Assembly (NCBI GenBank): GCA_030650395.1
Contig: JAUSDY010000060.1
Location: forward strand, 1 to 64,000
Direction of reading: 5' to 3'
DNA from: Acidobacteriota bacterium
GTDB taxonomy: Bacteria > Acidobacteriota > Vicinamibacteria > Vicinamibacterales > UBA2999
Length of the DNA stretch: 64,000 nucleotides
Under the pieces are notes generated by a model. That model was given only the letters and a program-made list of their open reading frames with translations. It had not been told where the DNA came from and did not search any database. Within the stretch, counting starts at the first letter, position 1. The number at the start of each line of letters is the position of its first letter. A program made the position numbers and the translations under genes. Positions 1 to 64,000 of this stretch are shown here, piece after piece.

Positions 1-1
1 G

Positions 2-529
2 CTGACGTCGACCTTGACCGTGTTCGAGACCTTCACGCCCGGGCGCCCGAAGCCGCCCGGCCTCGAAGTGCTGACGCCGCAGTTGCGCGAGCAGTTCGAG
101 CAGAATTACGCGCGCACGCAGCAGAACAAAGAGTCGATCTACACGACCCTGCTCGCGAAAGGGATGGCGCTCGAGCGCGCGTTCGCGCGCGCGGGCGGGA
201 TGCTGATCGCCGGCACCGATCCGACCGGCGGCGGCGGCGTGATTCCCGGCTACTCGAATCAGCGCCAGGTCGAGCTGCTGGTCGATGCCGGCTTCACACC
301 GCTCGAGGCCATCACTATTTCAACGCTCAACGGTGCAAAGTACTTGAAGCGCGATGCGCGCGTCGGCAGCCTCGCCGTCGGCAAGCAGGCCGACCTCGTC
401 GTGATCGGCGGCAACCCCGCCGCGTCGATCGCGGATATTCGCAAAGTCGAAATGGTGTTCAAGCAAGGGATTGGCTACGACCCGGCCAAGCTGATCGCGT
501 CGGTGACCGGCCGCGTCGGACTCTGGTAG
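2..529 (+). CDS. Amidohydrolase family protein, C-terminal part (5' end outside window)
   Basis: The frame is open from the window edge to a TAG at 527-529, so only about 175 C-terminal residues are seen. The segment reads like the end of an imidazolonepropionase-like amidohydrolase: a GTDP motif that should hold the metal-binding Asp, then the family's typical ending, in which a re-entering strand reads RVGSLAVGKQADLVVIGGNP. The metal-binding HxH and Lys/His residues lie outside the window. The substrate cannot be told; this superfamily covers dipeptidases, prolidases and imidazolonepropionase. Three other exported amidohydrolases lie further along, so it may be one of a paralogous set. A hairpin at 564-601 follows the stop. 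Confidence 0.85.
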   Translation: MTSTLTVFETFTPGRPKPPGLEVLTPQLREQFEQNYARTQQNKESIYTTLLAKGMALERAFARAGGMLIAGTDPTGGGGVIPGYSNQRQVELLVDAGFTPLEAITISTLNGAKYLKRDARVGSLAVGKQADLVVIGGNPAASIADIRKVEMVFKQGIGYDPAKLIASVTGRVGLW

Positions 530-563
530 CCGGAGACCCGCTCCGAATCAGAACACGGGAGTC

Positions 564-601
564 CAGGAGATCAGGAGGATGGTTTTTGTCCTGATCTTCT
601 G
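564..601. repeat. Hairpin of the AGGAGATC repeat family
   Basis: Arms CAGGAGATCAGGA (564-576) and TCCTGATCTTCTG (589-601) pair over 13 positions with one G-T, around a 12-nt loop containing TTTTT. It lies 34 nt after the amidohydrolase stop and could act as a terminator. Related units occur near 14.3, 27.1, 43.1 and 59.4 kb. Confidence 0.7.
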
Positions 602-656
602 ACCTCCTGTTTTGCCAGCTCGATCTTCGGCGGCGACGAACTCGACTTCGATCCAC

Positions 657-753
657 ATGATCCATCACCGCGGCCAGTTGTCGGTCTACCTGCGCTTGCT
701 CGACGTCCCCGTGCCGGGATCCTACGGACCAACGGCCGACGACAAACCCTGAC
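657..753 (+). pseudogene. Remnant of a DinB-family protein (3' end only, frameshifted)
   Basis: Translation from 657 gives MIHHRGQLSVYLRLLDVPVP, which I recognise as the conserved tail of DinB/YfiT-like proteins, including the HxxHxxQ-type helix. At about 716-721 the frame shifts; another frame then gives SYGPTADDKP and a stop at 751-753, as expected for the family's last residues. No start or N-terminal part is seen: upstream lie the hairpin and the amidohydrolase. I infer a gene fragment left by a deletion at the edge of the accessory region. It is too short to be functional. Recognition rests on memory of the family. Confidence 0.5.
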
Positions 754-767
754 CAATGCGGAACAGA

Positions 768-3700
768 CTACCCCAACACCGCTACGAGCTCCGCCACCAC
801 CTGCACCGTGCCCTCATCGTCGGTCGTCAGCTCAATCGGCCGGAACGCGGGATTGGCCGGTTTCAGTGTGACTTTGACATGTCGCCAAGTGCCATCCGAC
901 GAAGCCGATTTCTCACTGGAGTATTTCTTCACGGTATAGCGCTCGCCAGATTCAGGATCGACCTGGTCGCGCAACTGTACGAGTAAGGTACGACCCTGGC
1001 GAGTGCCGACCACAGGCGCGCTGAAGAGACAATAGGCGCCATCAGGAATATCGGGCTCCATCGACTTCCCGACCACCTGTGCGACGAACATTCCTGACTT
1101 CAGGCGCCGTCCGTCGAGCTCGACCCACTCCACATCCCCCTCATCAACCCGCTGCGGATCACCAAACGCTCCAGCAGCGACCTTTAACGTCACCAACGGT
1201 ACGCAGGTCACATAGCGCTGATCCGGATTCGGCTGCAATTTGCGCAGCACGAATCGAGCGGCTGATTCAACGGCATCTCCAACCCGCTCAAACCAAGACG
1301 TATCGGCCTTCAGTGAATCTCGCAATTGGGTAACACCAAGGTACCCAGCCAGCCTTCTGAAGTGCTTCGACATCGCACCGGCATCGTGAAGCTCACTGGC
1401 GGCGATTTCGATCACCTCGTAACCGTTATTGCGCAGCCAGTCACGGATCCGGCGATCCTGCGCGGCCGTGGCAGGATTCCCGTGCAGATGGCGGCTCAAA
1501 CCGTCCAGGTAAATGCAAATCCCTTCATCGCCAGCGTGATGTGATGCACGGTAGATGACATCAGGCGTGGTGGTGCCGATGGCACGATCGAGGCGCAGTT
1601 GTTCGCCGCGGACTCCTTCTTCAAAACCCGCTGCGCGCAGCAGATAGCGCAACCTGCGCTCGCCCTCGTTGACGGGATACTCGCCCTCACCCGGCTCTCG
1701 CGACGGTTGCTTGCCCGGAATCTCGTGCGAGACCACGAGCCTCAACCCCCATGCCTTCAGCCGCTCTTCAGCGAGCTTCCGGTCAAGGAACTTGTGGTAG
1801 TAGCCGTTCCTGAATGTCTGCAAGCAGTCGATACAAGACGACTCACAGACCGCGGGGCACTGCGAGACAACGTCCAAGGCGATCGCAGCGATCTCTTCGA
1901 ATCGCGCGCAGATCTGCTCGAGCAGACCCGAGCCGCCAGGCATCGGATCCCAAAGGAGCGCGTCCACCTCATCGCGGTCGACGTGCCCGATTACGAGAAT
2001 CTGCAGATCCTCCCGGTGCATGTCCAGCACTCGGGTGGCAGCGATGCGCAGTGCCTCCAGCAAGCTGTACGCCGTTTGGGAGTTCACGCATGCAGGCAGC
2101 GAGAGCGCATCCGCAACCACATCCGCGTGGAAGCCAACAGTGGTCACGTCGCGAGCACACCGTTCCTTGTGAGATTGCTGAAAGCGCTCCCACGCGATGT
2201 CAGACGACAGCGGCGACAGGCTGTCACCACACACAGTACAAATCAAATACCCGAAGACCTTATCCTTGCCGTTGATCGCCGCCGTGGCGCCGACGTTGAC
2301 GAGCCGCAGCCGCACACCGCGTCGAAGGTGCAGCGCTTGTTCGCCCCACTGGTATGCGCGCCCGCCGTTGTGTTGATCTCGCTCGTAGCCGTAGACCGCG
2401 ACGCCCAGTTGGAACCGCAAGTCCTCGTCATCCGAGATGTGGGATTGATGCGCCAGGTCGACGTCACACACCGCGATGGTCGCGAGCGCGGTCGAGCCAA
2501 ATGCCGACACCGGCGCACCGGCCGTCGTGGGCTTGACCGCCTGCCGTTCGACCGACACCTCGAACACCGGCATCTCGATGCGCTGCTCGTCGACATCACG
2601 ATGGAACCGGCGCGCCACGAACTTGTTGCCGTTGGCATAGATCAGATTGCCCGGCACATATTCCCGCAGCGCCACACTCGGCGAACGCGGCAGCACGAAC
2701 TCTTTCGCGCCGCTCCTCCAGAACGGAATCTCCGCCGTGCCGAGCACGGCGCCCACTTCCAGACCATAGCCCGGGAGAAACCCTTCGGCAGCCAGCACGC
2801 CAAATGTATAGACGTCGTCGTACCCTTCGGCGTCTCGACGCGCACGTCTGTCGGTGCCCTTCAGGCGCTTCACGACGGCATCGCAGCGCTTGAAGAGCGC
2901 GTCTTCGTCTGGATCGAGCGCGCCCTTCTGCTCTCGGGTGACGTTCAGACGCCGCAGTTGATCCATTGCCCAGACGAGCCGGCGACGAAGCCGCGCGACC
3001 ACCTCGTCGAGGCCATCCACCATTTCTGCGATATGAGTACGCAGACGCTCGGCGGTCGCGACTTCAGCATCTTCAACAGGCCAGCCCTGACGAAATGCCC
3101 CCTCGACGTAGCGCACGAGATCGTCGATGTTCTGTTCGATCAGGTGTCGCAGCGGCGTCAAGGCGAACGGCGTCGTTCTCACCACGCCGGCGTCGAACAG
3201 GTACGCCGTCACGCGCTCGGGCAGACAGGCTCGCAGCGTGTCTTCCACACCTTGTCGGTCCGCCTGACTCCGACCGGCCTCACGCCCGTACTGATGCAAC
3301 CTCGTGATCACGCTGGCGTGCACGTGCTTCGCCACCATGAGACCGTTGCGCAGGTTGAAGGCGGGTGGATCGACCCTGCCGGCCAGTAGCTTGATCGGAT
3401 CGGTAAAGTACGCCCGGTCGTGAGAGACGGGCCGGCAGTACGTCAGGTCAACGGCCATGCGATGGCGGCGGCCGGCACGACCCGCGCGCTGCCAGTAATT
3501 GGCTGGGAGCGGCGGCACGTTGCGCATCAGCACCGTGTCGAGTTGTCCGATGTCGACGCCCAGTTCCAGCGTCGGTGTGCAGACGAACGTGTTGATCGCC
3601 TCTGAGTCGCCTTTGAAGAGATTCTCCAGTCGCTCTCGCTCGTCGTGCGGTACCATCGCGGTGTGCTCTTCGGGCCTCAGCATCGAGTAGCCTTGGTCCA

Positions 3701-6434
3701 ACAGGCCCTCGAGAAACGACTCCACGTCGTTCGCTGGAACGCCCCATTTCTTCGCCACCTGGCGCAGCGTGGTGTCTCCGCGCTCGCTGATCCACTGGAG
3801 GACGTGCTGCGCCTTCTCCGTGCTCCCGCGACGAAGCTTCGTCCCGACGGGCGCGCCCATCTGCGGCAGGTAGCCCTGTTGCAGTTCGAGGTCGCCGTCC
3901 ATCCACCACTGCGAAAAGATGCCACGCTCGGGATCCCGCAGCACACGGCGCCGCCGCAGGTAGTCGAGCACGGCAGCCACGCCGTCTCGAAGGTCCCCTG
4001 GCGAAATGGCGAGCGCCTGTGCCTGGCGTTGGATCCACCGCAGGCCCACATCGAGTCCCTCGTACTCCACGGTCATCCGGCCCCACGGTTCGAGGCCGAT
4101 GGGCTGACGCGCAGACATCACCACTTCGCGCAGCACCTGGATGCGCAGGAACTTCAGCCGCTCCTGCTGATGGCGTCCGCCGGTGCCTTCGCGGCGGACC
4201 ACCAGCCACACTTCGGGCACCAGCGCTCGCGAGAGAACCTCATCACGCTCGAGCAGGTCGTCAAGGAAGTGGGTCAGGTCGCCGATCGACTGAGGACCGC
4301 TCTTCAGTCCGTCGGCCATCAACGCACGCAGGCGGAACCGCCGTGCGTGGTCTTTCATCCAGCCGGCCTGGAACGCGGCGTCCTGGCGGTTGTCGCAGAA
4401 CACCAGCAGGCGCGGGCGCTCGGAGTGCTGCACCATGTCTTGCGCCAGTACGTGTACATCTGCCACGTTGGTCGCCCGCACCGGACGAGCGGGTTCGCGA
4501 TAGAGGCTGCCCCACTTCCGGCCGTTCGCTCCGCACGACAGGCAACTGGTCAGCCAACCCGGATTCTCATCCTTCGATCGGATGGCAAACAGTTTGATCG
4601 GCTTTCCCGACTGCCCGCAGTGCAAACACCTCGACACGTCCGACGGATGCACGGCTCCGCACAGGCGGCACAAGAACACCGCGGCCGTTCGCTCGCTCGC
4701 CTCGAGATCGTCATCGTCTCCTGCCCCTTCGTCTCCGCTGATGAGCCGATCGACGAGTACCACCCGCTTGCCACCCTGCGCCTGCTCGAGCGGTTCCCAG
4801 CAGGAATCGTTGCCCGTGGCATCACCGCCCTCAGGCGCGCGGCCTGTGAACGTGAAGTCCTTCAGGAATGTCACGAAGTAGTGCTGTCCGCACGTTGTGC
4901 ACGTCGTGATCGGCAGGTGCGCGTGCCTGGTCTCTGACCCGGCCGCCGCGACCTCGTCTTCGCTCGCGAGCCACAGATGCGGATCCGACTCACTCTCGGG
5001 GAAGCTGACGACCGCGCCGCTGATGCCACGCACGAATCCGTGTACGACGGGCCGCAGGAGCGGCCGATTCTCGCGTCGCGCCGCGGCTCCGAGCGTGAGC
5101 CAACTGAGAATCTCCGCTTCGCTGACCCGGCGGCGGACCTTCTCGGCCAGATGGTCAGAGAGTGACCGCAACTCGACGGGCCGGTTGAGCAGTTCCGTCA
5201 ACTGGCATGCCAGTTCGTTCGTGGACATCGCGGAGTACAGCGCTTCCTGCCACTCTCCACCAGGTAGCGGGACGCCACTCAGCTTCGCGAAGACCTCACG
5301 AACCTTGGCGCCGGTCTCGTCCTCGACGGCAGCGACGCACTCGGCCAACAACCCGCCTGGGTCAAGAACAGGCGGAGCCGGCACCGTTCGATCGGCCGCC
5401 CACACGTCTCGCTCGTATGCTTCGCCGACGGTCACGACATCCGGCTTGGCGACGCCGAAGAACCGCGACGCGAACTCGCGCGCGGCGTCAGGGTTCTCGC
5501 GATCGACAATGGTTGCGGAGGTCGCGACGCAAACGGTGTCTTGCACATCCCGTCCGCAGAACGCGCGCAAACGCCGGATCAAACATGCGGTCTCAGCGCC
5601 CTGCGCGCCAGTAAACGTGTGGGCCTCGTCGAATACGAGGAAGTCGAGACGCGCGTCGCCGAACAACTCGACATCGCGTTGCCGCGTCAGCAGCAGCTCC
5701 AGCTGTTTGACGTTGGTCAGCAGAATCCGCGGCTGCTTGCCAGCCGTTCGCATCACCTCGCGTGAGCAGATTTCTTCTGGGGGAAAAACGGTCTCGCCGC
5801 GCCGTTCGGCGCGCACGCGCGCGAGTGTGGCCTCGTAATCCGCGCGCGACGATCCGGCCGGAAGACGGTGACCGGCCACGTCCGCTTCCTTGTTAGGCGT
5901 CTTGCCCACGTACATGCCGAACGAGATCCCCGTGCCGGCAAGCAGGGAGCGCAGACGCCCCAACTGGTCTTCCGCTAGCGCGTTCATTGGATACACGATG
6001 ACGGCCGAGATGCCTGGCGCGGCGCTCTGGTCGCGGAGCTCAAGGCACTTGCTGACGATCGGATACAGGAAGCACTCTGTCTTGCCCGACCCTGTACCCG
6101 TCGACACCAGCGTAGTCTTGCCATCGCGGATAGCTCTGATGGCGTCTTCCTGGTGGCCGTAGACGTGAGTTATTTCGTCGGGAATCCGCTGACGCATGTG
6201 CGGATGGAACACGCCTTCGCGAACGAGCTCAACCACGGCTGCGCCCTGTCTGAACGGACGCGACAAGCTGACGTACGGCCCTTTCAAGAGCGGCGACTGG
6301 CGCGTCTCGTCGAGCGACAGCAACCGTCGCATCTGCGCGTGCAACCGTTCATCCGCGAACGGATAGGCCGTCAGTTGGTATCGAAGAAAACTGCGGACGA
6401 CCTTCTCGGTGAAGACGACTGGGTTCAAGGCCAT
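768..6434 (-). CDS. DUF1998-type DEAD/DEAH helicase fused to nuclease-like and S24 (LexA-type) domains
   Basis: The protein has 1,888 residues. Visible parts: Walker [10 protein letters not shown] (112-120), DEAH (269-272) and SAT (306-308); Cys pairs at about 515, 590-605 and 630, which look like zinc knuckles; the second RecA lobe with LELGVDIG and QRAGRAGR (about 945-990); a Cys cluster [13 protein letters not shown] (from 1526) typical of DUF1998/MZB. After this, residues 1590-1680 resemble a Vsr/DUF559-like nuclease fold (TTPD about 1625, YLDG about 1645, then Gln/Asp and GYEVIEI). Residues 1741-1888 look like an S24 peptidase domain with [12 protein letters not shown] (Ser1791) and YTVKKY (Lys1836/1837). 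DUF1998 helicases of this size occur in antiphage systems such as Druantia (DruE) and DISARM, so a defence role is inferred. It lies 58 nt downstream of the DUF3800 remnant on the same strand. No methylase or other partner is present. Confidence 0.85.
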
Positions 6435-6492
6435 AGGGTCTCAGGGCTTGTGCAGATGCTCTCGCACGTTGGCCACTCGCCACAACAGAGCG

Positions 6493-6951
6493 TTAAGCCA
6501 CCCAAGGCCCCCACTGCCATGGCGTTCTTCGGCTGAAACATGCCGGGCAGTTGCAGGCTGCCCCTCGGTGATCCGAGACGTGGACCAGACCGTGAAGAAT
6601 TCCGTCAGCTTGGTCAAACTTCTTGATCACGCTTCTGGCCAGCGATGCGTCATTCTTTTCATATAGCAGGAACAATGCATGGGCCACGTAATCGATGATG
6701 CTTGCGAGGTCGTCCAATACGTGGTCCCTTACAGTCTTTTCCTGACCCCGCCAAAAGCCCTTTCCGCTACGGATATGCTGGGCATGGAAATCGACAGGTG
6801 GACTACCAGGGAAATGCTTTAACTGAACTCCATCGGCCTCTGTTGACAAGAAGTGCGTATTCTTCTCGAAGGCGGACAGGCCTGCCAAGATGAAGTGCTT
6901 GTCGGCGGGGTCGTCTGGATTGCCCGACTCATCAAGATACAGTAGGTGCAT
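6493..6951 (-). pseudogene. DUF3800 protein with an internal in-frame deletion
   Basis: The 152-residue ORF starts with the DUF3800 signature MHLLYLDESGN and continues through HFILAGLSAFE and FHAQHI to about residue 82. It then jumps to what I recognise as the family C-terminus (YVAHALFLLYEKND, FDQADGILHGLVHV, CxCPAC). DUF3800 proteins normally have 200-250 residues with a central part between these blocks, so roughly 80-100 residues seem to be missing, with the frame kept. DUF3800 has an RNase H-like fold and often sits in defence or mobile regions. The missing middle should hold further acidic residues, so activity is doubtful. A good promoter lies upstream, so it may still be transcribed together with the helicase. 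Confidence 0.7.
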
Positions 6952-7038
6952 GATCTCGTCCGGCGGGCAAAAAAAGGGCGGCTGACCGGCATGAAGCCGA
7001 CGGACTTCAAAAAAGGAAGCCCTATCAGTCGCAAGGCA

Positions 7039-7068
7039 ATACTAGGCGTCACTCCAAAGTCTTGTCAA
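7039..7068 (-). promoter_or_regulatory. Sigma70-like promoter for the DUF3800-helicase unit
   Basis: On the minus strand TTGACA (7063-7068) is followed after 18 nt by TAGTAT (7039-7044). The expected start is about 80 nt before the DUF3800 ATG at 6951. The AT-rich surroundings differ from most intergenic DNA in this window. Confidence 0.65.
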
Positions 7069-7138
7069 CTCAACAATTTGCGCTCGATTTTCGCCCTATT
7101 TTCTCTCGAGAGGGCTCTGCTCAGGGCCAAGAGTTCGA

Positions 7139-7474
7139 CTACGCCGCGACCACCACAGACATCGCGCCGTGCTTCTTACGGGTCGGCGTGATCACGACTT
7201 CGACGTTGTGACCGAGCGCTGTCAGGAACTCCATCAGGCGTTCCACGGAGTAGCTCCCGGAACTCCCGCGCATCAGACGAGACACATTGGGCTGCCTGAT
7301 ACCGAGCACTGTGCCGGCCTGTGCCTGGGTCAGTTTGCGTTGTGTGATGATGCGGTAGATCTGAAGCATGAGGGTCGCCTTGAAGCGCTCAAGCTCCGGA
7401 TCTGGAAAGCCGAGGTCAGCGAACACGTTCCCGCTGCCCCGCTCAATCTTGATGCCGGTCGTCTTTCTCGCCAT
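7139..7474 (-). CDS. XRE-family (HigA-like) DNA-binding protein
   Basis: About 111 residues from ATG 7474, chosen because a purine-rich GGAGAGG site precedes it and because MARKTT fits family N-termini; a longer frame to 7540 has no such support. The helix-turn-helix is visible as KLTQAQAGTVLGIRQPNVSRL, preceded by the linker NVFADLGFPDPE typical of antitoxins paired with RelE/HigB toxins. No toxin gene is seen next to it: the 148 nt up to the divergent gene at 7624 encode nothing recognisable. It may be an orphan antitoxin or a local regulator of the helicase unit. It lies 187 nt upstream of DUF3800 on the same strand. Confidence 0.8.
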   Translation of the reverse strand: MARKTTGIKIERGSGNVFADLGFPDPELERFKATLMLQIYRIITQRKLTQAQAGTVLGIRQPNVSRLMRGSSGSYSVERLMEFLTALGHNVEVVITPTRKKHGAMSVVVAA

Positions 7475-7623
7475 GGGCCTTCCGCCTCTCCTTGTGGTGC
7501 TGCTCCGCCGCGGCCAACCGGGTACTCTTCGCCGCAGCATCCATATATTGTCATGTCGGTCGAGCGGCAGTACCCGCGGCTGGGCGCTGAACGTGCGCCG
7601 GCAGACGATGGTAAAGTTGGGTC

Positions 7624-8334
7624 GTGAATCAGGACTTCGAACCGTTGGACGTGCCGATGTACTCGCCGGCCATGGCTTCCCGCCTGGTCGGCTTAGAGCC
7701 CAGCCGGGTCAGGCGCTGGCTTCAGGGATACGAGTACACCTACGCGCCGAAGACGAGCGCTGCAAAGGGCCGACGCCGGCAGTCTCCTCTTGTGCGCAGA
7801 CGCGGCGCTCTCGGGTCGCAGTATGCCTCCTTCGTGGATCTGATCGATCTGCTCTTCGTCAAGAAGTTCGTCGAGCACGGAATCTCCGTCCAGAGATTGC
7901 GCAAGGCCCTCGAAGAAGCCGTGGACCTGACCGGGGAGCACCATTTCGCCCAGCGGCGGTTCTGGACTGATGGCAGGAAGATTTTTCTCCAGATCAAGAA
8001 CCAGCCCGCTGAGGCGTTGCTCGAGCTCCTGTCCGGTGGCCAGTGGGTGATCGCGCCGATAATCAAACAGGTTGCGCATCAGATCGAGTTCGATGCCATC
8101 ACGGGCGTGTCAACGCGGTGGTTCCCGCTCGGGAAGGACAAGTCCGTGGTCGTGGACCCGAGGGTGGCGTTCGGCGCGCCCACGATCGAGGGACGGGGAG
8201 TCCAGACCGCCAACGTCTTCGATCTCTACGAGGGCGAAGGACGCAACATCCGGCGCGTCTCGGCCTGGCTCGATCTTCCACCGGCGGTGGTTCAACACGC
8301 CGTCGAGTTCGAGCGGGCCCTCGCCGCAGCATGA
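7624..8334 (+). CDS. DUF433 antitoxin-type protein with N-terminal helix-turn-helix
   Basis: 236 residues from GTG 7624; TAAAGT at 7613-7618 ends 5 nt upstream, suggesting a leaderless transcript. The N-terminus (YSPAMASRLVGLEPSRVRRW) looks like a MerR-type helix-turn-helix. The C-terminal 60 residues (VVVDPRVAFGAPTIEGRGV, NIRRVSAWLDLPPAVVQHAV) match the DUF433 pattern. DUF433 proteins are often paired with a DUF5615 PIN-like toxin, and exactly such a gene follows with an ATGA overlap (8331-8334). Expected role: DNA-binding antitoxin that blocks the toxin and represses the operon. The protein is longer than a minimal DUF433 antitoxin because of the added DNA-binding half. Confidence 0.8.
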   Translation: MNQDFEPLDVPMYSPAMASRLVGLEPSRVRRWLQGYEYTYAPKTSAAKGRRRQSPLVRRRGALGSQYASFVDLIDLLFVKKFVEHGISVQRLRKALEEAVDLTGEHHFAQRRFWTDGRKIFLQIKNQPAEALLELLSGGQWVIAPIIKQVAHQIEFDAITGVSTRWFPLGKDKSVVVDPRVAFGAPTIEGRGVQTANVFDLYEGEGRNIRRVSAWLDLPPAVVQHAVEFERALAAA

Positions 8335-8711
8335 GATTCTTCGTCGACAACAATCTGAGCCCGAAGCTGGCCCACGGGATGGCGGCCTTCGGAGAAGACG
8401 TGACGCATCTGCAGGATCATTACCCGGCGGACGCGAAGGACACCGACTGGTTGCCGCGAATCGGTCGAGACGAATGGATTTTGTTGACCCGCGACGATCG
8501 CGTCCGGTTCAAACCTGCCGAGCTCGGCGCCATCAAGCAACATCGAGTCGGTGCGTTCTATCTCGGCGGAAAGGAGCGTTCCCGCTGGGAACTGATCCAG
8601 CAGGTGGTCAGAAACTGGCCGCGTATGAATGAGCTGGCGGAGAAGACTGCCAGGCCCTTTGCCTTCCGCGTGCCTCCGCAAGGCGCTGCGATTGATCGAC
8701 TGACGCTTTGA
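8331..8711 (+). CDS. DUF5615 PIN-like toxin
   Basis: 126 residues from ATG 8331, overlapping the DUF433 gene by 4 nt, which indicates translational coupling. The N-terminus MRFFVDNNLSPKLAHGM is the typical PIN-like opening with its acidic residue. Further acidic positions follow (DVTHLQDHYPADAKDTDWL), then WILLTRDDRVRF, the conserved second half of the nuclease core. PIN-like VapC-type toxins cleave RNA; this is family knowledge and was not tested here. It completes a two-gene toxin-antitoxin operon inside the defence-like region. Confidence 0.8.
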   Translation: MRFFVDNNLSPKLAHGMAAFGEDVTHLQDHYPADAKDTDWLPRIGRDEWILLTRDDRVRFKPAELGAIKQHRVGAFYLGGKERSRWELIQQVVRNWPRMNELAEKTARPFAFRVPPQGAAIDRLTL

Positions 8712-8933
8712 GATTCGTCTGAACCGTCACGCTGCCCAAGGACATCGGGGCCCCTCAGTCAGTGAATCGGCCCAAGATCGGCAGGGAGGTCTTGGTTGCC
8801 GTCGGTTGTGATTTGCCGATAACTGCCTGGCCAGCGCAGGAATCCTTGCGGAGTCGGGCTCCCACCTAAACGGTCATGGAAGTTCTGAAGCCGCCTACCC
8901 TCTTGCGAGGGTGAATTTCCAGGGAACATTCTC

Positions 8934-8961
8934 AGAATAGATCGCTGAAACATTCTGTCAA
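8934..8961 (-). promoter_or_regulatory. Promoter-like TTGACA-16-TATTCT in the 275-nt gap
   Basis: On the minus strand TTGACA (8956-8961), a 16-nt spacer and TATTCT (8934-8939) point towards the toxin-antitoxin operon. The only candidate product is a 57-codon ORF (8929 to 8759) of unknown type. The 8712-8986 stretch holds no recognised gene otherwise. It may be a relic promoter of a deleted gene or make antisense RNA. Confidence 0.4.
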
Positions 8962-8986
8962 GTCCGTCCGGAAGGCCCGTTCTTGC

Positions 8987-9913
8987 TTATCCCCAGACGT
9001 TGACGGTTTCGGCTTGGTAGAAATCGACATCGAGTGACGTCTTCTTCTTGCGTTCAAGTGCAAGGCTATTGGCCCGGGTGATGATGCGCTGGTTGTCTTC
9101 CGAATTGTCGTCGCCGTAGATGGAGACGAAGAGCTGCTTGACGTTGCTCTTGGGTATCAATCGGATGATGTGCTCGTCATTCGGGTCGAGCGAGTGGCCG
9201 TAGATGAAGAGCGTGCCGCCGATCGACACGAAGCTCCGTGACGCCTTGGACAGAAAATCGCTATGCTGGATGCGTGCCAATTTCTGGTCGCTCGCGCCTT
9301 CGGAAACGAACAGCGGGTAGAGGTCCCGCTGAAGGGCGTCGCGGATCTGAGCGATGAGACGGATGCCGGTGTTCGACCACGTGTACTTCTGGATCTCGGT
9401 AGCGCCATCGAAGATGTGCAGCGCGCCATGCAGGTAATGGACGTTCTGCTGCTTGATATTCTCCGGCTCCCACGTGACGTAGTCCTGGGGCGCCTCGCCC
9501 GCCTGGCGGAAGCCATCGTCGCACCTGATCTCCGGCGGCACCTCCATCCGCATGAGCGTCCAGTAGAGCAGGAGGTCGTAGTTGACCGTGTACATGTTCT
9601 CGAACCTCCCGAGAAACTGACGGCAGGCGGCATATTGCGCGGCCGTGACCTCGTCCGGGTGTTCTGGGTGGCTACTGGCAATGGCTCGAACCAGGACTTC
9701 CTTCAGACTGTTCGCGTCGGCGTGAAGTTGGTTCGCGAGATCGACGTGTCCGTCACCATAGATCCGAACGATCTCGGCCGTATCTCGTAGCGCGCGCATG
9801 ACCTCTTCAAAGTCAGTGGTATGAAGCGCCTCGAAGGATCGCCGCGCCTCGTCAGAAATGCCGGTGAAGTCCGCCTGCCGCAGGAGCGCGCGGTAGTCGA
9901 AGATGTCGTTGTT
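8987..9913 (-). pseudogene. DUF4917 (SIR2-like) protein lacking its N-terminus
   Basis: The frame gives the body of a DUF4917 protein: FDYRALLRQADF, FEALHTTDFEEVMRAL, YTVNYDLLLYW, YLHGALHIF, and near the end FIYGHSLDPNDEHI. These match the SIR2-like blocks of the family (TNYD-type, LHG, and GHSL-D). The glycine-rich first strand and loop that should start the fold are missing; the frame instead runs into the remnant of an unrelated gene at about 9913-9930. Known SIR2-like NAD-degrading proteins serve in abortive infection, which fits the neighbourhood. Without a start and the nucleotide-binding loop it is probably inactive. Confidence 0.7.
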
Positions 9914-10519
9914 CCACGCCCGGCGTCCACCTGGCCGGCGAGGGTCAGCGGCGGATCCTGCTTCGCGTTGGCGAACACGAACTCGCTGTAGCGCGCGCCA
10001 CCTCGCCCTGGCGCGGTGCCGGAGCGGGGAATCCCGATCAGCGTGAAGTTGTACTTCACCTGGAAAATGCCGGCGCGCGCGCAGTTGCGGATCATCTGGC
10101 AGATGTCGTCGATGTTGCGGTCGCGCTCCGGACTCGGGCCCAGGAAGATCGCCGGCAGTTCGGCCCTCGAGATCTCCGCCGAGCTCATGGGCAGCGGCAC
10201 CATGTCGAGCGAGATGCCGTGGGCGGCGACAACGCTCGCGCAGCTTCGACAGCCCATCCACGGACCACGCCTCGTCCATGGTCCGGGACGGCAGGCCGCT
10301 GCAGATGTTGTTGACGCCGAATGCCGCGCAGGCCCGCAGGATGGCATCGGTATGGCCATGCTGCGGGCCGACTTTCATCTTCACCCGCGGCGAGGTCGTC
10401 GGCGCCACGATGCCGGACTTCGCGGGCGACTGCGCTTGCTGTGCAGAGACCACCGCCTCGGCGAGGGCCGGGATCGACATGCCGGCGCCGGCGAGCCTGA
10501 CGAATTCCCGTCGATTCAT
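9914..10519 (-). pseudogene. Tat-exported mannonate-dehydratase-like TIM barrel, frameshifted and truncated
   Basis: The ATG at 10519 starts MNRREFVRLAGAGMSIPALA, a twin-arginine-like signal. The mature part (VGPQHGHTDAILRACAAFGV, NICSGLPS) resembles UxuA-related sugar dehydratases or isomerases. At about 10230-10240 the sequence shifts from one frame to another, where it continues as GISLDMVPLPMSS, RNIDDICQMIRNCARAGI and VKYNFTLIGI. The reading then stops matching at about 9915-9930, where DUF4917 sequence begins. So one frameshift and a deletion junction are present, and the C-terminal half of the barrel is gone. The exact family is my best guess from the xylose-isomerase-like TIM-barrel pattern. 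Confidence 0.65.
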
Positions 10520-10585
10520 GTGAGACCTCCTCGCGCGCAAGCCGTCAGCCGCGTTGACCCGCGGGAGTATAGCCGCAAAACGCGC

Positions 10586-10591
10586 TACCCT
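10586..10591 (+). promoter_or_regulatory. -10 box of a leaderless transcript
   Basis: TACCCT ends 7 nt before ATG 10599, with no Shine-Dalgarno sequence between. This spacing would put the RNA start at or next to the ATG. Confidence 0.4.
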
Positions 10592-10598
10592 ATTCCTG

Positions 10599-11603
10599 AT
10601 GTCGGTCATCGGTAACAGGTGCGTCTTCGCTGTGACGGTCGCCACGCTCGTGGCCACGGCTCTGGTGTCGGGCCGGACCAACACCCAGTCAACGGATCCG
10701 GCAGCCGCGGCGATCGGACGCGGCGTCGCGTTTTTGCGCGTCGAGGTGCCGCGCTGGAAGAAAGAACATCCGTGTTATTCCTGCCACAACAACGGCGATG
10801 CGACCCGCGCGTTGATTGTCGCCGGCGCGCGGGGCCACGACATCGGCGATGCGCTCGACGACACGATCAACTTTTTGAAGAACCCGTCGAAGTGGGATCA
10901 GAACAAGGCGCCCGGCGGGCTCGACGACAAGACGCTCGCGCGCATCCAGTTTGCCGGTGCGCTCGCCATCGCCGAACGACATGGCCGCGCGAGCAGCACG
11001 GATTTGCAGGCGGCGGCGAAGTTGCTCGTCGCGGATCAAAAGGCCGACGGCTCCTGGACGCTCGATTCGTCGCAGAGCCTCGGCTCGCCGGCGACCTACG
11101 GCACCATCATCGCGACGTGGTCGGCGCGATCGACGCTCATCGCCTCAGGCAAGGAGCCCGACGATTTCTCGGTGGTGCAGGCCGATCGCTGGCTGCGCGG
11201 GCTGACGGTCGAAAACGTGCTCGACGCCGCCGCGGTGATCCTTGGACTGGAGCTGTCGGGCGACGTGATGGCGGAGGACCTGCGTCGAAACGCGCTCAGC
11301 ATCCTGCGCACCGGCCAGGCGCCGGGCGGCGGATGGGGCCCGTTCATGACCGCCGCGCCGCAGGTCTTCGACACCGCGATGGCGGTGCTCGCGCTCAGCA
11401 CGCTCGACGCGGAACCGCGCCTTGCGCGATCGACCTATCGCCCCGAAGAGCTGAAGGAAGCGATCGCCAGGGGCAAGGCCTATCTCGTGGCGCAACAACG
11501 TCCCGATGGCAGCTGGCCCGAGACGACGAGGCCGGCCGGTCAGGAAAGCTACGCGCAGCGCATCTCCACCACGGGCTGGGCGATGCTGGCGTTATTGAAG
11601 TAG
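10599..11603 (+). CDS. Exported alpha/alpha-toroid (terpene-cyclase-like) protein with a CXXCH motif
   Basis: 334 residues from ATG 10599; an earlier ATG at 10554 is less likely because the 10599 start has a -10 box at the right place and begins a signal peptide (VFAVTVATLVATALVSG). The mature part has one CYSCH (59-63), a potential c-type haem site. Repeated helical-hairpin motifs ending in DGSW or GGGWGP (ADQKADGSWTLDSS, QAPGGGWGPF, QQRPDGSWPE) are typical of the squalene cyclase/prenyltransferase toroid. The cyclase DxDD motif is absent, so a cyclase role is unlikely. Similar proteins occur next to cytochromes in planctomycetes and acidobacteria. Function unknown; periplasmic. Confidence 0.75.
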   Translation: MSVIGNRCVFAVTVATLVATALVSGRTNTQSTDPAAAAIGRGVAFLRVEVPRWKKEHPCYSCHNNGDATRALIVAGARGHDIGDALDDTINFLKNPSKWDQNKAPGGLDDKTLARIQFAGALAIAERHGRASSTDLQAAAKLLVADQKADGSWTLDSSQSLGSPATYGTIIATWSARSTLIASGKEPDDFSVVQADRWLRGLTVENVLDAAAVILGLELSGDVMAEDLRRNALSILRTGQAPGGGWGPFMTAAPQVFDTAMAVLALSTLDAEPRLARSTYRPEELKEAIARGKAYLVAQQRPDGSWPETTRPAGQESYAQRISTTGWAMLALLK

Positions 11604-11630
11604 ATGCGGGCCTTTGTCCCCGGCCGTCCC

Positions 11631-11990
11631 CCGAGAGGCAACATCCCGAGCTCGCTCTCGTTCGCCGGACAAACGTCGCTCAGCGCAATAAGCGCTCGAG
11701 CGATGGACGTCTGAACCCGCACGGCGCCTGCGTAGCTTCCGCTCCGTTTGTCTCTCGGCTCACTCGAACGCTCGCTCGGGATGTTGCCTCTCGGCGGACG
11801 GCGCGAAGCGGAGAGAGGCCGTTCCGGCGTGAGCGTTCGAACGAGGCGACGACAAGCATCAAGCGTCAAACCGACTGGAGCCCACGCAGGCGTCTTGCCG
11901 TCTTTGGCGCGTCCATAGCTGGGGCGATTAATGTGGCGAAGGAGGTTTGACCGCCGAGTGAGAGCGAACGCTGGAACGGCCTCTCTCCGC
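11631..11990. repeat. Nested perfect inverted repeats in a 419-nt intergenic stretch
   Basis: 11631-11651 and 11774-11794 are perfect 21-nt inverted copies 122 nt apart. 11808-11825 and 11973-11990 are perfect 18-nt inverted copies 147 nt apart. The 11604-12022 stretch has no convincing gene; it lies between two convergent genes. It could be a decayed small mobile element or a large structured RNA/terminator. Confidence 0.7.
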
Positions 11991-12022
11991 GAAGCCGAGT
12001 CAGACGGGCCCCAACACCGCCT

Positions 12023-13165
12023 CTACTTCACGCTGAACGGAATCAACGTCTTCTCGACCTCGGCGCTTCGATCGGATCGCTCGAACTGATCGACTTCAAA
12101 CGCGCGGCCGATGCGGTTGCCGGCCAGGTCCTCGAGCATCGCGAACGCGACGAGCTGATGCGTGCCTGCCTGCCACGGCGTCTTCGGCATGAACGTCCAC
12201 GACATTTCATTCTTGCCGGCAACGACGTCGCCGGCGAGCGCCGAGCCAGCCGGCGCGGTGACACCGAGCGCGCGCAACAGCAGGCCGTGATCGAGCGGCT
12301 CGCGGAACGTCACGACCAGCGGGTCGACCGTGGCCGCGCGTGGCGCCCGCACGTCCCACGCCTTGTGGTCCAGCGGACGCTCGTCGGCGGGACCGACCCG
12401 AAACGTGCGCCGGAACGCTTCTCTCAGAGGCAACCCGTTGCCGTCGCGCCAGTTCGCATCGACCACGAGCGTGTAGTCCTTGCCCGCCGTCAGCGATCGG
12501 CCCATCGCCGCGATCGGCGCGATGCCGCGCTTCTGCCGGCCCGGATCGAAAAACACCGTGTAGCGCGTGCGGTCGTCGTTCCAGAACTCGGTGTCGAGCG
12601 GCAGGAACGGATCCGTCACCTGATTGCCCGCATCGTCCAGCAGATGAATGTAGTCGAGCCCGCCCTTGAGCCCCATCGGCGCCGAGAAGTGAATGTAGAG
12701 CCGCAGCTGGTTTTCGGGAACGGTGTCGGACGTCGGGTAGACCTGCGCGACCACTGTCGTGGGCGTGCTATCGCGCGCGGGCAGCGCGACCCTGGCGGTG
12801 ACCGACGTGCCGCCATCGGGCATCATGAACGTCGCATCGTAGGGGCGGCCGGCATCGAGCGGAAACATCGGCGTGAAGCGCAGCCGCGAGCCGTCGATCG
12901 TGTGGCTGCCGATCATCGGCGGCTGATCGCCGGCGCCCGCGACACTCACGTGCAGAATCGTTGTCCACTCATCGCGCGAGCGTTCGCGATCGAGCGTCTT
13001 CAGCTGATCCGCCGAGAGCCCGAGCACGTCGACCGTCGCGCGCTCGGCGGCGGTGTTCAGCTCGATGCGGGGCGGTTGCGTTGAGGACGCGCGTGAACAC
13101 GCCGCGCCGGACAACAGAAAGAGAAAGAGCGCGGCAGTGATTGCCGCGCTCTTGATGCTGGGCAT
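12023..13165 (-). CDS. Lipoprotein with Ig-like (Big_5-type) repeats
   Basis: 380 residues with a lipoprotein signal: MPSIKSAAI, a hydrophobic stretch, and the lipobox LSGAAC, so the mature protein is lipid-anchored at Cys23. The rest contains beta-rich repeats with the typical endings of bacterial Ig-like Big_5 domains (RLRFTPMFPLDAGRPYDATF; MSWTFMPKTPWQAGTHQLV; DLAGNRIGRAFEVDQ). Such domains mediate adhesion or act as spacers in surface proteins; no enzyme motif is visible. It lies 13 nt downstream of the next gene (13179-14273) on the same strand and is probably co-transcribed with it, which suggests a shared envelope role of unknown kind. Confidence 0.75.
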   Translation of the reverse strand: MPSIKSAAITAALFLFLLSGAACSRASSTQPPRIELNTAAERATVDVLGLSADQLKTLDRERSRDEWTTILHVSVAGAGDQPPMIGSHTIDGSRLRFTPMFPLDAGRPYDATFMMPDGGTSVTARVALPARDSTPTTVVAQVYPTSDTVPENQLRLYIHFSAPMGLKGGLDYIHLLDDAGNQVTDPFLPLDTEFWNDDRTRYTVFFDPGRQKRGIAPIAAMGRSLTAGKDYTLVVDANWRDGNGLPLREAFRRTFRVGPADERPLDHKAWDVRAPRAATVDPLVVTFREPLDHGLLLRALGVTAPAGSALAGDVVAGKNEMSWTFMPKTPWQAGTHQLVAFAMLEDLAGNRIGRAFEVDQFERSDRSAEVEKTLIPFSVK

Positions 13166-13178
13166 TCCGGCGATCCGG

Positions 13179-14273
13179 TTACGGCAAGGCGACGACGTCG
13201 AGATTGAGCACCCCGGCGTCGGTGCGGGCGAGCACGATCGAGTTGCCGGCGTCGAGCAGGTCGAGCTGCTCCACGCCCTTCATCGCGGTGATCGTCTCGT
13301 ACGACACGCCGGCCTTGTCGGACACGGGCTTCGTGATGCCGTCGGCGGTGGCGAAGCCTTCGGTCGGGATCTTCATCACGCCGCGGCTGTTGTTCGACAT
13401 CAGCAGGAATTCCTTGCCGTCTTTCTTGTAAACGATCATGTCGAGCGGCCGGTTGCGGTTGCCGAGCTCGGCGATCGTCGTGCCCATCACCTTGGCGCCG
13501 GGCTTCAGGCCGCTGACCGGGAACTTCACGAGCGGCGTGCACAGGTAGCCGGCGATCAGGTTGGTCTCACCCTTCACCTTGTACGGCACGAACGTGTAGA
13601 CCGGCGAGCGCGTTTCGAACTGGCCGTGATTGCCGTGGAAGATCTCGACGCTGGTGCCGTTGTCGACGGTGCTGAACGGGTAGCTCACCGAGCGCAGCTT
13701 CGACGAGAACTCTTCGTTCGAGAGGCCCGCCACGTAGAGGCGTCCGTCGACGAAGGCCATGTCGGTGATTGACTGCGTCCGCGCATTCTGCCGCGCCTCG
13801 GGGTTGGCCGCGGGCGCGTTGGGCAGGTCGACCTTGGTGTACTGCACCTGGTCGAACGCCACGACGTCGATCTTGCCGGCGCCGTCAATCCGCAGCAGCG
13901 CCGCCTTGGCGTTGTTGCCCTGGCCGCGCATCACCGACGCAAAGGCGTTGCGCGTCTTGGGATGCACGACGAGGTCGGTCACCGTGATCTCGCGGACATC
14001 GGTGCCAAGCAGCGCCGCGACTTTCTGGTCGAAGGCGGCAATCGCCTTGGTGCCGGCCGCGCCGCCGGTGGCGGCCTTGCCGAGGTCAAGCGCGAAGATC
14101 GCCGCCGACTGCGTATCGCCCGCGAACAGCACGCCGTCCGGGCTGAACGCCATCGGGCCGATTGATTTGAACGTGGGACCGGTGGCCACAGCCGCCCGCT
14201 CCGCCGCCGGCACGCCCGACCAGGACACCAGCACCGTCAGGACCAACGCCGACTTGAGCAACATAGAGCGCAT
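13179..14273 (-). CDS. Exported propeller-like protein of unknown function
   Basis: 364 residues with a Sec signal peptide (MRSMLLKSALVLTVLVSWSG, cut near AAERA). An AAGGAG site lies at good distance upstream of ATG 14273, so this start is well supported. The body contains propeller-like strands: IGPMAFSPDGVLFAGD, ITDMAFVDGRLYVAGL, VYTFVPYKVKGETNLIAGYLCTP. It lacks clear NHL or WD signatures. No catalytic motif is visible. It forms a two-gene unit with the lipoprotein downstream (13-nt gap) and is divergent from the esterase at 14412. I do not recognise a named family. Confidence 0.7.
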   Translation of the reverse strand: MRSMLLKSALVLTVLVSWSGVPAAERAAVATGPTFKSIGPMAFSPDGVLFAGDTQSAAIFALDLGKAATGGAAGTKAIAAFDQKVAALLGTDVREITVTDLVVHPKTRNAFASVMRGQGNNAKAALLRIDGAGKIDVVAFDQVQYTKVDLPNAPAANPEARQNARTQSITDMAFVDGRLYVAGLSNEEFSSKLRSVSYPFSTVDNGTSVEIFHGNHGQFETRSPVYTFVPYKVKGETNLIAGYLCTPLVKFPVSGLKPGAKVMGTTIAELGNRNRPLDMIVYKKDGKEFLLMSNNSRGVMKIPTEGFATADGITKPVSDKAGVSYETITAMKGVEQLDLLDAGNSIVLARTDAGVLNLDVVALP

Positions 14274-14326
14274 GTAACGCCTCCTTGGCGGATGCTATCT
14301 TACCCGAGGCCAACTCACATGAGGAT

Positions 14327-14371
14327 AGGAGATCAGGAGAGAGTTTTTACTCCTGATTTCTTGGTCTCCTG
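14327..14371. repeat. Hairpin of the AGGAGATC repeat family
   Basis: AGGAGATCAGGAG (14327-14339) faces CTCCTGATTTCTTGGTCTCC (from 14350), with a TTTTT loop. It lies between two divergent genes, so it cannot serve as an ordinary terminator here. Confidence 0.6.
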
Positions 14372-14398
14372 TTATTTGGCGTTTCTTCTTGGCCTTTG

Positions 14399-14404
14399 TA
14401 TATC
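14399..14404 (+). promoter_or_regulatory. -10 box of a leaderless transcript
   Basis: TATATC ends 7 nt before ATG 14412, without a Shine-Dalgarno sequence. Confidence 0.4.
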
Positions 14405-14411
14405 CTTCCGC

Positions 14412-16220
14412 ATGCGACAACACCTATCGGCCGGCTTGCCCGCCGTAGCTTCAGCGCAGGTGGGCCTGCTCGCCATCGCGATCGCAGTATTCGCGGCGCT
14501 GGTCACTCAGCCAGAGGCGCAAACAGGCGCGCTGCGCTTCAGCGTGACCGTGCCCACTGCACAGGCGTCTCAATCACTCGATGGACGGCTGCTCGTGATG
14601 ATCGCGAAAGACCCGCGCGCCGGCTTGCCCGCCGGAGCTTCAGCGCAGGCGGGTGAGCCACGGTTCCAGATCAACGACGGCACCACCGGCCAGTTGATCT
14701 TCGGCGTGGACGTCGACGGGTTGAAGCCGGGCGCGGCCGCCACGGTCGACAGCTCCGCGATCGGATTCCCCCTCGAGAGCCTCAACGACATCCCGGCCGG
14801 CACCTATTCGGTGCAGGCGCTGCTGCACAAGTACGAGACGTTCAAGCGCTCCGATGGGCACACCGTCAAGCTGCCGATGGATCGCGGCGAAGGCCAGCAG
14901 TGGGCGCGCGCGCCGGGCAATCTCTACAGCACGCCGCAAACCATCACCATCGATCCGAAGACGTCCGGCACCGTCGCGATCACCCTCGACAACACCATCG
15001 CGCCGCTCCCGACGCCGGCTGATTCGAAGTACGTCAAACACGACAAAATCCTGAGCGAGCGATTGACGAAGTTTTGGGGACGCCCGATGCACCTGGGCGC
15101 GCACGTGCTGCTGCCGGAAGGATGGGACACGCACCCCGACGCGCACTACCCGCTGTTCATCTATCACGGCCACTTCCCCGCCGGCCTCACCAACTGGCGC
15201 GATCAGCCGCCCGACCCGGCACTCAAGCCGGATTTTGCCGCGCGCTTCAACTGGCCCGGTTACAACCGCACGCAACAGGAGTACGGCTGGCAGTTCTTCA
15301 AAGACTGGACCGGCCCCAACTTTCCGCGCGCCATCGTCATCGAGATCCAGCACGCGACGCCGTTTTACGACGACAGCTACGCGGTCAACTCCGCCAACAT
15401 CGGCCCGTACGGCGATGCGATCGTCTACGAGCTGCTGCCGTACCTCGAAAAGAAATACCGCGGCCTCGGCCAGGGGTGGTCGCGATTCATGTATGGCGGC
15501 TCCACCGGCGGATGGGAAGCGATGGGCGCGCAGGTGTTCTATCCGGATGCGTTCAACGGTGCTTACATCGCGTGTCCCGATCCGATCGACTTCCGCGCCT
15601 TCACCACCATCGACATCTACAAGGACAAGAACGCCTACTGGCTGGACGACACGTGGAAGAAGACGCCGCGGCCGGCGCATCGCAATTATCTCGGGCACGT
15701 CGACTCGATGGTGTGGGAGCAGAACCGGCTCGAGGAAGTGCTCGGCACGAAGACGCGGTCCGGACAGCAATGGGACATCTGGGAGGCGGTGTTCTCACCG
15801 GTTGGCCCCGACGGCTACCCCGCGCGGATCTTCGACAAACGCACCGGCGTGATCGACAAGAAGGTCGCCGAGCACTGGCGCGAGAACTTCGACCTGGTGC
15901 ACATCCTGAAACGCGACTGGAACAAGGGGCTGGGCAAGAAGCTCGAAGGCAAGCTCAATATCTACGTCGGCGACATGGACAACTACTACCTGAATAACGC
16001 CGTGTATCTCGCCGAAGAGTTCCTGCAAACGACGAAGGATCCGTATTTCGACGGCGACGTGCAGTACGGCGACCGTGCCGAGCATTGCTGGAACGGCGAT
16101 CACACGCGGCCCAACGCCCTGTCGCGCCTGCGCTATCACCAGATGTACATCCCGAAGGGCGTCGAGCGCATGCTCAAGACGGCGCCGGCGGGGGCCGATC
16201 TCAAAAGCTGGAGATACTAA
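14412..16220 (+). CDS. Exported alpha/beta-hydrolase (esterase-like)
   Basis: 602 residues from ATG 14412; an upstream ATG at 14292 would read through the hairpin and is rejected. A signal/anchor segment follows (GLLAIAIAVFAALVTQPEAQ). Residues of about 40-200 form a beta-rich domain; the hydrolase core follows with LGAHVLLPEGWDTH, YPLFIYHGHFP and the nucleophile motif YGGSTGGWEA (Ser364). This resembles the esterase D/enterochelin-esterase-like group. A late HCWNGDH supplies a plausible His. Two copies of a palindromic element (14431-14464 and 14620-14653) are built into the N-terminal part and are translated as AGLPAVASAQVG and AGLPAGASAQAG. Substrate unknown. Confidence 0.8.
   Translation: MRQHLSAGLPAVASAQVGLLAIAIAVFAALVTQPEAQTGALRFSVTVPTAQASQSLDGRLLVMIAKDPRAGLPAGASAQAGEPRFQINDGTTGQLIFGVDVDGLKPGAAATVDSSAIGFPLESLNDIPAGTYSVQALLHKYETFKRSDGHTVKLPMDRGEGQQWARAPGNLYSTPQTITIDPKTSGTVAITLDNTIAPLPTPADSKYVKHDKILSERLTKFWGRPMHLGAHVLLPEGWDTHPDAHYPLFIYHGHFPAGLTNWRDQPPDPALKPDFAARFNWPGYNRTQQEYGWQFFKDWTGPNFPRAIVIEIQHATPFYDDSYAVNSANIGPYGDAIVYELLPYLEKKYRGLGQGWSRFMYGGSTGGWEAMGAQVFYPDAFNGAYIACPDPIDFRAFTTIDIYKDKNAYWLDDTWKKTPRPAHRNYLGHVDSMVWEQNRLEEVLGTKTRSGQQWDIWEAVFSPVGPDGYPARIFDKRTGVIDKKVAEHWRENFDLVHILKRDWNKGLGKKLEGKLNIYVGDMDNYYLNNAVYLAEEFLQTTKDPYFDGDVQYGDRAEHCWNGDHTRPNALSRLRYHQMYIPKGVERMLKTAPAGADLKSWRY
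14431..14464 (+). repeat. Palindromic element, copy 1 (inside a gene)
   Basis: 34 nt, identical at 32 positions with copy 2 at 14620. The core CCCGCC...GGTGGG can form a stem. It is in frame within the esterase signal region. Confidence 0.75.
14620..14653 (+). repeat. Palindromic element, copy 2 (inside a gene)
   Basis: Same unit as 14431-14464. CCCGCC and GGCGGG pair around AGCTTCAGC, and the flanks GCTTG/TGAGC extend the stem imperfectly. In the same reading frame as copy 1. Confidence 0.75.
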
Positions 16221-16222
16221 AA

Positions 16223-16252
16223 CAGTTAAGAGTTAAGAGTTAACAGTTAAGA
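16223..16252. repeat. Heptamer array AGTTAAG
   Basis: Four near-identical units (CAGTTAAG, AGTTAAG, AGTTAAC, AGTTAAG) fill the 39-nt gap between the esterase and cupin genes. Confidence 0.65.
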
Positions 16253-16259
16253 TCAAGGT

Positions 16260-17045
16260 ATGGTCGCCATCCTACTGCTGACGTTGTTGCAGGCGCCGCA
16301 ACCCGCGCCCGCCCAGCCCGCTCCGGCCGCCACGACTCAGGCGCCCAAGCCGCGGCCGCGGCCCGCAGCATCGGCGTCCAATCTTGCCCTGACGATATTC
16401 GTCACGGATAGCTCGGGCAAGAATCTGGAGGACGTCACCGTCACGCTGATGGGCCCCGTGGATCGCGAGCTGAAGACGCCGGCCGGCACGGGTCTTCGCA
16501 TCACCGGACTCCGATCGGGCACCTATCGCGCGCGATTTGCGCGCGAGGGCTTTTACACCTTCGAGAAAGAGATCGTCGTGCGCGGGCCCGACGAAATCTC
16601 GGTGACGCTCAACGCCGCGCCGCCACCGCCGGCACCGCCACCGCCCCCGCCGGCGCCCACACCGCCACCGGCGCCGACCACAGCCGGCAGGCTGCCGCCG
16701 CCGGGAACGCCGAAGACGATGTCGCTGCCTGACTTCATCGAGAAGAACTTCATCTCGGGACGCGAGGGCCACAAAGAAAACATCGTCGGTTGCAGCGGCG
16801 TCGGCCAGGCCGTGTTATGGCAAGTGCGCGAGCCCTGGGATGGCCGCCAGCACACCTCGGCCGACGGCATGCTCTACATCGTCGGCGGCGAAGGCGGCAT
16901 CAAGATCGATGGACGCGAGATCAGCGTCACGGCCGGCAGCTTCGCTGTCGTGCCGCGCGGCACGCCGGACGGATTTACCCGCCGCGGCCGCAACCCGCTG
17001 ATCGTGCTGGCCGTCCTCGCGGGCGCGCCCTGCGCGGCAGAGTGA
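16260..17045 (+). CDS. Exported cupin protein with an N-terminal carboxypeptidase-regulatory-like domain
   Basis: 261 residues. A short hydrophobic N-terminus (MVAILLLTLLQAPQPAPAQP) suggests export. Residues of about 40-120 form an Ig/CarboxypepD_reg-like domain (LTIFVTDSSGKNLEDVTVTL, GTYRARFAREGFYTFEKEI). A proline-rich linker of about 35 residues follows, then a C-terminal cupin (MLYIVGGEGGIKIDGREISV, AGSFAVVPRGTPDGF). The cupin keeps one His in RQHTSADG but not a full HxH...H set, so metal binding is uncertain. It may sense or bind a small ligand in the periplasm; no substrate can be named. It shares strand and direction with the esterase, 39 nt upstream. Confidence 0.75.
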   Translation: MVAILLLTLLQAPQPAPAQPAPAATTQAPKPRPRPAASASNLALTIFVTDSSGKNLEDVTVTLMGPVDRELKTPAGTGLRITGLRSGTYRARFAREGFYTFEKEIVVRGPDEISVTLNAAPPPPAPPPPPPAPTPPPAPTTAGRLPPPGTPKTMSLPDFIEKNFISGREGHKENIVGCSGVGQAVLWQVREPWDGRQHTSADGMLYIVGGEGGIKIDGREISVTAGSFAVVPRGTPDGFTRRGRNPLIVLAVLAGAPCAAE

Positions 17046-17052
17046 GTCACAA

Positions 17053-17203
17053 AGTTGAAAGTTGAAAGTTGACAGTTGAAAGTTTCAGTTTCAAATTCAG
17101 TTTAGAGTTGGAAGTTGAAAGTTACCGCGTCGCCACTGAAACTTGAAACTCTAGACTGAACTTGCAACTGAAACTTCCAACTGTCAACTTTCAACTTTCA
17201 ACT
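17053..17203. repeat. 151-nt long inverted repeat built from GTTGAAA heptamers
   Basis: 17053-17091 and 17165-17203 are inverted copies matching at 37 of 39 positions. The inner part (17093-17164) also pairs well, leaving a short GC-rich loop near 17125-17135. The array lies between the cupin gene and glnS, both on the plus strand. Confidence 0.85.
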
Positions 17204-17238
17204 GAGCGTGAGTGGGATAATCTGATCGTTTGAAACCC

Positions 17239-18954
17239 ATGTCGGATGTGAATACCGGTGTGCCCGCCGTTAACGAGAGCCGCGAGAAGTCGCAGGACTT
17301 CATCCGCGAGATCGTCGCCGCCGACGTCGCCGGCGGCCGCGCCACCGTCGTCACCCGCTTCCCGCCCGAACCGAACGGCTACCTGCACATCGGCCACGCG
17401 AAGGCGATCTGCCTCGACTTCGGCGTCGCCAACGAGTTCGGCGGCTACTGCAACCTGCGCTTCGACGACACCAATCCCGTCAAGGAAGACGTCGAGTACG
17501 TCGACTCGATCAAAGACGATGTGCGGTGGCTGGGGTTTGAGTGGGGCGACCGCGAATACTTCGCGTCGGATTACTACGAGCAGCTGTATCAATACGCCGA
17601 GCGGCTGATCGAGAAGGGCCTCGCCTACGTCGATTCCCTCTCGGCCGACCAGATGCGCGAGTATCGCGGCACGCTGACCTCGCCGGGCCAGGACTCGCCG
17701 CATCGCGGCCGCAGTGTTGACGAGAGTCTCGATCTCTTCCGCCGCATGCGGGCTGCGGAATTCCCGGACGGCGCCCACGCCCTGCGCGCGAAGATCGACA
17801 TGCGTTCGCCCAATATCACGATGCGCGATCCGGTGCTGTACCGGATTCGCCATGCCGATCACCACCGCACCGGCCGCACCTGGTGCATCTATCCGATGTA
17901 CGACTTCGCGCATCCGTTGTCGGATGCCATCGAGGGCGTCACCCATTCGCTGTGCACGCTCGAGTACGTCGACCATCGCCCGCTCTACGACTGGGTGATC
18001 GAGCATGCCGGCCCACCCTCACGGCCGCATCAGTATGAATTCGCGCGCCTCAACCTAAGCTACACCGTGATGAGCAAGCGCAAGCTGCTGGAGCTGGTGG
18101 AGCGCAGGCACGTGCGCGGGTGGGACGATCCGCGGATGCCGACGATCTCCGGGCTCCGCCGGCGCGGCTTTACCCCCGAGTCGATCCGCGATTTTTGCGG
18201 CCGCGTCGGCGTGGCGAAGAAGGAAAACGTCATCGACGTCGGGCTGCTCGAGCACTGCGGGCGCGAGGACCTGAACCGTCGCGCGCCGCGCGCGATGGCG
18301 GTGCTCCGTCCGCTCAAGCTGGTGCTGACGAATTATCCCGAGGGCCAATCCGAAGACATGACGATGGCCAATCACGCCGACGATCCGTCGGCGGGCACGC
18401 GCCGGGTGCCGTTTTCGCGCGAGATCTACATCGAGCGCGACGACTTCATGGAGACGCCGGCGAAGAAGTTCTTCCGCCTCTCGCCCGGGCGCGAAGTGCG
18501 CCTGCGCAGCGCCTACTTCGTGACCTGCACGGAGGTCGTGAAGGACGCGTCGGGGCAGGTCGTCGAGCTGCGCGGCACCTACGATCCCGTCACGCGCGGC
18601 GGCGACGCGCCCGACGGGCGAAAGGTCAAGGCCACGCTGCACTGGGTCTCGGCCGCGCACGCGGTCGATGCCGAAGTGCGCCTCTACGATCGGCTGTTCA
18701 CGTCGGAAGATCCTGACGGCCACGCGGCCCGCTCGGATACCGACATCACGGCGCTGCTCAATCCCGGCTCGCTCGAGGCGGTGCAGGGGTGCAAGATCGA
18801 GCCGATGCTCGGTGCCGCTGCCGCCGGCAGCCGCTATCAATTCGAGCGTCTCGGTTATTTCGCCGTAGATCCGGACAGCAAACCCGGCGCCCCGGTCTTT
18901 AACCGGACGGTCTCGCTCAAAGATACGTGGGCCAAAGTCGCCGGACACACGTAG
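17239..18954 (+). CDS. glnS: Glutaminyl-tRNA synthetase
   Basis: 571 residues from ATG 17239; a TTG at 17230 in the same frame is an alternative, since GATAAT (17216-17221) ends 8 nt before it. Class I signatures are complete: [18 protein letters not shown] (HIGH), [16 protein letters not shown], and VMSKRK in place of KMSKS. The typical GlnRS anticodon-binding beta-barrels follow ([42 protein letters not shown]). The length fits bacterial GlnRS. It charges tRNA-Gln with glutamine in the cytoplasm. A gene for direct charging is often accompanied by loss of GatCAB dependence, which cannot be judged from this window. The kinase gene starts 10 nt downstream. Confidence 0.96.
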
Positions 18955-18957
18955 ACT
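18952..18957 (+). promoter_or_regulatory. -10 box of a leaderless transcript
   Basis: TAGACT overlaps the glnS stop codon and ends 7 nt before ATG 18965. The kinase gene may therefore have its own leaderless start besides read-through. Confidence 0.35.
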
Positions 18958-18964
18958 CGGAACG

Positions 18965-21900
18965 ATGATCCCAATCGCGCCGGGTACGCGACTCGGCCGC
19001 TACGAGATCCGCTCGAGACTGGGCTCGGGCGGCATGGCCGATGTCTACCTGGCCGAAGATAGTCAACTCGGCCGGCTCGTGGCGCTCAAGCTCCTGCCTC
19101 CGGAGGACCAAGCCGATGCGCAGGCGCGGAAGCGCCTGATCCGAGAGGCGCGTGCCGCCGCCACGCTCGACCATTCCAACATCTGCGCCGTGTATGAAGT
19201 CGGCGAGGCCGATGGGCTCGCGTTCATCGCCATGCAATACGTGGAGGGCCAGACCCTGGCGGCGCGACTGGGCCAGGGGTCCCTCGGCCTTGCAGACACG
19301 CTGTCGATCGCCGTTCAGGTGATTGACGCCGTCGCCGACGCGCACGAACACGGGATTCTTCACCGCGACATCAAGCCGGCCAACATCATGCTGACCCCGC
19401 GGGGACAGGCCAAGGTGATGGACTTCGGCCTGGCGAAAACGGGCGGCGCGGACGGGGCCGGATCCGGCCAGACAGAAACCGAGTCGCTGCTGAGCGCGCC
19501 GGGGGCCATCATCGGGACCGTACCTTACATGTCGCCCGAACAGGTGCGCGGCGCCGAGCTCGACGCGCGTAGCGATCTGTTCAGCGTGGGCGTCGTGGTG
19601 TACGAGATGGTGAGCGGCCGGCGGCCGTTCGACGACTCGAGTGCCGCGGCTACAGCCTCGGCCATCCTCACGCGCGAGCCGTTACCACTGGCGCGGTTCG
19701 CGCCGGACACGCCGGTCGAGCTCGAGCGCATTGTCGCCAAGGCGCTCCGCAAGGATCCCGAAGACCGTTACCAGACCGCCAGGGATCTGCTGGTCGACCT
19801 GCGCTCGGTGAAAGACGAACGAGTGTTTCAAGTCCGGCTCGAACGGTCGGCGCCACCATCCGATCGCCAGCCGGCAATCGTAACCTCGGGCGTCGCGTCG
19901 GGCGCCGCGCCGGCGTCGCGGCCTCGCATTCGCGCCGCGCACGTCGCGGCCATCGTCGCGCTCGTCGTGCTGGCCGCCGGTGGCTGGTTGTGGAAACAGC
20001 GCGCCGATGTAGCGCGGGCCACCGCGCAGTTGCCACAGCTCGCGGCGCTGGCTGAGGCACATCGCAACTTCGAGGCTTACGATCTGGCGGTCGCCCTGGA
20101 GCCGCAGTTGCCCGGCGACCCGACTCTTGCCGGCCTGCTGCCCGCCATCTCCGACACGATGTCGGCCAGCACCGATCCACCCGGCGCGCGCGTCTATCTG
20201 AAGCGGTTCGCGCCCGATGCGGCCGGTGGACTGCCCGAGCGTCAACTGGTGGGCACCACGCCGCTGAAGAACGTCCGCATCGCGCGTGGCGAGTACGTCC
20301 TCTCTTTGGAGATGGACGGCTACGCGCCCTACGAGCGCAGCGTGTCGGGAGTGACCATCCGGCAGGGAACTCTCGTCATCGTGCCGCCGCCCGTCCAGGT
20401 GGAGGCACGGCTCGTGACGGCCGGGGCGATGCCCGCGGGCATGGTGTTCGTACCAGGTTCGGATTACCGGTTGGCATCGTGGTCCCGTCCTACGGATCGG
20501 CGCGCGCGGCTCGACGACTACTACATCGATAAGTTCGAGGTTTCTAACCGGAAGTACAAGGAGTTCATCAACGCCGGTGGCTACGTGAAGCGGGAATATT
20601 GGATCCATCCCGTCGTGAAGGACGGCCGCAGCCTCACGTGGGATGAAGCCATGGCGCTCATGGTCGATCGCACGGGCTTGCCCGGCCCGCGTGAATGGTC
20701 GAACCAGAACCTTCCGGACGGCACGGCGGATCATCCTGTGACCGGGGTCACCTGGTATGAGGCGGCCGCGTACGCGGCGTTCCGCGGTAAACAATTGCCG
20801 ACCGCGTTCCAATGGGAGAAGGCCGCTCGAGGCGGCCTCGGCCCCGCCGGGGGCGTGACCTTCATGCCCTGGGGCGCGTTCTATCCCGGCGACACTCTCG
20901 CCCATCGCGCCAACTTTGGCAGCGGCACCCTGCCCGTGGCGAGCGCCGAGTTTGGCATGAGCCGGGTCGGCGCCTACAACATGGCCGGCAACGTGTCGGA
21001 GTGGACGATGAATGACAGCTCCGAAGGCTACCTGGCAACCGGAGGCGCCTGGGGTGACCCGACCTATACGTTTGCGCAGTACGGTGGCCGGCCCGGATTC
21101 TTCAGCTCGAACAAACTCGGATTCCGCCTGGCGCAGAGCGGTCCCGGTGCGACCGGCGACCAGGGCGGCTCACGCATCGAGATCGCGCAGGAGATCCCCA
21201 CCTATCTGCCCACACCTGTATCGACGTTCAACAGGCTCGCGGCCGCATACCGGTACGAACCGGCGCCGCTTGATGCGCGCATCGAAGAGACGGTGGAAAC
21301 GCCGGATTGGAAGCGGGAGAAGATCACGTTCAACAGCGCCGGTGGCGAGCGCGCCATCGCCTATCTCTACCTGCCTCACCACGTGGCGAGGCCGCTGCAG
21401 GTGCTCCACTTCGTGCCGGGCGGCGACGTGGCGGGGGGATTCCGGCCGATCACGGAGTCGATGGATGACCGGATGGCGCCCTTCGTCAAGTTGGGCAGGG
21501 CTGCGTTCGGCGTGGTGCTGAAGGGCTACGTCGGACGGCTCCCGCCCGCCCGCACCGTGCCTCCGGACCCGGAGTCGGTCGAGTACCTGGAGCGAGTCGT
21601 CGATCGGATGATCGACCTGCGCCGTGGCCTCGACTATCTGGAGACGCGCGCCGACCTCGATCGCACCCGCATCGGGTTTGTGGGACCGAGCGCCGGCGCG
21701 ATGATCGGGTTGATCCTGGCGGCGATCGAGCCGCGCTACCGCGCTGTCGTGATGATGGGCGCCGGCGTGCCCTTCAGCTACACCCGCGTCATCGCGCAAG
21801 CCAATCCGGTCAATTTCGCGTCGCACATCCGCGCACCGAAGCTGATCGTGCAAGGGCGGTACGACGAAGACTCGCCCCTCAGAACTGCCGCTGAACCCCT

Positions 21901-22027
21901 GTTCAAGCTACTAGCCGAGCCCAAGCAACTCTACCTGTACGACGGCGGGCACGTGCCACCGGCGGAGATCATGATGCGCGCCACGAGCGGGTGGCTTGAC
22001 GAGATGATGGGCCGCGTGGCGCGGTAA
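18965..22027 (+). CDS. Membrane-anchored Ser/Thr kinase fused to PEGA-like, FGE-sulfatase and alpha/beta-hydrolase domains
   Basis: 1,020 residues with four visible parts. (1) A Hanks-type kinase, residues 1-285: glycine loop LGSGGMADV, Lys42, HRD (133-135), DFG (153-155), GTVPYMSPEQ. (2) A membrane span at about 322-344, so the kinase is cytoplasmic and the rest lies outside. (3) A PEGA-like beta domain at about 402-475 (TDPPGARVYL, GEYVLSLEMDGY). (4) A formylglycine-generating-enzyme/sulfatase-modifying fold, about 492-724 (GMVFVPGSDY, FEVSNRKYKEF, PVTGVTWYEAAAYA, GNVSEW). The C-terminal 250 residues form a prolyl-oligopeptidase-like hydrolase with GPSAGA (Ser909) and a final GGH. The FGE active-site Cys pair is not apparent, so this part is probably a binding domain. 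An exported sensor or enzyme module is linked directly to a kinase. Confidence 0.88.
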   Translation: MIPIAPGTRLGRYEIRSRLGSGGMADVYLAEDSQLGRLVALKLLPPEDQADAQARKRLIREARAAATLDHSNICAVYEVGEADGLAFIAMQYVEGQTLAARLGQGSLGLADTLSIAVQVIDAVADAHEHGILHRDIKPANIMLTPRGQAKVMDFGLAKTGGADGAGSGQTETESLLSAPGAIIGTVPYMSPEQVRGAELDARSDLFSVGVVVYEMVSGRRPFDDSSAAATASAILTREPLPLARFAPDTPVELERIVAKALRKDPEDRYQTARDLLVDLRSVKDERVFQVRLERSAPPSDRQPAIVTSGVASGAAPASRPRIRAAHVAAIVALVVLAAGGWLWKQRADVARATAQLPQLAALAEAHRNFEAYDLAVALEPQLPGDPTLAGLLPAISDTMSASTDPPGARVYLKRFAPDAAGGLPERQLVGTTPLKNVRIARGEYVLSLEMDGYAPYERSVSGVTIRQGTLVIVPPPVQVEARLVTAGAMPAGMVFVPGSDYRLASWSRPTDRRARLDDYYIDKFEVSNRKYKEFINAGGYVKREYWIHPVVKDGRSLTWDEAMALMVDRTGLPGPREWSNQNLPDGTADHPVTGVTWYEAAAYAAFRGKQLPTAFQWEKAARGGLGPAGGVTFMPWGAFYPGDTLAHRANFGSGTLPVASAEFGMSRVGAYNMAGNVSEWTMNDSSEGYLATGGAWGDPTYTFAQYGGRPGFFSSNKLGFRLAQSGPGATGDQGGSRIEIAQEIPTYLPTPVSTFNRLAAAYRYEPAPLDARIEETVETPDWKREKITFNSAGGERAIAYLYLPHHVARPLQVLHFVPGGDVAGGFRPITESMDDRMAPFVKLGRAAFGVVLKGYVGRLPPARTVPPDPESVEYLERVVDRMIDLRRGLDYLETRADLDRTRIGFVGPSAGAMIGLILAAIEPRYRAVVMMGAGVPFSYTRVIAQANPVNFASHIRAPKLIVQGRYDEDSPLRTAAEPLFKLLAEPKQLYLYDGGHVPPAEIMMRATSGWLDEMMGRVAR

Positions 22028-22030
22028 GCG

Positions 22031-22759
22031 TCAGTCCTGGCTCGCGCCGACGAACTTGTCGCCTTCATCGGCGAACAGCACGTTGAAGCTGGTGAGCGAT
22101 CCGTAGCAGCCGGTGATGTAGCTCTGGATCTTCAGCTTCTGATCGTCCGGCAGGTCCGAGCCGTTGACCTGCTGCTCCAGCGTGCGCAGGCGGTTTCTCA
22201 GCATCACCACCTTGTGAAAGAACGATTCGATCGGCCAGCTCTTTTCCTGTACGCCCGGCCGGCCCGGCTTGAGCACCAGCTCGCCGCCGCGCCATTTTTC
22301 GGCCGGCGCCACGGGTGTGAGGCCGGTTTCCTCGCGAATAATGCGCCGCAGCAATAGCTCGAGATCGCCTGCCCTGAGCGCCGTCGAAGGGTTAGTGCCG
22401 GAATCGTGAGTCATGGGAGGGGCCTGTCGCTCGCGCTCGCTGACGAGCGGTAACGGAGTTGTTGAGGGCAGTGATCTCTGCGACGTCGCGTAGGGCCGCC
22501 CTTCCGCCGCGGGGTTTTTCGCGCCAGCGGACTCGCCGAAGCCTTGGCGAAGGCGGTTATGGGGTGCCTGGGCACTCCCGCCCGATCGCGGGCCGCCGCG
22601 ATAGTTGTGCTCGCTGCGGCAGAAATCGCACGCCACCCGCAGCGGCTGCGCGTTGCCGTCGACCACGATCACCGTGTGGATACGATCTTCATGACAGGAC
22701 CGGCAGTGATCTTCCACCGATTGTCCGGCGCGGTACTGGCGGAGCGGCGAGGTCATCAC
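22031..22759 (-). CDS. Zinc-ribbon protein with repeat-derived linker
   Basis: 242 residues from GTG 22759 (ATG at 22756 is an equal choice). The N-terminal 55 residues carry two Cys pairs (CRSCHEDRIH and CDFCRSEHNYRG), a zinc ribbon. The C-terminal 120 residues (LELLLRRIIREETGL, KWRGGELVLKPG, SFFHKVVMLRNRLRTLEQQV, YITGCYGSLTSFNVLF) look like a conserved helical domain that I cannot name. The middle is low in conservation-like features and contains two repeat-like palindromes (22368-22391 and 22534-22556), translated in frame. It is convergent with the kinase gene (3-nt gap). Function unknown. Confidence 0.65.
   Translation of the reverse strand: MMTSPLRQYRAGQSVEDHCRSCHEDRIHTVIVVDGNAQPLRVACDFCRSEHNYRGGPRSGGSAQAPHNRLRQGFGESAGAKNPAAEGRPYATSQRSLPSTTPLPLVSERERQAPPMTHDSGTNPSTALRAGDLELLLRRIIREETGLTPVAPAEKWRGGELVLKPGRPGVQEKSWPIESFFHKVVMLRNRLRTLEQQVNGSDLPDDQKLKIQSYITGCYGSLTSFNVLFADEGDKFVGASQD
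22368..22391. repeat. Short palindromic repeat-like sequence inside a gene
   Basis: CCCTGAGCGCCGTCGAAGGG-type sequence with CCCT and AGGG ends, translated as PSTALRAG. I recall similar sequences scattered through many genomes; only one copy is present here. Confidence 0.4.
22534..22556. repeat. Palindromic element related to the 14.4/14.6 kb copies
   Basis: CGCCGAAGCCTTGGCGAAGG aligns with the core of the element at 14620-14653 at about 18 of 23 positions and is itself a hairpin (CGCC...GGCG). It lies in frame in the zinc-ribbon gene. Confidence 0.5.
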
Positions 22760-22771
22760 ATTGTACGAGTG

Positions 22772-23362
22772 CTAAGGGGCGAACAGATCGTCGATCGACA
22801 GTTCGAACCCGGGCAACAGCGGGGTCTCGAGCGTGGCCGCGTCGCCGGCGTGCAGATCACGTGCGCGCGGGAACGATCCGTCGTCGTGCCGTCTGAACAC
22901 GGTGACGCGTTGTCCCTTCGGGTCGACGATCCAGTACTCACGTACACCCTTCTCTTCGAACAGCCGTCGCTTGATTCCCTCGTCTCGCTTCCGCGTGCTG
23001 CGTGACAGGATTTCGATCACGAGAGCCGGTGGTCCCTGGACATTGGCGTCAGTGAGAATGCGCTGCTGGTCGCCCGCCACGAACAGCAGGTCCGGCTCGA
23101 CCACGTCGTAGTGCGACAGCACCACATCAAGCGGCGACAGGAACACGCGCCCGAGATGGCGGCGCCCAACCAGGAAGTTGCCAATGGCAAGATGGAGGCG
23201 GCCCACCAGTTCCTGGTGACCCAGGTTCGGAGAGGGCGTCACGTAGTGGACCCCGTCGATAAGCTCATGCCTCTTCCCATCGTCCGGGAAGTGCACGAAG
23301 TCGTCGTACGTGAGACGCACGTTGGAACGAGCGGCCGTCGGCATCGCGTCCTCTCCACGCAT
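22772..23362 (-). CDS. Uma2 family (DUF820) endonuclease-like protein
   Basis: 196 residues from ATG 23362; TAAGAT (23369-23374) ends 6 nt upstream, which favours this start over ATG 23344. The Uma2 pattern is clear: FVHFPDDGKRHELIDG, SPNLGHQELVGRL, VVEPDLLFVA, ALVIEILSRSTRKRDEGIKRRLFEEKGVREYWIVDP. The PD-(D/E)xK-like residues (EPD and VIEILS) are present. The family is abundant in cyanobacteria and other groups; its cellular role is not established, and a nuclease fold is inferred from structure. The zinc-ribbon gene begins 12 nt downstream on the same strand. Confidence 0.88.
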   Translation of the reverse strand: MRGEDAMPTAARSNVRLTYDDFVHFPDDGKRHELIDGVHYVTPSPNLGHQELVGRLHLAIGNFLVGRRHLGRVFLSPLDVVLSHYDVVEPDLLFVAGDQQRILTDANVQGPPALVIEILSRSTRKRDEGIKRRLFEEKGVREYWIVDPKGQRVTVFRRHDDGSFPRARDLHAGDAATLETPLLPGFELSIDDLFAP

Positions 23363-23368
23363 GATTGG

Positions 23369-23374
23369 ATCTTA
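23369..23374 (-). promoter_or_regulatory. -10 box of a leaderless transcript
   Basis: Minus-strand TAAGAT ends 6 nt before ATG 23362; no Shine-Dalgarno sequence lies between. Confidence 0.4.
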
Positions 23375-23533
23375 CACCTGCACATGCAGGTCCAAGTGCG
23401 AACGGCATGCCACGCAGATTTCGGCCCGAAAGCGCGAGCGGTCGCCGCCCGCGTCGCAGGAATAACGTCATGCGAGCTCGTTGTGTATGGCAGATTCTGC
23501 GCTAGGCTCGGGCCAAGGAGCCTTCGGAGTTCG

Positions 23534-23998
23534 ATGACTTACAGCCTCCGCTTGGCCACCGTGGCCGACATTCCCCACTTCGTGATGCACAGAACGCAGA
23601 TGTTCCGCGACATGGAGATCCCCGCTGAATTCGACGCGATGGCGGCCGCCACGACAGCGTGGCTCGCCACCGCGATTCCCGACGGCACGTATCGCGGCTG
23701 GGTGGCGATGACACCGGATGGATCGGTCGTCGCCGGCGGCGGGTTGATCGTGATCCCGTGGCCGCCCGGCCCGTTCAGCATGGACCCGCGCTGCGGGTTC
23801 GTGTTCAACGTCTACACCGATCCGGCGCACCGCAAGCGGGGCCTGGGGCGCCGTTTGATGGATGAAATGCACGAGTGGTGCCGCAGCGAAGGCATCGAGC
23901 GGGTGGTACTCAACGCCAGCACGTTCGGCCAGCCGATGTACGCCGCGATGGGCTACGTGGTCGCTAACGAAACAATGATGCGGATTCGTCTGTTGTAG
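23534..23998 (+). CDS. GNAT family N-acetyltransferase
   Basis: 154 residues from ATG 23534. A much longer frame begins at 23111 but overlaps the Uma2 gene and is not needed. GNAT features: LRLATVADIPHFVMHRTQMF at the N-terminus, the beta4 strand FVFNVYTDPAHRKRGLGRRLMDEM with the acetyl-CoA pyrophosphate loop (RxxGLGRRL), and a final strand-helix VVLNASTFGQPMYAAMGY. The acceptor substrate cannot be told; the family acetylates amines on small molecules or proteins. The gene converges on ybaK, and a perfect palindrome abuts both stop codons. Confidence 0.9.
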   Translation: MTYSLRLATVADIPHFVMHRTQMFRDMEIPAEFDAMAAATTAWLATAIPDGTYRGWVAMTPDGSVVAGGGLIVIPWPPGPFSMDPRCGFVFNVYTDPAHRKRGLGRRLMDEMHEWCRSEGIERVVLNASTFGQPMYAAMGYVVANETMMRIRLL

Positions 23999-24020
23999 AG
24001 GCGGGTCTTTAGACCCGCCT
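23999..24020. terminator. Bidirectional terminator-like palindrome (CTTTAG family)
   Basis: AGGCGGGTCT and AGACCCGCCT pair perfectly over 10 bp around TT. It begins right after the GNAT stop and reaches into the ybaK stop codon, between convergent genes. Confidence 0.65.
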
Positions 24021-24489
24021 ATGCGACGGCCGCATCCACGAGCGTCGGCGACAACGCGCGCACGAGGTCAGCGGGTGCGAGCGCGACCAGGAATCCCCTC
24101 CTGCCGCCGTTGATGTAGATCCGCTCGAGATCGGTGACCGATCGCTCCAGATACACCGGCATCTGCTTGCGCGTGCCGAATGGCGAGGTGCCGCCGACCA
24201 GGTATCCGGTGTGCTTCTGCGCCACATCGGGTTCACATGGCGCCACCGTCTTGCACCCGATCTGCCGCGCCAGGTTCTTAGTCGACACATCCCGATCGCC
24301 GTGCATCAGGACGATCAGCGGCTGCTTGCGCTCGTCTTCCATCACCAGCGTCTTGATCACGATGTGCTCGTCGACCCCAAGCTCGCGAGACGACACCGCC
24401 GTGCCGCCGCGCTCTTCGTAGCGATAGGGATGCTCGGTGAACGGGACCTTGTGTTGGCGCAGGAAGTGGATCGCGGGGGTCGCAGACAT
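24019..24489 (-). CDS. ybaK: YbaK/EbsC-type aminoacyl-tRNA deacylase
   Basis: 156 residues from ATG 24489. The YbaK signature is complete: HPYRYEERGGTAVSSRELGVDEHIVIKTLV with the conserved Lys (IKTLV), GDRDVSTKNLARQIGCKTV, and GYLVGGTSPFGTRKQMPVYLE including the GGxSP/FG loop. Family members hydrolyse mischarged Cys-tRNA-Pro, and the length fits. The gene converges on the GNAT gene. A GATC-rich repeat array lies directly upstream (24490-24674), so its promoter must be in or beyond that array. Confidence 0.94.
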   Translation of the reverse strand: MSATPAIHFLRQHKVPFTEHPYRYEERGGTAVSSRELGVDEHIVIKTLVMEDERKQPLIVLMHGDRDVSTKNLARQIGCKTVAPCEPDVAQKHTGYLVGGTSPFGTRKQMPVYLERSVTDLERIYINGGRRGFLVALAPADLVRALSPTLVDAAVA

Positions 24490-24674
24490 CTTGTGAGCTG
24501 TTGATCTGTTGAGCGGTTGATTGTCTGTTGATCCGTCGATCTATTGACCGGTCGATCGAATCTGTCGACCGAATTTGTGCCTGATCAGCGGATCATCAGA
24601 TTTGATCGCGAGATCAACCGATCATCGGCTCACAAGATCGATCATCACATCACAAGCTCACAAGATCAACAGAT
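24490..24674. repeat. GATCTGTT-type array forming an imperfect inverted repeat
   Basis: Units such as CTGTTGAT, CCGTCGATC and ATTGACC on the left face TCATCACA, CACAAGCT, CACAAGATCAACAG on the right. It fills the whole gap between the ybaK start and the end of the ADOP gene, so it holds no gene. Confidence 0.75.
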
Positions 24675-24680
24675 GCAGCG

Positions 24681-27128
24681 CTACTCAGCCCTCAGTAACG
24701 CAACCGGGTCGAGCCGCTTCACGCGCAACGCGGGAACGATGCTGGCGACGATCGCCACCGTCAGTAGCGTGGCGACGACGGCGAAGAAGGTCAGCGGATC
24801 ATTCGCCTTCACGCCCCAGAGCAGGTTCTGCAGCAAGCCTGACACGCCCAGCGCGACGCCGCAGCCGATTACCAGCCCGGCCACCGCCATGAGAATTCCC
24901 GGCACGGCCGCAGCACGGACGGTTTGACCAACCGTGGCGCCCAGGGCCATCCGGATGCCGAGCTCGCGCGTGCGCTCGGCCACGCCGCTGGCGATCAGGC
25001 CGTGAATGCCGATAGCGGCGAGCAGCAGTGCTGCGCCGCCCAGCAGGCCGACGAGCGTCATCAGCATTCGCTGGCGTCCGAGCGCCGCGCTGCGGACCGC
25101 ATCAACCGGACGAACCGCCGATAACGGCAACTGTGGATCGACTTCGGCCATGGCCGAGCGAATCGCCTGCTCGACCGACGCACCTGGTGCCGGCGCGCGC
25201 ACGATCCACGCTGGCGAGAACCAGCCGTGATACACGCGCAACCCACGCGTCGGAAACTACGAGAACGGCACGTAGATCGCCGGCAGGGCATCGAGCGGGC
25301 CATAGCCGTTGAAGCCGCCGCGCTGCTGAACGTTGTCGGCCACGCCAATCACTTCGCGAACGGCGCCGGCCACCCTCACCTGCTGGCCGACCGGATCGCG
25401 CTCGGCAAAATAGCGGCGGGCAAACGATTCGTTCACGATGATTGCGGGCGGGGCGGTGGCCGTGTCGCGGTCCGAAAACGATCGGCCACGACGCACCGGG
25501 AGCCGCAACGTCTCGAAATAGCCCGGCGACACATAGGTCATCGTCGTGAACCGAAAGTCGCCAGGTTGCCCGCCAGGACCCACGATCTGCGCGCCCATGT
25601 TCAGGATGCGCTCGTACGGCAGCCCCAACGACACCGCCGCCGACTCGATGCCGGGCACGCGCCGCAGCCGCGCGAGGCTGTCGTCGAACAAGCGCGCGAT
25701 GCGCGCGTGATCCTCGTAGCGCGCGTCTTCGAGCGACGCCGAGGCGGCGATCAGGTTGCGGGGTTCGAAGCCTGGAGAGATCGTCTGGAGGTGGACAAAA
25801 GTACGAATCAGCAGTCCGGCAGCGACCAGCAGCACCACGCCAAGCGCGACCTCTGCCATCACCAAAAGGCGCCGCGGCCACCCGCGGGCGCCGCCGGCGA
25901 CCGAACGCGTGCCCCCTTCCGCGAGCGCCGCCTGCACGTCCACGCGCGTGGCGTGGATCGCCGGCACCAGTCCGAACAGGATCGTCGTCAGAAGCGTCAG
26001 CACGACGGCGACGCCCAGGACCCGCGCATCGAGGCCGACGCTCCCCCACGGCGTCAGCAGAAGATCGCTCGCCGACCGATTGAGCACGCGCACCGCAATT
26101 TGACCCAGCACCACGCCGGCCACGCCGCCGATCGCGGAGAGCACGAGGCTTTCCATCAACAGCTGGCGAATCACCGTCCGGCGGTCGCCGCCCAGGGCCA
26201 GGCGAGTCGCGATCTCACGGGTGCGGCGGCCGGCGCGCGCCAGCAACAGTCCAGCAAGATTGACGCAGCCAACCAGCAACACCACGCCAACCGCCGCCGA
26301 CAGCAACAACAGCGGCGTTCGCACGTCGGACGTCATCTCCGCCTGCAGCGGCATCAGGCCGTGACTCACACTGACGCCCGATGCTGAGGTACGGCGACCA
26401 AGCAACGGATCGGCGGCCGCGGCGATTTCGGCGGACGCCTGCGCCCAGCCCACACCGTCGCGCAGCCGGGCGATCACTCCATAGTTGCCACCGCTGCCTT
26501 CACCCTGCGTCGACGGCCGAACCGGGGTCCACAGATCGGCATCCGCGCTGGCGCGAAATGACGCAGGCATGATGCCGACGACCGTGTGAGGTTCGCCCTT
26601 CAGTAGAATCGTCTGTCCGACCACGGCGGCATCGCCGTTGAATGCGGAGTGCCACAGCCGATCGCTCAACACCGCGACTGCAGCGCCGCCCACCACATCT
26701 TCATCGGCGGCAAACTCACGGCCGATCGCCGGCGTGACGCCGAGCACGCGGAAATAGCCGGCGCTGACCCGCTGCGGCGCAACCGTCAGCGCGCGATTCT
26801 CGGCGACGAGACTGATGCGCGCCGAGAGGCCTGACCACACGGCCGCATCGATCGACTTGACCTGGTCTCTGATCGCCTGCCACACCACGCCGGTGAGACC
26901 GGCCGCCACTCGATCGATCGCGACGCCATCTCGCGAGTAGACGAGCGAGACCACCGCCAGGCGCTCCGGCTGCGGATACGGCAGCGGCTTGAGCAGCACC
27001 GCATCGACGAGCGAGAACACCGCCATGTTGGCGCCAATCGCTAGGGCGAGCGTCAGAATGGCTGTGGCTGAGAAGCCGGGTGACTTGATCAGCTGTCGGA
27101 AACCGAGCTTGAGATCGTCGACCAACAT
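24681..27128 (-). pseudogene. ADOP-type ABC permease interrupted by an in-frame TAG
   Basis: Read through, the frame gives 815 codons, the usual size of acidobacterial duplicated orphan permeases. It has an N-terminal membrane span (ATAILTLALAIGANMAVFSLV), a MacB-type periplasmic domain, an FtsX core (LLLLSAAVGVVLLVGCVNLAGLLLARAG), then a second periplasmic domain and a second FtsX core (VGLLGGAALLLAAIGIHGLI). A TAG at 25257-25259 splits it into 623 residues and a downstream part (open from 25241). Both halves are in the same frame, and VPFS*FPTRGL would be normal if the codon were CAG. So one base change disables it, unless the base is a sequencing error. It lies 84 nt downstream of a second ADOP gene. 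No ATPase gene is nearby, as usual for this family. Confidence 0.88.
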
Positions 27129-27143
27129 GCAAAAACTCCCTAG

Positions 27144-27205
27144 ACAGGAGATCGGGAGACCAGGAGCGGTTTGATCAGAATACTCCTGATCTCCTAACCT
27201 CCTGT
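27144..27205. repeat. Inverted repeat of the AGGAGATC family
   Basis: ACAGGAG-ATC-GGGAG-ACC-AGGAG (27144-27166) faces its inverted copy at 27183-27205, 19 of 23 positions matching, with a TTTGATC loop region. It lies in the gap between two same-strand ADOP genes. Confidence 0.75.
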
Positions 27206-27212
27206 GAAGCTC

Positions 27213-29663
27213 TTACTCGGAGCGCAACGCAACTAACGGGCTCACACGGGTCGCGCGGAACGCCGGGATCGCGCTGGCCGCCAGCGCCACGATCACCAGC
27301 GCGATCGGTACCGTCACAAAGGTGACCGGATCGTTGGGCCCGACCTGATACAGCAGGCTCTGCATCGCGCGTGACAACGCAAACGCCGCCAACAGCCCGG
27401 CGACGATGCCGCTGCCGGTGAGGGCAAGGGCCTGCTTCAGCACCAGGCCGACGACCTGCGATCGATCGGCGCCCAGCGCGAGCCGGATGCCGATCTCGTG
27501 CGTGCGGCGCGCGACCAGGTACGCCAGCACGCCGTAGATGCCGACGGCGGCGAGCGTCAGCGCGATGACCGCAAACGCGCCCATCAGGAAACCGGTCAGT
27601 CTTGATGTAGCCAGCGCCGTCGAGACGACGTCCGTCATTGGGCGAATGTTCGAGACCGGCAGGTTGGCGTCGAGCGTGCGGACTTCGTTGCGCACCGCAG
27701 CCGCGATTCCCAGCGGATCGCCGGTGGTGCGCACCACGATGTACGCGGAGCGGACCAGGCCGCCGCCCGTCACGATGTGCCACTGCGTGTGTGGGATGTA
27801 GAACTTCTCTTTGACGATGCCGGTGACGCCGTTGTGCCGCTCGTCGGCGACGATGCCGACGACGGTGACCCACGGATTCTGCATGTTGCCGACCCGGATG
27901 CGGCCGCCGACGACGGCGTTTGGATCCTTCCAATAGGTGCGCGCGAGAGTTTCGTTGATCACCGCGACCGGCTGCGTGTCGCTCGTATCCGATGCCGTGA
28001 ACCAGCGGCCACGCGACAGCCGGGTGCCCATCGCTTCGAACGCGCCGTCCGAGACGATCTGCCAGTCGCCCTTGGCGTTGTTGCCCGGGGTTTCCTCGAA
28101 GCCCTCGACATCAAGACCGTAGTCACCGATCGATGAGGCCAGCGGCAACGATCGCACCACGCCCGCCGACTGGGCACCGGGAAGCGAACGAACCCGCTCG
28201 ACGAGCTGACGATAGCACGCCACCACTTTTTCAGGCGTGTCGTACCGCGCCGCCGGCAGCGACACCTGCATCGTCAACATCCGTTGCGGGTTGAAGCCGA
28301 GGTCGATGCGCCCGAGCTCGGACAGGCTGCGAATCATCAACCCCGCGCCAATCACGAGCACGACGGCGAGCGCAACTTCGGCGGCGACGAGCAGGCCGCG
28401 CAGGCGCTGTCGCGCGCCGCCGACGGTGGACTGCTGATTGCCCTCGCGAAGAGAATCCACCAGATTCAACCGCAGCGTCTTCAGCGCGGGGACGAGGCCG
28501 AATACCAGCGTCGTGATCACGCCAAGAATCAGCGTGAAGAGCACCACGGTGAGATCGAGGCGGACCGGTGCGAGCGGCGGCAGGCTGGTGGGGTCGAGCG
28601 TCATCAGTACGCGCAAGCCGGCGGCGGCAAGGCCAAGGCCGAGCACCGCGCCAAGCACCGCGAGCACGACGCCTTCGGTGAGCAGTTGCCGCACCAGCCG
28701 ATCCGGCGCGGCGCCGATGGCCGTGCGCACGGCCATCTCGCGCAGGCGCGCATCGCCGCGAACGAGAAGCAGGTTGGCCACATTCGCGCATGAGATCAGC
28801 AAGAGAAAACCGACCGCGCCGGTCAGCAGCCACATCGCGGGACGCACGCCGCCGCGGATCTCTTCATCGAGCGGCACGGCAAACGCCGTGAACTTCATCG
28901 CGGCTGGATACGCGCCTTGCTCGGTGAGCCGCGCGGCAATCGCGCGCAGCTCGTCGCTGGCCGACGCCGCCGTCTGCCCCGGCGCGAGCACGGCCGCGCC
29001 GAACAGCCCGTGGTTGCGCGTCAGGTTCTGTTCGTCGATCTGCTGCGGCCGCCACAATTGGGTCGGCTCGGCTGCATCGGAAGTGAAGTCGGTCGGGAGG
29101 CGGAAACCCTCTGGCATCACGCCGATGACCTCGACCGGCACGTCGTTGATCATCAAAGTGCGCCCGATGATCGACGGGTCGCCGTTGTAGCGGGACTGCC
29201 AGAGCGGATAACCCAGCACCGCCAGCTGCGGGCCGTTGGGGCGATCCTCGTCGGGCGTGAACATGCGCCCGAGCATCGGCCGCGCGCCGAGCACGTCGAG
29301 CGTGTTGGCGGTTACGAAGCCGACGCCGACGCGAACCGGCTCGCCGTCGCCGGTCAGGTTCTGCTCACCTGTGCCCCACGCGGCGATCGCCGACATCGTT
29401 TTCGACATGTTGCGAAAGTCGACGATCTCGGCGTCGGCGATCCAGGTCTTGTCGAAGCTGATCCAGCGGGTGAAGAGCTGCACCCGGCGCTCCGGCTCCG
29501 AGTACGGCAGCGGCGTCACCAGCACGGCCTTGACGACGCTGAAGATGGCTGAGGTGGCGCCGATGCCGAGGGCGAGGGTGATGAGCGCAGCTGCCGCAAA
29601 CCCGGGGCTTTTCAACAACCCGCGCACGCCACCGATGATGTCTTGCTTGAGTCCGTCAAACAT
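27213..29663 (-). CDS. ADOP-type ABC transporter permease
   Basis: 816 residues from ATG 29663 (MFDGLKQDI); an ATG at 29672 adds three residues. The architecture is duplicated: N-terminal span (AAALITLALGIGATSAIFSV), first MacB_PCD domain, FtsX core (WLLTGAVGFLLLISCANVANLLLVRGDARLREMAVR), a second span near 430-455, second MacB_PCD domain, and a final FtsX core (GAFAVIALTLAAVGIYGVLAYLVARRTHEIGIRLALG). The family is related to MacB and the lipoprotein-releasing permeases and is taken to drive efflux or act mechanically at the periplasmic face with an ATPase coded elsewhere. No substrate is known. It lies in tandem with the broken paralogue. Confidence 0.92.
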   Translation of the reverse strand: MFDGLKQDIIGGVRGLLKSPGFAAAALITLALGIGATSAIFSVVKAVLVTPLPYSEPERRVQLFTRWISFDKTWIADAEIVDFRNMSKTMSAIAAWGTGEQNLTGDGEPVRVGVGFVTANTLDVLGARPMLGRMFTPDEDRPNGPQLAVLGYPLWQSRYNGDPSIIGRTLMINDVPVEVIGVMPEGFRLPTDFTSDAAEPTQLWRPQQIDEQNLTRNHGLFGAAVLAPGQTAASASDELRAIAARLTEQGAYPAAMKFTAFAVPLDEEIRGGVRPAMWLLTGAVGFLLLISCANVANLLLVRGDARLREMAVRTAIGAAPDRLVRQLLTEGVVLAVLGAVLGLGLAAAGLRVLMTLDPTSLPPLAPVRLDLTVVLFTLILGVITTLVFGLVPALKTLRLNLVDSLREGNQQSTVGGARQRLRGLLVAAEVALAVVLVIGAGLMIRSLSELGRIDLGFNPQRMLTMQVSLPAARYDTPEKVVACYRQLVERVRSLPGAQSAGVVRSLPLASSIGDYGLDVEGFEETPGNNAKGDWQIVSDGAFEAMGTRLSRGRWFTASDTSDTQPVAVINETLARTYWKDPNAVVGGRIRVGNMQNPWVTVVGIVADERHNGVTGIVKEKFYIPHTQWHIVTGGGLVRSAYIVVRTTGDPLGIAAAVRNEVRTLDANLPVSNIRPMTDVVSTALATSRLTGFLMGAFAVIALTLAAVGIYGVLAYLVARRTHEIGIRLALGADRSQVVGLVLKQALALTGSGIVAGLLAAFALSRAMQSLLYQVGPNDPVTFVTVPIALVIVALAASAIPAFRATRVSPLVALRSE

Positions 29664-29727
29664 TGCGCACACCCCTATCCTGCGGTGTTGGACGGGGCAG
29701 CGCGCCGAAGGGTTGGCAGCTTCGGCG

Positions 29728-29913
29728 CCTGCCGGGAGGGCACTTCTCGTCGGGAGGGCAACTCTTGTCGGGAGGGCACGCCTTGTCGGGATTGCACTTC
29801 TTGACGGAAAACGCGTGTGCGGAATTTCGTGACGACAAGAAGCACGCTCCCGACGGGTGGTTCCCTCCCGACAAGGCGTGCCCTCCCGACAAGAGGTTCC
29901 CTCCCGGCAAGAG
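29728..29913. repeat. Long inverted repeat of 18-nt units
   Basis: Left units such as CTTGTCGGGAGGGCACGC (29728-29805) are mirrored by right units such as GCGTGCCCTCCCGACAAG (29835-29913). It fills most of the 266-nt gap between two divergent genes; frames across it give P/D/K- or S/G-rich repeats that I do not regard as protein. Confidence 0.8.
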
Positions 29914-29914
29914 T

Positions 29915-29920
29915 TATGAT
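29915..29920 (+). promoter_or_regulatory. -10 box of a possibly leaderless transcript
   Basis: TATGAT ends 9 nt before ATG 29930; the inverted repeat ends immediately upstream. Confidence 0.4.
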
Positions 29921-29929
29921 CTGGCGACC

Positions 29930-31198
29930 ATGAAATCCGCTACCAGTCCCGGTCTGTCAAATTTGGTAAGGGAGCAGATCGCAAAGCCGTCCCCGATCCG
30001 GCAAATCATGAAGATGGCGGAGCGCCAGAACATTCTGGCGATGGGGCTGGACCCGGCGCACGTGATCTCGTTCGGCGGCGGCTGGGTCAACCACGCCGCG
30101 CCCGACGAGTTCAGGCAAGCCTACCAATCGATCGTCTCGGACCCGGAGCTGTTTCACAAGAGCGGCGCCTACACCGCGACGCTCGGCGACATGGAGTGCC
30201 GCGAGCAGATCGCGCGGTTCGAGGAACACCTCTTCGGCGTGCCGCGGCTCGGCGCCGAGCACATCGCGATCGGCATGGGCAGCACGCAGCTGACCCACGA
30301 CCTGTTCCGCACGCTGCTCGACCCGGGCGATACCGTGATGTTGCTCGATCCCACGTACGCCAACTACGAAGGCCAGCTCGCCTTTGCCGTGCCGGGCGTG
30401 ACGATCGTCCGGCTTCGCGTGCTCGATCCGCAAGCGTGGTCGTACCTGCCGGAAACCGATCCAACCGGCATCGCGCGCGAGTTCTCGCGGTTGTTCGACA
30501 CCCATCGCCCGCGCCTCGTGCTGTTCGGCGCGCCCGACAACCCGACGAGCCAGGTGGTGCCGCAAGCGCTCGCGGAGGTGATGCTCGCAAAAACCGCCGA
30601 CGCCGGCGCGTGGCTGGCGATCGATTTTGCGTACAAGTGTCAGTTTTTCCAGACGCCGCCCGCCTACTACGCGTGGTCCCCCGCCGATCACCCCAATGTC
30701 GTTGGCATCCACTCCAACTCGAAATGGGCGCGCGGGCTCGGCAGGCGGCTCGGCTGGCTCGAAGCCGCTCCTGCCGTCGTCGAAGCGATCGAGCGCGTGC
30801 AGCAATGCAGCATTCTGTGCCCCGACACGCTGTCGCAGATGACGATGGCGAAGTATTTGAAGACGGCGATCGGGAACGGATCGCTGCGGAAGTATGTCGA
30901 TGATGCGAACGCGCTCTATAAAAACGCCGCGCGCGTTACGCTCGATGCGATCGATCGGCACCTCGCCCGCCCGCGCCTGGAGCCGTTCGGCGGCCTCTAC
31001 ACTGTGGTCGACATCGGCACCAACGCCGAGGCCTTCGTGCCGAAGGCGCTCAAAGCGACCGGCGTGCTCGTAGTGCCTGGCGGAGGCTTTGGCCCATCGC
31101 TCACCAACGGCGTGCGCATCTCATTCGGCCCGCTGGTGATGGACACCGGCAAGATCGAAGAGGGCCTGGCGCGCCTCGGCGCGTGGATGCGAACCTAG
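29930..31198 (+). CDS. PLP-dependent aminotransferase, class I/II
   Basis: 422 residues from ATG 29930; the open frame to 29663 runs through the repeat array and is rejected. Fold-type I features: ISFGGGWVNHAAP near the N-terminus, GSTQLTHDLFRTLLDPGDTV (cofactor loop), LLDPTYANYEGQL, VLFGAPDNPTSQVVP (the NPT motif), AIDFAYK (Asp and aromatic on the PLP ring), then NSKWARGLGRRLGW, where SK(W) is the Schiff-base lysine and an Arg follows. A C-terminal Arg in RISFG can bind the substrate carboxylate. The amino acid used cannot be named; the group includes 2-aminoadipate and aromatic aminotransferases. Confidence 0.9.
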   Translation: MKSATSPGLSNLVREQIAKPSPIRQIMKMAERQNILAMGLDPAHVISFGGGWVNHAAPDEFRQAYQSIVSDPELFHKSGAYTATLGDMECREQIARFEEHLFGVPRLGAEHIAIGMGSTQLTHDLFRTLLDPGDTVMLLDPTYANYEGQLAFAVPGVTIVRLRVLDPQAWSYLPETDPTGIAREFSRLFDTHRPRLVLFGAPDNPTSQVVPQALAEVMLAKTADAGAWLAIDFAYKCQFFQTPPAYYAWSPADHPNVVGIHSNSKWARGLGRRLGWLEAAPAVVEAIERVQQCSILCPDTLSQMTMAKYLKTAIGNGSLRKYVDDANALYKNAARVTLDAIDRHLARPRLEPFGGLYTVVDIGTNAEAFVPKALKATGVLVVPGGGFGPSLTNGVRISFGPLVMDTGKIEEGLARLGAWMRT

Positions 31199-31638
31199 CC
31201 TCTGTCGTACGGTTGACCGAGGTAGTTCGGGTCGTTCTCCCACCGCACCACCAGCTGCGTGAACATGAACTGAATCGCGAAGCGCTGGTCGGCAATCCTC
31301 ACGATCTGGATCTGCTGGCTGTGCTTCACATGCCAGTCGTAGACCTCGTAAAACAGCGCCGTCCCGATCTCGCACAAGTCCGGGAACTTGCCCGACGACC
31401 TCAGGTGCAGGGTCAACTTGTCGCGGATCAGTCCGATACCGCCGAACCCTAACGAGCTTCTCCGCATGCCATCTTCGAGAATGGCCTTCATATCTCGGAG
31501 CTCGTTGCGAATCTGGTTCAGATTGGTTTGCACGCCGATATCGCCCTGGCCGCTCTGGGCATCTACGGGCGCGGCCATCGCCGCATTCGACAACGTTCCC
31601 AACACTCCGGCAGTCACAACTTCGCGTCGGCTGATCAT
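31195..31638 (-). CDS. Exported protein of unknown function, possible Tat signal
   Basis: 147 residues from ATG 31638, preceded by GGAGGA, which fixes this start against a longer frame to 31818. The N-terminus MISRREVVTAGVLGTLSNAAMAA has paired arginines and a hydrophobic stretch, so export by Tat or Sec is likely. The mature part is probably helical (NLNQIRNELRDMKAIL) and then contains LRSSGKFPDLCEIGTALFYEVYDWHVKH and RFAIQFMFTQLVVRWENDPN. I do not recognise the family. It overlaps the aminotransferase end by 4 nt (convergent) and diverges from the M1 peptidase, 64 nt away. Confidence 0.7.
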   Translation of the reverse strand: MISRREVVTAGVLGTLSNAAMAAPVDAQSGQGDIGVQTNLNQIRNELRDMKAILEDGMRRSSLGFGGIGLIRDKLTLHLRSSGKFPDLCEIGTALFYEVYDWHVKHSQQIQIVRIADQRFAIQFMFTQLVVRWENDPNYLGQPYDRG

Positions 31639-31688
31639 GTCTCCTCCGTAACTGGCAAGCGAACGCCCACAGGGTCTCACAGCTGCAA

Positions 31689-31694
31689 TAGAAT
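31689..31694 (+). promoter_or_regulatory. -10 box of a leaderless transcript
   Basis: TAGAAT ends 8 nt before ATG 31703; no Shine-Dalgarno sequence is seen. Confidence 0.4.
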
Positions 31695-31702
31695 GACGCC
31701 CT

Positions 31703-34273
31703 ATGCGTATCCTTGGTTTGACGATTGCGGCGCTGGCCCTCGCCTCAGGCGCCGGCGCCCAAACCGGCGCGCCGGCTGCCGGCGTGGCGCTCGACCTGGC
31801 CACGCGCCGGGCGGCCATCGTCAGCGGCGTGCGCTACGAGATGTCGCTATCGATCCCCGAGGCGCTGGCTGCTCCGCTGACGGGGACGACGACGATTCGA
31901 TTCGCGCTGGCCGACACGTCGGCGCCGCTGGTGGTCGACTTCGAGACCAGCCGCGAGCACGTCACGTCGGTTGCGGCCAACGGCAAGCCCTCGGTGTTCG
32001 CCTACGTCAACGGCCACATCGTGATCCCTGCCGCGTCGCTCGTGCAAGGTGACAACGCGGTCACGATCGCGTTCAACGCCGGCGACGCGTCGCTCAATCG
32101 CAACAACGACTTTCTTTACACCTTGTTCGTGCCGGCGCGCGCCCGGCTGGCGCTGCCGGTGTTCGATCAGCCTGACATCAAGGGCCGCTGGACCGTCACG
32201 CTCGAGCACCCGGCCGCATGGCAATCGGCCGCCAACGGCGCCGAGATCGATCGCAAGACAACCGGGACGCGCACCACGGTCAGGTTTGCCGAAACGCAAC
32301 CGCTGCCGACCTACCTGGTTGCGTTCATCGCCGGCGATTTCAAGATCGAGACCGCCGAGCGCGACGGACGTACTTTCCGAATGTTCCACCGCGAGACCGA
32401 TGCCGCCAAGGTGGCGCGTAATCGCGACGCGATTTTCGACCTCCACGCGCGCGCCCTCGAGTTTCTCGAGCGCTACACCGGCATTCCGTATGCCTTCGGC
32501 AAGTTCGACTTCGTGGCGATTCCGGCGTTCCAGTTCGGCGGCATGGAGCACGCCGGCAAGATCCTGTACAACGCGTCGGGGCTGCTGCTCGACGAGTCGG
32601 CGACGCAGAACCAGATGCTCGGGCGGGCCTCGGTGATCTCGCACGAGACCGCGCACATGTGGTTCGGCGATCTCGTCACCATGCGCTGGTTCAACGACGT
32701 GTGGATGAAGGAAGTGTTCGCGAACTTCATGGCCGCAAAAATCGTCAACCCGTCGTTCCCGTCGGTGAACCACGAGCTGCGCTTCCTGCTGTCGAACTAC
32801 CCCGCCGCCTACGAAATCGATCGCACGCCTGGCGCCAATCCGATCCGACAGGTGCTCGACAACCTGAACGAAGCCGGCAGCATGTACGGCGCGATCATTT
32901 ACCAGAAGGCGCCGGTCGTGATGCGCCACCTCGAGGCGCTGCTTGGCGAAGATAATTTCCGCGACGGCCTGCGCGACTACTTGCAGCAGCACGCCTTTGC
33001 CAACGCGACGTGGTCGGACCTCATCACCGTGCTCGACGCGCGCACGCCGATCGATCTCCAGGAATGGAGCCGCGTCTGGGTCGACCAGCCGGGCCGCCCC
33101 ACGATCCAGACGGAGCTGACCGTCAAGGACGGCCGCGTCTCGAAGCTGGCCTTCCGCCAGCGCGACCCGCGCGGCCGCAACCTGATCTGGCCGCAGCAGC
33201 TTCGCGTCGCCATCGGCAATCCTTCGGGGCGGCAGATGCTGACCGTGGAGGTGAAAGGTCCGATCACCGAAGTCCCGCAAGCCGCGGGCATGCCGGCTCC
33301 TCGTTACGTGCTGCCGAGCGCCGCGGGATGGGCCTACGGCAATTTCGTCCTCGATCGCGCGACGCTCGAATACCTGACGACATCGTTGCCCGAAATCGAC
33401 GATTCGCTGACACGTGGCAGCGCGTGGGTCACGCTGTGGGATGCGCTGCTCGAAGGGCAGGTGCCGCCGGCGGCGTTCCTGGACTTGAGTCTGCGTTCGC
33501 TGCCACGAGAATCCGACGAGCAGATGACGTCGCGCATTCTCGGCTACGCCTCGAACACCTGGTGGCGGTTTCTCAACACCACCGAACGCGACAGACGCGC
33601 CGCGCGCTTCGAATCGCTGCTGCGAGAAGGCCTGTCGCAGGCTGGCACGCCAAGCCAGAAGGCCGCGTGGTTCGGCACGCTCCGTAACGTCTCACTCACG
33701 CCCGGAACCGTCGGTTGGTTGCAACAAGTGTGGGCGCAGAAGGAGAAGGTGCCCGGCCTCCCGCTCGCGGAAGCCGACTACACCGCGCTGGCGCTCGAGC
33801 TCGCGGTTCGGCAGGTCGATGGCTGGCGCGACGTTCTGCACACGCAGCTTGGCCGCATCGAGAATCCGGATCGCAAAGGCCGGTTCCAGTTCGTGATGCC
33901 CGCGCTGTCGGCCGACGTCGCCGAGCGCGATCGCTGGTTCGCGTCGCTCAAGGATGTGGCGAACCGGCGCCGTGAGCCATGGGTGCTCGAGGGCTTGAAC
34001 TATCTGCATCACCCGTTGCGCGCCGAGGCCGCACGCAAGCACGTGCAGGCGAGCCTCGACATGTTGTGGGAGATTCAGAAGACCGGCGACATCTTCTTTC
34101 CGAAGCGATGGCTGGACGCGACGATGGGCGGGCATTCGTCGAAGGAGGTGGCGGAGACGGTACGCGACTTCCTGAAACACCTGCCTGCGAATTATCCGGA
34201 GCGGCTACGCAACATTACACTGCAGTCGGCGGACGAGTTGTATAGAGCTGCCGACATTACCAAGAACAAATAA
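31703..34273 (+). CDS. Exported M1-family metallo-aminopeptidase
   Basis: 856 residues with a signal peptide (MRILGLTIAALALASGAGAQ). M1 signatures: the substrate-binding GGMEHAG (a GxMEN variant), the zinc site HETAH (His314, His318) and the third ligand Glu337 in WMKEVFANFMA. MYGAIIYQKAPVVMRHLE carries the catalytic Tyr region. A beta domain and a long C-terminal helical ERAP1-like domain (ASNTWWRFL, WFGTLRNVSLTPG) complete the protein, so the length fits PepN-like members. It removes N-terminal amino acids from peptides, here probably in the periplasm. Two exported amidohydrolases follow on the same strand with short gaps (25 and 67 nt), suggesting a peptide-scavenging unit. Confidence 0.94.
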   Translation: MRILGLTIAALALASGAGAQTGAPAAGVALDLATRRAAIVSGVRYEMSLSIPEALAAPLTGTTTIRFALADTSAPLVVDFETSREHVTSVAANGKPSVFAYVNGHIVIPAASLVQGDNAVTIAFNAGDASLNRNNDFLYTLFVPARARLALPVFDQPDIKGRWTVTLEHPAAWQSAANGAEIDRKTTGTRTTVRFAETQPLPTYLVAFIAGDFKIETAERDGRTFRMFHRETDAAKVARNRDAIFDLHARALEFLERYTGIPYAFGKFDFVAIPAFQFGGMEHAGKILYNASGLLLDESATQNQMLGRASVISHETAHMWFGDLVTMRWFNDVWMKEVFANFMAAKIVNPSFPSVNHELRFLLSNYPAAYEIDRTPGANPIRQVLDNLNEAGSMYGAIIYQKAPVVMRHLEALLGEDNFRDGLRDYLQQHAFANATWSDLITVLDARTPIDLQEWSRVWVDQPGRPTIQTELTVKDGRVSKLAFRQRDPRGRNLIWPQQLRVAIGNPSGRQMLTVEVKGPITEVPQAAGMPAPRYVLPSAAGWAYGNFVLDRATLEYLTTSLPEIDDSLTRGSAWVTLWDALLEGQVPPAAFLDLSLRSLPRESDEQMTSRILGYASNTWWRFLNTTERDRRAARFESLLREGLSQAGTPSQKAAWFGTLRNVSLTPGTVGWLQQVWAQKEKVPGLPLAEADYTALALELAVRQVDGWRDVLHTQLGRIENPDRKGRFQFVMPALSADVAERDRWFASLKDVANRRREPWVLEGLNYLHHPLRAEAARKHVQASLDMLWEIQKTGDIFFPKRWLDATMGGHSSKEVAETVRDFLKHLPANYPERLRNITLQSADELYRAADITKNK

Positions 34274-34298
34274 CCAATTACCAATAACCAAGGGTGCC

Positions 34299-35498
34299 AT
34301 GCGCTTTACAACCATCATCGCGTTTGTCGTTGCCTTGATCGCGCCGGCGATCGCACAGCAGCCTGATCCCGGCGTCACGCTTCGCGCGCGGCTGGTGCTC
34401 GACGGTAAGGGGCAGGTCCTGCGCAACACGGTGGTGTCGGTACGTGACGGCAAGATCATCCGCGTCGGCGGCACCTCGGGCGACGCGACGTATGACCTCG
34501 GCGCGCTGACGCTGCTGCCGGGGATGATCGACACGCACGTCCACATCGGCTGGCACTTCGACGCCAAGGGCCGCTATCACAGCGGCCCCGAGCCGGCCGA
34601 ACAGGCCGCCCTCTACGGCGCCGAGAACGCGTTCGTCACGTTGATGGCGGGGTTCACCACCGTGCAAAGCGTCGGCGCGATGTCGGACAAGCCGCTGCGC
34701 GACGCGATCGCGCGCGGCGTGCTGCCGGGGCCACGCCTGCTCAGCTCGCTCGGGCAGGTCTCGAATCCGAAGATGACGCCGGATGAGATCCGCGCCGACA
34801 TCCGGCAGAAGAAAGCCGCCGGTGCCGACCTGATCAAGATCTTCGCGTCGGCCAGCATCCGCGACGGCGGGGTGCCGACGCTGTCGCAGGAGCAGCTCGA
34901 CGCCGCGTGCGGTGAAGCGCGCGCGCAGGGGCTGCGCAGCATGGTCCACGCCCACAGCCCCGAGTCGATGCAACGCGCGGCGAACGCCAGGTGCACGGTG
35001 GTCGAGCACGGCGGACTGGCCAGTCCCGAAGCGCTGAGGGCGCTCGCGGACGCGGGCGTCTACTTCGATCCCAACATCGGGCTGGTCACGCAGAACTATC
35101 TCGAGAACAAGACCCGCTTCCTCGGCATCGGCAACTACACCGAGGAAGGCTTTGCCGCGATGGCGAAGGCGCTCGGGCTGAAGGACGCGATGTTCTCGGC
35201 GGCCCTCAGGACCAGCGGCTTGAAGATGGTGATGGGCACCGACGCCGTCGCGGGCGCGCACGGACAGAACGCGCGCGAGCCGATCGAGCGCGTCAAGTCC
35301 GGGCAGCCGCCGATGGATGCCATCGTCGGCATGACTTCCCTCGCGGCGGCCTCGATGGGGCTCGAGGCCATCACCGGTTCGATCACGGCCGGCCTGGCCG
35401 CGGACCTGGTGGCCGTGGATGGGAATCCGCTCGAAGACATCACGGCCTTGCAGCGCGTGCGATTTGTCATGAAGGACGGAAAGATCTACAAACGGTGA
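34299..35498 (+). CDS. Exported amidohydrolase (imidazolonepropionase/prolidase-like)
   Basis: 399 residues; signal peptide MRFTTIIAFVVALIAPAIAQ. Metal-site features: TLLPGMIDTHVHIGWH (HxH), GADLIKIFAS (the usual carboxylated Lys region), SMVHAHSPESMQRA (third His), VEHGG (fourth His) and MGTDAVAGAH (Asp). The typical ending GLAADLVAVDGNPLEDITAL is present. Members of this group hydrolyse Xaa-Pro dipeptides, imidazolonepropionate or other cyclic amides; the substrate here is unknown. The gene lies 25 nt after the M1 peptidase and 67 nt before a paralogue. Confidence 0.9.
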   Translation: MRFTTIIAFVVALIAPAIAQQPDPGVTLRARLVLDGKGQVLRNTVVSVRDGKIIRVGGTSGDATYDLGALTLLPGMIDTHVHIGWHFDAKGRYHSGPEPAEQAALYGAENAFVTLMAGFTTVQSVGAMSDKPLRDAIARGVLPGPRLLSSLGQVSNPKMTPDEIRADIRQKKAAGADLIKIFASASIRDGGVPTLSQEQLDAACGEARAQGLRSMVHAHSPESMQRAANARCTVVEHGGLASPEALRALADAGVYFDPNIGLVTQNYLENKTRFLGIGNYTEEGFAAMAKALGLKDAMFSAALRTSGLKMVMGTDAVAGAHGQNAREPIERVKSGQPPMDAIVGMTSLAAASMGLEAITGSITAGLAADLVAVDGNPLEDITALQRVRFVMKDGKIYKR

Positions 35499-35502
35499 CT
35501 TA

Positions 35503-35560
35503 GGGGCTTGAGGGCTTGAGGGCTTGGGGCTTGGGGCTTGGGCCTTGGGGCTTGGGGGGA
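35503..35560. repeat. Heptamer array GGGCTTG(A)
   Basis: Eight to nine units of GGGGCTT, GAGGGCTT or GGGCCTT fill the 67-nt gap between two amidohydrolase genes. Only one arm is present, so no long hairpin forms. Confidence 0.75.
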
Positions 35561-35565
35561 GAGCA

Positions 35566-36771
35566 ATGAAGCGACTACTTTCGGCTGCTGCGGTTATTGC
35601 GTTCGCGTTCACGACGGCCCACGCGCAGGTGCCGGTCACCGTATTCGAAGGCGGGCGGGTCATCATCGGCGACGGCCGGGCCATCGACAACGCGACGATC
35701 GTCGTGCAGGGCGATCGCATCACGCAGGTCGGCAGCGCCGCCGCCGTCAAGGCGCCGGCGGGCGCGACCCGTGTCAGCCTGGCCGGCAAGACGGTGATGC
35801 CCGCGATTGTCGACGCGCACGTGCACACCAGCACCACGGAGGCGGAGCTGGTGGCCGACCTGCAGCGGCGCGCCCGCTTCGGCGTCGGCGCGGCGCTCAG
35901 CCTGGGCCTCGACGGCACCGAGGCCGCGTTCGTTCAACGCGGCAAGACCGGGCCGACCCTCGCGCGCATTTTCACCGCGGGCCGCGGCATCACCGCGCCG
36001 GAGAAGGGCCGCACCGAGGTGCCGTACTGGGTGACCACCGCAGACGAGGCGCGCACGGCGGTGCGCGAGCTGGCCGCGAAGAAAGTGGATATCGTCAAGA
36101 TCTGGGTTGACGATCGCGACGGCAAGTTTCCGAAGTTGACGCCGCCGCTCTACACCGCGGTGATCGATGAGGCGCACAAGAACCAGCAACGCGTCACGGC
36201 GCACATCTTCTCGCTCGAGGACGCGAAGGGCCTGCTCCGCGCCGGCGTCGACAGCTTCGCGCACGGCATCCGCGATCGCGACATCGACGACGAGATCGTG
36301 GGCCTGTTCAAGGCGCGGCCCAACTTCGTGCTGATCCCGAACATGCCAGACCGCGGCGTGGCGGTCGATTACAGCTGGCTGCGTGGACAGATTTCCGATG
36401 GCGAGCTGCAGAAGATCCAGGCCGGCGCCACCGATCGGCCGCAGGCACAGCAGACGTTCGGCATCCAGGCCCGCAACCTCGCGAAGCTCGCCGCGGCCGG
36501 CGTGAAGATCGCGGTCGGCACCGACGGCAACACGCCGTGGGCGCCGCATGTGGAGATGGCCGACATGGTCGCATCCGGCATGACGCCCGCGCAGGTGATC
36601 GTGGCGGCCACGCGCAACGCCGCCGAGTTCGTCAGGGTGCCCAACACCGGCACCATCGAGGCGGGCAAGACCGCGGATTTCCTCGTGCTCGACGCGAATC
36701 CGATCGACGACATTACGAACACGCGCCGGATCTCCGCTGTGTACTTGCGGGGTGCGGCGGTGGCGAGGTAG
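35566..36771 (+). CDS. Exported amidohydrolase, second paralogue
   Basis: 401 residues from ATG 35566; an in-frame ATG at 35524 lies in the heptamer array and is rejected. Signal peptide MKRLLSAAAVIAFAFTTAHA. Metal-site features: VMPAIVDAHVHTSTT (HxH), VDIVKIWVDD (Lys), RVTAHIFSLEDA (His), SFAHGIRD (His) and VGTDGNTPW (Asp). The ending GKTADFLVLDANPIDDITNTR is typical. It is clearly homologous to the gene before it but diverged. Substrate unknown. No TANNNT box or good ribosome site is visible, so it may depend on the upstream promoter. Confidence 0.9.
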   Translation: MKRLLSAAAVIAFAFTTAHAQVPVTVFEGGRVIIGDGRAIDNATIVVQGDRITQVGSAAAVKAPAGATRVSLAGKTVMPAIVDAHVHTSTTEAELVADLQRRARFGVGAALSLGLDGTEAAFVQRGKTGPTLARIFTAGRGITAPEKGRTEVPYWVTTADEARTAVRELAAKKVDIVKIWVDDRDGKFPKLTPPLYTAVIDEAHKNQQRVTAHIFSLEDAKGLLRAGVDSFAHGIRDRDIDDEIVGLFKARPNFVLIPNMPDRGVAVDYSWLRGQISDGELQKIQAGATDRPQAQQTFGIQARNLAKLAAAGVKIAVGTDGNTPWAPHVEMADMVASGMTPAQVIVAATRNAAEFVRVPNTGTIEAGKTADFLVLDANPIDDITNTRRISAVYLRGAAVAR

Positions 36772-36784
36772 ATCGCACGGCACA

Positions 36785-36873
36785 TCTTGTGAGCTTTTGA
36801 GCTGGTGAGCTTTTGATCGATCTATTGATCTGTCGATCTGGTGATCTTTCGATCTGATTTCGGGATCGACAAG
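36785..36873. repeat. GATCTGTT-type array, left of the four-helix-bundle gene
   Basis: Units such as TTGTGAGC, TTTTGAGC, TGGTGAGC, TTTTGATC, TATTGATC, TGTCGATC. The remaining gap to 36983 shows nothing recognisable. Confidence 0.7.
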
Positions 36874-36982
36874 ATTGCCAGGTCGGCAGGCCATTGGCGT
36901 CGCAATTTCTGCAACGCCCTAAGCATCAACTCAAAGGAAGTGGCCGAGTCTGACTCGGCATGGCCGATGCACCTGCCTGTGC

Positions 36983-37345
36983 ATGGACAGACCAGAACTC
37001 GAGGCCCGGACGAAGGCTTTTGCTGTCGCCGTCATTGCTGTGTGCGATTCCATTCGCTCGCATCCGAATGGTTGGACAGCCGCGAAACAACTATTAGATT
37101 GCTCATCGTCGGTCGGCGCGAACTATCGGGCCACATCCCGTTCGCGATCTCGGGCGGAGTGGGTTGCCAAAATGGGGACTGTCGTCGAAGAGGCCGACGA
37201 GTCGGTGTATTGGCTAGAGGTGGCTCAGGACGCGAAGATGGGTGATGGGACAGCCGTAACACGCCTGCTGATCGAAGCCCGAGAACTGAGGGCGATCTTC
37301 GCCTCGTCGTACGCGACCTCACGGCGAAACCGCCCTAAACGCTAG
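36983..37345 (+). CDS. Four-helix-bundle protein (S23/23S rRNA intervening-sequence family)
   Basis: 120 residues. The pattern fits the TIGR02436-like family: ARTKAFAVAVIAVCDSI, helix two with QLLDCSSSVGANYRATSRSRSRAEWVAKMG, then EEADESVYWLEVA and RLLIEARELRAIFASSYATSR. This family was first noted as ORFs inside 23S rRNA intervening sequences and also occurs free in chromosomes; its molecular role is not settled. Here it stands alone between an amidohydrolase and an amidase and is bracketed by two arrays of the same GATC-rich repeat type (36785-36873 and 37371-37508), which suggests that it arrived or moves with them. Confidence 0.85.
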   Translation: MDRPELEARTKAFAVAVIAVCDSIRSHPNGWTAAKQLLDCSSSVGANYRATSRSRSRAEWVAKMGTVVEEADESVYWLEVAQDAKMGDGTAVTRLLIEARELRAIFASSYATSRRNRPKR

Positions 37346-37370
37346 GGAACCGTGGTCACGGGAAGGGAAT

Positions 37371-37508
37371 CTGTTGATCTCGTGAGCTTGTGATCGCTTG
37401 ATCAATCTACAGATCTCGCGACCTGATGATCGCTAGATCGATCGCGAGATTACGAGATCGACAGATCAACAGACCGATCAAGAGCTCACCAGTTCACGAG
37501 GTCAACAG
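37371..37508. repeat. GATCTGTT-type inverted repeat, right of the four-helix-bundle gene
   Basis: The left arm CTGTTGATCTCGTGAGCTTG and the right end (mirror: CTGTTGACCTCGTGAACTGG) are inverted copies; the similarity continues inward with more mismatches. It ends 7 nt from the amidase stop. Confidence 0.8.
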
Positions 37509-37514
37509 ATGTCC

Positions 37515-39011
37515 CTACTTGAGCGAGGGGGTAATGGAGGGAGCTTTTCGAGCATGAGTAGCCTGCTCAAAGGCGTAAGCCAGCCTGAACAGCGTCGCCT
37601 CGCTCCACTCCGGGCCGAGCAGCTCAAGCCCAACGGGAACACCGATGGGAGCGGTGGCCGTCGGCGCCGAGAAGCCGCCAGGGAAGGTCAGCGCCGGGAA
37701 GCCGGTGCTGTTACCCAACACGCCGTTACGGTCTGCTTGATCCTCGCCGATCGGCACGACGAGCCGCTTCTGATGCGGATAGAGAATCGCGTCCAGCTTG
37801 TTGGCGGCCATCACCGTCATCACCGCCTGGCGCAGGACGTGGCGCCGGTTGATCATCTGCTGATATTCCGGCGACGAGGGCCCGTTGACGACTTGTTGAT
37901 CGGCCTCCAGCCCGCGGCGCATCGACGGGTGGAACTCACCGCGCGCGAGGAATTCGGCGAGCGACTTGACGGGCGCGGCGGGCCCGAGGCCGGCGAGATA
38001 CCTGTCGAACGCCGCCTTGAACTCGAACGTCATCAGACTCAACCCCCGCGTCAGCGCGTCGAGATCCGGAATGCTGACGCGCACCACCGTCGCCCCCATC
38101 GCCGTCATCTTCGCGACAGCGTCATCAACCACGCGGTTGACGTCCTGATGGATGGGCTCGGTGCCGAGGAAATCCGTCAGCAGGCCGATGCGCGCGCCCT
38201 TCAGCCCGTTGGCGGCCAGCGACGCCGTGTACGTGGCCGGCACGTGACCGGCGCTGAACGCGGTGATCGGATCGCCGGGATCGTACCCCGCCATCACGTC
38301 GAGCATCCGCGCCGCGTCCTCGACGCTTCGCGTGATCGGTCCGGCTTCGTCCTGCGTGGTGCTGAACGGCATCACGCCGTTGCGACTCACCAGCCCGCGC
38401 GTCGGCCGCAGGCCCACCAGGCTGTTGGCAGACGAGGGCGATCGAATCGACTGGCCGGTGTCGCTGCCGGTGCCGAGCACGCCGAAGTTGGCCGCAATCG
38501 CCGCGCCGGTGCCGCCGCTCGATCCGCCGGGTGTGCGCGTGAGGTCGTACGGGTTCCTGGTCTGCCCGCCCAGCGAGCTGACCGTCGTGCCCGAGCGCGC
38601 CAGCTCGTGGAGGTTGGCCTTCGCGATGACGATCGCACCCGCCTCCCGCAGCCTCTTCACCACGAACCCATCGTCGGGCGTCTGCATCCGCGCGAACGTC
38701 ACGGACCCTCCGGTGGTGGGCATCTCGGCGGTGTGGAAGTTGTCTTTGAGAACCACGGGAATGCAGTGGAGCGGCCGCCGGGCGCGCGTGGCGGCGTCGA
38801 GCCGGTCCATCTGCGCAGCCGTCTCCATGGCGCGGGGATTGACGGCGATGATGGCGTGGAGCGTGGGCCCGCGGTCGTCGTAGGCGTCGATGCGATCGAG
38901 GTAGTGGCGCACGACCTGCGCGCACGTCACTTGCCGCGCGGCCAACGCCGCGTGGATGCTCTTGACCGAGGCCTCGTCCAGCAGGATCGACAGCAGCGCT
39001 GCTTGAATCAT
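37515..39011 (-). CDS. Amidase (amidase-signature family)
   Basis: 498 residues. The signature is complete: VVLKDNFHT (catalytic Lys), TPGGSSGGTGAAIAA (cis-Ser region) and GSDTGQSIRSPSS (nucleophile Ser in GQSIR), followed by LVGLRPTRGLVSRNGV and QDEAGPITRSVEDAA. The start at ATG 39011 is supported by TATACT 6 nt upstream. No signal peptide is obvious, although MIQAALLSILL is hydrophobic. The family hydrolyses amides, including glutamine-type and nitrile-derived ones; the substrate is not predictable. It is divergent from the FAD oxidoreductase, with only 39 nt between the starts, so the two may be co-regulated. Confidence 0.92.
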   Translation of the reverse strand: MIQAALLSILLDEASVKSIHAALAARQVTCAQVVRHYLDRIDAYDDRGPTLHAIIAVNPRAMETAAQMDRLDAATRARRPLHCIPVVLKDNFHTAEMPTTGGSVTFARMQTPDDGFVVKRLREAGAIVIAKANLHELARSGTTVSSLGGQTRNPYDLTRTPGGSSGGTGAAIAANFGVLGTGSDTGQSIRSPSSANSLVGLRPTRGLVSRNGVMPFSTTQDEAGPITRSVEDAARMLDVMAGYDPGDPITAFSAGHVPATYTASLAANGLKGARIGLLTDFLGTEPIHQDVNRVVDDAVAKMTAMGATVVRVSIPDLDALTRGLSLMTFEFKAAFDRYLAGLGPAAPVKSLAEFLARGEFHPSMRRGLEADQQVVNGPSSPEYQQMINRRHVLRQAVMTVMAANKLDAILYPHQKRLVVPIGEDQADRNGVLGNSTGFPALTFPGGFSAPTATAPIGVPVGLELLGPEWSEATLFRLAYAFEQATHARKAPSITPSLK

Positions 39012-39017
39012 CGGGAA

Positions 39018-39023
39018 AGTATA
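39018..39023 (-). promoter_or_regulatory. -10 box of a leaderless transcript
   Basis: Minus-strand TATACT ends 6 nt before the amidase ATG at 39011. Confidence 0.45.
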
Positions 39024-39050
39024 GGCGTTTCAGTCTACAGTTTTGAGGAG

Positions 39051-40232
39051 ATGACAACGGCGGCGGACGTGGTGATTATCGGCGGCGGCTGCATGGGATG
39101 CAGCGTGGCCTGGCATTTAGCGCACCGTGGCATCACGAATGTCGTCCTGATCGAGCGCGAGCCGCAGCTCGGGACCGGGTCCACGGGCAAGAATGCGGGC
39201 GGCGTCAGGCACCAGTTCTCCCACTCCGCCAACATCGAGATGTCGATCGAGTCGATCGCGATGATCGCCAACTTCGAGGCCATCGTCGGCACGCCGATCG
39301 ACTTCCACCAGGACGGCTACCTGTTTCTGCTGTCCAGAACGGCGGACGTCGCGGCGTTCTTGAAGAACGTTGAGCTGCAGAAAGCTCACGGCATCGACGT
39401 GCGCTGGTTGTCGCCGAAAGAAGCGGCGGCGCTCACGCCCGGGCTCGACGTCACCGGTGTGAAAGGCGCGACCTATTGCCCTGCCGACGGCGTGGCCGAC
39501 CCGAACGGCGTGACCATGGGATTTGCGAAGGGCGCGCAAGCCAAAGGCGTCGAGATTGTGCGCGAGACCGAAGTGAACGGCATACGCCTCGAAGGCAATC
39601 GCGTCGTCGAGGTGCGAACGTCGCGCGGCAACATTGCGACGCCCGTCGTGGTCAACGCGGCTGGTCCGTGGGCGAAGTCGATCGGCCGCCTGCTCGGTGT
39701 CGACGTCCCCGTCGAGCCCGAACGCCGGCATATCTTCATCGCATCGCCGCCGGCCGGCGGGTCATGGGACGACCCGGCCAACGCCGGCAAGGTGCCGCAC
39801 TCGAAGTTGCTGGTGATCGACTTCGAGACCACCTTCTACTTTCATCGCGAGGGCGGCGGGTTGCTGTTCGGAATGGGCGACCCGGATGAGCGCCCGGGGT
39901 TCGACATCACGGTGCGATGGGACTTCCTGCCGAAAGTGATCGACGTGGCGATGCGGCGCCTGCCCGCGATTGCCGACGCCGCGGTGTCGCACGCGTGGGC
40001 GGGGCTCTACGAGATGACGCCTGATCACAACCCGATCATCGGGCCGTCGAGCGATGTGGATGGGTTCTTCACGATCGCGGGATTCAGCGGCCACGGCTTT
40101 CAGCACGCGCCGGCGGCCGGGCGGATCCTTGCGGATCTGATCGCGGGTCGGGATCCGAAGTTCGATCTGTCGCCGTTTGCGCTGGATCGTTTCGCGACAA
40201 GAACCGCTCGCGGCGAGGGCAACATTGTCTGA
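39051..40232 (+). CDS. FAD-dependent oxidoreductase (DAO family, sarcosine-oxidase-beta-like)
   Basis: 393 residues from ATG 39051, with GAGGAG directly upstream as an unusually clear ribosome site. The same frame is open far upstream (to 37509), but that part is antisense to the amidase. FAD-binding features: ADVVIIGGGCMGCSVAWHLA (GxGxxG), VLIEREPQLGTGSTGKNAGGVRHQF, a second nucleotide contact VVNAAGPWAKSIG, and the C-terminal IAGFSGHGFQHAPAAGRILADL. This resembles the beta subunit of sarcosine oxidase and dimethylglycine-type oxidases: oxidation of a secondary or tertiary amine, giving an imine or formaldehyde-level C1. Electron acceptor unknown. Confidence 0.92.
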   Translation: MTTAADVVIIGGGCMGCSVAWHLAHRGITNVVLIEREPQLGTGSTGKNAGGVRHQFSHSANIEMSIESIAMIANFEAIVGTPIDFHQDGYLFLLSRTADVAAFLKNVELQKAHGIDVRWLSPKEAAALTPGLDVTGVKGATYCPADGVADPNGVTMGFAKGAQAKGVEIVRETEVNGIRLEGNRVVEVRTSRGNIATPVVVNAAGPWAKSIGRLLGVDVPVEPERRHIFIASPPAGGSWDDPANAGKVPHSKLLVIDFETTFYFHREGGGLLFGMGDPDERPGFDITVRWDFLPKVIDVAMRRLPAIADAAVSHAWAGLYEMTPDHNPIIGPSSDVDGFFTIAGFSGHGFQHAPAAGRILADLIAGRDPKFDLSPFALDRFATRTARGEGNIV

Positions 40233-40238
40233 ACGCGT

Positions 40239-43049
40239 TCACTTCAAGGGCACGAGCCGCTTCAGCTCCTCGACCCAGTTCTGCACGACGATGAGGCTGG
40301 GGGGCACGACGTTCTGGCCGGCGCCGCCTTGCTTGATCACCAGGAACCGCTGCCCGTCTCGAGTGATGTCGTACGTGCGACCGTCAGTCCCGCCAGGACT
40401 CGTCACGTAGCCGTCCTTGATCAGGGGCGCCGGCGTCGTGGCCGACCACGACGCCGCGCGCTCCACCCCCAGCCGCATGATCGCGCCAGACGGGGCCACA
40501 TAGAACAGCTCAGGTCCGGTACGCGCCCAGAGCGGCCGCGTGCCGCCGCCCGTGGACACCTGCCAGCGTCCACTATTGACCTCGGGATAGGGCCGCACGA
40601 AGACTTCGAATCGGCCCGAGTCATTCGCCTCGTAGGCCAGCCAGCGGCCGTCCGGCGAGACGATCCCGTTCCGCTCTGCGAACTGGGACTGCACGAGCGG
40701 CGTCACTTGACGGGTCCCGTCCATCGTGAGCTGCATTACGTCCTGGCCCGTTTTCCGGGCGGTCTCGGTGAAAATCAGACGGCGGCCATCGGGGGACACG
40801 GCCGTCAAATTCTGCACGTTGGGACTCTCGGTCAGCCGCTCGACCGCGCCAGTGCCGTCCGCGGCCTGCGAGAAAAGATTCCGCGTGCCAGCCCTCTCCG
40901 AACTGAAGATCAACCGGCGGCCATCCGGCGTCCACACCGGGTACAAATCAAACGTTGCGTCGAACGTGGCACGGGTGAGCGTGGTGCGGCCCAGATCCCA
41001 GACCCAGAGGTCCTGCTCCTGATCGGCTGCGTTCACCGCGACGCGGGTGCCGTCGGGCGACAGCCGAGGATAGACGTACGCGCGCAACGGTGCGGGGATC
41101 GGCGTCTCGCGGCCCTGGCGGTCCACCCACACGAGCGTCCGCTGCGTCGTTGCCGCGCCACCCGACACGTAGGCCAGCGTGCCGTTGCCCGCCACCACGG
41201 CGTCCACGCCGCCGCCTGCGGTCGCCGCGACCTGAGGGACAACGGGCACCGGCGTCCCGCGCGTCTCCAAAGCGGCCAGGTCGAACGGCACCGCCCGCAG
41301 CGTGCCCGCCGCCGCGTAGACCAGGTAGCCGCCTTCGCGCTCACCGCGCTTCGGCGGGCCAAGGCCGCCTTCGTTTTGCCTGCGGCCTTCTGCCTTCTGC
41401 CTTCCGCTGGGTTCGGCCGGCACGTAGTGGGCATGGCTCCCGCCGCGTACGAGTACCTTGTGCGTCCCGGTCTGCAGGTCCAGGACCGCCACTTGAGCGG
41501 CATCAAGACCGCCCGTGACCGCTGTCATCGTAAACAGCACAGCCCGGCCGCCCGGCAGCCACTCCGGCCAGACGTGATCGACTTCGCCCTGCGTGCGGTC
41601 GGGCCGCGTGAGCACGGTCGCCGGCCCGCCCGCCGCCGCGACCCGCTGGAGGCCGGTCGTGCCGTTATTGGTCGCGACGATGATCGTGTCCTCCGGTCCC
41701 CAGGTCGCGCCGCGCGAACTGCCGTCGAGGGTCGCCAGCGTGACTGGCGGCCCTCCGGTCACCGCCACTTTCTTCAACACGGCGTTGCCGTCCACGAACC
41801 CGATCCATTGGCCGTCGGGCGAGACGAACGGCGAGCGCGGCGCGCCCGTGAACACCGCTACCGGCTCGAGAGCGTCGAGCGCGCGAACGAAGAGCTGCGT
41901 GCCGTTGTTGCCGACGTAGACGACGCGCGCGCCGTCCGGCGTGATCGCCAGGTCGCGGTCGTTGCCGTTGATGGTTAACGCGGTGGGCCCCGACGACGCG
42001 ATCAGCAGGCGCGAAACGCGAGGCGGTACCGGTTCCGCCGGGCGCATGACGACCCACACGGCCGTGCCCACGACGACGGCAACTCCGATCGCGCCGGCCG
42101 TCAGTGAGGCGATGCGGTGCCACAGCGGCCTGCGGGGCACCGGCACGACAGATGCCGTCGCGATCGGAGCCGCGAGGCTCGCGGCCTTGTCCAACACAAA
42201 CAGCGCCGTGGAGATATCGGCGACACGCCGGCCGCGATCCTTGACCAGGCAGCCTTGCAGCAACGCGCGAACCGCCGGCGGCACGTCCGACGGGAGGGCC
42301 TCCCACGCTGGCTCGAGGCGGACGACGGCGCCGAGCACGTCGGTCATGTCCGCGCCATCGAAGGCGCGCCGGCCCGTGAGCATCTCGTACAACACGACAC
42401 CGAACGCCCAGATGTCGCTGCGCCGGTCGGCCTCCCGTCCCTTCGCCTGCTCAGGACTCATGTAAGCCGCGGTCCCCAGGATCACACCGGCGCCGGTCAT
42501 CATCGCGGGAGACGTGATCGTCGGCGAGTTCAGCACCTCAGCCGCGCGGCCAGCGCCGCCGGAACTGAAGTCCCGCCCTACCTGCACCAGCTTCGCCAGG
42601 CCGAAGTCCAGCACCTTGACCGTGCCGTCGGGACGGACCTTGATGTTCGCGGGCTTCAGATCGCGGTGCACGATCCCCTGCTCGTGCGCCGCCTCAAGGG
42701 CCTCGGCGATCTGCCTCGCGATGGGTAGCGCTTCGTCCATCGGGATGACCCCGCGTGCGATCCGCTGGGCGAGGTCGTCGCCCTCCACCAGTTCCATCAC
42801 GATCGCCCCGTGTTCAAGGCCGTGGATTTGGGCGATGTGCGGATGATTCAGCGCCGCGAGAGTCCGGGCTTCGCGCTCAAACCGCGCGAGGCGTTCGGGA
42901 TCCGCCGCCAGTGTCTGCGGCAGAACCTTGATCGCCACATCCCGATCGAGCCTCGTGTCGCGCGCACGATAGACTTCGCCCATGCCGCCTTCGCCGATCT
43001 GGGCCGTGACTTCGTAGACACCGAGGCGCGTGCCGGGGGTGAGGGACAT
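40239..43049 (-). CDS. Ser/Thr protein kinase with membrane span and extracytoplasmic TolB-like propeller
   Basis: 936 residues. Kinase domain 1-280: GEGGMGEVYRA glycine loop, VAIKVL (Lys), IVHRDLKPANIKV (catalytic loop near 128), DFGLAK, GTAAYMSPEQAKG. A membrane span follows at about 312-336 (LTAGAIGVAVVVGTAVWVVM). The outer part (345-936) is a beta-propeller of WD40-like PD40 repeats (ITPDGARVVYV, VSPDGQWIGFVDG, LSPDGTRVAV, WTPDGRRLIFSS). This design is frequent in Acidobacteriota. An insertion near residues 548-572 ([16 protein letters not shown]) is coded by the GCAGAAG heptamer array and sits in a loop between propeller strands. A consensus TATAAT (43064-43069) lies upstream. Confidence 0.92.
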   Translation of the reverse strand: MSLTPGTRLGVYEVTAQIGEGGMGEVYRARDTRLDRDVAIKVLPQTLAADPERLARFEREARTLAALNHPHIAQIHGLEHGAIVMELVEGDDLAQRIARGVIPMDEALPIARQIAEALEAAHEQGIVHRDLKPANIKVRPDGTVKVLDFGLAKLVQVGRDFSSGGAGRAAEVLNSPTITSPAMMTGAGVILGTAAYMSPEQAKGREADRRSDIWAFGVVLYEMLTGRRAFDGADMTDVLGAVVRLEPAWEALPSDVPPAVRALLQGCLVKDRGRRVADISTALFVLDKAASLAAPIATASVVPVPRRPLWHRIASLTAGAIGVAVVVGTAVWVVMRPAEPVPPRVSRLLIASSGPTALTINGNDRDLAITPDGARVVYVGNNGTQLFVRALDALEPVAVFTGAPRSPFVSPDGQWIGFVDGNAVLKKVAVTGGPPVTLATLDGSSRGATWGPEDTIIVATNNGTTGLQRVAAAGGPATVLTRPDRTQGEVDHVWPEWLPGGRAVLFTMTAVTGGLDAAQVAVLDLQTGTHKVLVRGGSHAHYVPAEPSGRQKAEGRRQNEGGLGPPKRGEREGGYLVYAAAGTLRAVPFDLAALETRGTPVPVVPQVAATAGGGVDAVVAGNGTLAYVSGGAATTQRTLVWVDRQGRETPIPAPLRAYVYPRLSPDGTRVAVNAADQEQDLWVWDLGRTTLTRATFDATFDLYPVWTPDGRRLIFSSERAGTRNLFSQAADGTGAVERLTESPNVQNLTAVSPDGRRLIFTETARKTGQDVMQLTMDGTRQVTPLVQSQFAERNGIVSPDGRWLAYEANDSGRFEVFVRPYPEVNSGRWQVSTGGGTRPLWARTGPELFYVAPSGAIMRLGVERAASWSATTPAPLIKDGYVTSPGGTDGRTYDITRDGQRFLVIKQGGAGQNVVPPSLIVVQNWVEELKRLVPLK
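41378..41406. repeat. GCAGAAG heptamer array inside the kinase gene
   Basis: TGCCTGC, GGCCTTC, TGCCTTC, TGCCTTC units on the plus strand; translated on the minus strand as [10 protein letters not shown]. In frame, no disruption. Confidence 0.75.
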
Positions 43050-43063
43050 CAGGGTCGCTGTGG

Positions 43064-43069
43064 ATTATA
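43064..43069 (-). promoter_or_regulatory. -10 box of the kinase gene
   Basis: Minus-strand TATAAT, 14 nt from ATG 43049, so a leader of only about 7-8 nt is expected. Confidence 0.45.
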
Positions 43070-43075
43070 TCGGCG

Positions 43076-43098
43076 CCTCCTGATCTCCTGGCCTCCTG
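43076..43098. repeat. One arm of the AGGAGATC repeat family
   Basis: CCTCCTGATCTCCTGGCCTC and on: three CTCCTG units without the matching left arm; it lies between the M28 remnant and the kinase gene. Confidence 0.6.
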
Positions 43099-43106
43099 TT
43101 TTTGTT

Positions 43107-44466
43107 TTATCTCGCAAAGCGTTTGAAGAAACTCTCGCTGTTCCACTGCGGCCGGGTCTGGCGATTGGCGACGGCTTGAACCAGAGCCAGATAGACCTTC
43201 CCGAAATCCTCTGCCGCCTGGCGATCGATTGGTTGAGCAAGGTCGTCGCTCGGCGCGTGGTACCGCTCGGTGCGCCACTTGCGGACGATCTCGTGCTCCG
43301 GAGAGTTCTTGACGAAGCCCACCTTCAACGAGAGCGCCGGCAGGCGCCACGGTGGGACGGTTCGCAAAGTAACGCGATCCGAGCAACCCTTTCTCTTCCG
43401 CGGTCACCGCCGCGAACACGATCGATCGCTTGAGCCCGCCGCGCGCCGCCGCCCCCGCGGCGGTTTCGATCAGCGTGGCAATGCCCGACGCGTTGTCCAT
43501 GGCGCCGTTGTAGATGCGATCCCCGTTGATGGGTTCGCCGACACCGACGTGATCCAAGTGCGCGGATACCACGACGTATTCGGCGCGAAGCTCGGGGTCG
43601 CTGCCGCGCAGGATGCCGATGACGTTGTCGGAGTCGATGGTCTTCGCATCGATGGCCACCGTCACGCGGGCCGTGGCCGGAATGGCGAACCGCGGCAGCG
43701 CCTTGCCGTCGTTCGACAGCGCCAGCAACTCTTTAAACGTGTGGCCCGAGCCGGTGAAGAACCGTTCCGCGTTTGCGGGGTTGATGGTGACCGCCGTCTG
43801 CTGGCCGAGCGTTTCGTCGAGCGCGGGATCGGCGATGGCCAGCGCCGGCATGAAGCGCGACAGCTTCGATCGATCCCACGGGATGTCCTGCCCCTTCGGG
43901 TTCTGGATCGCGAAGACGCCGATGGCGCCCGCCTTCTTCAAGTATTCCCACCGGATCGACTGATAGTGCGCGAGCAACGGGCCGGGAATGTTGGACGGGC
44001 CTCCGGTGAGGAGCAGCACAATCTTGCCCTTCAGATCGAGTCCGGCGAGGTCGTCGTGCTTTGATTCGGGCACTTGCAGGCCGTAGCCCACAAAGACGAT
44101 CGGCGCCTCGACGCTCGGCGCCGGCTCGATGCGCATCGAGAACGTCGCTTCCTCTCCAAGCTCGACGTTTTCGACAACACCGCCCGCCCTCACCAATTGC
44201 AGGCTGGACTTCGCCTCGACGATGCGGCGGGAGCGGAAGCGGATCGGCTGGAAGTAGCCATTGGTTCCGCCGGGCTCGAGCCCGGCCTTCTTGAACTCGG
44301 CGGCGATGTACTCGGCCGCCTTGCGATGTTCCGGACTGCCAGTATCGCGGCCATTCATGGTGTCGTTGGCCAGCATCTCGATATGCGCCCACCATTTGGC
44401 CGCGGGTTGCGACTGAGCGGCCATCGTGGTGCACGTCAAAAAAAGGAGAGCAAATAGTCGTGTCAT
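43107..44466 (-). pseudogene. Exported M28 zinc peptidase with internal deletion and frame change
   Basis: From ATG 44466 the frame shows a signal peptide (MTRLFALLFLTCTTMAAQSQ), a PA-like inserted domain, and the M28 metal motifs SAHLDHVG (His), GAMDNASG (Asp) and VTAEEKGLLGSRYFANRPTV (Glu and Glu). At about 43345-43365 homology jumps to the family C-terminus in another frame: LSLKVGFVKNSPEHE, then ERYHAPSDD (last His ligand) and FFKRFAR, ending at 43107. The piece between, which should hold the fourth metal ligand, is missing (roughly 80-120 residues, judged from memory of the family). The first frame runs on into the kinase gene and does not make sense there. Inactive unless this is an assembly error. 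Confidence 0.82.
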
Positions 44467-44480
44467 GAATGGCCTCTCAA

Positions 44481-44611
44481 ACCGTGCGTACGGTGCGTAC
44501 AGTTCCTAATGTGCGTACGGTGCTTTTGTGCCGTGTGCAAACTGTGCACGGTACGCACTTTGGCACCAGAGCACTGTACGCACCCTTGGAACCGTACGCA
44601 CTGTACGCACC
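44481..44611. repeat. GTACGCAC-type inverted repeat
   Basis: Left units (GTGCGTAC, GGTGCGTAC, ATGTGCGTACGG) are mirrored on the right (GTACGCACTTTGG, CTGTACGCACCC, CCGTACGCACTG). It fills the 145-nt gap between the M28 remnant start and the cyanophycinase stop. Confidence 0.82.
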
Positions 44612-45460
44612 TTATTTAGGCGGCCTTACACCCTGCACCGGCCGCCACTCGTCGCCGCGCCGCGTGGCCTTCCGCTCTTTCATGTCGAAGCGATCGCCCG
44701 CGCCGAGGAAGTAGAAGCGTCCGCTCGCGCCGGCCACTGGCTTGTTGCTGTAGATCACCGCGTAGCTCTGCCCGATCACATCGAAGCGATCGCCCTCGAT
44801 CACAATCGCGGTGTTCTCGTCGAGGCCGATGCCGAGCAGCTCCGGGTACTTGTCGATCACTTCCAGCATGTCGAACTGCCGGTTGCGCCGGAGCAGATGC
44901 TGATCGACGGCGGCGTTCTTGAGAAAGCCGAGGCCGACGGTGTGGTCGCCGATCATCTTCTCGTTGCTCTTGGTGTCGCCGCGCACCATGAACGACGTCA
45001 GGATCGACGCGCCGGCGGACGACCCGCCGATCACGCCGCCACGGGCCAGGAGCGCGTTGAGCTCCTTGTGCGTGAGCGTGTTCAGGTACGAATCGGCGAG
45101 CCGCCACTGCCGCCCGCCCGCAAAGAACACGCCGCGCGCGGCGCGAATCGGTTTGACGAACGCCTCGGTGTCGGCCACCTTCCTGTCGCGCGTGTGCATC
45201 ACCGTGAGGTTGGTGGCGCCGTTCTCACGCCACAGCCTGAGACCCGAATAGTATTGATCGTAGTCATCGTCTTCGCCGGCGGTCGGGACGATCACAATCG
45301 GCGCCGTCGGCCCGCCGGCCAGATCGATGAATCGCTTCACGATGGCGGGGTCCGACATGTTGCCGCCGACGATCACCAGCGTGCCCTTCTCGGGACCGTG
45401 CTCGGCCGCCGACAACGAGACCGTGATGACACACAGAAATGCAACCGCGATGCGACGCAT
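44612..45460 (-). CDS. cphB: Exported cyanophycinase-like peptidase (S51)
   Basis: 282 residues with a signal peptide (MRRIAVAFLCVITVSLSAAE) and an AAGGAG site just upstream of ATG 45460. S51 features: GTLVIVGGNMSD at the N-terminus, GVFFAGGRQWRL, and the nucleophile motif GGVIGGSSAGAS, followed by GLGFLKNAAVDQHLLRRNRQ and LGIGLDENTAIVI. This fits cyanophycinase, which cuts cyanophycin into beta-Asp-Arg dipeptides; exported forms are known in heterotrophs that feed on released cyanophycin. The amidohydrolase gene ends 2 nt upstream on the same strand, so the two likely form an operon in which the second enzyme could split the product; that pairing is inference. Confidence 0.88.
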   Translation of the reverse strand: MRRIAVAFLCVITVSLSAAEHGPEKGTLVIVGGNMSDPAIVKRFIDLAGGPTAPIVIVPTAGEDDDYDQYYSGLRLWRENGATNLTVMHTRDRKVADTEAFVKPIRAARGVFFAGGRQWRLADSYLNTLTHKELNALLARGGVIGGSSAGASILTSFMVRGDTKSNEKMIGDHTVGLGFLKNAAVDQHLLRRNRQFDMLEVIDKYPELLGIGLDENTAIVIEGDRFDVIGQSYAVIYSNKPVAGASGRFYFLGAGDRFDMKERKATRRGDEWRPVQGVRPPK

Positions 45461-45462
45461 GG

Positions 45463-46740
45463 CTACTCCTTGTAGATCTTTCCGCTCTTCATCACCAGCG
45501 TGACGTTGCGAAGGGCACGAATGTTAGCGGACGGGTCGCCCTCGACCGCGATCAGGTCGGCGAGCAAGCCCTGCTTGACCCGGCCGATGCGCTCGGCCTG
45601 TCGGAAATAACTCGCGTTGCCGGAGGTCGCCGCGACCAGGGCCGCCGCTGCCGGCATGCCCCACTCGACCATCAACTCGAGCTCGCGCACGTTGTCGCCG
45701 TGGGCGTAGACGCCGACATCGCCGCCGAAGCACATCTTCACGCCCGCGGCGAGCGCGGCCTTGTAGGTGTCGCGCTTGCGCGCGATGCGCGCCGGCTCCG
45801 GATCGACACCCTTCTTCCAGCCGGCGTACTGTGAGGTCGCATCGCCGGCGGCAATGGTCGGGCAATACGCGACGTTCTTTTCCACCATCAGCTTCCAGAT
45901 CTCCGGCGTGCCCTCATCGCCGTGCTCGATCGTCTCGACCCCACCGATAATGGCGCGCCGCATGCCCTCGGGAGACGAGGCGTGCGCCACGACCGGACGG
46001 CCGCTGCTATTGGCCGCCTGCACGATGCGCTGGATCTCTTCGAGCGTGAATCCCGGCCGGGTCTCGCCGTTCGGGCCCCAGCGATAGTCCGCGTAGATCT
46101 TGATGAAGTCCACGCCGTGCGCGATCTGCCCGCGGGCGACGCGCACCACACCGTCGAGACCGTCAGCCTCTTCAGCCCCTTGCGGCACGGTGACTTCGGG
46201 CGCGAAGCCCTTCGGCGCGTAGCTGCCGGTCACCACCATCGCGGGACCGGCGACCAGCATGCGCGGGCCGGGGACGATGCCTTCGTTGATCGCCTGGCGC
46301 AACCCGACGTCCGCATAGGCCGCGCCTTCGGTACCGAGGTCGCGCACGGTCGTGACGCCGGCCAGGAGCGTAGCGCGCGCGTGGTTCACCGCGCGCGCCA
46401 CGCGCAGCGCGAGCGGTTCGCGCAGCACCTGATCGTTCCAGCTGGTCTCGTTGTAGGGGTGCAGCAACAGGTGCGAGTGGCCTTCGATCAGGCCGGGCAT
46501 CAGCGTGGTCCCGGGCAGCGCGATGGTGCGCGCGCCAGCCGGCGCCGGAGTCGACGCCGACGGACCGGCCGCCTCGATCCGATCGCCGCGAACAATCACA
46601 GTCCACCCGGCATGCATGGTGGCCCCATCGAACACGCGATCCGGTTGCAAAGCGATAGCTGAGGGGCCCTGCCCGTTGAGGGCCGTCCCAAACCAGCACG
46701 TGGCCGCAATCGCGAGAGTGAACTTTGAAATCTGTGTCAT
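45463..46740 (-). CDS. Exported amidohydrolase, operon partner of cyanophycinase
   Basis: 425 residues from ATG 46740 (MTQISKFTLAIAATCWFGTA, signal peptide), with GAAGGG as ribosome site. Metal-site features: LMPGLIEGHSHLLLHP (HxH), VDFIKIYADYRW (Lys), VVAHASSPEGMRRA (His), TIEHGDEG (His) and CFGGDVGVYAHGDN (Asp). The end (GLLADLIAVEGDPSANIRAL) is typical. Among the amidohydrolases of this window it has its own close operon partner, cyanophycinase (2-nt gap), so an isoaspartyl- or Xaa-Arg-dipeptidase role is worth considering. The substrate is not proven. Confidence 0.9.
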   Translation of the reverse strand: MTQISKFTLAIAATCWFGTALNGQGPSAIALQPDRVFDGATMHAGWTVIVRGDRIEAAGPSASTPAPAGARTIALPGTTLMPGLIEGHSHLLLHPYNETSWNDQVLREPLALRVARAVNHARATLLAGVTTVRDLGTEGAAYADVGLRQAINEGIVPGPRMLVAGPAMVVTGSYAPKGFAPEVTVPQGAEEADGLDGVVRVARGQIAHGVDFIKIYADYRWGPNGETRPGFTLEEIQRIVQAANSSGRPVVAHASSPEGMRRAIIGGVETIEHGDEGTPEIWKLMVEKNVAYCPTIAAGDATSQYAGWKKGVDPEPARIARKRDTYKAALAAGVKMCFGGDVGVYAHGDNVRELELMVEWGMPAAAALVAATSGNASYFRQAERIGRVKQGLLADLIAVEGDPSANIRALRNVTLVMKSGKIYKE

Positions 46741-46872
46741 CCCTTCGACTTGCAACGCGATTCGTCCCGAACCGCGTCGCTCGCTCAGGGCAGGCTGCGC
46801 GTGTCTTTTCTCTGTGTCTAATCTGTGTCTAATCTGCGGCATCTGTGGCCGAAGTATACTGCCGCGCCCGAC

Positions 46873-48135
46873 ATGGAAGCAGCCGACCTCTCCCCGGTTC
46901 CCGAATCCGCGCGCACGCAGTCGGCCTTCGATCTCTTCCTGATCTTCGCCGCCGCCAACGTGGTGGCGACGACGATGCAGACCGGTGCGGTGCTGGGCAG
47001 GAGCTACAGCGGCACGAATGCGCTGTTCGTGGTCGTCGGGGGCGCCGTGTTCGGAGCACTGCTCGTCGCGCTGCTTGCGCCCGTGGGCTCGCGGTCGGGC
47101 GTGCCGTCGATGATCGCCGCGCGCGCGCCGCTCGGGCTGTATGGCGCCCGCGTGGTGGCAGCGCTGCTTTACCTCACCAACTTCGCGTGGATTGCCGTGA
47201 ACAACACGATTGCCGCGTCGGTGTGCGCGCAGGTGCTCGGTGGCGGCGGCGAATGGTCCGCGCGCTACTGGGCGGCCGCACTCGGCATTGCGGCCACGGC
47301 GATTGTCGCCAAAGGGCCGCGCGCTGTCGGCCTGGCCGATCGCATCGCCGTGCCGATGATGGCGGTTGCCGGCGGCGTGCTCACCTGGTCCGCGTTCTCG
47401 CTGCCCGCGCCGTCGCTGCCATTGGCGTCGTCCGAATCAGACCCCGCCATGCTGTGGGGCCTCGACGTGGTGATCGGCTACCAGGTGTCGTGGCTGCTGA
47501 TGTTCGCCGACTATTCCCGTTATACGAAGTCGGGCGGCAAGGCGGCCACCGCGGTGTTTTCGGGACTCGCGCTCCCCGCGCTCTGGTTGATGCCGCTCGG
47601 TTGGACGCTGGCGCGCATTGCGGGAAGCGACGACCCGGGAACCATGTTGACGGCTGCGGGCGTGGGCTGGTGGACGGCGGTGCTCGTGGCGCTGGCCACG
47701 GTCACCACCAACTTCGTCAACATCTACCTGTCGTCGCTGGCGTGGCGCACCCTCGTGCCGCAATCGACCAGCGCGGCGTCGGTCTGGACGATCGGTTTGA
47801 TCGGGACCGCGCTCGGCCTGGTGTCGTCCGTGTGGCTCGATCGATTTGCCGAGCTGATGGTGCTGCTGGGCTCGGTGCTCGTCCCGGTCGGCGGCGTCTT
47901 CCTGGCCCACTTCGTGCTGTTGCGAAGACGCGTGGATGTCGAGGCCGTCTACGCCACCGATCGGCTGGCCCGGTTCAACGTCAGCGGCATCGCCGCGTGG
48001 GCGGCCGGCTTCATCGTCTACAAGCTGGCCGCGCCGATCGGCGCGACGCTACCTGCCCTCGCCACCTCAACGATCGTGTACGCCCTCGCTTCACGGGGTC
48101 ACCGAGATGCGGTTGTTACACAGAATTCACACTGA
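46873..48135 (+). CDS. NCS1-family (cytosine/purine-type) permease
   Basis: 420 residues from ATG 46873; TATACT (46855-46860) lies 12 nt upstream. About 12 hydrophobic spans are visible, beginning FDLFLIFAAANVVATTMQTG and including VVIGYQVSWLLMFADYSRYT, the usual NCS1 block with the sodium/substrate-site residues. It resembles CodB-like transporters, which import nucleobases or hydantoins by cation symport. The cargo here is unknown; no deaminase or hydantoinase stands next to it, though amidohydrolases are nearby. Divergent from the amidohydrolase at 46740. The 132-nt gap contains direct repeats of CTGTGTCTAAT (about 46811-46835). Confidence 0.88.
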   Translation: MEAADLSPVPESARTQSAFDLFLIFAAANVVATTMQTGAVLGRSYSGTNALFVVVGGAVFGALLVALLAPVGSRSGVPSMIAARAPLGLYGARVVAALLYLTNFAWIAVNNTIAASVCAQVLGGGGEWSARYWAAALGIAATAIVAKGPRAVGLADRIAVPMMAVAGGVLTWSAFSLPAPSLPLASSESDPAMLWGLDVVIGYQVSWLLMFADYSRYTKSGGKAATAVFSGLALPALWLMPLGWTLARIAGSDDPGTMLTAAGVGWWTAVLVALATVTTNFVNIYLSSLAWRTLVPQSTSAASVWTIGLIGTALGLVSSVWLDRFAELMVLLGSVLVPVGGVFLAHFVLLRRRVDVEAVYATDRLARFNVSGIAAWAAGFIVYKLAAPIGATLPALATSTIVYALASRGHRDAVVTQNSH

Positions 48136-48162
48136 CGAAACATGTGTAAAACCTTGGTCTCG

Positions 48163-48168
48163 TACGCT
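48163..48168 (+). promoter_or_regulatory. -10 box of a leaderless transcript
   Basis: TACGCT ends 6 nt before ATG 48175. Confidence 0.35.
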
Positions 48169-48174
48169 CGAGCC

Positions 48175-49320
48175 ATGGAATCACGGATCGTCGTCGTGGC
48201 GGCACTCGTCGCGCTGGCCTGGCTGCCGCCCACGGCATGGGCACAAGGCAGCGATCAGAAGCCGGCCCCCAAACCGCCGTCGACCTACGACAAGATCTGG
48301 ACGAACCTGACCGACTGGTACGACGACAGATCCAACCCCGTCGTGCAGCGGGTGTTGTTCACCGGCCGCGTTCAGCATGATTTCGCGATGGTCGGCGCCG
48401 ACCAGGGTGATCACGATGAATCGAATGTGCGCCGCGTCCGGTTCGGACCGCGGATCACGATGTTTCACGACTACCTGGTGCACGCCGAGATCGAAGTGAA
48501 TCCGCAGGAGCGCGATCCGTTCTACGTGCGCTTTACCGACGCCTACGTGGCCTGGCAGAAGCACCCCAAAGCCGTGATCACGGTCGGCAAGCAGAGTCTG
48601 CCCTTTACGCAAGAAGGCGCGACCTCATCCAAAGAGCTGATCACCGTTGACCGCAGCAACCTGGTGAACAACATCTGGTTTACGCAGGAATACATGCCCG
48701 GCGTGAGCGTGTCGGGCCGCGCCGCGCCGTGGAACTATCGCGCGGGCGTGTATTCGTCTGGGGCCGCCAACCGTGAGTTCGGCCGCTTCAACGGCGGCGT
48801 GTTCACGCTTGGCTTGCTTGGCTACGACTTCGCGAAGAAGCTTGCCGTCAAGGAAGCGCTGCTCACGGGCAACTACATTTATCAACACCCGGACGCGAAC
48901 AACACATTTACCAAGCGCTTTGAGCACATCATGTCGGTCCATTTCAAGCTCGAGGAAGGGCGATTTGGTGTTCGCACGGATGTATCGAAGACGGTGGGAT
49001 ATCTCGGGCAACGGAACTTGCTCGGCGTGATGGCGATGCCGTATTTCAACGTGACCGACAAGCTCCAGCTGGTCACGCGCTACACCTTCCTCGAGAGCGA
49101 TGGCCTCAACGGCCTGTCGCTGGCGACTTATGAAAACCGGGTCGCGCGCGGATCCGGTGACCAGTACCACGAGGGTTACCTTGGCGTGAATTACTTCTTC
49201 TACGGACACAAGCTGAAGCTGCAGAGCGGTGTTCAGTTCGCAGAAATGCGCGATCGTGCAAACGACGGCGGCGCCTACTCGGGCACGTCGTGGACGACCG
49301 GGCTCCGTGTCAGCTGGTAA
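48175..49320 (+). CDS. Outer-membrane porin of the OprP/OprO type
   Basis: 381 residues with a signal peptide (MESRIVVVAALVALAWLPPTAWA). The body consists of amphipathic strands typical of phosphate-selective porins: VRRVRFGPRITMFHDYLVHAEIEVN, FYVRFTDAYVAWQ, AVITVGKQSLPFTQEGATSS, WNYRAGVYSS, NLLGVMAMPYFNVTDKLQLVTRYTFLES, and a last strand SGTSWTTGLRVSW ending in an aromatic residue, as outer-membrane insertion requires. It proves a didermic envelope. Anion selectivity is family knowledge and not shown here. It follows the NCS1 permease by 39 nt, so the two may serve uptake of a common solute. Confidence 0.9.
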   Translation: MESRIVVVAALVALAWLPPTAWAQGSDQKPAPKPPSTYDKIWTNLTDWYDDRSNPVVQRVLFTGRVQHDFAMVGADQGDHDESNVRRVRFGPRITMFHDYLVHAEIEVNPQERDPFYVRFTDAYVAWQKHPKAVITVGKQSLPFTQEGATSSKELITVDRSNLVNNIWFTQEYMPGVSVSGRAAPWNYRAGVYSSGAANREFGRFNGGVFTLGLLGYDFAKKLAVKEALLTGNYIYQHPDANNTFTKRFEHIMSVHFKLEEGRFGVRTDVSKTVGYLGQRNLLGVMAMPYFNVTDKLQLVTRYTFLESDGLNGLSLATYENRVARGSGDQYHEGYLGVNYFFYGHKLKLQSGVQFAEMRDRANDGGAYSGTSWTTGLRVSW

Positions 49321-49322
49321 CT

Positions 49323-49359
49323 CAAGGCAAAGGCAGAAGGCAGAAGGCTCAAGGCAAAA
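49323..49359. repeat. GCAGAAG heptamer array
   Basis: AAGGCAA, AGGCAGA, AGGCAGA, AGGCTCA, AGGCAAA units between the porin stop and ubiX. Confidence 0.75.
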
Positions 49360-49389
49360 ACCGGTGGTACAGTTTAGGGGACGGCATCG

Positions 49390-50001
49390 ATGCCACACCT
49401 CGACCAGCCACCACGCCGCCTGATCGTCGGCATCACGGGAGCCAGCGGGACCATTTACGGGGTCCGGCTGCTCGAGATGCTGCAGGGCACGGACATCGAG
49501 ACCCACCTGGTGATGAGCCGGTGGGGTGTGCGGACGCTTGTGCATGAAACGTCGTACACGCCCGATCAGGTCAACAAACTGGCATCGGTGGTGCACCCGC
49601 TCACCGACCAGGGCGCGTCGATCGCCAGCGGATCGTTCCTGACCATGGGCATGGTGGTGGCGCCCTGCAGCGCGCGCACGCTGGCGGCGATTGCGCTGGG
49701 CTTCGGCGACAACCTCATTCACCGCGCCGCGGATGTGGTGCTGAAGGAGCGCCGCAAGCTGGTGCTCGCCGTGCGCGAGGTGCCGCTCAGCGACATTCAC
49801 CTCGAGAACATGCTGAAGCTGTCGCGCATGGGCGTGGTGATCTGCCCGCCGATCCCCGCCTTCTACACCCACCCGCGCTCGATCGACGAGATGGTCAACC
49901 ATTCCGTCGCGCGCATCCTCGATCAACTGGGGATCCATTTCGATCTCGGCCGATGGGCCGGCGCGATGTCGGCTTCGTCACCGGTGGGGACAAACCTTTA
50001 G
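49390..50001 (+). CDS. ubiX: UbiX-type flavin prenyltransferase
   Basis: 203 residues. Signatures: RRLIVGITGASGTIYGVRLLEML (FMN loop), SGSFLTMGMVVAPCSARTLAAIALGFGDNLIHRAADVVLKERRKLVLAVREVPLS, and LKLSRMGVVICPPIPAFYTHPRSIDEMVNHSVARILD. These are the conserved blocks of UbiX/Pad1, which joins dimethylallyl phosphate to FMN to make the prenyl-FMN cofactor for UbiD-type decarboxylases. No ubiD lies in this window. The last codons (GTNL and TAG) come from the first palindrome of the CTTTAG pair, so the repeat supplies the stop. Confidence 0.95.
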   Translation: MPHLDQPPRRLIVGITGASGTIYGVRLLEMLQGTDIETHLVMSRWGVRTLVHETSYTPDQVNKLASVVHPLTDQGASIASGSFLTMGMVVAPCSARTLAAIALGFGDNLIHRAADVVLKERRKLVLAVREVPLSDIHLENMLKLSRMGVVICPPIPAFYTHPRSIDEMVNHSVARILDQLGIHFDLGRWAGAMSASSPVGTNL

Positions 50002-50034
50002 GTTTCGTGTGGGGACCAACCTTTAGGTTTGTCC
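49992..50034. terminator. Two tandem CTTTAG palindromes
   Basis: AAACCT-TT-AGGTTT (49992-50005), then GGACCAACCT-TT-AGGTTTGTCC (50013-50034). The first overlaps the ubiX stop codon (TAG). Terminator-like hairpins of the same family as 23999-24020 and 57801-57818. Confidence 0.6.
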
Positions 50035-50050
50035 GGAAAGTACCACAGCC

Positions 50051-50647
50051 ATGAATGCCGACGCCGTCTTCCGGCCTTACGTGATCGCGATTTTCGTGGT
50101 CATGATAATGATCACGCTGCCGTTCCGGATCAAGTCGCAGTCGACAGGCGAGAAGCTCGATCGCATGCAGGAGGGCCTGTTCATCCTGGTGGCCCTGCGG
50201 CTCGCCGGCGCCGCGCTGTGGATCGGCGCGATTGCCTTCATGATCAATCCGGCGTCGATGGCGTGGGCGTCGATGCCTCTTCCCGATCGGATCCGCTGGG
50301 TCGGCGTGGCGCTGGGCGTCGTGACGCCGTTGCTGCTGGCGTGGACGCTCAACACGCTCGGCCCGAACCTCACCGACACGGTCGTCACTCGCCAGGCGCA
50401 CACGCTGGTCACCCGCGGCCCCTATCGCTGGGTCCGGCACCCGTTCTACGACTGCATGGCGCTGTTCGTGTTGTCGCTCGGCCTGGTCGCCGCCAACTGG
50501 TTCGTGCTTGCCGCCGGCGTGGTGGTCTTCACGCTGCTCGCGGTCCGGACGCGAATCGAGGAAGAGAAACTGCTGGCGCGGTTCGGCGATCCGTATCGCG
50601 CCTACCTCAAGCGCACCGGACGATTCCTGCCGAGAGTTGGACGCTAA
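50051..50647 (+). CDS. Membrane methyltransferase-like protein (isoprenylcysteine O-methyltransferase family)
   Basis: 198 residues with five to six hydrophobic spans. The C-terminal pattern is that of ICMT/PEMT-like integral membrane methyltransferases: LVTRGPYRWVRHPFYDCMALFVLSLGL, then TRIEEEKLLARFGDPYRAYLKRTGRFLP, where RHPxY and EE bind S-adenosylmethionine in the family. Substrate unknown; such proteins are often mis-named as steroid or phospholipid methyltransferases. It overlaps the end of the MFS gene by 4 nt (convergent). Confidence 0.85.
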   Translation: MNADAVFRPYVIAIFVVMIMITLPFRIKSQSTGEKLDRMQEGLFILVALRLAGAALWIGAIAFMINPASMAWASMPLPDRIRWVGVALGVVTPLLLAWTLNTLGPNLTDTVVTRQAHTLVTRGPYRWVRHPFYDCMALFVLSLGLVAANWFVLAAGVVVFTLLAVRTRIEEEKLLARFGDPYRAYLKRTGRFLPRVGR

Positions 50648-51957
50648 CTTCTGCCTTCTGCCTTCTGCCTTGTGCCTTCCAATGCGGCGTCGGCTTTCGC
50701 GTAGCGGCGCCTCATCGGCCTGAGGATGAGGATCGCGGCCAGCGCCGAGCTCATGTCCAGGGCCGCCATCGTGTAGAGCACGCTGGTCCACGACCCGGTC
50801 GCCTCCATGAGCAGGTTCCCGAACGGCACCAGCAACGCGGCGACTCCCTTGGCACAGTAGAGCAACCCGTAGATCTTGCCGATGTGCTTGGTGCCGAAGG
50901 TGTCGCCGGCGGTGGCGCTGAAGAGACTGTAGACTTCGCCCCAGGCGAAGAACACGAGGCCCGAGAGCACGATGAAGGCATACGGGTTGGAGCCGTACCA
51001 GCCGAGCGCCAGAATGCCCACGGCCTCGAGCGAAAACGCAATGAACATCACCAGCTCGCGGCCGATGTGGTCCGAGAGCCACCCGAACATCGGCCGGGAG
51101 AGGCCGTTGACCATGGTGTTCATCATCAGCGCGAACGGCAGCGCCGCCATGGTGAAGAAGTAGAAGTCGATCCGGATGTCCCGGACACCGAGGTCCTGCG
51201 CGATCACACTGAGCTGGGCCACGGCCATCAGGCCGCCGGTGACCGTGCCGGTGAACATCGCCAGCATCACCCAGAACACTGGTGTCTGCAGCGCCTCGCC
51301 GAGGGTGTAGTCGCGGCGGGACTGCGCGAGGTTCGCCGAATACGTGATGACGCCCGGCCGCGGCGCGCGCAGGAACCAGGCGAAAAAGAAAATCACGGCG
51401 CCCTGAATCAGACCAAAGGTAAAGAAGGCGGCCTGGTATCCAGAGGTCGCGATCATGTTCGCGATCGGGATGATCGTGAGGATGGTGCCGGAACCGTAAC
51501 CGGCCGCGGTCAACCCGACCGCGAGGCCACGCTTGTCCGGGAACCACTTCAACGCGTTGTTGATGCAGGTCGCATAGACCGCGCCCACGCCGAGGCCGCC
51601 GATCACCGACCCGAAGTAGAAGCCGGGCAGGGATGTGGCGTACGAGTTGATGACCCAGGCCAATCCCGTCAGCACACCGCCGAGGAGGACCAGGAGGCGG
51701 GGTCCGTGGCGGTCGATGAAGTGGCCGACGAACGGTGTGCTCCACGTCTGCACGACCACAAAGATACTGAAGGCCGTCTGAATGGCGGCGCGCTCCCATC
51801 CGTGCGCTTTCTGAATCTCGGGAACGAACTGCGTCCAGGAGTACTGGATGTTCGAGGCGGCCACCATGCAGGCGACCCCGAACACGAGTTGCCTCCAGCG
51901 GGAGGCCTCGGCTTGGTCGGATCCGGCAGACGTGCTCGCGTTGGACGACATGCGCAA
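50644..51957 (-). CDS. oxlT: MFS transporter of the oxalate/formate antiporter (OFA) family
   Basis: 437 residues with 12 spans. OFA-type features: SNIQYSWTQFVPEIQKAHGWERAAIQTAFSIF at the first two spans, GHFIDRHGPR (MFS loop motif), KWFPDKRGLAVGLTAAGYGSG and FGWLSDHIGRE in the second half. OxlT of Oxalobacter exchanges oxalate for formate; the neighbouring divergent formyl-CoA cluster makes this exchange likely, but the cargo is inferred. The last residues (EGTRQKAEGRS) are coded by the GCAGAAG heptamer array at 50648-50680. Only about 25 nt separate its start from that of the lyase gene. Confidence 0.85.
   Translation of the reverse strand: MRMSSNASTSAGSDQAEASRWRQLVFGVACMVAASNIQYSWTQFVPEIQKAHGWERAAIQTAFSIFVVVQTWSTPFVGHFIDRHGPRLLVLLGGVLTGLAWVINSYATSLPGFYFGSVIGGLGVGAVYATCINNALKWFPDKRGLAVGLTAAGYGSGTILTIIPIANMIATSGYQAAFFTFGLIQGAVIFFFAWFLRAPRPGVITYSANLAQSRRDYTLGEALQTPVFWVMLAMFTGTVTGGLMAVAQLSVIAQDLGVRDIRIDFYFFTMAALPFALMMNTMVNGLSRPMFGWLSDHIGRELVMFIAFSLEAVGILALGWYGSNPYAFIVLSGLVFFAWGEVYSLFSATAGDTFGTKHIGKIYGLLYCAKGVAALLVPFGNLLMEATGSWTSVLYTMAALDMSSALAAILILRPMRRRYAKADAALEGTRQKAEGRS
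50648..50680. repeat. GCAGAAG heptamer array at the end of oxlT
   Basis: CTTCTGC, CTTCTGC, CTTCTGC, CTTGTGC, CTTCC units; they encode the last residues and lie just before the stop of oxlT on the minus strand. Confidence 0.8.
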
Positions 51958-51969
51958 CGTATCCTACGG

Positions 51970-51975
51970 TACAAT
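51970..51975 (+). promoter_or_regulatory. -10 box of the C1 cluster, leaderless
   Basis: TACAAT ends exactly 7 nt before ATG 51983; no Shine-Dalgarno sequence is present in the 25-nt divergent gap. Confidence 0.5.
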
Positions 51976-51982
51976 TCGGCAA

Positions 51983-53749
51983 ATGACGACCTCCACTTCT
52001 GACCTCGCCAAGAACGTGGCCAAGACCGCCACGACGGCGGACGACACGCTCAAGGAGAAGAGCCGGGACGCCAGCGTGATCTCCGGCGGCCATCTCGTCG
52101 CCAAGGCGCTCAAGGCCGAAGGCGTGGACACCATCTTCACGCTGTGCGGCGGCCACATCATCGACATCTATGACGGCTGCATCGACGAAGGCATCCGCAT
52201 TGTCGACGTGCGCCACGAACAAACCGCGGCGCATGCCGCCGACGGCTACGCGCGCCAGACCGGCAAGCTCGGCTGCGTCGTCACGACGGCCGGCCCCGGC
52301 TGCACCAATGCCGTGACCGGCATTGCCACCGCGTTCCGCTCAGAAAGCCCGGTGCTGCACATCGGCGGCCAGAGCGCGCTCGGGCAGTGGAAGATGGGCG
52401 GCCTGCAGGACTTGCCGCACGTCGACATGATGAAGCCGATCACCAAGTTCGCCTCGACGGTGATGTCGACCGAACGCATCGCCGACATGGTCGCGATGGC
52501 GGTGCGCGAATGCTTCAACGGCGCCTACGGCCCCGCCTATCTCGAAATTCCGCGCGACGTGCTCGACCGCGAGATCGACGTCACCCGCGCCGTGCTGCCG
52601 AAGCCCGGTCACTACCGCGCGTCGACGAAGTCGATTGGCGATCCGGCCGACATCGAGAAGCTCGCCGACATCCTGGTGAATGCGGAACGGCCGGCGATCC
52701 TCTTCGGCCAGCAGGTCTGGGCCTGCCGCGGCCACAACGAGGCGATTGCGCTGCTGCGCGGCCTCGACATTCCCGGCTACTTCAACGGCGCCGGACGCGG
52801 CTTCCTGCCGCCCGGCGACCCGCACCATTTCGATCGCACGCGCACGCTGGCGTTCGGTAAGGCGGACGTCGTCGTGATCGTCGGCACGCCGTTCGATTTC
52901 CGGATGGGCTACGGCAAGCGCATCAACGTGCCGACGCTGGTGCAGATCGACCTCGGCTACAACATCGTCGGCAAGAATCGCGACGTCGATCTGGGCATCG
53001 CCGGCGATCCAGGGGCGGTGTGCCGCGCGGTGCTGCAGGCGGCGGGCGGACGGCTGAAGAACGACAAGCGTCAGGCGCGCAAGGCATGGATGAAGCTGCT
53101 GTCTGATGCCGAGGACGCCGCGCTCGAGAAGCTGATGCCGACCTTCACGTCGGACCAGTCACCCATTCATCCCTATCGGGTGGCGTACGAAATCAACGAG
53201 TTCCTGACCGACGACACGATCTACATCGGCGATGGCGGCGATGTGGTGACGATCTCGGCGCAGGCCGTGCGGCCGCGCGCCCCGGGCAACTGGATGGACC
53301 CCGGCGCCCTCGGTTCTCTCGGCGTCGGCACCGGCTTCGCCATGGCCGCGAAGCTCGCGCATCCGAAGAAGGAAGTGCTCTGCTATTACGGCGACGGCGC
53401 CTTCGGCATGACCGCCTTCGACATGGAAACCGCCGACCGTTTCGGCGCGCCCTACATCGCGGTGATCGGCAACAACTCGGCGATGAATCAGATCCGCTAC
53501 GGCCAGATGGCCAAGTACGGCCCCGAGCGCGGCAACGTCGGCAACAAGCTTGGTGATATGAAGTTCTCGGTCTTCCCCCAGATGTGGGGCGGCTGGGGTG
53601 TCGAGGTGCATGAGGCCTCGAAGATTGCGCCCGCGCTTAGGCAGGCGCGCGAGATGGTGGCGAAGACCGGCAAGTCGGCCGTGGTGAACATCTGGGTCGA
53701 TCCCAACGAGTACGCCCCGGGCACCAAGAACCAGACGATGTACAAGTAG
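51983..53749 (+). CDS. ThDP-dependent lyase, probable oxalyl-CoA decarboxylase or 2-hydroxyacyl-CoA lyase
   Basis: 588 residues from ATG 51983 (leaderless-type start). The first 30 residues are a charged extension. ThDP-enzyme features: [23 protein letters not shown], the catalytic Glu79 in [31 protein letters not shown], a central nucleotide-binding-like domain, and the ThDP/Mg motif GDGAF (470-474) with NN (497-498). The sequence resembles the acetolactate synthase/2-hydroxyacyl-CoA lyase branch more than E. coli-type Oxc as I recall it. Context decides the reading: it is the first gene of an operon with Frc, a formyltransferase and formate-THF ligase, and divergent from OxlT, so a reaction releasing formyl-CoA is likely. 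True acetolactate synthase is an alternative; no small subunit is nearby. Confidence 0.8.
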
Positions 53750-53767
53750 CGCGAGGGCAGATCACTG

Positions 53768-55144
53768 ATGGCATCCCGGAAGAAAGCACCGAAGGCAAAA
53801 GGCAGAAGGCAGAAGGCAGAAGGCAGAAGGCAGAAGGCAAAAGGCAGAAGGCAGAAGGCGAAACCGGGCTGGGGTAAATTCGGAAAAGCGCTCGACGGCG
53901 TTCGCATTCTCGATTTCACGCATGTGCAATCGGGGCCGACCTGCACCCAGCTCCTGGGCTTCATGGGCGCGGACTGCATCAAGGTCGAGCGTCCGGGCAC
54001 GGGCGACATCACCCGCGGGCAACTGCGAGACGTGAAGGGCGCCGATTCGCTCTACTTCACGATGCTTAACGGCAACAAGCGCTCGATCACGATCGATTCC
54101 AAGCACCCCAAGGGCAAGGAGATCATCGAGCGGCTGGTGAAAGCCTGCGACGTGCTGGTCGAGAACTTCGCGCCCGGCACGCTCGACCGCATGGGTTTCA
54201 CCTGGGAACACGTCCACAAGCTCAACCCGCGCATGATCATGGCATCGGTGAAGGGCTTCGGTCCGGGCCCGTACGAAGAGTGCAAGGTCTACGAGAACGT
54301 CGCGCAATGCGCCGGCGGCGCGGCGTCAACGACCGGGTTTCGCGAGGGCCCGCCGCTCGTCACCGGCGCACAGATCGGCGATTCCGGCACCGGCCTGCAT
54401 CTCGCGCTCGGGATCGTCGCGGCGCTCCTGCAGCGCAACCGGACGGGGCGCGGGCAGCGCGTGCTCTGCGCCATGCAGGACGGCGTGCTCAACCTCGCGC
54501 GCGTGAAGCTGCGCGACCAGCAGCGACTGAAGCATGGGCCGCTCGAAGAATTCAGCCAGTTTGGTGAAGGCATTCCGTTCGGCATCGCCGTGCCACGCGC
54601 GGGCAACGATTCCGGCGGCGGCCAGCCCGGCTGGATTCTGAAGTGCAAGGGCTGGGAGGCGGATCCCGACGCTTACATCTACTTCATCACCCAGGCGCCG
54701 GTGTGGGAGCCGATCTGCGATCTGATCGGCAAGCCGGAATGGAAGACCGATCCGGATTACGCGAAGCCGCCGGCCCGCTTGCCGCGGCTCAAGCACATCT
54801 TCGCGACCATCGAAGCCTGGACGATGACCAAGACGAAGTTCGAAGTCATGGACATCTGCAACCAGCACGACATTCCGGTCGGACCAATCCTGTCGATGAA
54901 AGAGATCGCCGAGGAGCAATCCCTGCGCGACACCGGCACAGTGGTGGAAGTGGACCATCCCATTCGCGGGAAATACCTGACGGTCGGCAATCCGATTAAG
55001 ATGTCGGATTCGCCGTGCGAGGTGAAGCGCTCGCCGCTTCTGGGCGAGCACACCGAAGAAATCCTGACCAAAGTGCTCGGCTACAAGGCGAAAGAGGTGG
55101 CCGCCATCAAGGCCTCCGGCGCGATCACACCAGCGGAAAAGTAA
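53768..55144 (+). CDS. frc: Formyl-CoA:oxalate CoA-transferase
   Basis: 458 residues. From residue 43 on the match to Frc/YfdW is close by eye: [57 protein letters not shown], the catalytic Asp205 in [27 protein letters not shown] and [15 protein letters not shown]. Frc moves CoA from formyl-CoA to oxalate, yielding oxalyl-CoA and formate. The first 40 residues are unusual: after MASRKKAP they consist of the basic seven-residue repeat GRRQKAE/K, coded by the GCAGAAG heptamer array (53791-53861). No start codon lies between array and core, so the repeat must be translated. It lies 18 nt after the lyase gene. Confidence 0.93.
53791..53861. repeat. GCAGAAG heptamer array inside frc
   Basis: About ten units (GGCAGAA, GGCAAAA, GGCGAAA); period 7 nt, hence a seven-residue repeat in the protein. 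In frame at the N-terminus of Frc. Confidence 0.9.
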
Positions 55145-55165
55145 GACAGAGCCCGGGAGCCCACC

Positions 55166-56095
55166 ATGCGTATCGTCGTTCACGGCCAGCAGGCGTTCGG
55201 CAAGGCGGTGTTGGATGCTCTGCTGAAACGCGGCGACGAGGTCGTCGCCGTGTATGCGGCGCCCGAGAAGCCGGGACAGAAGCCCGACCCGTTGAAAGAG
55301 GCCGCCGTGGCCGCGGGCCTGCCGGTCTACCAGCCCGCGTCGTACCGCAAGCCGGAAGTCTGGGATGAGTTCCGCGCGCTGAAGCCCGATCTACAGGTGA
55401 TGGCGTTTGTGACGCTGTTGGTGCCGGAAGATTTTCTCAACATCCCGACGCACGGCTCGATTCAGTATCACCCTTCCCTGCTGCCGGCCCATCGCGGCGC
55501 CTCGTCGATCAATTGGCCGATCATTCTCGGGGAGAAAGAAACGGGCCTGTCGATTTTCTGGCCCGACAACGGGCTCGACACCGGCCCCGTGCTGCTGCAG
55601 AAGAAGACGCCGATTTCCGACACCGACACGCTCGGGACCGTGTATTTCGATCGCCTGTTCCCGATGGGCGTCGAGGCGATGCTCGAATCCGTCGATCTGG
55701 TGAAGGCCGGGAAGGCGCCACGGATCACGCAGGACGAGAGCCTCTCAACGTACGAAGGCAAGTGCACCGCCGAAACGGCGCGGATCGACTGGGGCAAGTC
55801 GTGGCGCCAGATCGACCCGCTGATTCGTGGCTGCAGTCCGGCGCCCGGCGCCTGGACGACGCTCGGTGGCGCGACGCTGCAGATCTTCGAGGCAAAGCCG
55901 TTCCCGGCGAAAGACCCCAAGGGCATCGCCGGCAAGCTCGGCGAGATCGTCGAGGTGAGCGACGCCGGCTTTACCGTCGTGTGTGCCGACGGCCGCATCC
56001 AGGTGTTGCGGGTCAAGCCTGCCGACGGCGGCAAGATCACCGCGGGAGAATTCGTCACATCTGCTAACGTCGGCGTCGGCACGCGACTGGTGTGA
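55166..56095 (+). CDS. Stand-alone formyltransferase-fold protein, like the hydrolase domain of 10-formyl-THF dehydrogenase
   Basis: 309 residues from ATG 55166. The fold is that of methionyl-tRNA formyltransferase: [20 protein letters not shown], then [25 protein letters not shown] and the catalytic pair His102 and Asp138 (NGLDTGP). The details resemble the N-terminal hydrolase domain of ALDH1L1 rather than Fmt: HPSLLPxHRGAS(S/A)INW and [15 protein letters not shown]...IRG...PGAWT; the His-Asp spacing of 36 equals that of ALDH1L1 His106-Asp142. A C-terminal OB-like domain is kept. It lies 21 nt after frc and 2 nt before fhs. Known relatives act on 10-formyl-THF; here it may hydrolyse it or exchange formyl between THF and CoA (inference). 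Confidence 0.88.
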
Positions 56096-56097
56096 TC

Positions 56098-57795
56098 ATG
56101 CCCGCTTCACAGCATCAGAATCCCAAGAGCGACATCGAGATTTCCCAGGCCGCGGCCATGACGCCAATCATGGAGATCGCGAGCACGCGGCTCGGCATCT
56201 CGGCACAGAACCTCGACCCCTATGGCCACTACAAGGCCAAGGTGTCGATGAGCTACATCAAGTCGCTGAAGGACCGGCCGAACGGCAAGCTGATCCTGGT
56301 CTCGGCGATCACGCCGACGCCCGCCGGCGAGGGCAAGACCACGACGACGGTGGGATTGACGGACGCGCTCAATCAGATCGGCAAGAAGGCGATGCTGTGC
56401 CTGCGCGAACCCTCGCTGGGCCCTTCGTTTGGCATGAAGGGCGGCGCGGCCGGTGGCGGGTATGCCCAAGTGGTGCCGATGGAAGACATCAACCTCCACT
56501 TCACCGGCGACTTCCACGCCATCACGTCGGCGAACAACCTCCTGGCGGCACTCCTCGACAACCACATCTACTGGGGCAATGCGCTCGCGATCGATCCACG
56601 CCGCGTCACCTGGCGTCGCGTGCTCGATATGAACGACCGCGCGCTGCGCGAGATCGTCAGCTCGCTCGGCGGCAGCGCCAACGGCTTCCCGCGTGAAGAC
56701 GGCTTCGACATCACCGTGGCGTCGGAGGTGATGGCGATCTTCTGCCTTGCCTCAGACCTCGACGATCTGCGGCGACGCCTCGCCAAGATCGTCGTGGCCT
56801 ACACGCGCGACAAGAAGCCCATACGGGCCAGTGACCTCAAGGCACAAGGCGCGATGACCGCCATCCTCAAGGACGCGCTGTCGCCCAACCTGGTGCAGAC
56901 GCTGGAAGGCACGCCCGCCTTCATTCACGGCGGGCCGTTCGCCAATATCGCGCACGGCTGCAATTCGGTGCTGGCGACGACGACGGCATTGAAGCTCGCG
57001 GATTACGTGGTGACGGAAGCGGGCTTCGGCGCCGACCTTGGCGGCGAAAAGTTCCTCGACATCAAGTGCCGCAAGGCCGGGCTCGAGCCGGCCTGCGTCG
57101 TGCTGGTGGCCACGATCCGCGCGCTCAAGATGCACGGCGGCGTGAAGAAGGACGACCTCAAGAAGGAAGACCTCCGCGCGCTCGAGCTCGGCATGAGCAA
57201 CCTGCAGTGCCATGTCGAGAACGTGCGCAAGTTCGGGCTCGAGCCGGTCGTCTCGATCAACCGCTTCAGCGCCGACTCCCCCGCTGAACTCGAGCTGGTC
57301 AAGGCCGCGTGTGCGCGGCTCGGCGTCGAGTGCCACATGGCCGACCACTGGGCGATGGGCGGCGCCGGCGCGACCGACCTGGCGCACGCGGTGGTCAAGG
57401 TCTGCGACAGCGGCAAGAGCAAGCTGAAGTTCCTCTACCCCGACGAGATGCCGCTGTTCGAGAAAATCCGCACCATCGCACGCGAGATTTACCGCGCGAA
57501 GGACGTGACCGCCGACAAGGCGGTGAAGGATCAGCTCGCCGCGTTCGAAGCCATGGGCTACGGCACGGCGCCAATTTGTGTCGCCAAGACGCAGTACAGC
57601 TTCTCCACCAATCCTGAGGCCAAGGGCGCGCCGGTCGATCACACGATCAACGTGCGCGAAGTCCGGCTCTCGGCGGGCGCGGAGTTCGTGGTCGCGATCT
57701 GCGGCGAGATCATGACGATGCCGGGCCTGCCGAGGGTGCCGGCCGCCGACGCGATCGACGTCGGCCCAGACGGGCGTATCGTCGGCTTGTTCTGA
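56098..57795 (+). CDS. fhs: Formate-tetrahydrofolate ligase
   Basis: 565 residues from ATG 56098; a GTG at 56092 overlapping the previous stop is an alternative. Signatures: [37 protein letters not shown] (P-loop, Lys80), [61 protein letters not shown], and [20 protein letters not shown] at the end. The length fits the family (about 555-560). It makes 10-formyl-THF from formate, THF and ATP. Placed last in the oxalate/formyl-CoA operon, it can take formate released by Frc or by hydrolysis into the folate pool. A CTTTAG palindrome follows its stop. Confidence 0.97.
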
Positions 57796-57800
57796 GAGCC

Positions 57801-57818
57801 GCGGAACTAAAGTTCCGC
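57801..57818. terminator. CTTTAG-family palindrome after fhs
   Basis: GCGGAACT-AA-AGTTCCGC, perfect 8-bp arms, five nt after the fhs stop; a likely end of the C1 operon, though no U-tract follows. Confidence 0.55.
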
Positions 57819-57829
57819 GCTACACACAC

Positions 57830-58171
57830 GTGCAGACAATTGATCTCTTACCGGCGGTAATTGAATGGCGTCTGTTCAAGAAGGTCGGCACGCCGGGCAA
57901 GGTCACTCAAGACTCGTCTGGGCCTGCGCACTCCGAGTCGACCCGCCGGATCCGATGTCCGCGGTGTCAATGGCAGCCCGGCGCATCAGATCGATGGGTC
58001 TGTTGGAGTGGCGACGGACCGGAGCCGCCGTTCGACGCGTGCGGGACCGCGTGGCATACGTTTGACACGCGCGGGCGGTGCCCAGGCTGTGCGCATCAAT
58101 GGCGCTGGACGTCGTGCTTACGCTGCGACAAATGGTCGTTGCACCAAGACTGGTACGACGAGCAGGACTAG
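57830..58171 (+). CDS. Small multi-zinc-ribbon protein of unknown function
   Basis: 113 residues from GTG 57830. It is rich in Cys and Trp: RIRCPRCQWQPG, WVCWSGDGPEPPFDACGTAWHTFDT, RGRCPGCAHQWRWTSCLRCDKWSLHQDWY. Several CxxC pairs suggest two or three zinc sites. I have seen the pattern CWSGDG...CGTxWHTFDT in conserved hypothetical proteins but know no function. It follows fhs by 34 nt with a palindrome between. The 191 nt after it, up to 58363, hold nothing recognisable. Confidence 0.7.
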   Translation: MQTIDLLPAVIEWRLFKKVGTPGKVTQDSSGPAHSESTRRIRCPRCQWQPGASDRWVCWSGDGPEPPFDACGTAWHTFDTRGRCPGCAHQWRWTSCLRCDKWSLHQDWYDEQD

Positions 58172-58362
58172 TCTTAGTCTAGTGGGGCGTGGCGGGATCT
58201 ACGTTATCTAGCGGTCGGTGCCCGGTGTTATCGAGACCGGCATAACAACAGCCCTGTGCCCGAGGGAATGGCGAAACAGGCTGCGGGTGGCCGTCAGCCT
58301 AACTCGAGATTGGGTATAAGATCTCTGTGGCCTAATAAACAAGTTGAACGGTCAGGTCGCAC

Positions 58363-58875
58363 ATGACAACGCTGCAAATTATCGTGATGACCTGCGCGTA
58401 CGCCGTCGCGCTGGTTGCCGTCATCTACTTTACGCGGGCACCTTCGCGCCGCGTCATGGGGGTCTTGGCCGGCGCCGCCGCCGGCGGCGGGTTGGGTCTG
58501 GGCGCGATCGTCTTGGGCGAGGCGCTCGGGGTGTGGCGGATTTCCCTCCCCTCGACAGCTGGCGTGTTGGTGCTCTTCTACCTCGGGTTCGCTATCTCGT
58601 GTTCGCCCATCTATCTCATCACCTGGCGGGTGGCTCGCAGGTTTGGCTGGCGCGGATTCGCGGTGTGTCTCATCGTTGTGGGAGTCATTGGCCCGCCGCG
58701 GGATTATCTGTTCGCTGCAGCCTACCCGGAGTGGATGGTATTCGCGCGGGGCGTTGCTCCGATCTTGGCCGATGCCGCAACCTATGTCGGCATCGTGGCG
58801 CTGGGGCATGCGGTGATGCGGTTCGTCAGCGGCCCCGCGCGTGGAAGCCGGCTGGCGCGACAGCCGCCGACCTAA
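58363..58875 (+). CDS. Integral membrane protein of unknown function
   Basis: 170 residues with five probable spans: LQIIVMTCAYAVALVAVIYF, RRVMGVLAGAAAGGGLGLGAIVL, AGVLVLFYLGFAISCSPIYLI, GFAVCLIVVGVIGPPRDY and ILADAATYVGIVALGHAVM. No family is recognised and no functional motif is visible. The codon-like GC pattern and the regular hydrophobic spans support a real gene. It starts a run of small genes on the plus strand (DUF2283, DUF1330-like) with gaps of 22 and 12 nt. Confidence 0.7.
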   Translation: MTTLQIIVMTCAYAVALVAVIYFTRAPSRRVMGVLAGAAAGGGLGLGAIVLGEALGVWRISLPSTAGVLVLFYLGFAISCSPIYLITWRVARRFGWRGFAVCLIVVGVIGPPRDYLFAAAYPEWMVFARGVAPILADAATYVGIVALGHAVMRFVSGPARGSRLARQPPT

Positions 58876-58897
58876 CAGCGACTGGAGATCCCAAACC

Positions 58898-59095
58898 ATG
58901 AAGACTAGATACTTTACAGATACTGACACGCTGCTCATCGAGTTCAAGGACCGCCCCGTTGCGGAAACTCGGGATCTCGACGAGAACACCGTCCTCGATG
59001 TTGACGCCGACGGGAACATCTGTTCGATCACGGTCGAACACGCATCGAAGCGCGCGGACATTCCGCAGTTCTCTTACGAACAGGTCACGACCTAG
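58898..59095 (+). CDS. DUF2283 family protein
   Basis: 65 residues from ATG 58898. The family pattern is clear: TRYFTDTDTLLIEFKDRPVAETRDLDENTVLDVDADGNICSITVEHAS, matching DUF2283 (YD-D-LYI.F......T.E....I.LD.D..G...GIEI). These small beta proteins often lie next to DUF4258 or other toxin-antitoxin-like genes; here no such partner is adjacent, and the role is unknown. It follows the membrane protein by 22 nt and precedes an exported DUF1330-like protein by 12 nt. Confidence 0.85.
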   Translation: MKTRYFTDTDTLLIEFKDRPVAETRDLDENTVLDVDADGNICSITVEHASKRADIPQFSYEQVTT

Positions 59096-59107
59096 AGGAG
59101 ACCGCCC

Positions 59108-59398
59108 ATGCTCTCGATGCGACTCGTTGCAACAGCCACCGTGGCCCTGGTGATCGGATTCCTCGCTGGCCAGGTGAACGCTGCGCGGGCCGCCGGGCTC
59201 GAGATGGTCGCCCGCGGCAACCCGCGCGTGCACGTGCGCGAAGGCGCATGGACGCTCGCCGGCGACCTGGCAATCGAGAAGTACCGATCGATGGAGGAGC
59301 TGCTCAAGTTCTGGAACTCGCCCGAGTATCAGGAAGCGAAGAAGCTCCGCGAGGGCCTCTCGAAGATCGATTTGATCGTCGCAATCGACGGGCTCTAA
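59108..59398 (+). CDS. Exported DUF1330-like protein
   Basis: 96 residues with an N-terminal signal (MRLVATATVALVIGFLAGQVNA) and a GAGGAG ribosome site before ATG 59108. The rest reads like the second half of a DUF1330 (ferredoxin-like, dimeric alpha-beta) domain: EGAWTLAGDLAIEKYRSMEELLKFWNSPEYQEAKKLREG. The typical first strand is short or absent. The function of DUF1330 is unknown. A hairpin of the AGGAGATC family lies after the stop (59415-59454). Confidence 0.7.
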   Translation: MLSMRLVATATVALVIGFLAGQVNAARAAGLEMVARGNPRVHVREGAWTLAGDLAIEKYRSMEELLKFWNSPEYQEAKKLREGLSKIDLIVAIDGL

Positions 59399-59414
59399 CC
59401 AAGAAAAACACGAA

Positions 59415-59454
59415 GAGCAGGAGAATAGTATCCTCCTGCCCTCCTGATCTCCTG
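59415..59454. repeat. AGGAGATC-family hairpin
   Basis: GAGCAGGAG (59415-59423) faces CTCCTGCCCTCCTGATCTCCTG (59433-59454). Terminator position after the DUF1330-like gene. Confidence 0.6.
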
Positions 59455-59478
59455 TTGTATGAAGCCTGGAGGCACCTG

Positions 59479-59853
59479 ATGCGTATCTTCGGCCTCGTTG
59501 GTTTACTGGTCGTCCTCGGCTGTGGCTTCTACATTTATCAACGGTCCGCGACCAGCACGCTCGGTGACACGTCGCCCCAGGAACAGATCGACACCGTCAC
59601 GATCCGGCAGCGGCTGCTGACCATCGGCCAGACCGAGAAGCAGTACATGGCGACGCATGGCAAGTACGCGACGCTCGCGCAACTCAGTCACGACAACCTC
59701 TTACCGGGCGGCATTGAGCAGCGCGGTTATACCTTCAGCGCAGAGGTCAACGGTGCCACGGGATTCACGATCACCGCGACGCCCACCGACGATGACAAGG
59801 AAGACTGGCCGACACTGGAAATCACCGAGAGCATGAAGGTCACGGAGCGGTGA
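59479..59853 (+). CDS. Membrane-anchored pilin-like small protein
   Basis: 124 residues from ATG 59479. One N-terminal span (FGLVGLLVVLGCGFYIY), then a helical stretch (TVTIRQRLLTIGQTEKQYMATHGKYATLAQL) and a small beta part (RGYTFSAEVNGATGFTITATP). This layout and the ...YMATHGKYATLAQL... pattern resemble the globular head of type IV pilins/pseudopilins, but the prepilin cleavage site (G/A-F-T-L-x-E) is missing, so it is not a normal pilin. No pilus gene is nearby. It overlaps the next gene by 4 nt (GTGA). Confidence 0.65.
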   Translation: MRIFGLVGLLVVLGCGFYIYQRSATSTLGDTSPQEQIDTVTIRQRLLTIGQTEKQYMATHGKYATLAQLSHDNLLPGGIEQRGYTFSAEVNGATGFTITATPTDDDKEDWPTLEITESMKVTER

Positions 59854-60666
59854 CACTCGCGGCAAATCGACGGCAAGCGTTTCACAAGCTCCACGAGTCT
59901 GGCTGTTTCGTGATTCCCAATCCGTGGGATGCCGGGAGCGCCCGCGTGCTCGCGCAACTTGGGTTTGTCGCACTCGCGACTACCAGCTCCGGATTCGCGT
60001 GGTCGATCGGGCGGCCGGACAATGGCGTGACCCTCGATGAGGCGTTGGCTCACTTTCGAGCCATCGCCGATTCCGCCGACGTGCCGGTGAACGCAGACTT
60101 CGAGGGGGGGTTTGCGATCGCACCCGCCGGCGTGGCCACCAACGTCGCGCGGGCAATCACAACCGGAATCGCCGGCATCTCGATCGAAGATTCGACGGGC
60201 GTTGCGTCGGCCCCACTGTTCGAGTTCGCGCTGGCGGTCGAGCGAATCAAAGCGGCGCGCCGAGCCATCGATGAGAGTGGAACCGGAACGCTGCTCACCG
60301 GTCGATCGGAGGGATTCATTGTCGGTCGACCTGATCTGGCGGAAACGATCCGTCGTCTCACTGCCTACGCCGACGGGTGCGGATTGTCTTTACGCGCCGG
60401 GTATCCGCAGCAAGGAAGAGATCGTCGCTGTGGTCAAAGCGGTGTCCCCCAAAGCCGTGAACGTCCTGGTGGGCAGCGACTTTGCCACGGTGGCGGAGCT
60501 GGCGGACATGGGCGTCCGCCGAATCAGTGTCGGCGGAGCGCTGGCTCGAGCGGCGTGGACCGGCTTCCTGCAAGCGGCAAACGAAATCGCGCAGCGCGGA
60601 ACGTTTGCGAGTCTTGGCGCCGCCGTGCCGTTTGCAGACGTGAACGGGCTATTCGGTTCGGAGTAA
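59850..60666 (+). pseudogene. Isocitrate lyase/PEP mutase-family protein with a one-base frameshift
   Basis: From GTG 59850 the frame reads as a PEP-mutase/isocitrate-lyase-like TIM barrel: FHKLHESGCFVIPNPWDAGSARVLAQLGF, ATTSSGFAWSIG, PVNADFEGGFA, GISIEDSTG and LLTGRSEGFIVG. At GGG 60375-60377 the frame is lost: removing one G restores AYADGADCLYAPGIRSKEEI and the rest to the TAA at 60664-60666 (NVLVGSDFATVAELADMGVRRISVGGALAR). So a single extra G in a homopolymer breaks it. Relatives include carboxyphosphonoenolpyruvate mutase and 2-methylisocitrate lyase-like enzymes. Sequencing error is a real option because all conserved parts are intact. Confidence 0.82.
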
Positions 60667-60669
60667 CAG

Positions 60670-62722
<2,053 letters not shown>

Positions 62723-62745
<23 letters not shown>

Positions 62746-63733
62746 CCCGGATCGCGCGCGCCACGAGGTTTCGCATCAACGGGACCTTGTAGCCGTTGTG
62801 CGCGAGCGTCACCGCGCCCTCCACCGCCAGCCGGCCCGCCATCTCCGCCGTTTCGCGCGTGCGCGGCTGCCCCGCCACCGCTCGCTCAACCGCCATCAGC
62901 CGCACGGGCGTGGCGGCCACGGCGCCGACCGCGATGCGCATCGATTGGATCCTGCCGCCCGACACCTTGAGGGCCGACGCCACGTTGACGAGCGGGAAAT
63001 CCCACACCTGTCGGTCGCGGACCTTCTCGAAGTAGAACTCGGCCCCGGCCCAGGTCGCCGGAATGCGAATCGCGGTCAGGAGCTCGCCCGGTTCGAGCAC
63101 CGTCATCCGTGTAATGTCGCGTCCTGGCCCGACGAAGTAATCCTGCGCCGCGACGATGCGCTCGCCGCCGAGGCGCCGGATGACCAGGCTGGCATCGAGG
63201 GCCACCAGGGCCGGCGCCGTGTCCGACGGGCTGACCGCCACACAGCGATCGGCATGGAGGATCGCATGTTCGCGGTTGATGGCCGTCGGCGTGTCGGCGT
63301 AGCAGATGTTCCCGCCGGCGCGGTAGCACGGCCAGCCGGCGCGGTAGTACCAGCACCGCGCATCCTGCGTCACGTTGCCACCCAGGGTGCCCTGGTGGCG
63401 AATCTGCGGCGAGGCCACCAGCCCCGCCGCCTCCGCGAGCAGCCCGAAGCGCTCGCGGACGATCGGGTGTTGCGCCACCTCGGTCAGCGTCGTGGTCGCG
63501 CCGATCTCGAGGCCACCGTCCACTTCCCGGATCACGCTGAGCTCCGCGACGTTGCCGAGCTCGACGACGGCCGCGGTGCGCTTGGTGCGGTCCTTGAGCC
63601 AGTCGAACGAATCGAGGCCCCCGGCCATCGTCCAGGCGCCGGCGCCAAGACGATCGAGGAGCCGCAGGGCGTCGTCCACGCTCTCGGGCTGGTAGAGCGT
63701 GAACATCGGCATCACATCGTGAATGGCGGCCAT
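62723..63733 (-). CDS. FAD-binding subunit of a xanthine-dehydrogenase-family molybdenum hydroxylase
   Basis: 336 residues from ATG 63733. Features: MFTLYQPESVDDALRLLDRL, AGGLDSFDWLKDR (FAD loop), ASPQIRHQGTLGGNVTQDARCWYYRAGWPC, NREHAILHADRCVAVSPSDTAPALVALDA, and the CO-dehydrogenase-flavoprotein C-terminal domain (VLEPGELLTAIRIPA, ...VWDFPLVNVASAL). The Cys-rich CWYYRAGWPCYRAGGNIC segment is like that of PaoB/YagS, which holds an extra [4Fe-4S] cluster. It passes electrons between the 2Fe-2S/molybdenum subunits and the acceptor. It lies 16 nt downstream of the molybdopterin subunit gene. The substrate (aldehyde or N-heterocycle) is unknown. Confidence 0.93.
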
Positions 63734-63749
63734 GGTCCTTGCTCCTTTA

Positions 63750-64000
63750 CTACACGTTCGCCGTCAACGGGTCGTGCATGGGCTTGCCGGCCTCGAGCGC
63801 TGCGAGGATGACGTCGGCTGTGACCGGTGCCCGCCGGAAGATCTCGTCGCCAACGGCGGCGGCGAGTGCGTTCACGACCGCGCCGAATCCGGCGCCCACC
63901 GGCGCCTCGCCGACGCCGCGCGCGCCCACGGGCGTCTCGGGGTCTGGTATGTCCAGTGCGGCCCACTGCATCCGCGGCGCGTCGAGAATCGACGGCGGCT
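63750..64000 (-). CDS. Molybdopterin-binding subunit of the same hydroxylase, C-terminal end (cut by window edge)
   Basis: Only the last 83 residues are in the window, ending at TAG 63750-63752. The segment WAALDIPDPETPVGARGVGEAPVGAGFGAVVNALAAAVGD is the typical C-terminal part of xanthine dehydrogenase/CO-dehydrogenase large subunits: the G(A/S)(R/K)G(V/I)GE motif carries the Glu that acts as base at the molybdenum site. An RRAPVTADVILAALEAG tail follows. The gene order (large subunit, FAD subunit, lipoprotein) on the minus strand suggests one transcript. Confidence 0.88.
   Translation of the reverse strand, partial: PPSILDAPRMQWAALDIPDPETPVGARGVGEAPVGAGFGAVVNALAAAVGDEIFRRAPVTADVILAALEAGKPMHDPLTANV

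Follow-up and report, generated by a model that had tools for sequence, protein, structure and literature searches.

A putative stand-alone formyl-CoA:tetrahydrofolate formyltransferase in bacterial oxalate operons

The window, i.e., the whole stretch of 64,000 nucleotides of acidobacterial DNA analyzed here, carries four genes on the forward strand, in the order TPP enzyme, frc, fmtL, and fhs, separated by short gaps. The TPP enzyme (51983–53749) lies in the slot of oxc. It is followed by frc (53768–55144), encoding a formyl-CoA:oxalate CoA-transferase (TIGR03253, 709.8 bits for a cut-off of 504.2), and, 21 bases further, by the open reading frame 55166–56095, the product of which is named FmtL here, a stand-alone protein of 309 amino acids with a formyltransferase fold. 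The last gene, fhs (56098–57795), encodes a formate-tetrahydrofolate ligase (NF010030, 929 for a cut-off of 652); it starts with the ATG at 56098, or with a GTG at 56092 that overlaps fmtL. On the reverse strand, oxlT (50644–51957), encoding an oxalate/formate antiporter of the MFS type (TIGR04259, 583.7 bits for a cut-off of 335), is divergent from this operon. A previous, sequence-only reading of this DNA recognized a real gene between frc and fhs, which the domains and the family scores of the neighbors bear out. It also spoke of a formyl-CoA operon; the formyl-CoA genes are indeed present, but ‘oxalate operon’ is the more exact name, because of the divergent OxlT-type antiporter gene.

The N-terminus of frc is extended (53795–53865) by a low-complexity repeat with a GGCAGAA-type unit, and the true start may, therefore, be near 53885, about where the family match begins. 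Similar repeats occur on the other strand at about 50650. By NCBIfam cut-offs, the TPP enzyme is not a canonical oxalyl-CoA decarboxylase (TIGR03254, 208.5 bits for a cut-off of 739.4).

Formyl_trans_N (PF00551, 1.4e-33) and Formyl_trans_C (PF02911, 1e-20) are the sole domains found in FmtL. Within its 309 amino acids, the domain search detected neither the carrier and aldehyde dehydrogenase domains of ALDH1L1 (FDH), nor a C-terminal enoyl-CoA hydratase-like domain of the HypX type. In sequence searches against solved structures, the best match is the hydrolase domain of ALDH1L1 (2bw0, 1.1e-60, 208 bits; 1s3i, 6.3e-60), followed by Fmt (5uai, 2.2e-47), then ArnA, with HypX as a distant match (6j1h, 4.5e-10). 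The fmt model TIGR00460 gives the highest NCBIfam score, which at 173.3 bits is below the curated cut-off of 201.5, as are those of close FmtL proteins from other genomes (157.7–178.3 bits). FmtL also remains below the cut-offs of the PurU (18.8 bits for 285.95) and PurN (51.3 for 150.1) models. The window genome (5.41 Mb, 98% complete) contains four PF00551 loci, one of which resembles PurN, and another (G000:C10:15107-16012) is a canonical Fmt with a TIGR00460 score of 296.8 bits. A canonical Fmt above the cut-off is found in 16 of the 17 genomes tested, the window genome among them. The earlier suggestion that the protein is ALDH1L1-like rather than Fmt-like is, thus, supported by the structure matches and the family scores, and the case in which it would simply be the Fmt of a genome that has no better one does not apply, since a canonical Fmt is encoded elsewhere. 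Judged by its sequence, FmtL is not a methionyl-tRNA formyltransferase and is nearest to the hydrolase domain of ALDH1L1.

The active site agrees with this relationship in part. In the alignment, His102 and Asp138 of FmtL correspond to His106 and Asp142 in FDH; His102, Ser104, and Asp138 are invariant in the residue table of 83 FmtL sequences (83/83), and Tyr196 is a further residue of the site. FmtL, thus, has the His, Ser, and Asp set of the ALDH1L1 hydrolase domain. The Asn-His-Asp active site of Fmt is not found in FmtL, where Gln100 replaces the Asn of the amine type, and neither is Ile104 of ALDH1L1. At this triad position, Gln or Cys is present in 110 of 110 FmtL proteins (94 Gln and 16 Cys), namely 82 Gln and one Cys in the 83 sequences mentioned above, and 12 Gln and 15 Cys in 27 more, which a length and cluster filter kept from 38 genes (11 being removed). 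Amine-formylating enzymes have Asn before the His (18/18 Fmt, one ArnA, and one PurN), while the relatives with a known or proposed thiol acceptor have Ile (2/2 ALDH1L1 and the HypX of Aquifex) or Val (the HypX of C. necator). The Ile/Asn difference between ALDH1L1 and amine-formylating enzymes is described in PMC4388273, which quotes less than 10% residual hydrolase activity for I104N and proposes a thiol attack on 10-formyl-THF for the ALDH1L1 hydrolase domain. For HypX, PMC6802093 argues that the formyl group is passed to CoA, because CoA shares the phosphopantetheine of ALDH1L1. FmtL, therefore, resembles the two relatives for which a thiol acceptor is assumed in having no triad Asn. The link between the missing Asn and a thiol acceptor is a correlation; Gln is a conservative replacement, and could mimic Asn.

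In a family tree built from 49 of 111 sequences, without that of the La6 plasmid (see below), FmtL forms a clade with a support of 99/94. The branch uniting FmtL, ALDH1L1, HypX, and unlinked homologues against Fmt and ArnA has values of 92/87 and is not starred, with no resolved inner order and with long branches for ArnA and, above all, HypX. Outside the window genus, the nearest relatives of FmtL are alphaproteobacterial, both in this tree and among the matches listed (84% identity), which suggests a horizontal transfer of the operon. Of the nine genomes listed for the genus to which the window belongs, three carry the gene.

Operon conservation was assessed in two sets of loci. The first comprises the best 80 of 513 relatives, retrieved by a genome scan with operon-linked members and, thus, leaning toward the oxalate clade (70–88% identity; records mostly named Alphaproteobacteria or Proteobacteria, and one Acidobacteria). 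Here, frc immediately precedes fmtL, in the same orientation, in 77 of the 80 loci, one more locus beginning at a contig end, and fhs immediately follows it in 71. The second set, of 38 loci with 45–55% identity, comes from a sample of 219 genomes from the order of Pseudolabrys sp. Root1462 (G523), a sample free of this lean; it shows frc directly upstream in 33 and fhs directly downstream in 25. Altogether, frc directly precedes fmtL in 110 of 118 loci (80 of them being the best 80 of 513 relatives), counts that take in three partial loci (L092, at a contig end; L110, with 437 bases upstream; and L168, on a 3.8 kb contig). The search for conserved adjacency with frc that the sequence-only reading had suggested, thus, came out in its favor. 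The same order is found on an alphaproteobacterial plasmid (La6; 47% identity), annotated as oxc-frc-fmt_2-fhs_2. In G422 (53%), which belongs to the window's phylum but to a different family, the operon runs oxc-frc-fmtL and fhs is encoded at another site. With the neighbor families annotated in part, the recognized genes that most often accompany fmtL are frc, fhs, Oxc, and those related to the La6 plasmid's GntR regulator and TctA transporter. Some operons lie beside serine-cycle-like or panE-like genes (the La6 plasmid; mtkAB-like in L185 and L203; panE-like in L194 and L200).

The oxc slot is occupied by two types of enzymes. In 38 loci, it holds 20 E. coli-like Oxc (55–61% identity; the one tested passes the Oxc cut-off), 11 enzymes of the window type (68–77%), and in seven neither within the fetched stretch. 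The window type is also present in L038, L061, L093, L111, and L115 (83–96%), among the best 80 of 513 relatives, and in L172, L175, L182, and L183. It is nearest to PRK05858 and to 2-hydroxyacyl-CoA lyase models, below their cut-offs, and the window-type query shares only 22–26% identity with E. coli-like Oxc; the two types are clearly different. The window-type enzyme might represent a convergently evolved second oxalyl-CoA decarboxylase.

Co-occurrence was examined in the 219-genome sample, in which a threshold of E <= 1e-60 assigns FmtL to 46 genomes. Frc is present in all 46, vs. 20 of the 173 others, and fmtL is found within 3 kb of frc in 40 of them; in the other six it is not near frc, contig breaks being possible. 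Of the 46 FmtL genomes, 44 encode Fhs; among the 20 genomes that have Frc but no FmtL, 11 do (Fisher 1.7e-4, a value that ignores kinship). The two FmtL genomes in which Fhs is absent are G541 and G689, where assembly gaps are possible. In six genomes whose oxalate-linked fmtL has no fhs beside it (G422, G516, G519, G520, G521, and G522), fhs is located elsewhere in the genome.

The FmtL-free genomes revealed a different gene at the same place. A protein of 709 amino acids recurs in 11 of their 20 frc stretches, vs. none of 120 FmtL stretches, one stretch per genome being compared, with second frc copies mostly outside the comparison. Its domains (ATP-grasp_5, CoA_binding, and Succ_CoA_lig) are those of an ADP-forming acyl-CoA ligase. 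It falls below every NCBIfam cut-off; examples such as L206:11349-13478 (+) and L226 are annotated, where annotated, only as acetate--CoA ligase family protein. Close orthologues (E <= 1e-200, identity of at least 71%) occur in 16 of the 219 genomes, all 16 with Frc and every one within 6.3 kb of frc. When linkage to frc is limited to 3 kb for FmtL and to 12 kb for the ligase, the 66 Frc genomes divide into 40 FmtL-linked, 16 ligase-linked, none with both, and 10 with neither, two of the latter (G555 and G737) carrying FmtL on another contig. Both genes are present in G525, G672, G689, and G720, with the ligase near frc and FmtL half a megabase off or on another contig. One genome departs from this pattern, that of Hansschlegelia (G519): fmtL adjoins frc, and the ligase gene lies at a distance of about 8 kb.

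The ligase reaches beyond the sampled order. In four Acidobacteriota genomes of another family, which have no Fhs (G118, G122, G123, and G124), the ligase match starts 34–43 bases after that of frc, in the same orientation (4/4; 73% identity). In a plasmid collection, all 16 records with the ligase (hits H80–H95) also carry frc, with gaps of 14–263 bases in 12; from their genus names, we take these records to be from Alphaproteobacteria, Betaproteobacteria, and Actinomycetes. The window genome has no ligase orthologue, the best match being partial, with 39% identity. A tree of Frc was used solely to show that switches are few: the FmtL and ligase labels fall into few clades (5 and 4 changes), L194 and L203 being marked as none while having FmtL by tblastn, and the L111 genome also having a ligase outside the stretch. 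Independent switches between FmtL and ligase are, therefore, few, and the association P-values overstate the evidence. FmtL and the ligase are near-exclusive in frc operons and are exchanged in the same slot. From its domains and position, the frc-linked enzyme is a candidate formate- or oxalate-CoA ligase.

Relatives of FmtL also occur outside oxalate operons. A 45% homologue outside any oxalate operon is present in four genomes that belong to the window's order but to a different family; none of the four has an Fhs match. A 43–44% homologue (L029, L030, L031, and L032) has as a neighbor, at a distance of one to a few kb, a gene encoding a protein of 1568–1571 amino acids, which presumably resembles pyruvate:ferredoxin oxidoreductase; Fhs is absent in the three such genomes tested (G118, G122, and G123). 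Other relatives lie directly beside an aldehyde dehydrogenase gene (L176:6339-8876, L177:7559-10069, and L028:6856-9330), a possible split counterpart of ALDH1L1. By sequence comparison, the closest relative of the L176 aldehyde dehydrogenase is not the C-terminal domain of ALDH1L1. One genome, G023, has FmtL and no Frc above the cut-off; taken together with the six of 46 genomes in which FmtL is away from frc, this indicates that some relatives do something else. An open frame of 1044 amino acids in G023 was considered as an FmtL fusion and rejected, as the initial portion looks like a shadow frame of the other strand, and the FmtL portion begins with a Met of its own. Among viral contigs, 111 pattern matches included no relative.

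What such an enzyme could contribute to oxalate catabolism was analyzed by steady-state bookkeeping, i.e., linear programming over a reaction list compiled for this analysis. Frc and Oxc together conserve acyl-CoA, one formyl-CoA being spent per oxalate activated and one regained. On oxalate, with Frc as the sole activator, the transfer of formyl from formyl-CoA to THF has zero steady flux, because the Frc/Oxc cycle needs every formyl-CoA for activating the next oxalate; a second oxalate activator makes it feasible. Formyl-CoA hydrolysis, or oxalyl-CoA reduction to glyoxylate, is unsustainable without fresh formyl-CoA, a supply that is restored by Fhs and FmtL running to CoA, or by a formate ligase. 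When oxalyl-CoA is derived from glyoxylate, no steady state exists without a formyl-CoA outlet, which FmtL running in reverse supplies.

These results can be compared with published proposals. PMC3720670 states that the Oxc/Frc cycle needs priming, proposes YfdE as the primer, and gives formyl-CoA a half-life of 1.9 h in quenched reaction mixtures. In the 219 genomes of the sampled order, no YfdE scores above the NCBIfam cut-off; nine weaker matches fall below it, four of them in FmtL genomes. A route from glyoxylate via oxalyl-CoA and formyl-CoA to formate, with Frc, is proposed in PMC7486775. As given there, it does not balance in the linear programming, since Frc cannot dispose of net formyl-CoA; spontaneous hydrolysis, a thioesterase, a ligase, or FmtL, therefore, seems needed.

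Taken together, the observed homology, residues, operon, co-occurrence, and near-exclusion with the ligase lead us to infer the acceptor, the activity, and the direction of FmtL. The protein would be a formyl-CoA:tetrahydrofolate formyltransferase that exchanges formyl between the CoA thiol and N10 of 10-formyl-THF. It would use the same His/Asp chemistry as the hydrolase domain of ALDH1L1, except that free CoA would take the part played there by carrier-bound phosphopantetheine. During growth on oxalate, it would work mainly from 10-formyl-THF to CoA: Fhs would convert formate and ATP to 10-formyl-THF, from which FmtL would produce formyl-CoA. This new formyl-CoA would start the Frc/Oxc cycle and refill it as formyl-CoA is lost to hydrolysis and oxalyl-CoA to reduction. 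Fhs and FmtL would, thus, be the two-enzyme equivalent of an ADP-forming formate-CoA ligase. Both modules are, in principle, reversible, and a reversible exchanger could serve both directions. We give somewhat better than even chances to a bacterial stand-alone formyl-CoA:THF formyltransferase coupling the folate and CoA one-carbon pools, with an active site akin to that which eukaryotes incorporated by fusion into ALDH1L1, acting with Fhs as a split formyl-CoA synthetase that is swapped in its slot with a single ADP-forming formate/oxalate CoA ligase. That this formyltransferase runs mainly toward formyl-CoA on oxalate, with Fhs and FmtL replacing the ligase as the source, is held tentatively, at a shade short of even chances.

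Several other activities have to be weighed against this one. The same enzyme could mainly form 10-formyl-THF and CoA from formyl-CoA and THF, assimilating one-carbon units without the ATP of Fhs, or providing an outlet (even an ATP-forming one, via reversed Fhs) when oxalyl-CoA comes from glyoxylate; we consider this unlikely, while granting it appreciable weight. The bookkeeping cuts both ways, as glyoxylate oxidation needs the outlet that FmtL gives and a second oxalate activator would permit this direction on oxalate, whereas the flux is zero if Frc acts alone, and the window genome lacks the ligase orthologue. The serine-cycle-like or panE-like genes that adjoin some operons count in favor of this reading; the nearly constant presence of Fhs argues against it, and the neighboring oxalate/formate antiporter gene suggests that the substrate of the window operon is oxalate. 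The direct exchange of formyl between CoA and THF put forward by the sequence-only reading, thus, remains plausible, with its linkage to frc conserved, although the direction it favored, toward THF, carries no flux if Frc is the sole activator. Its accompanying idea that FmtL saves the ATP of Fhs finds no support, given the presence of Fhs in nearly all FmtL genomes of the sample and the exchange of FmtL with a ligase of the ATP-using type.

A hydrolase releasing formate and THF from 10-formyl-THF (or acting on formyl-CoA), and balancing folate pools like the isolated ALDH1L1 domain or PurU, seems quite improbable. Such an activity has a precedent, as the isolated FDH hydrolase domain hydrolyzes 10-formyl-THF when a thiol is present (PMC4388273), and it could suit the relatives outside oxalate operons. 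Next to Fhs, nevertheless, it would create a futile ATP cycle, it would leave the tie to frc and the exchange with a CoA ligase unexplained, and the PurU score is far below its cut-off. The breadth of the fold family also allows for another acceptor (a small molecule, a protein, or a carrier protein), with FmtL merely traveling with the oxalate genes; the chance of this is slim, given the prevalence of frc, fhs, Oxc, and the GntR and TctA relatives as recognized neighbors, a weak argument with neighbors annotated in part. Finally, a second methionyl-tRNA formyltransferase is very improbable: TIGR00460 is the top NCBIfam match and both Fmt domains are present, but the score is below the cut-off, the triad Asn is missing, and nearly all of the tested genomes already have a canonical Fmt.

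If the formyl-CoA:THF formyltransferase reading holds true, it would assign a role to a gene labeled as methionyl-tRNA formyltransferase in one annotated record (fmt_2 of the La6 plasmid), and would explain how oxalate eaters without a YfdE-type primer refill a cycle unable to restart itself. It would also offer a simple way of making formyl-CoA, a sought-after substrate for synthetic one-carbon pathways, from formate at the expense of ATP, and a free-standing bacterial counterpart of the first step of ALDH1L1. The choice between thiol and amine acceptors in the formyltransferase family would, moreover, become testable at one residue. The portions of the open-licence literature consulted yielded no account of the FmtL gene, of folate-CoA formyl exchange outside HypX, or of a stand-alone exchanger tied to Frc and swapped for a CoA ligase.

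The fold and the type of chemistry are known, and a precedent for the half-reaction has been proposed in HypX. With the hydrolase domain of ALDH1L1 (2bw0, 1s3i, and 4qpd), FmtL shares the His, Ser, and Asp, the equivalent of Tyr200, an RG-x-S-x-IN-W motif, and the lack of the triad Asn, but it is stand-alone, belongs to bacterial oxalate operons, and carries Gln or Cys where the triad position of ALDH1L1 has Ile. The N-terminal domain of HypX/HoxX (6j0p and others) likewise lacks the triad Asn (Val or Ile) and has an RGPSALDW-like motif, and the reaction of 10-formyl-THF and CoA to formyl-CoA has been proposed for it. Its similarity to FmtL is, however, weak (4.5e-10); HypX has a second, enoyl-CoA hydratase-like domain, places Asp80 in the role of the Ser that FmtL retains, binds CoA in a cavity to which the two domains contribute jointly, and is believed to produce CO. 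Fmt has the same two Pfam domains and a similar length, whereas FmtL is below the TIGR00460 cut-off, is devoid of the triad Asn, and coexists with a true Fmt. YfdE is comparable in its role as proposed primer of the Oxc/Frc cycle (PMC3720670); unlike FmtL, it is a class III CoA-transferase, and no genome among the 219 sampled from the order has a YfdE above the cut-off. The frc-linked ADP-forming ligase occupies the same place behind frc and, if its substrate is formate, would catalyze the same net reaction as Fhs and FmtL, but as a single enzyme built from other domains (ATP-grasp_5, CoA_binding, and Succ_CoA_lig).
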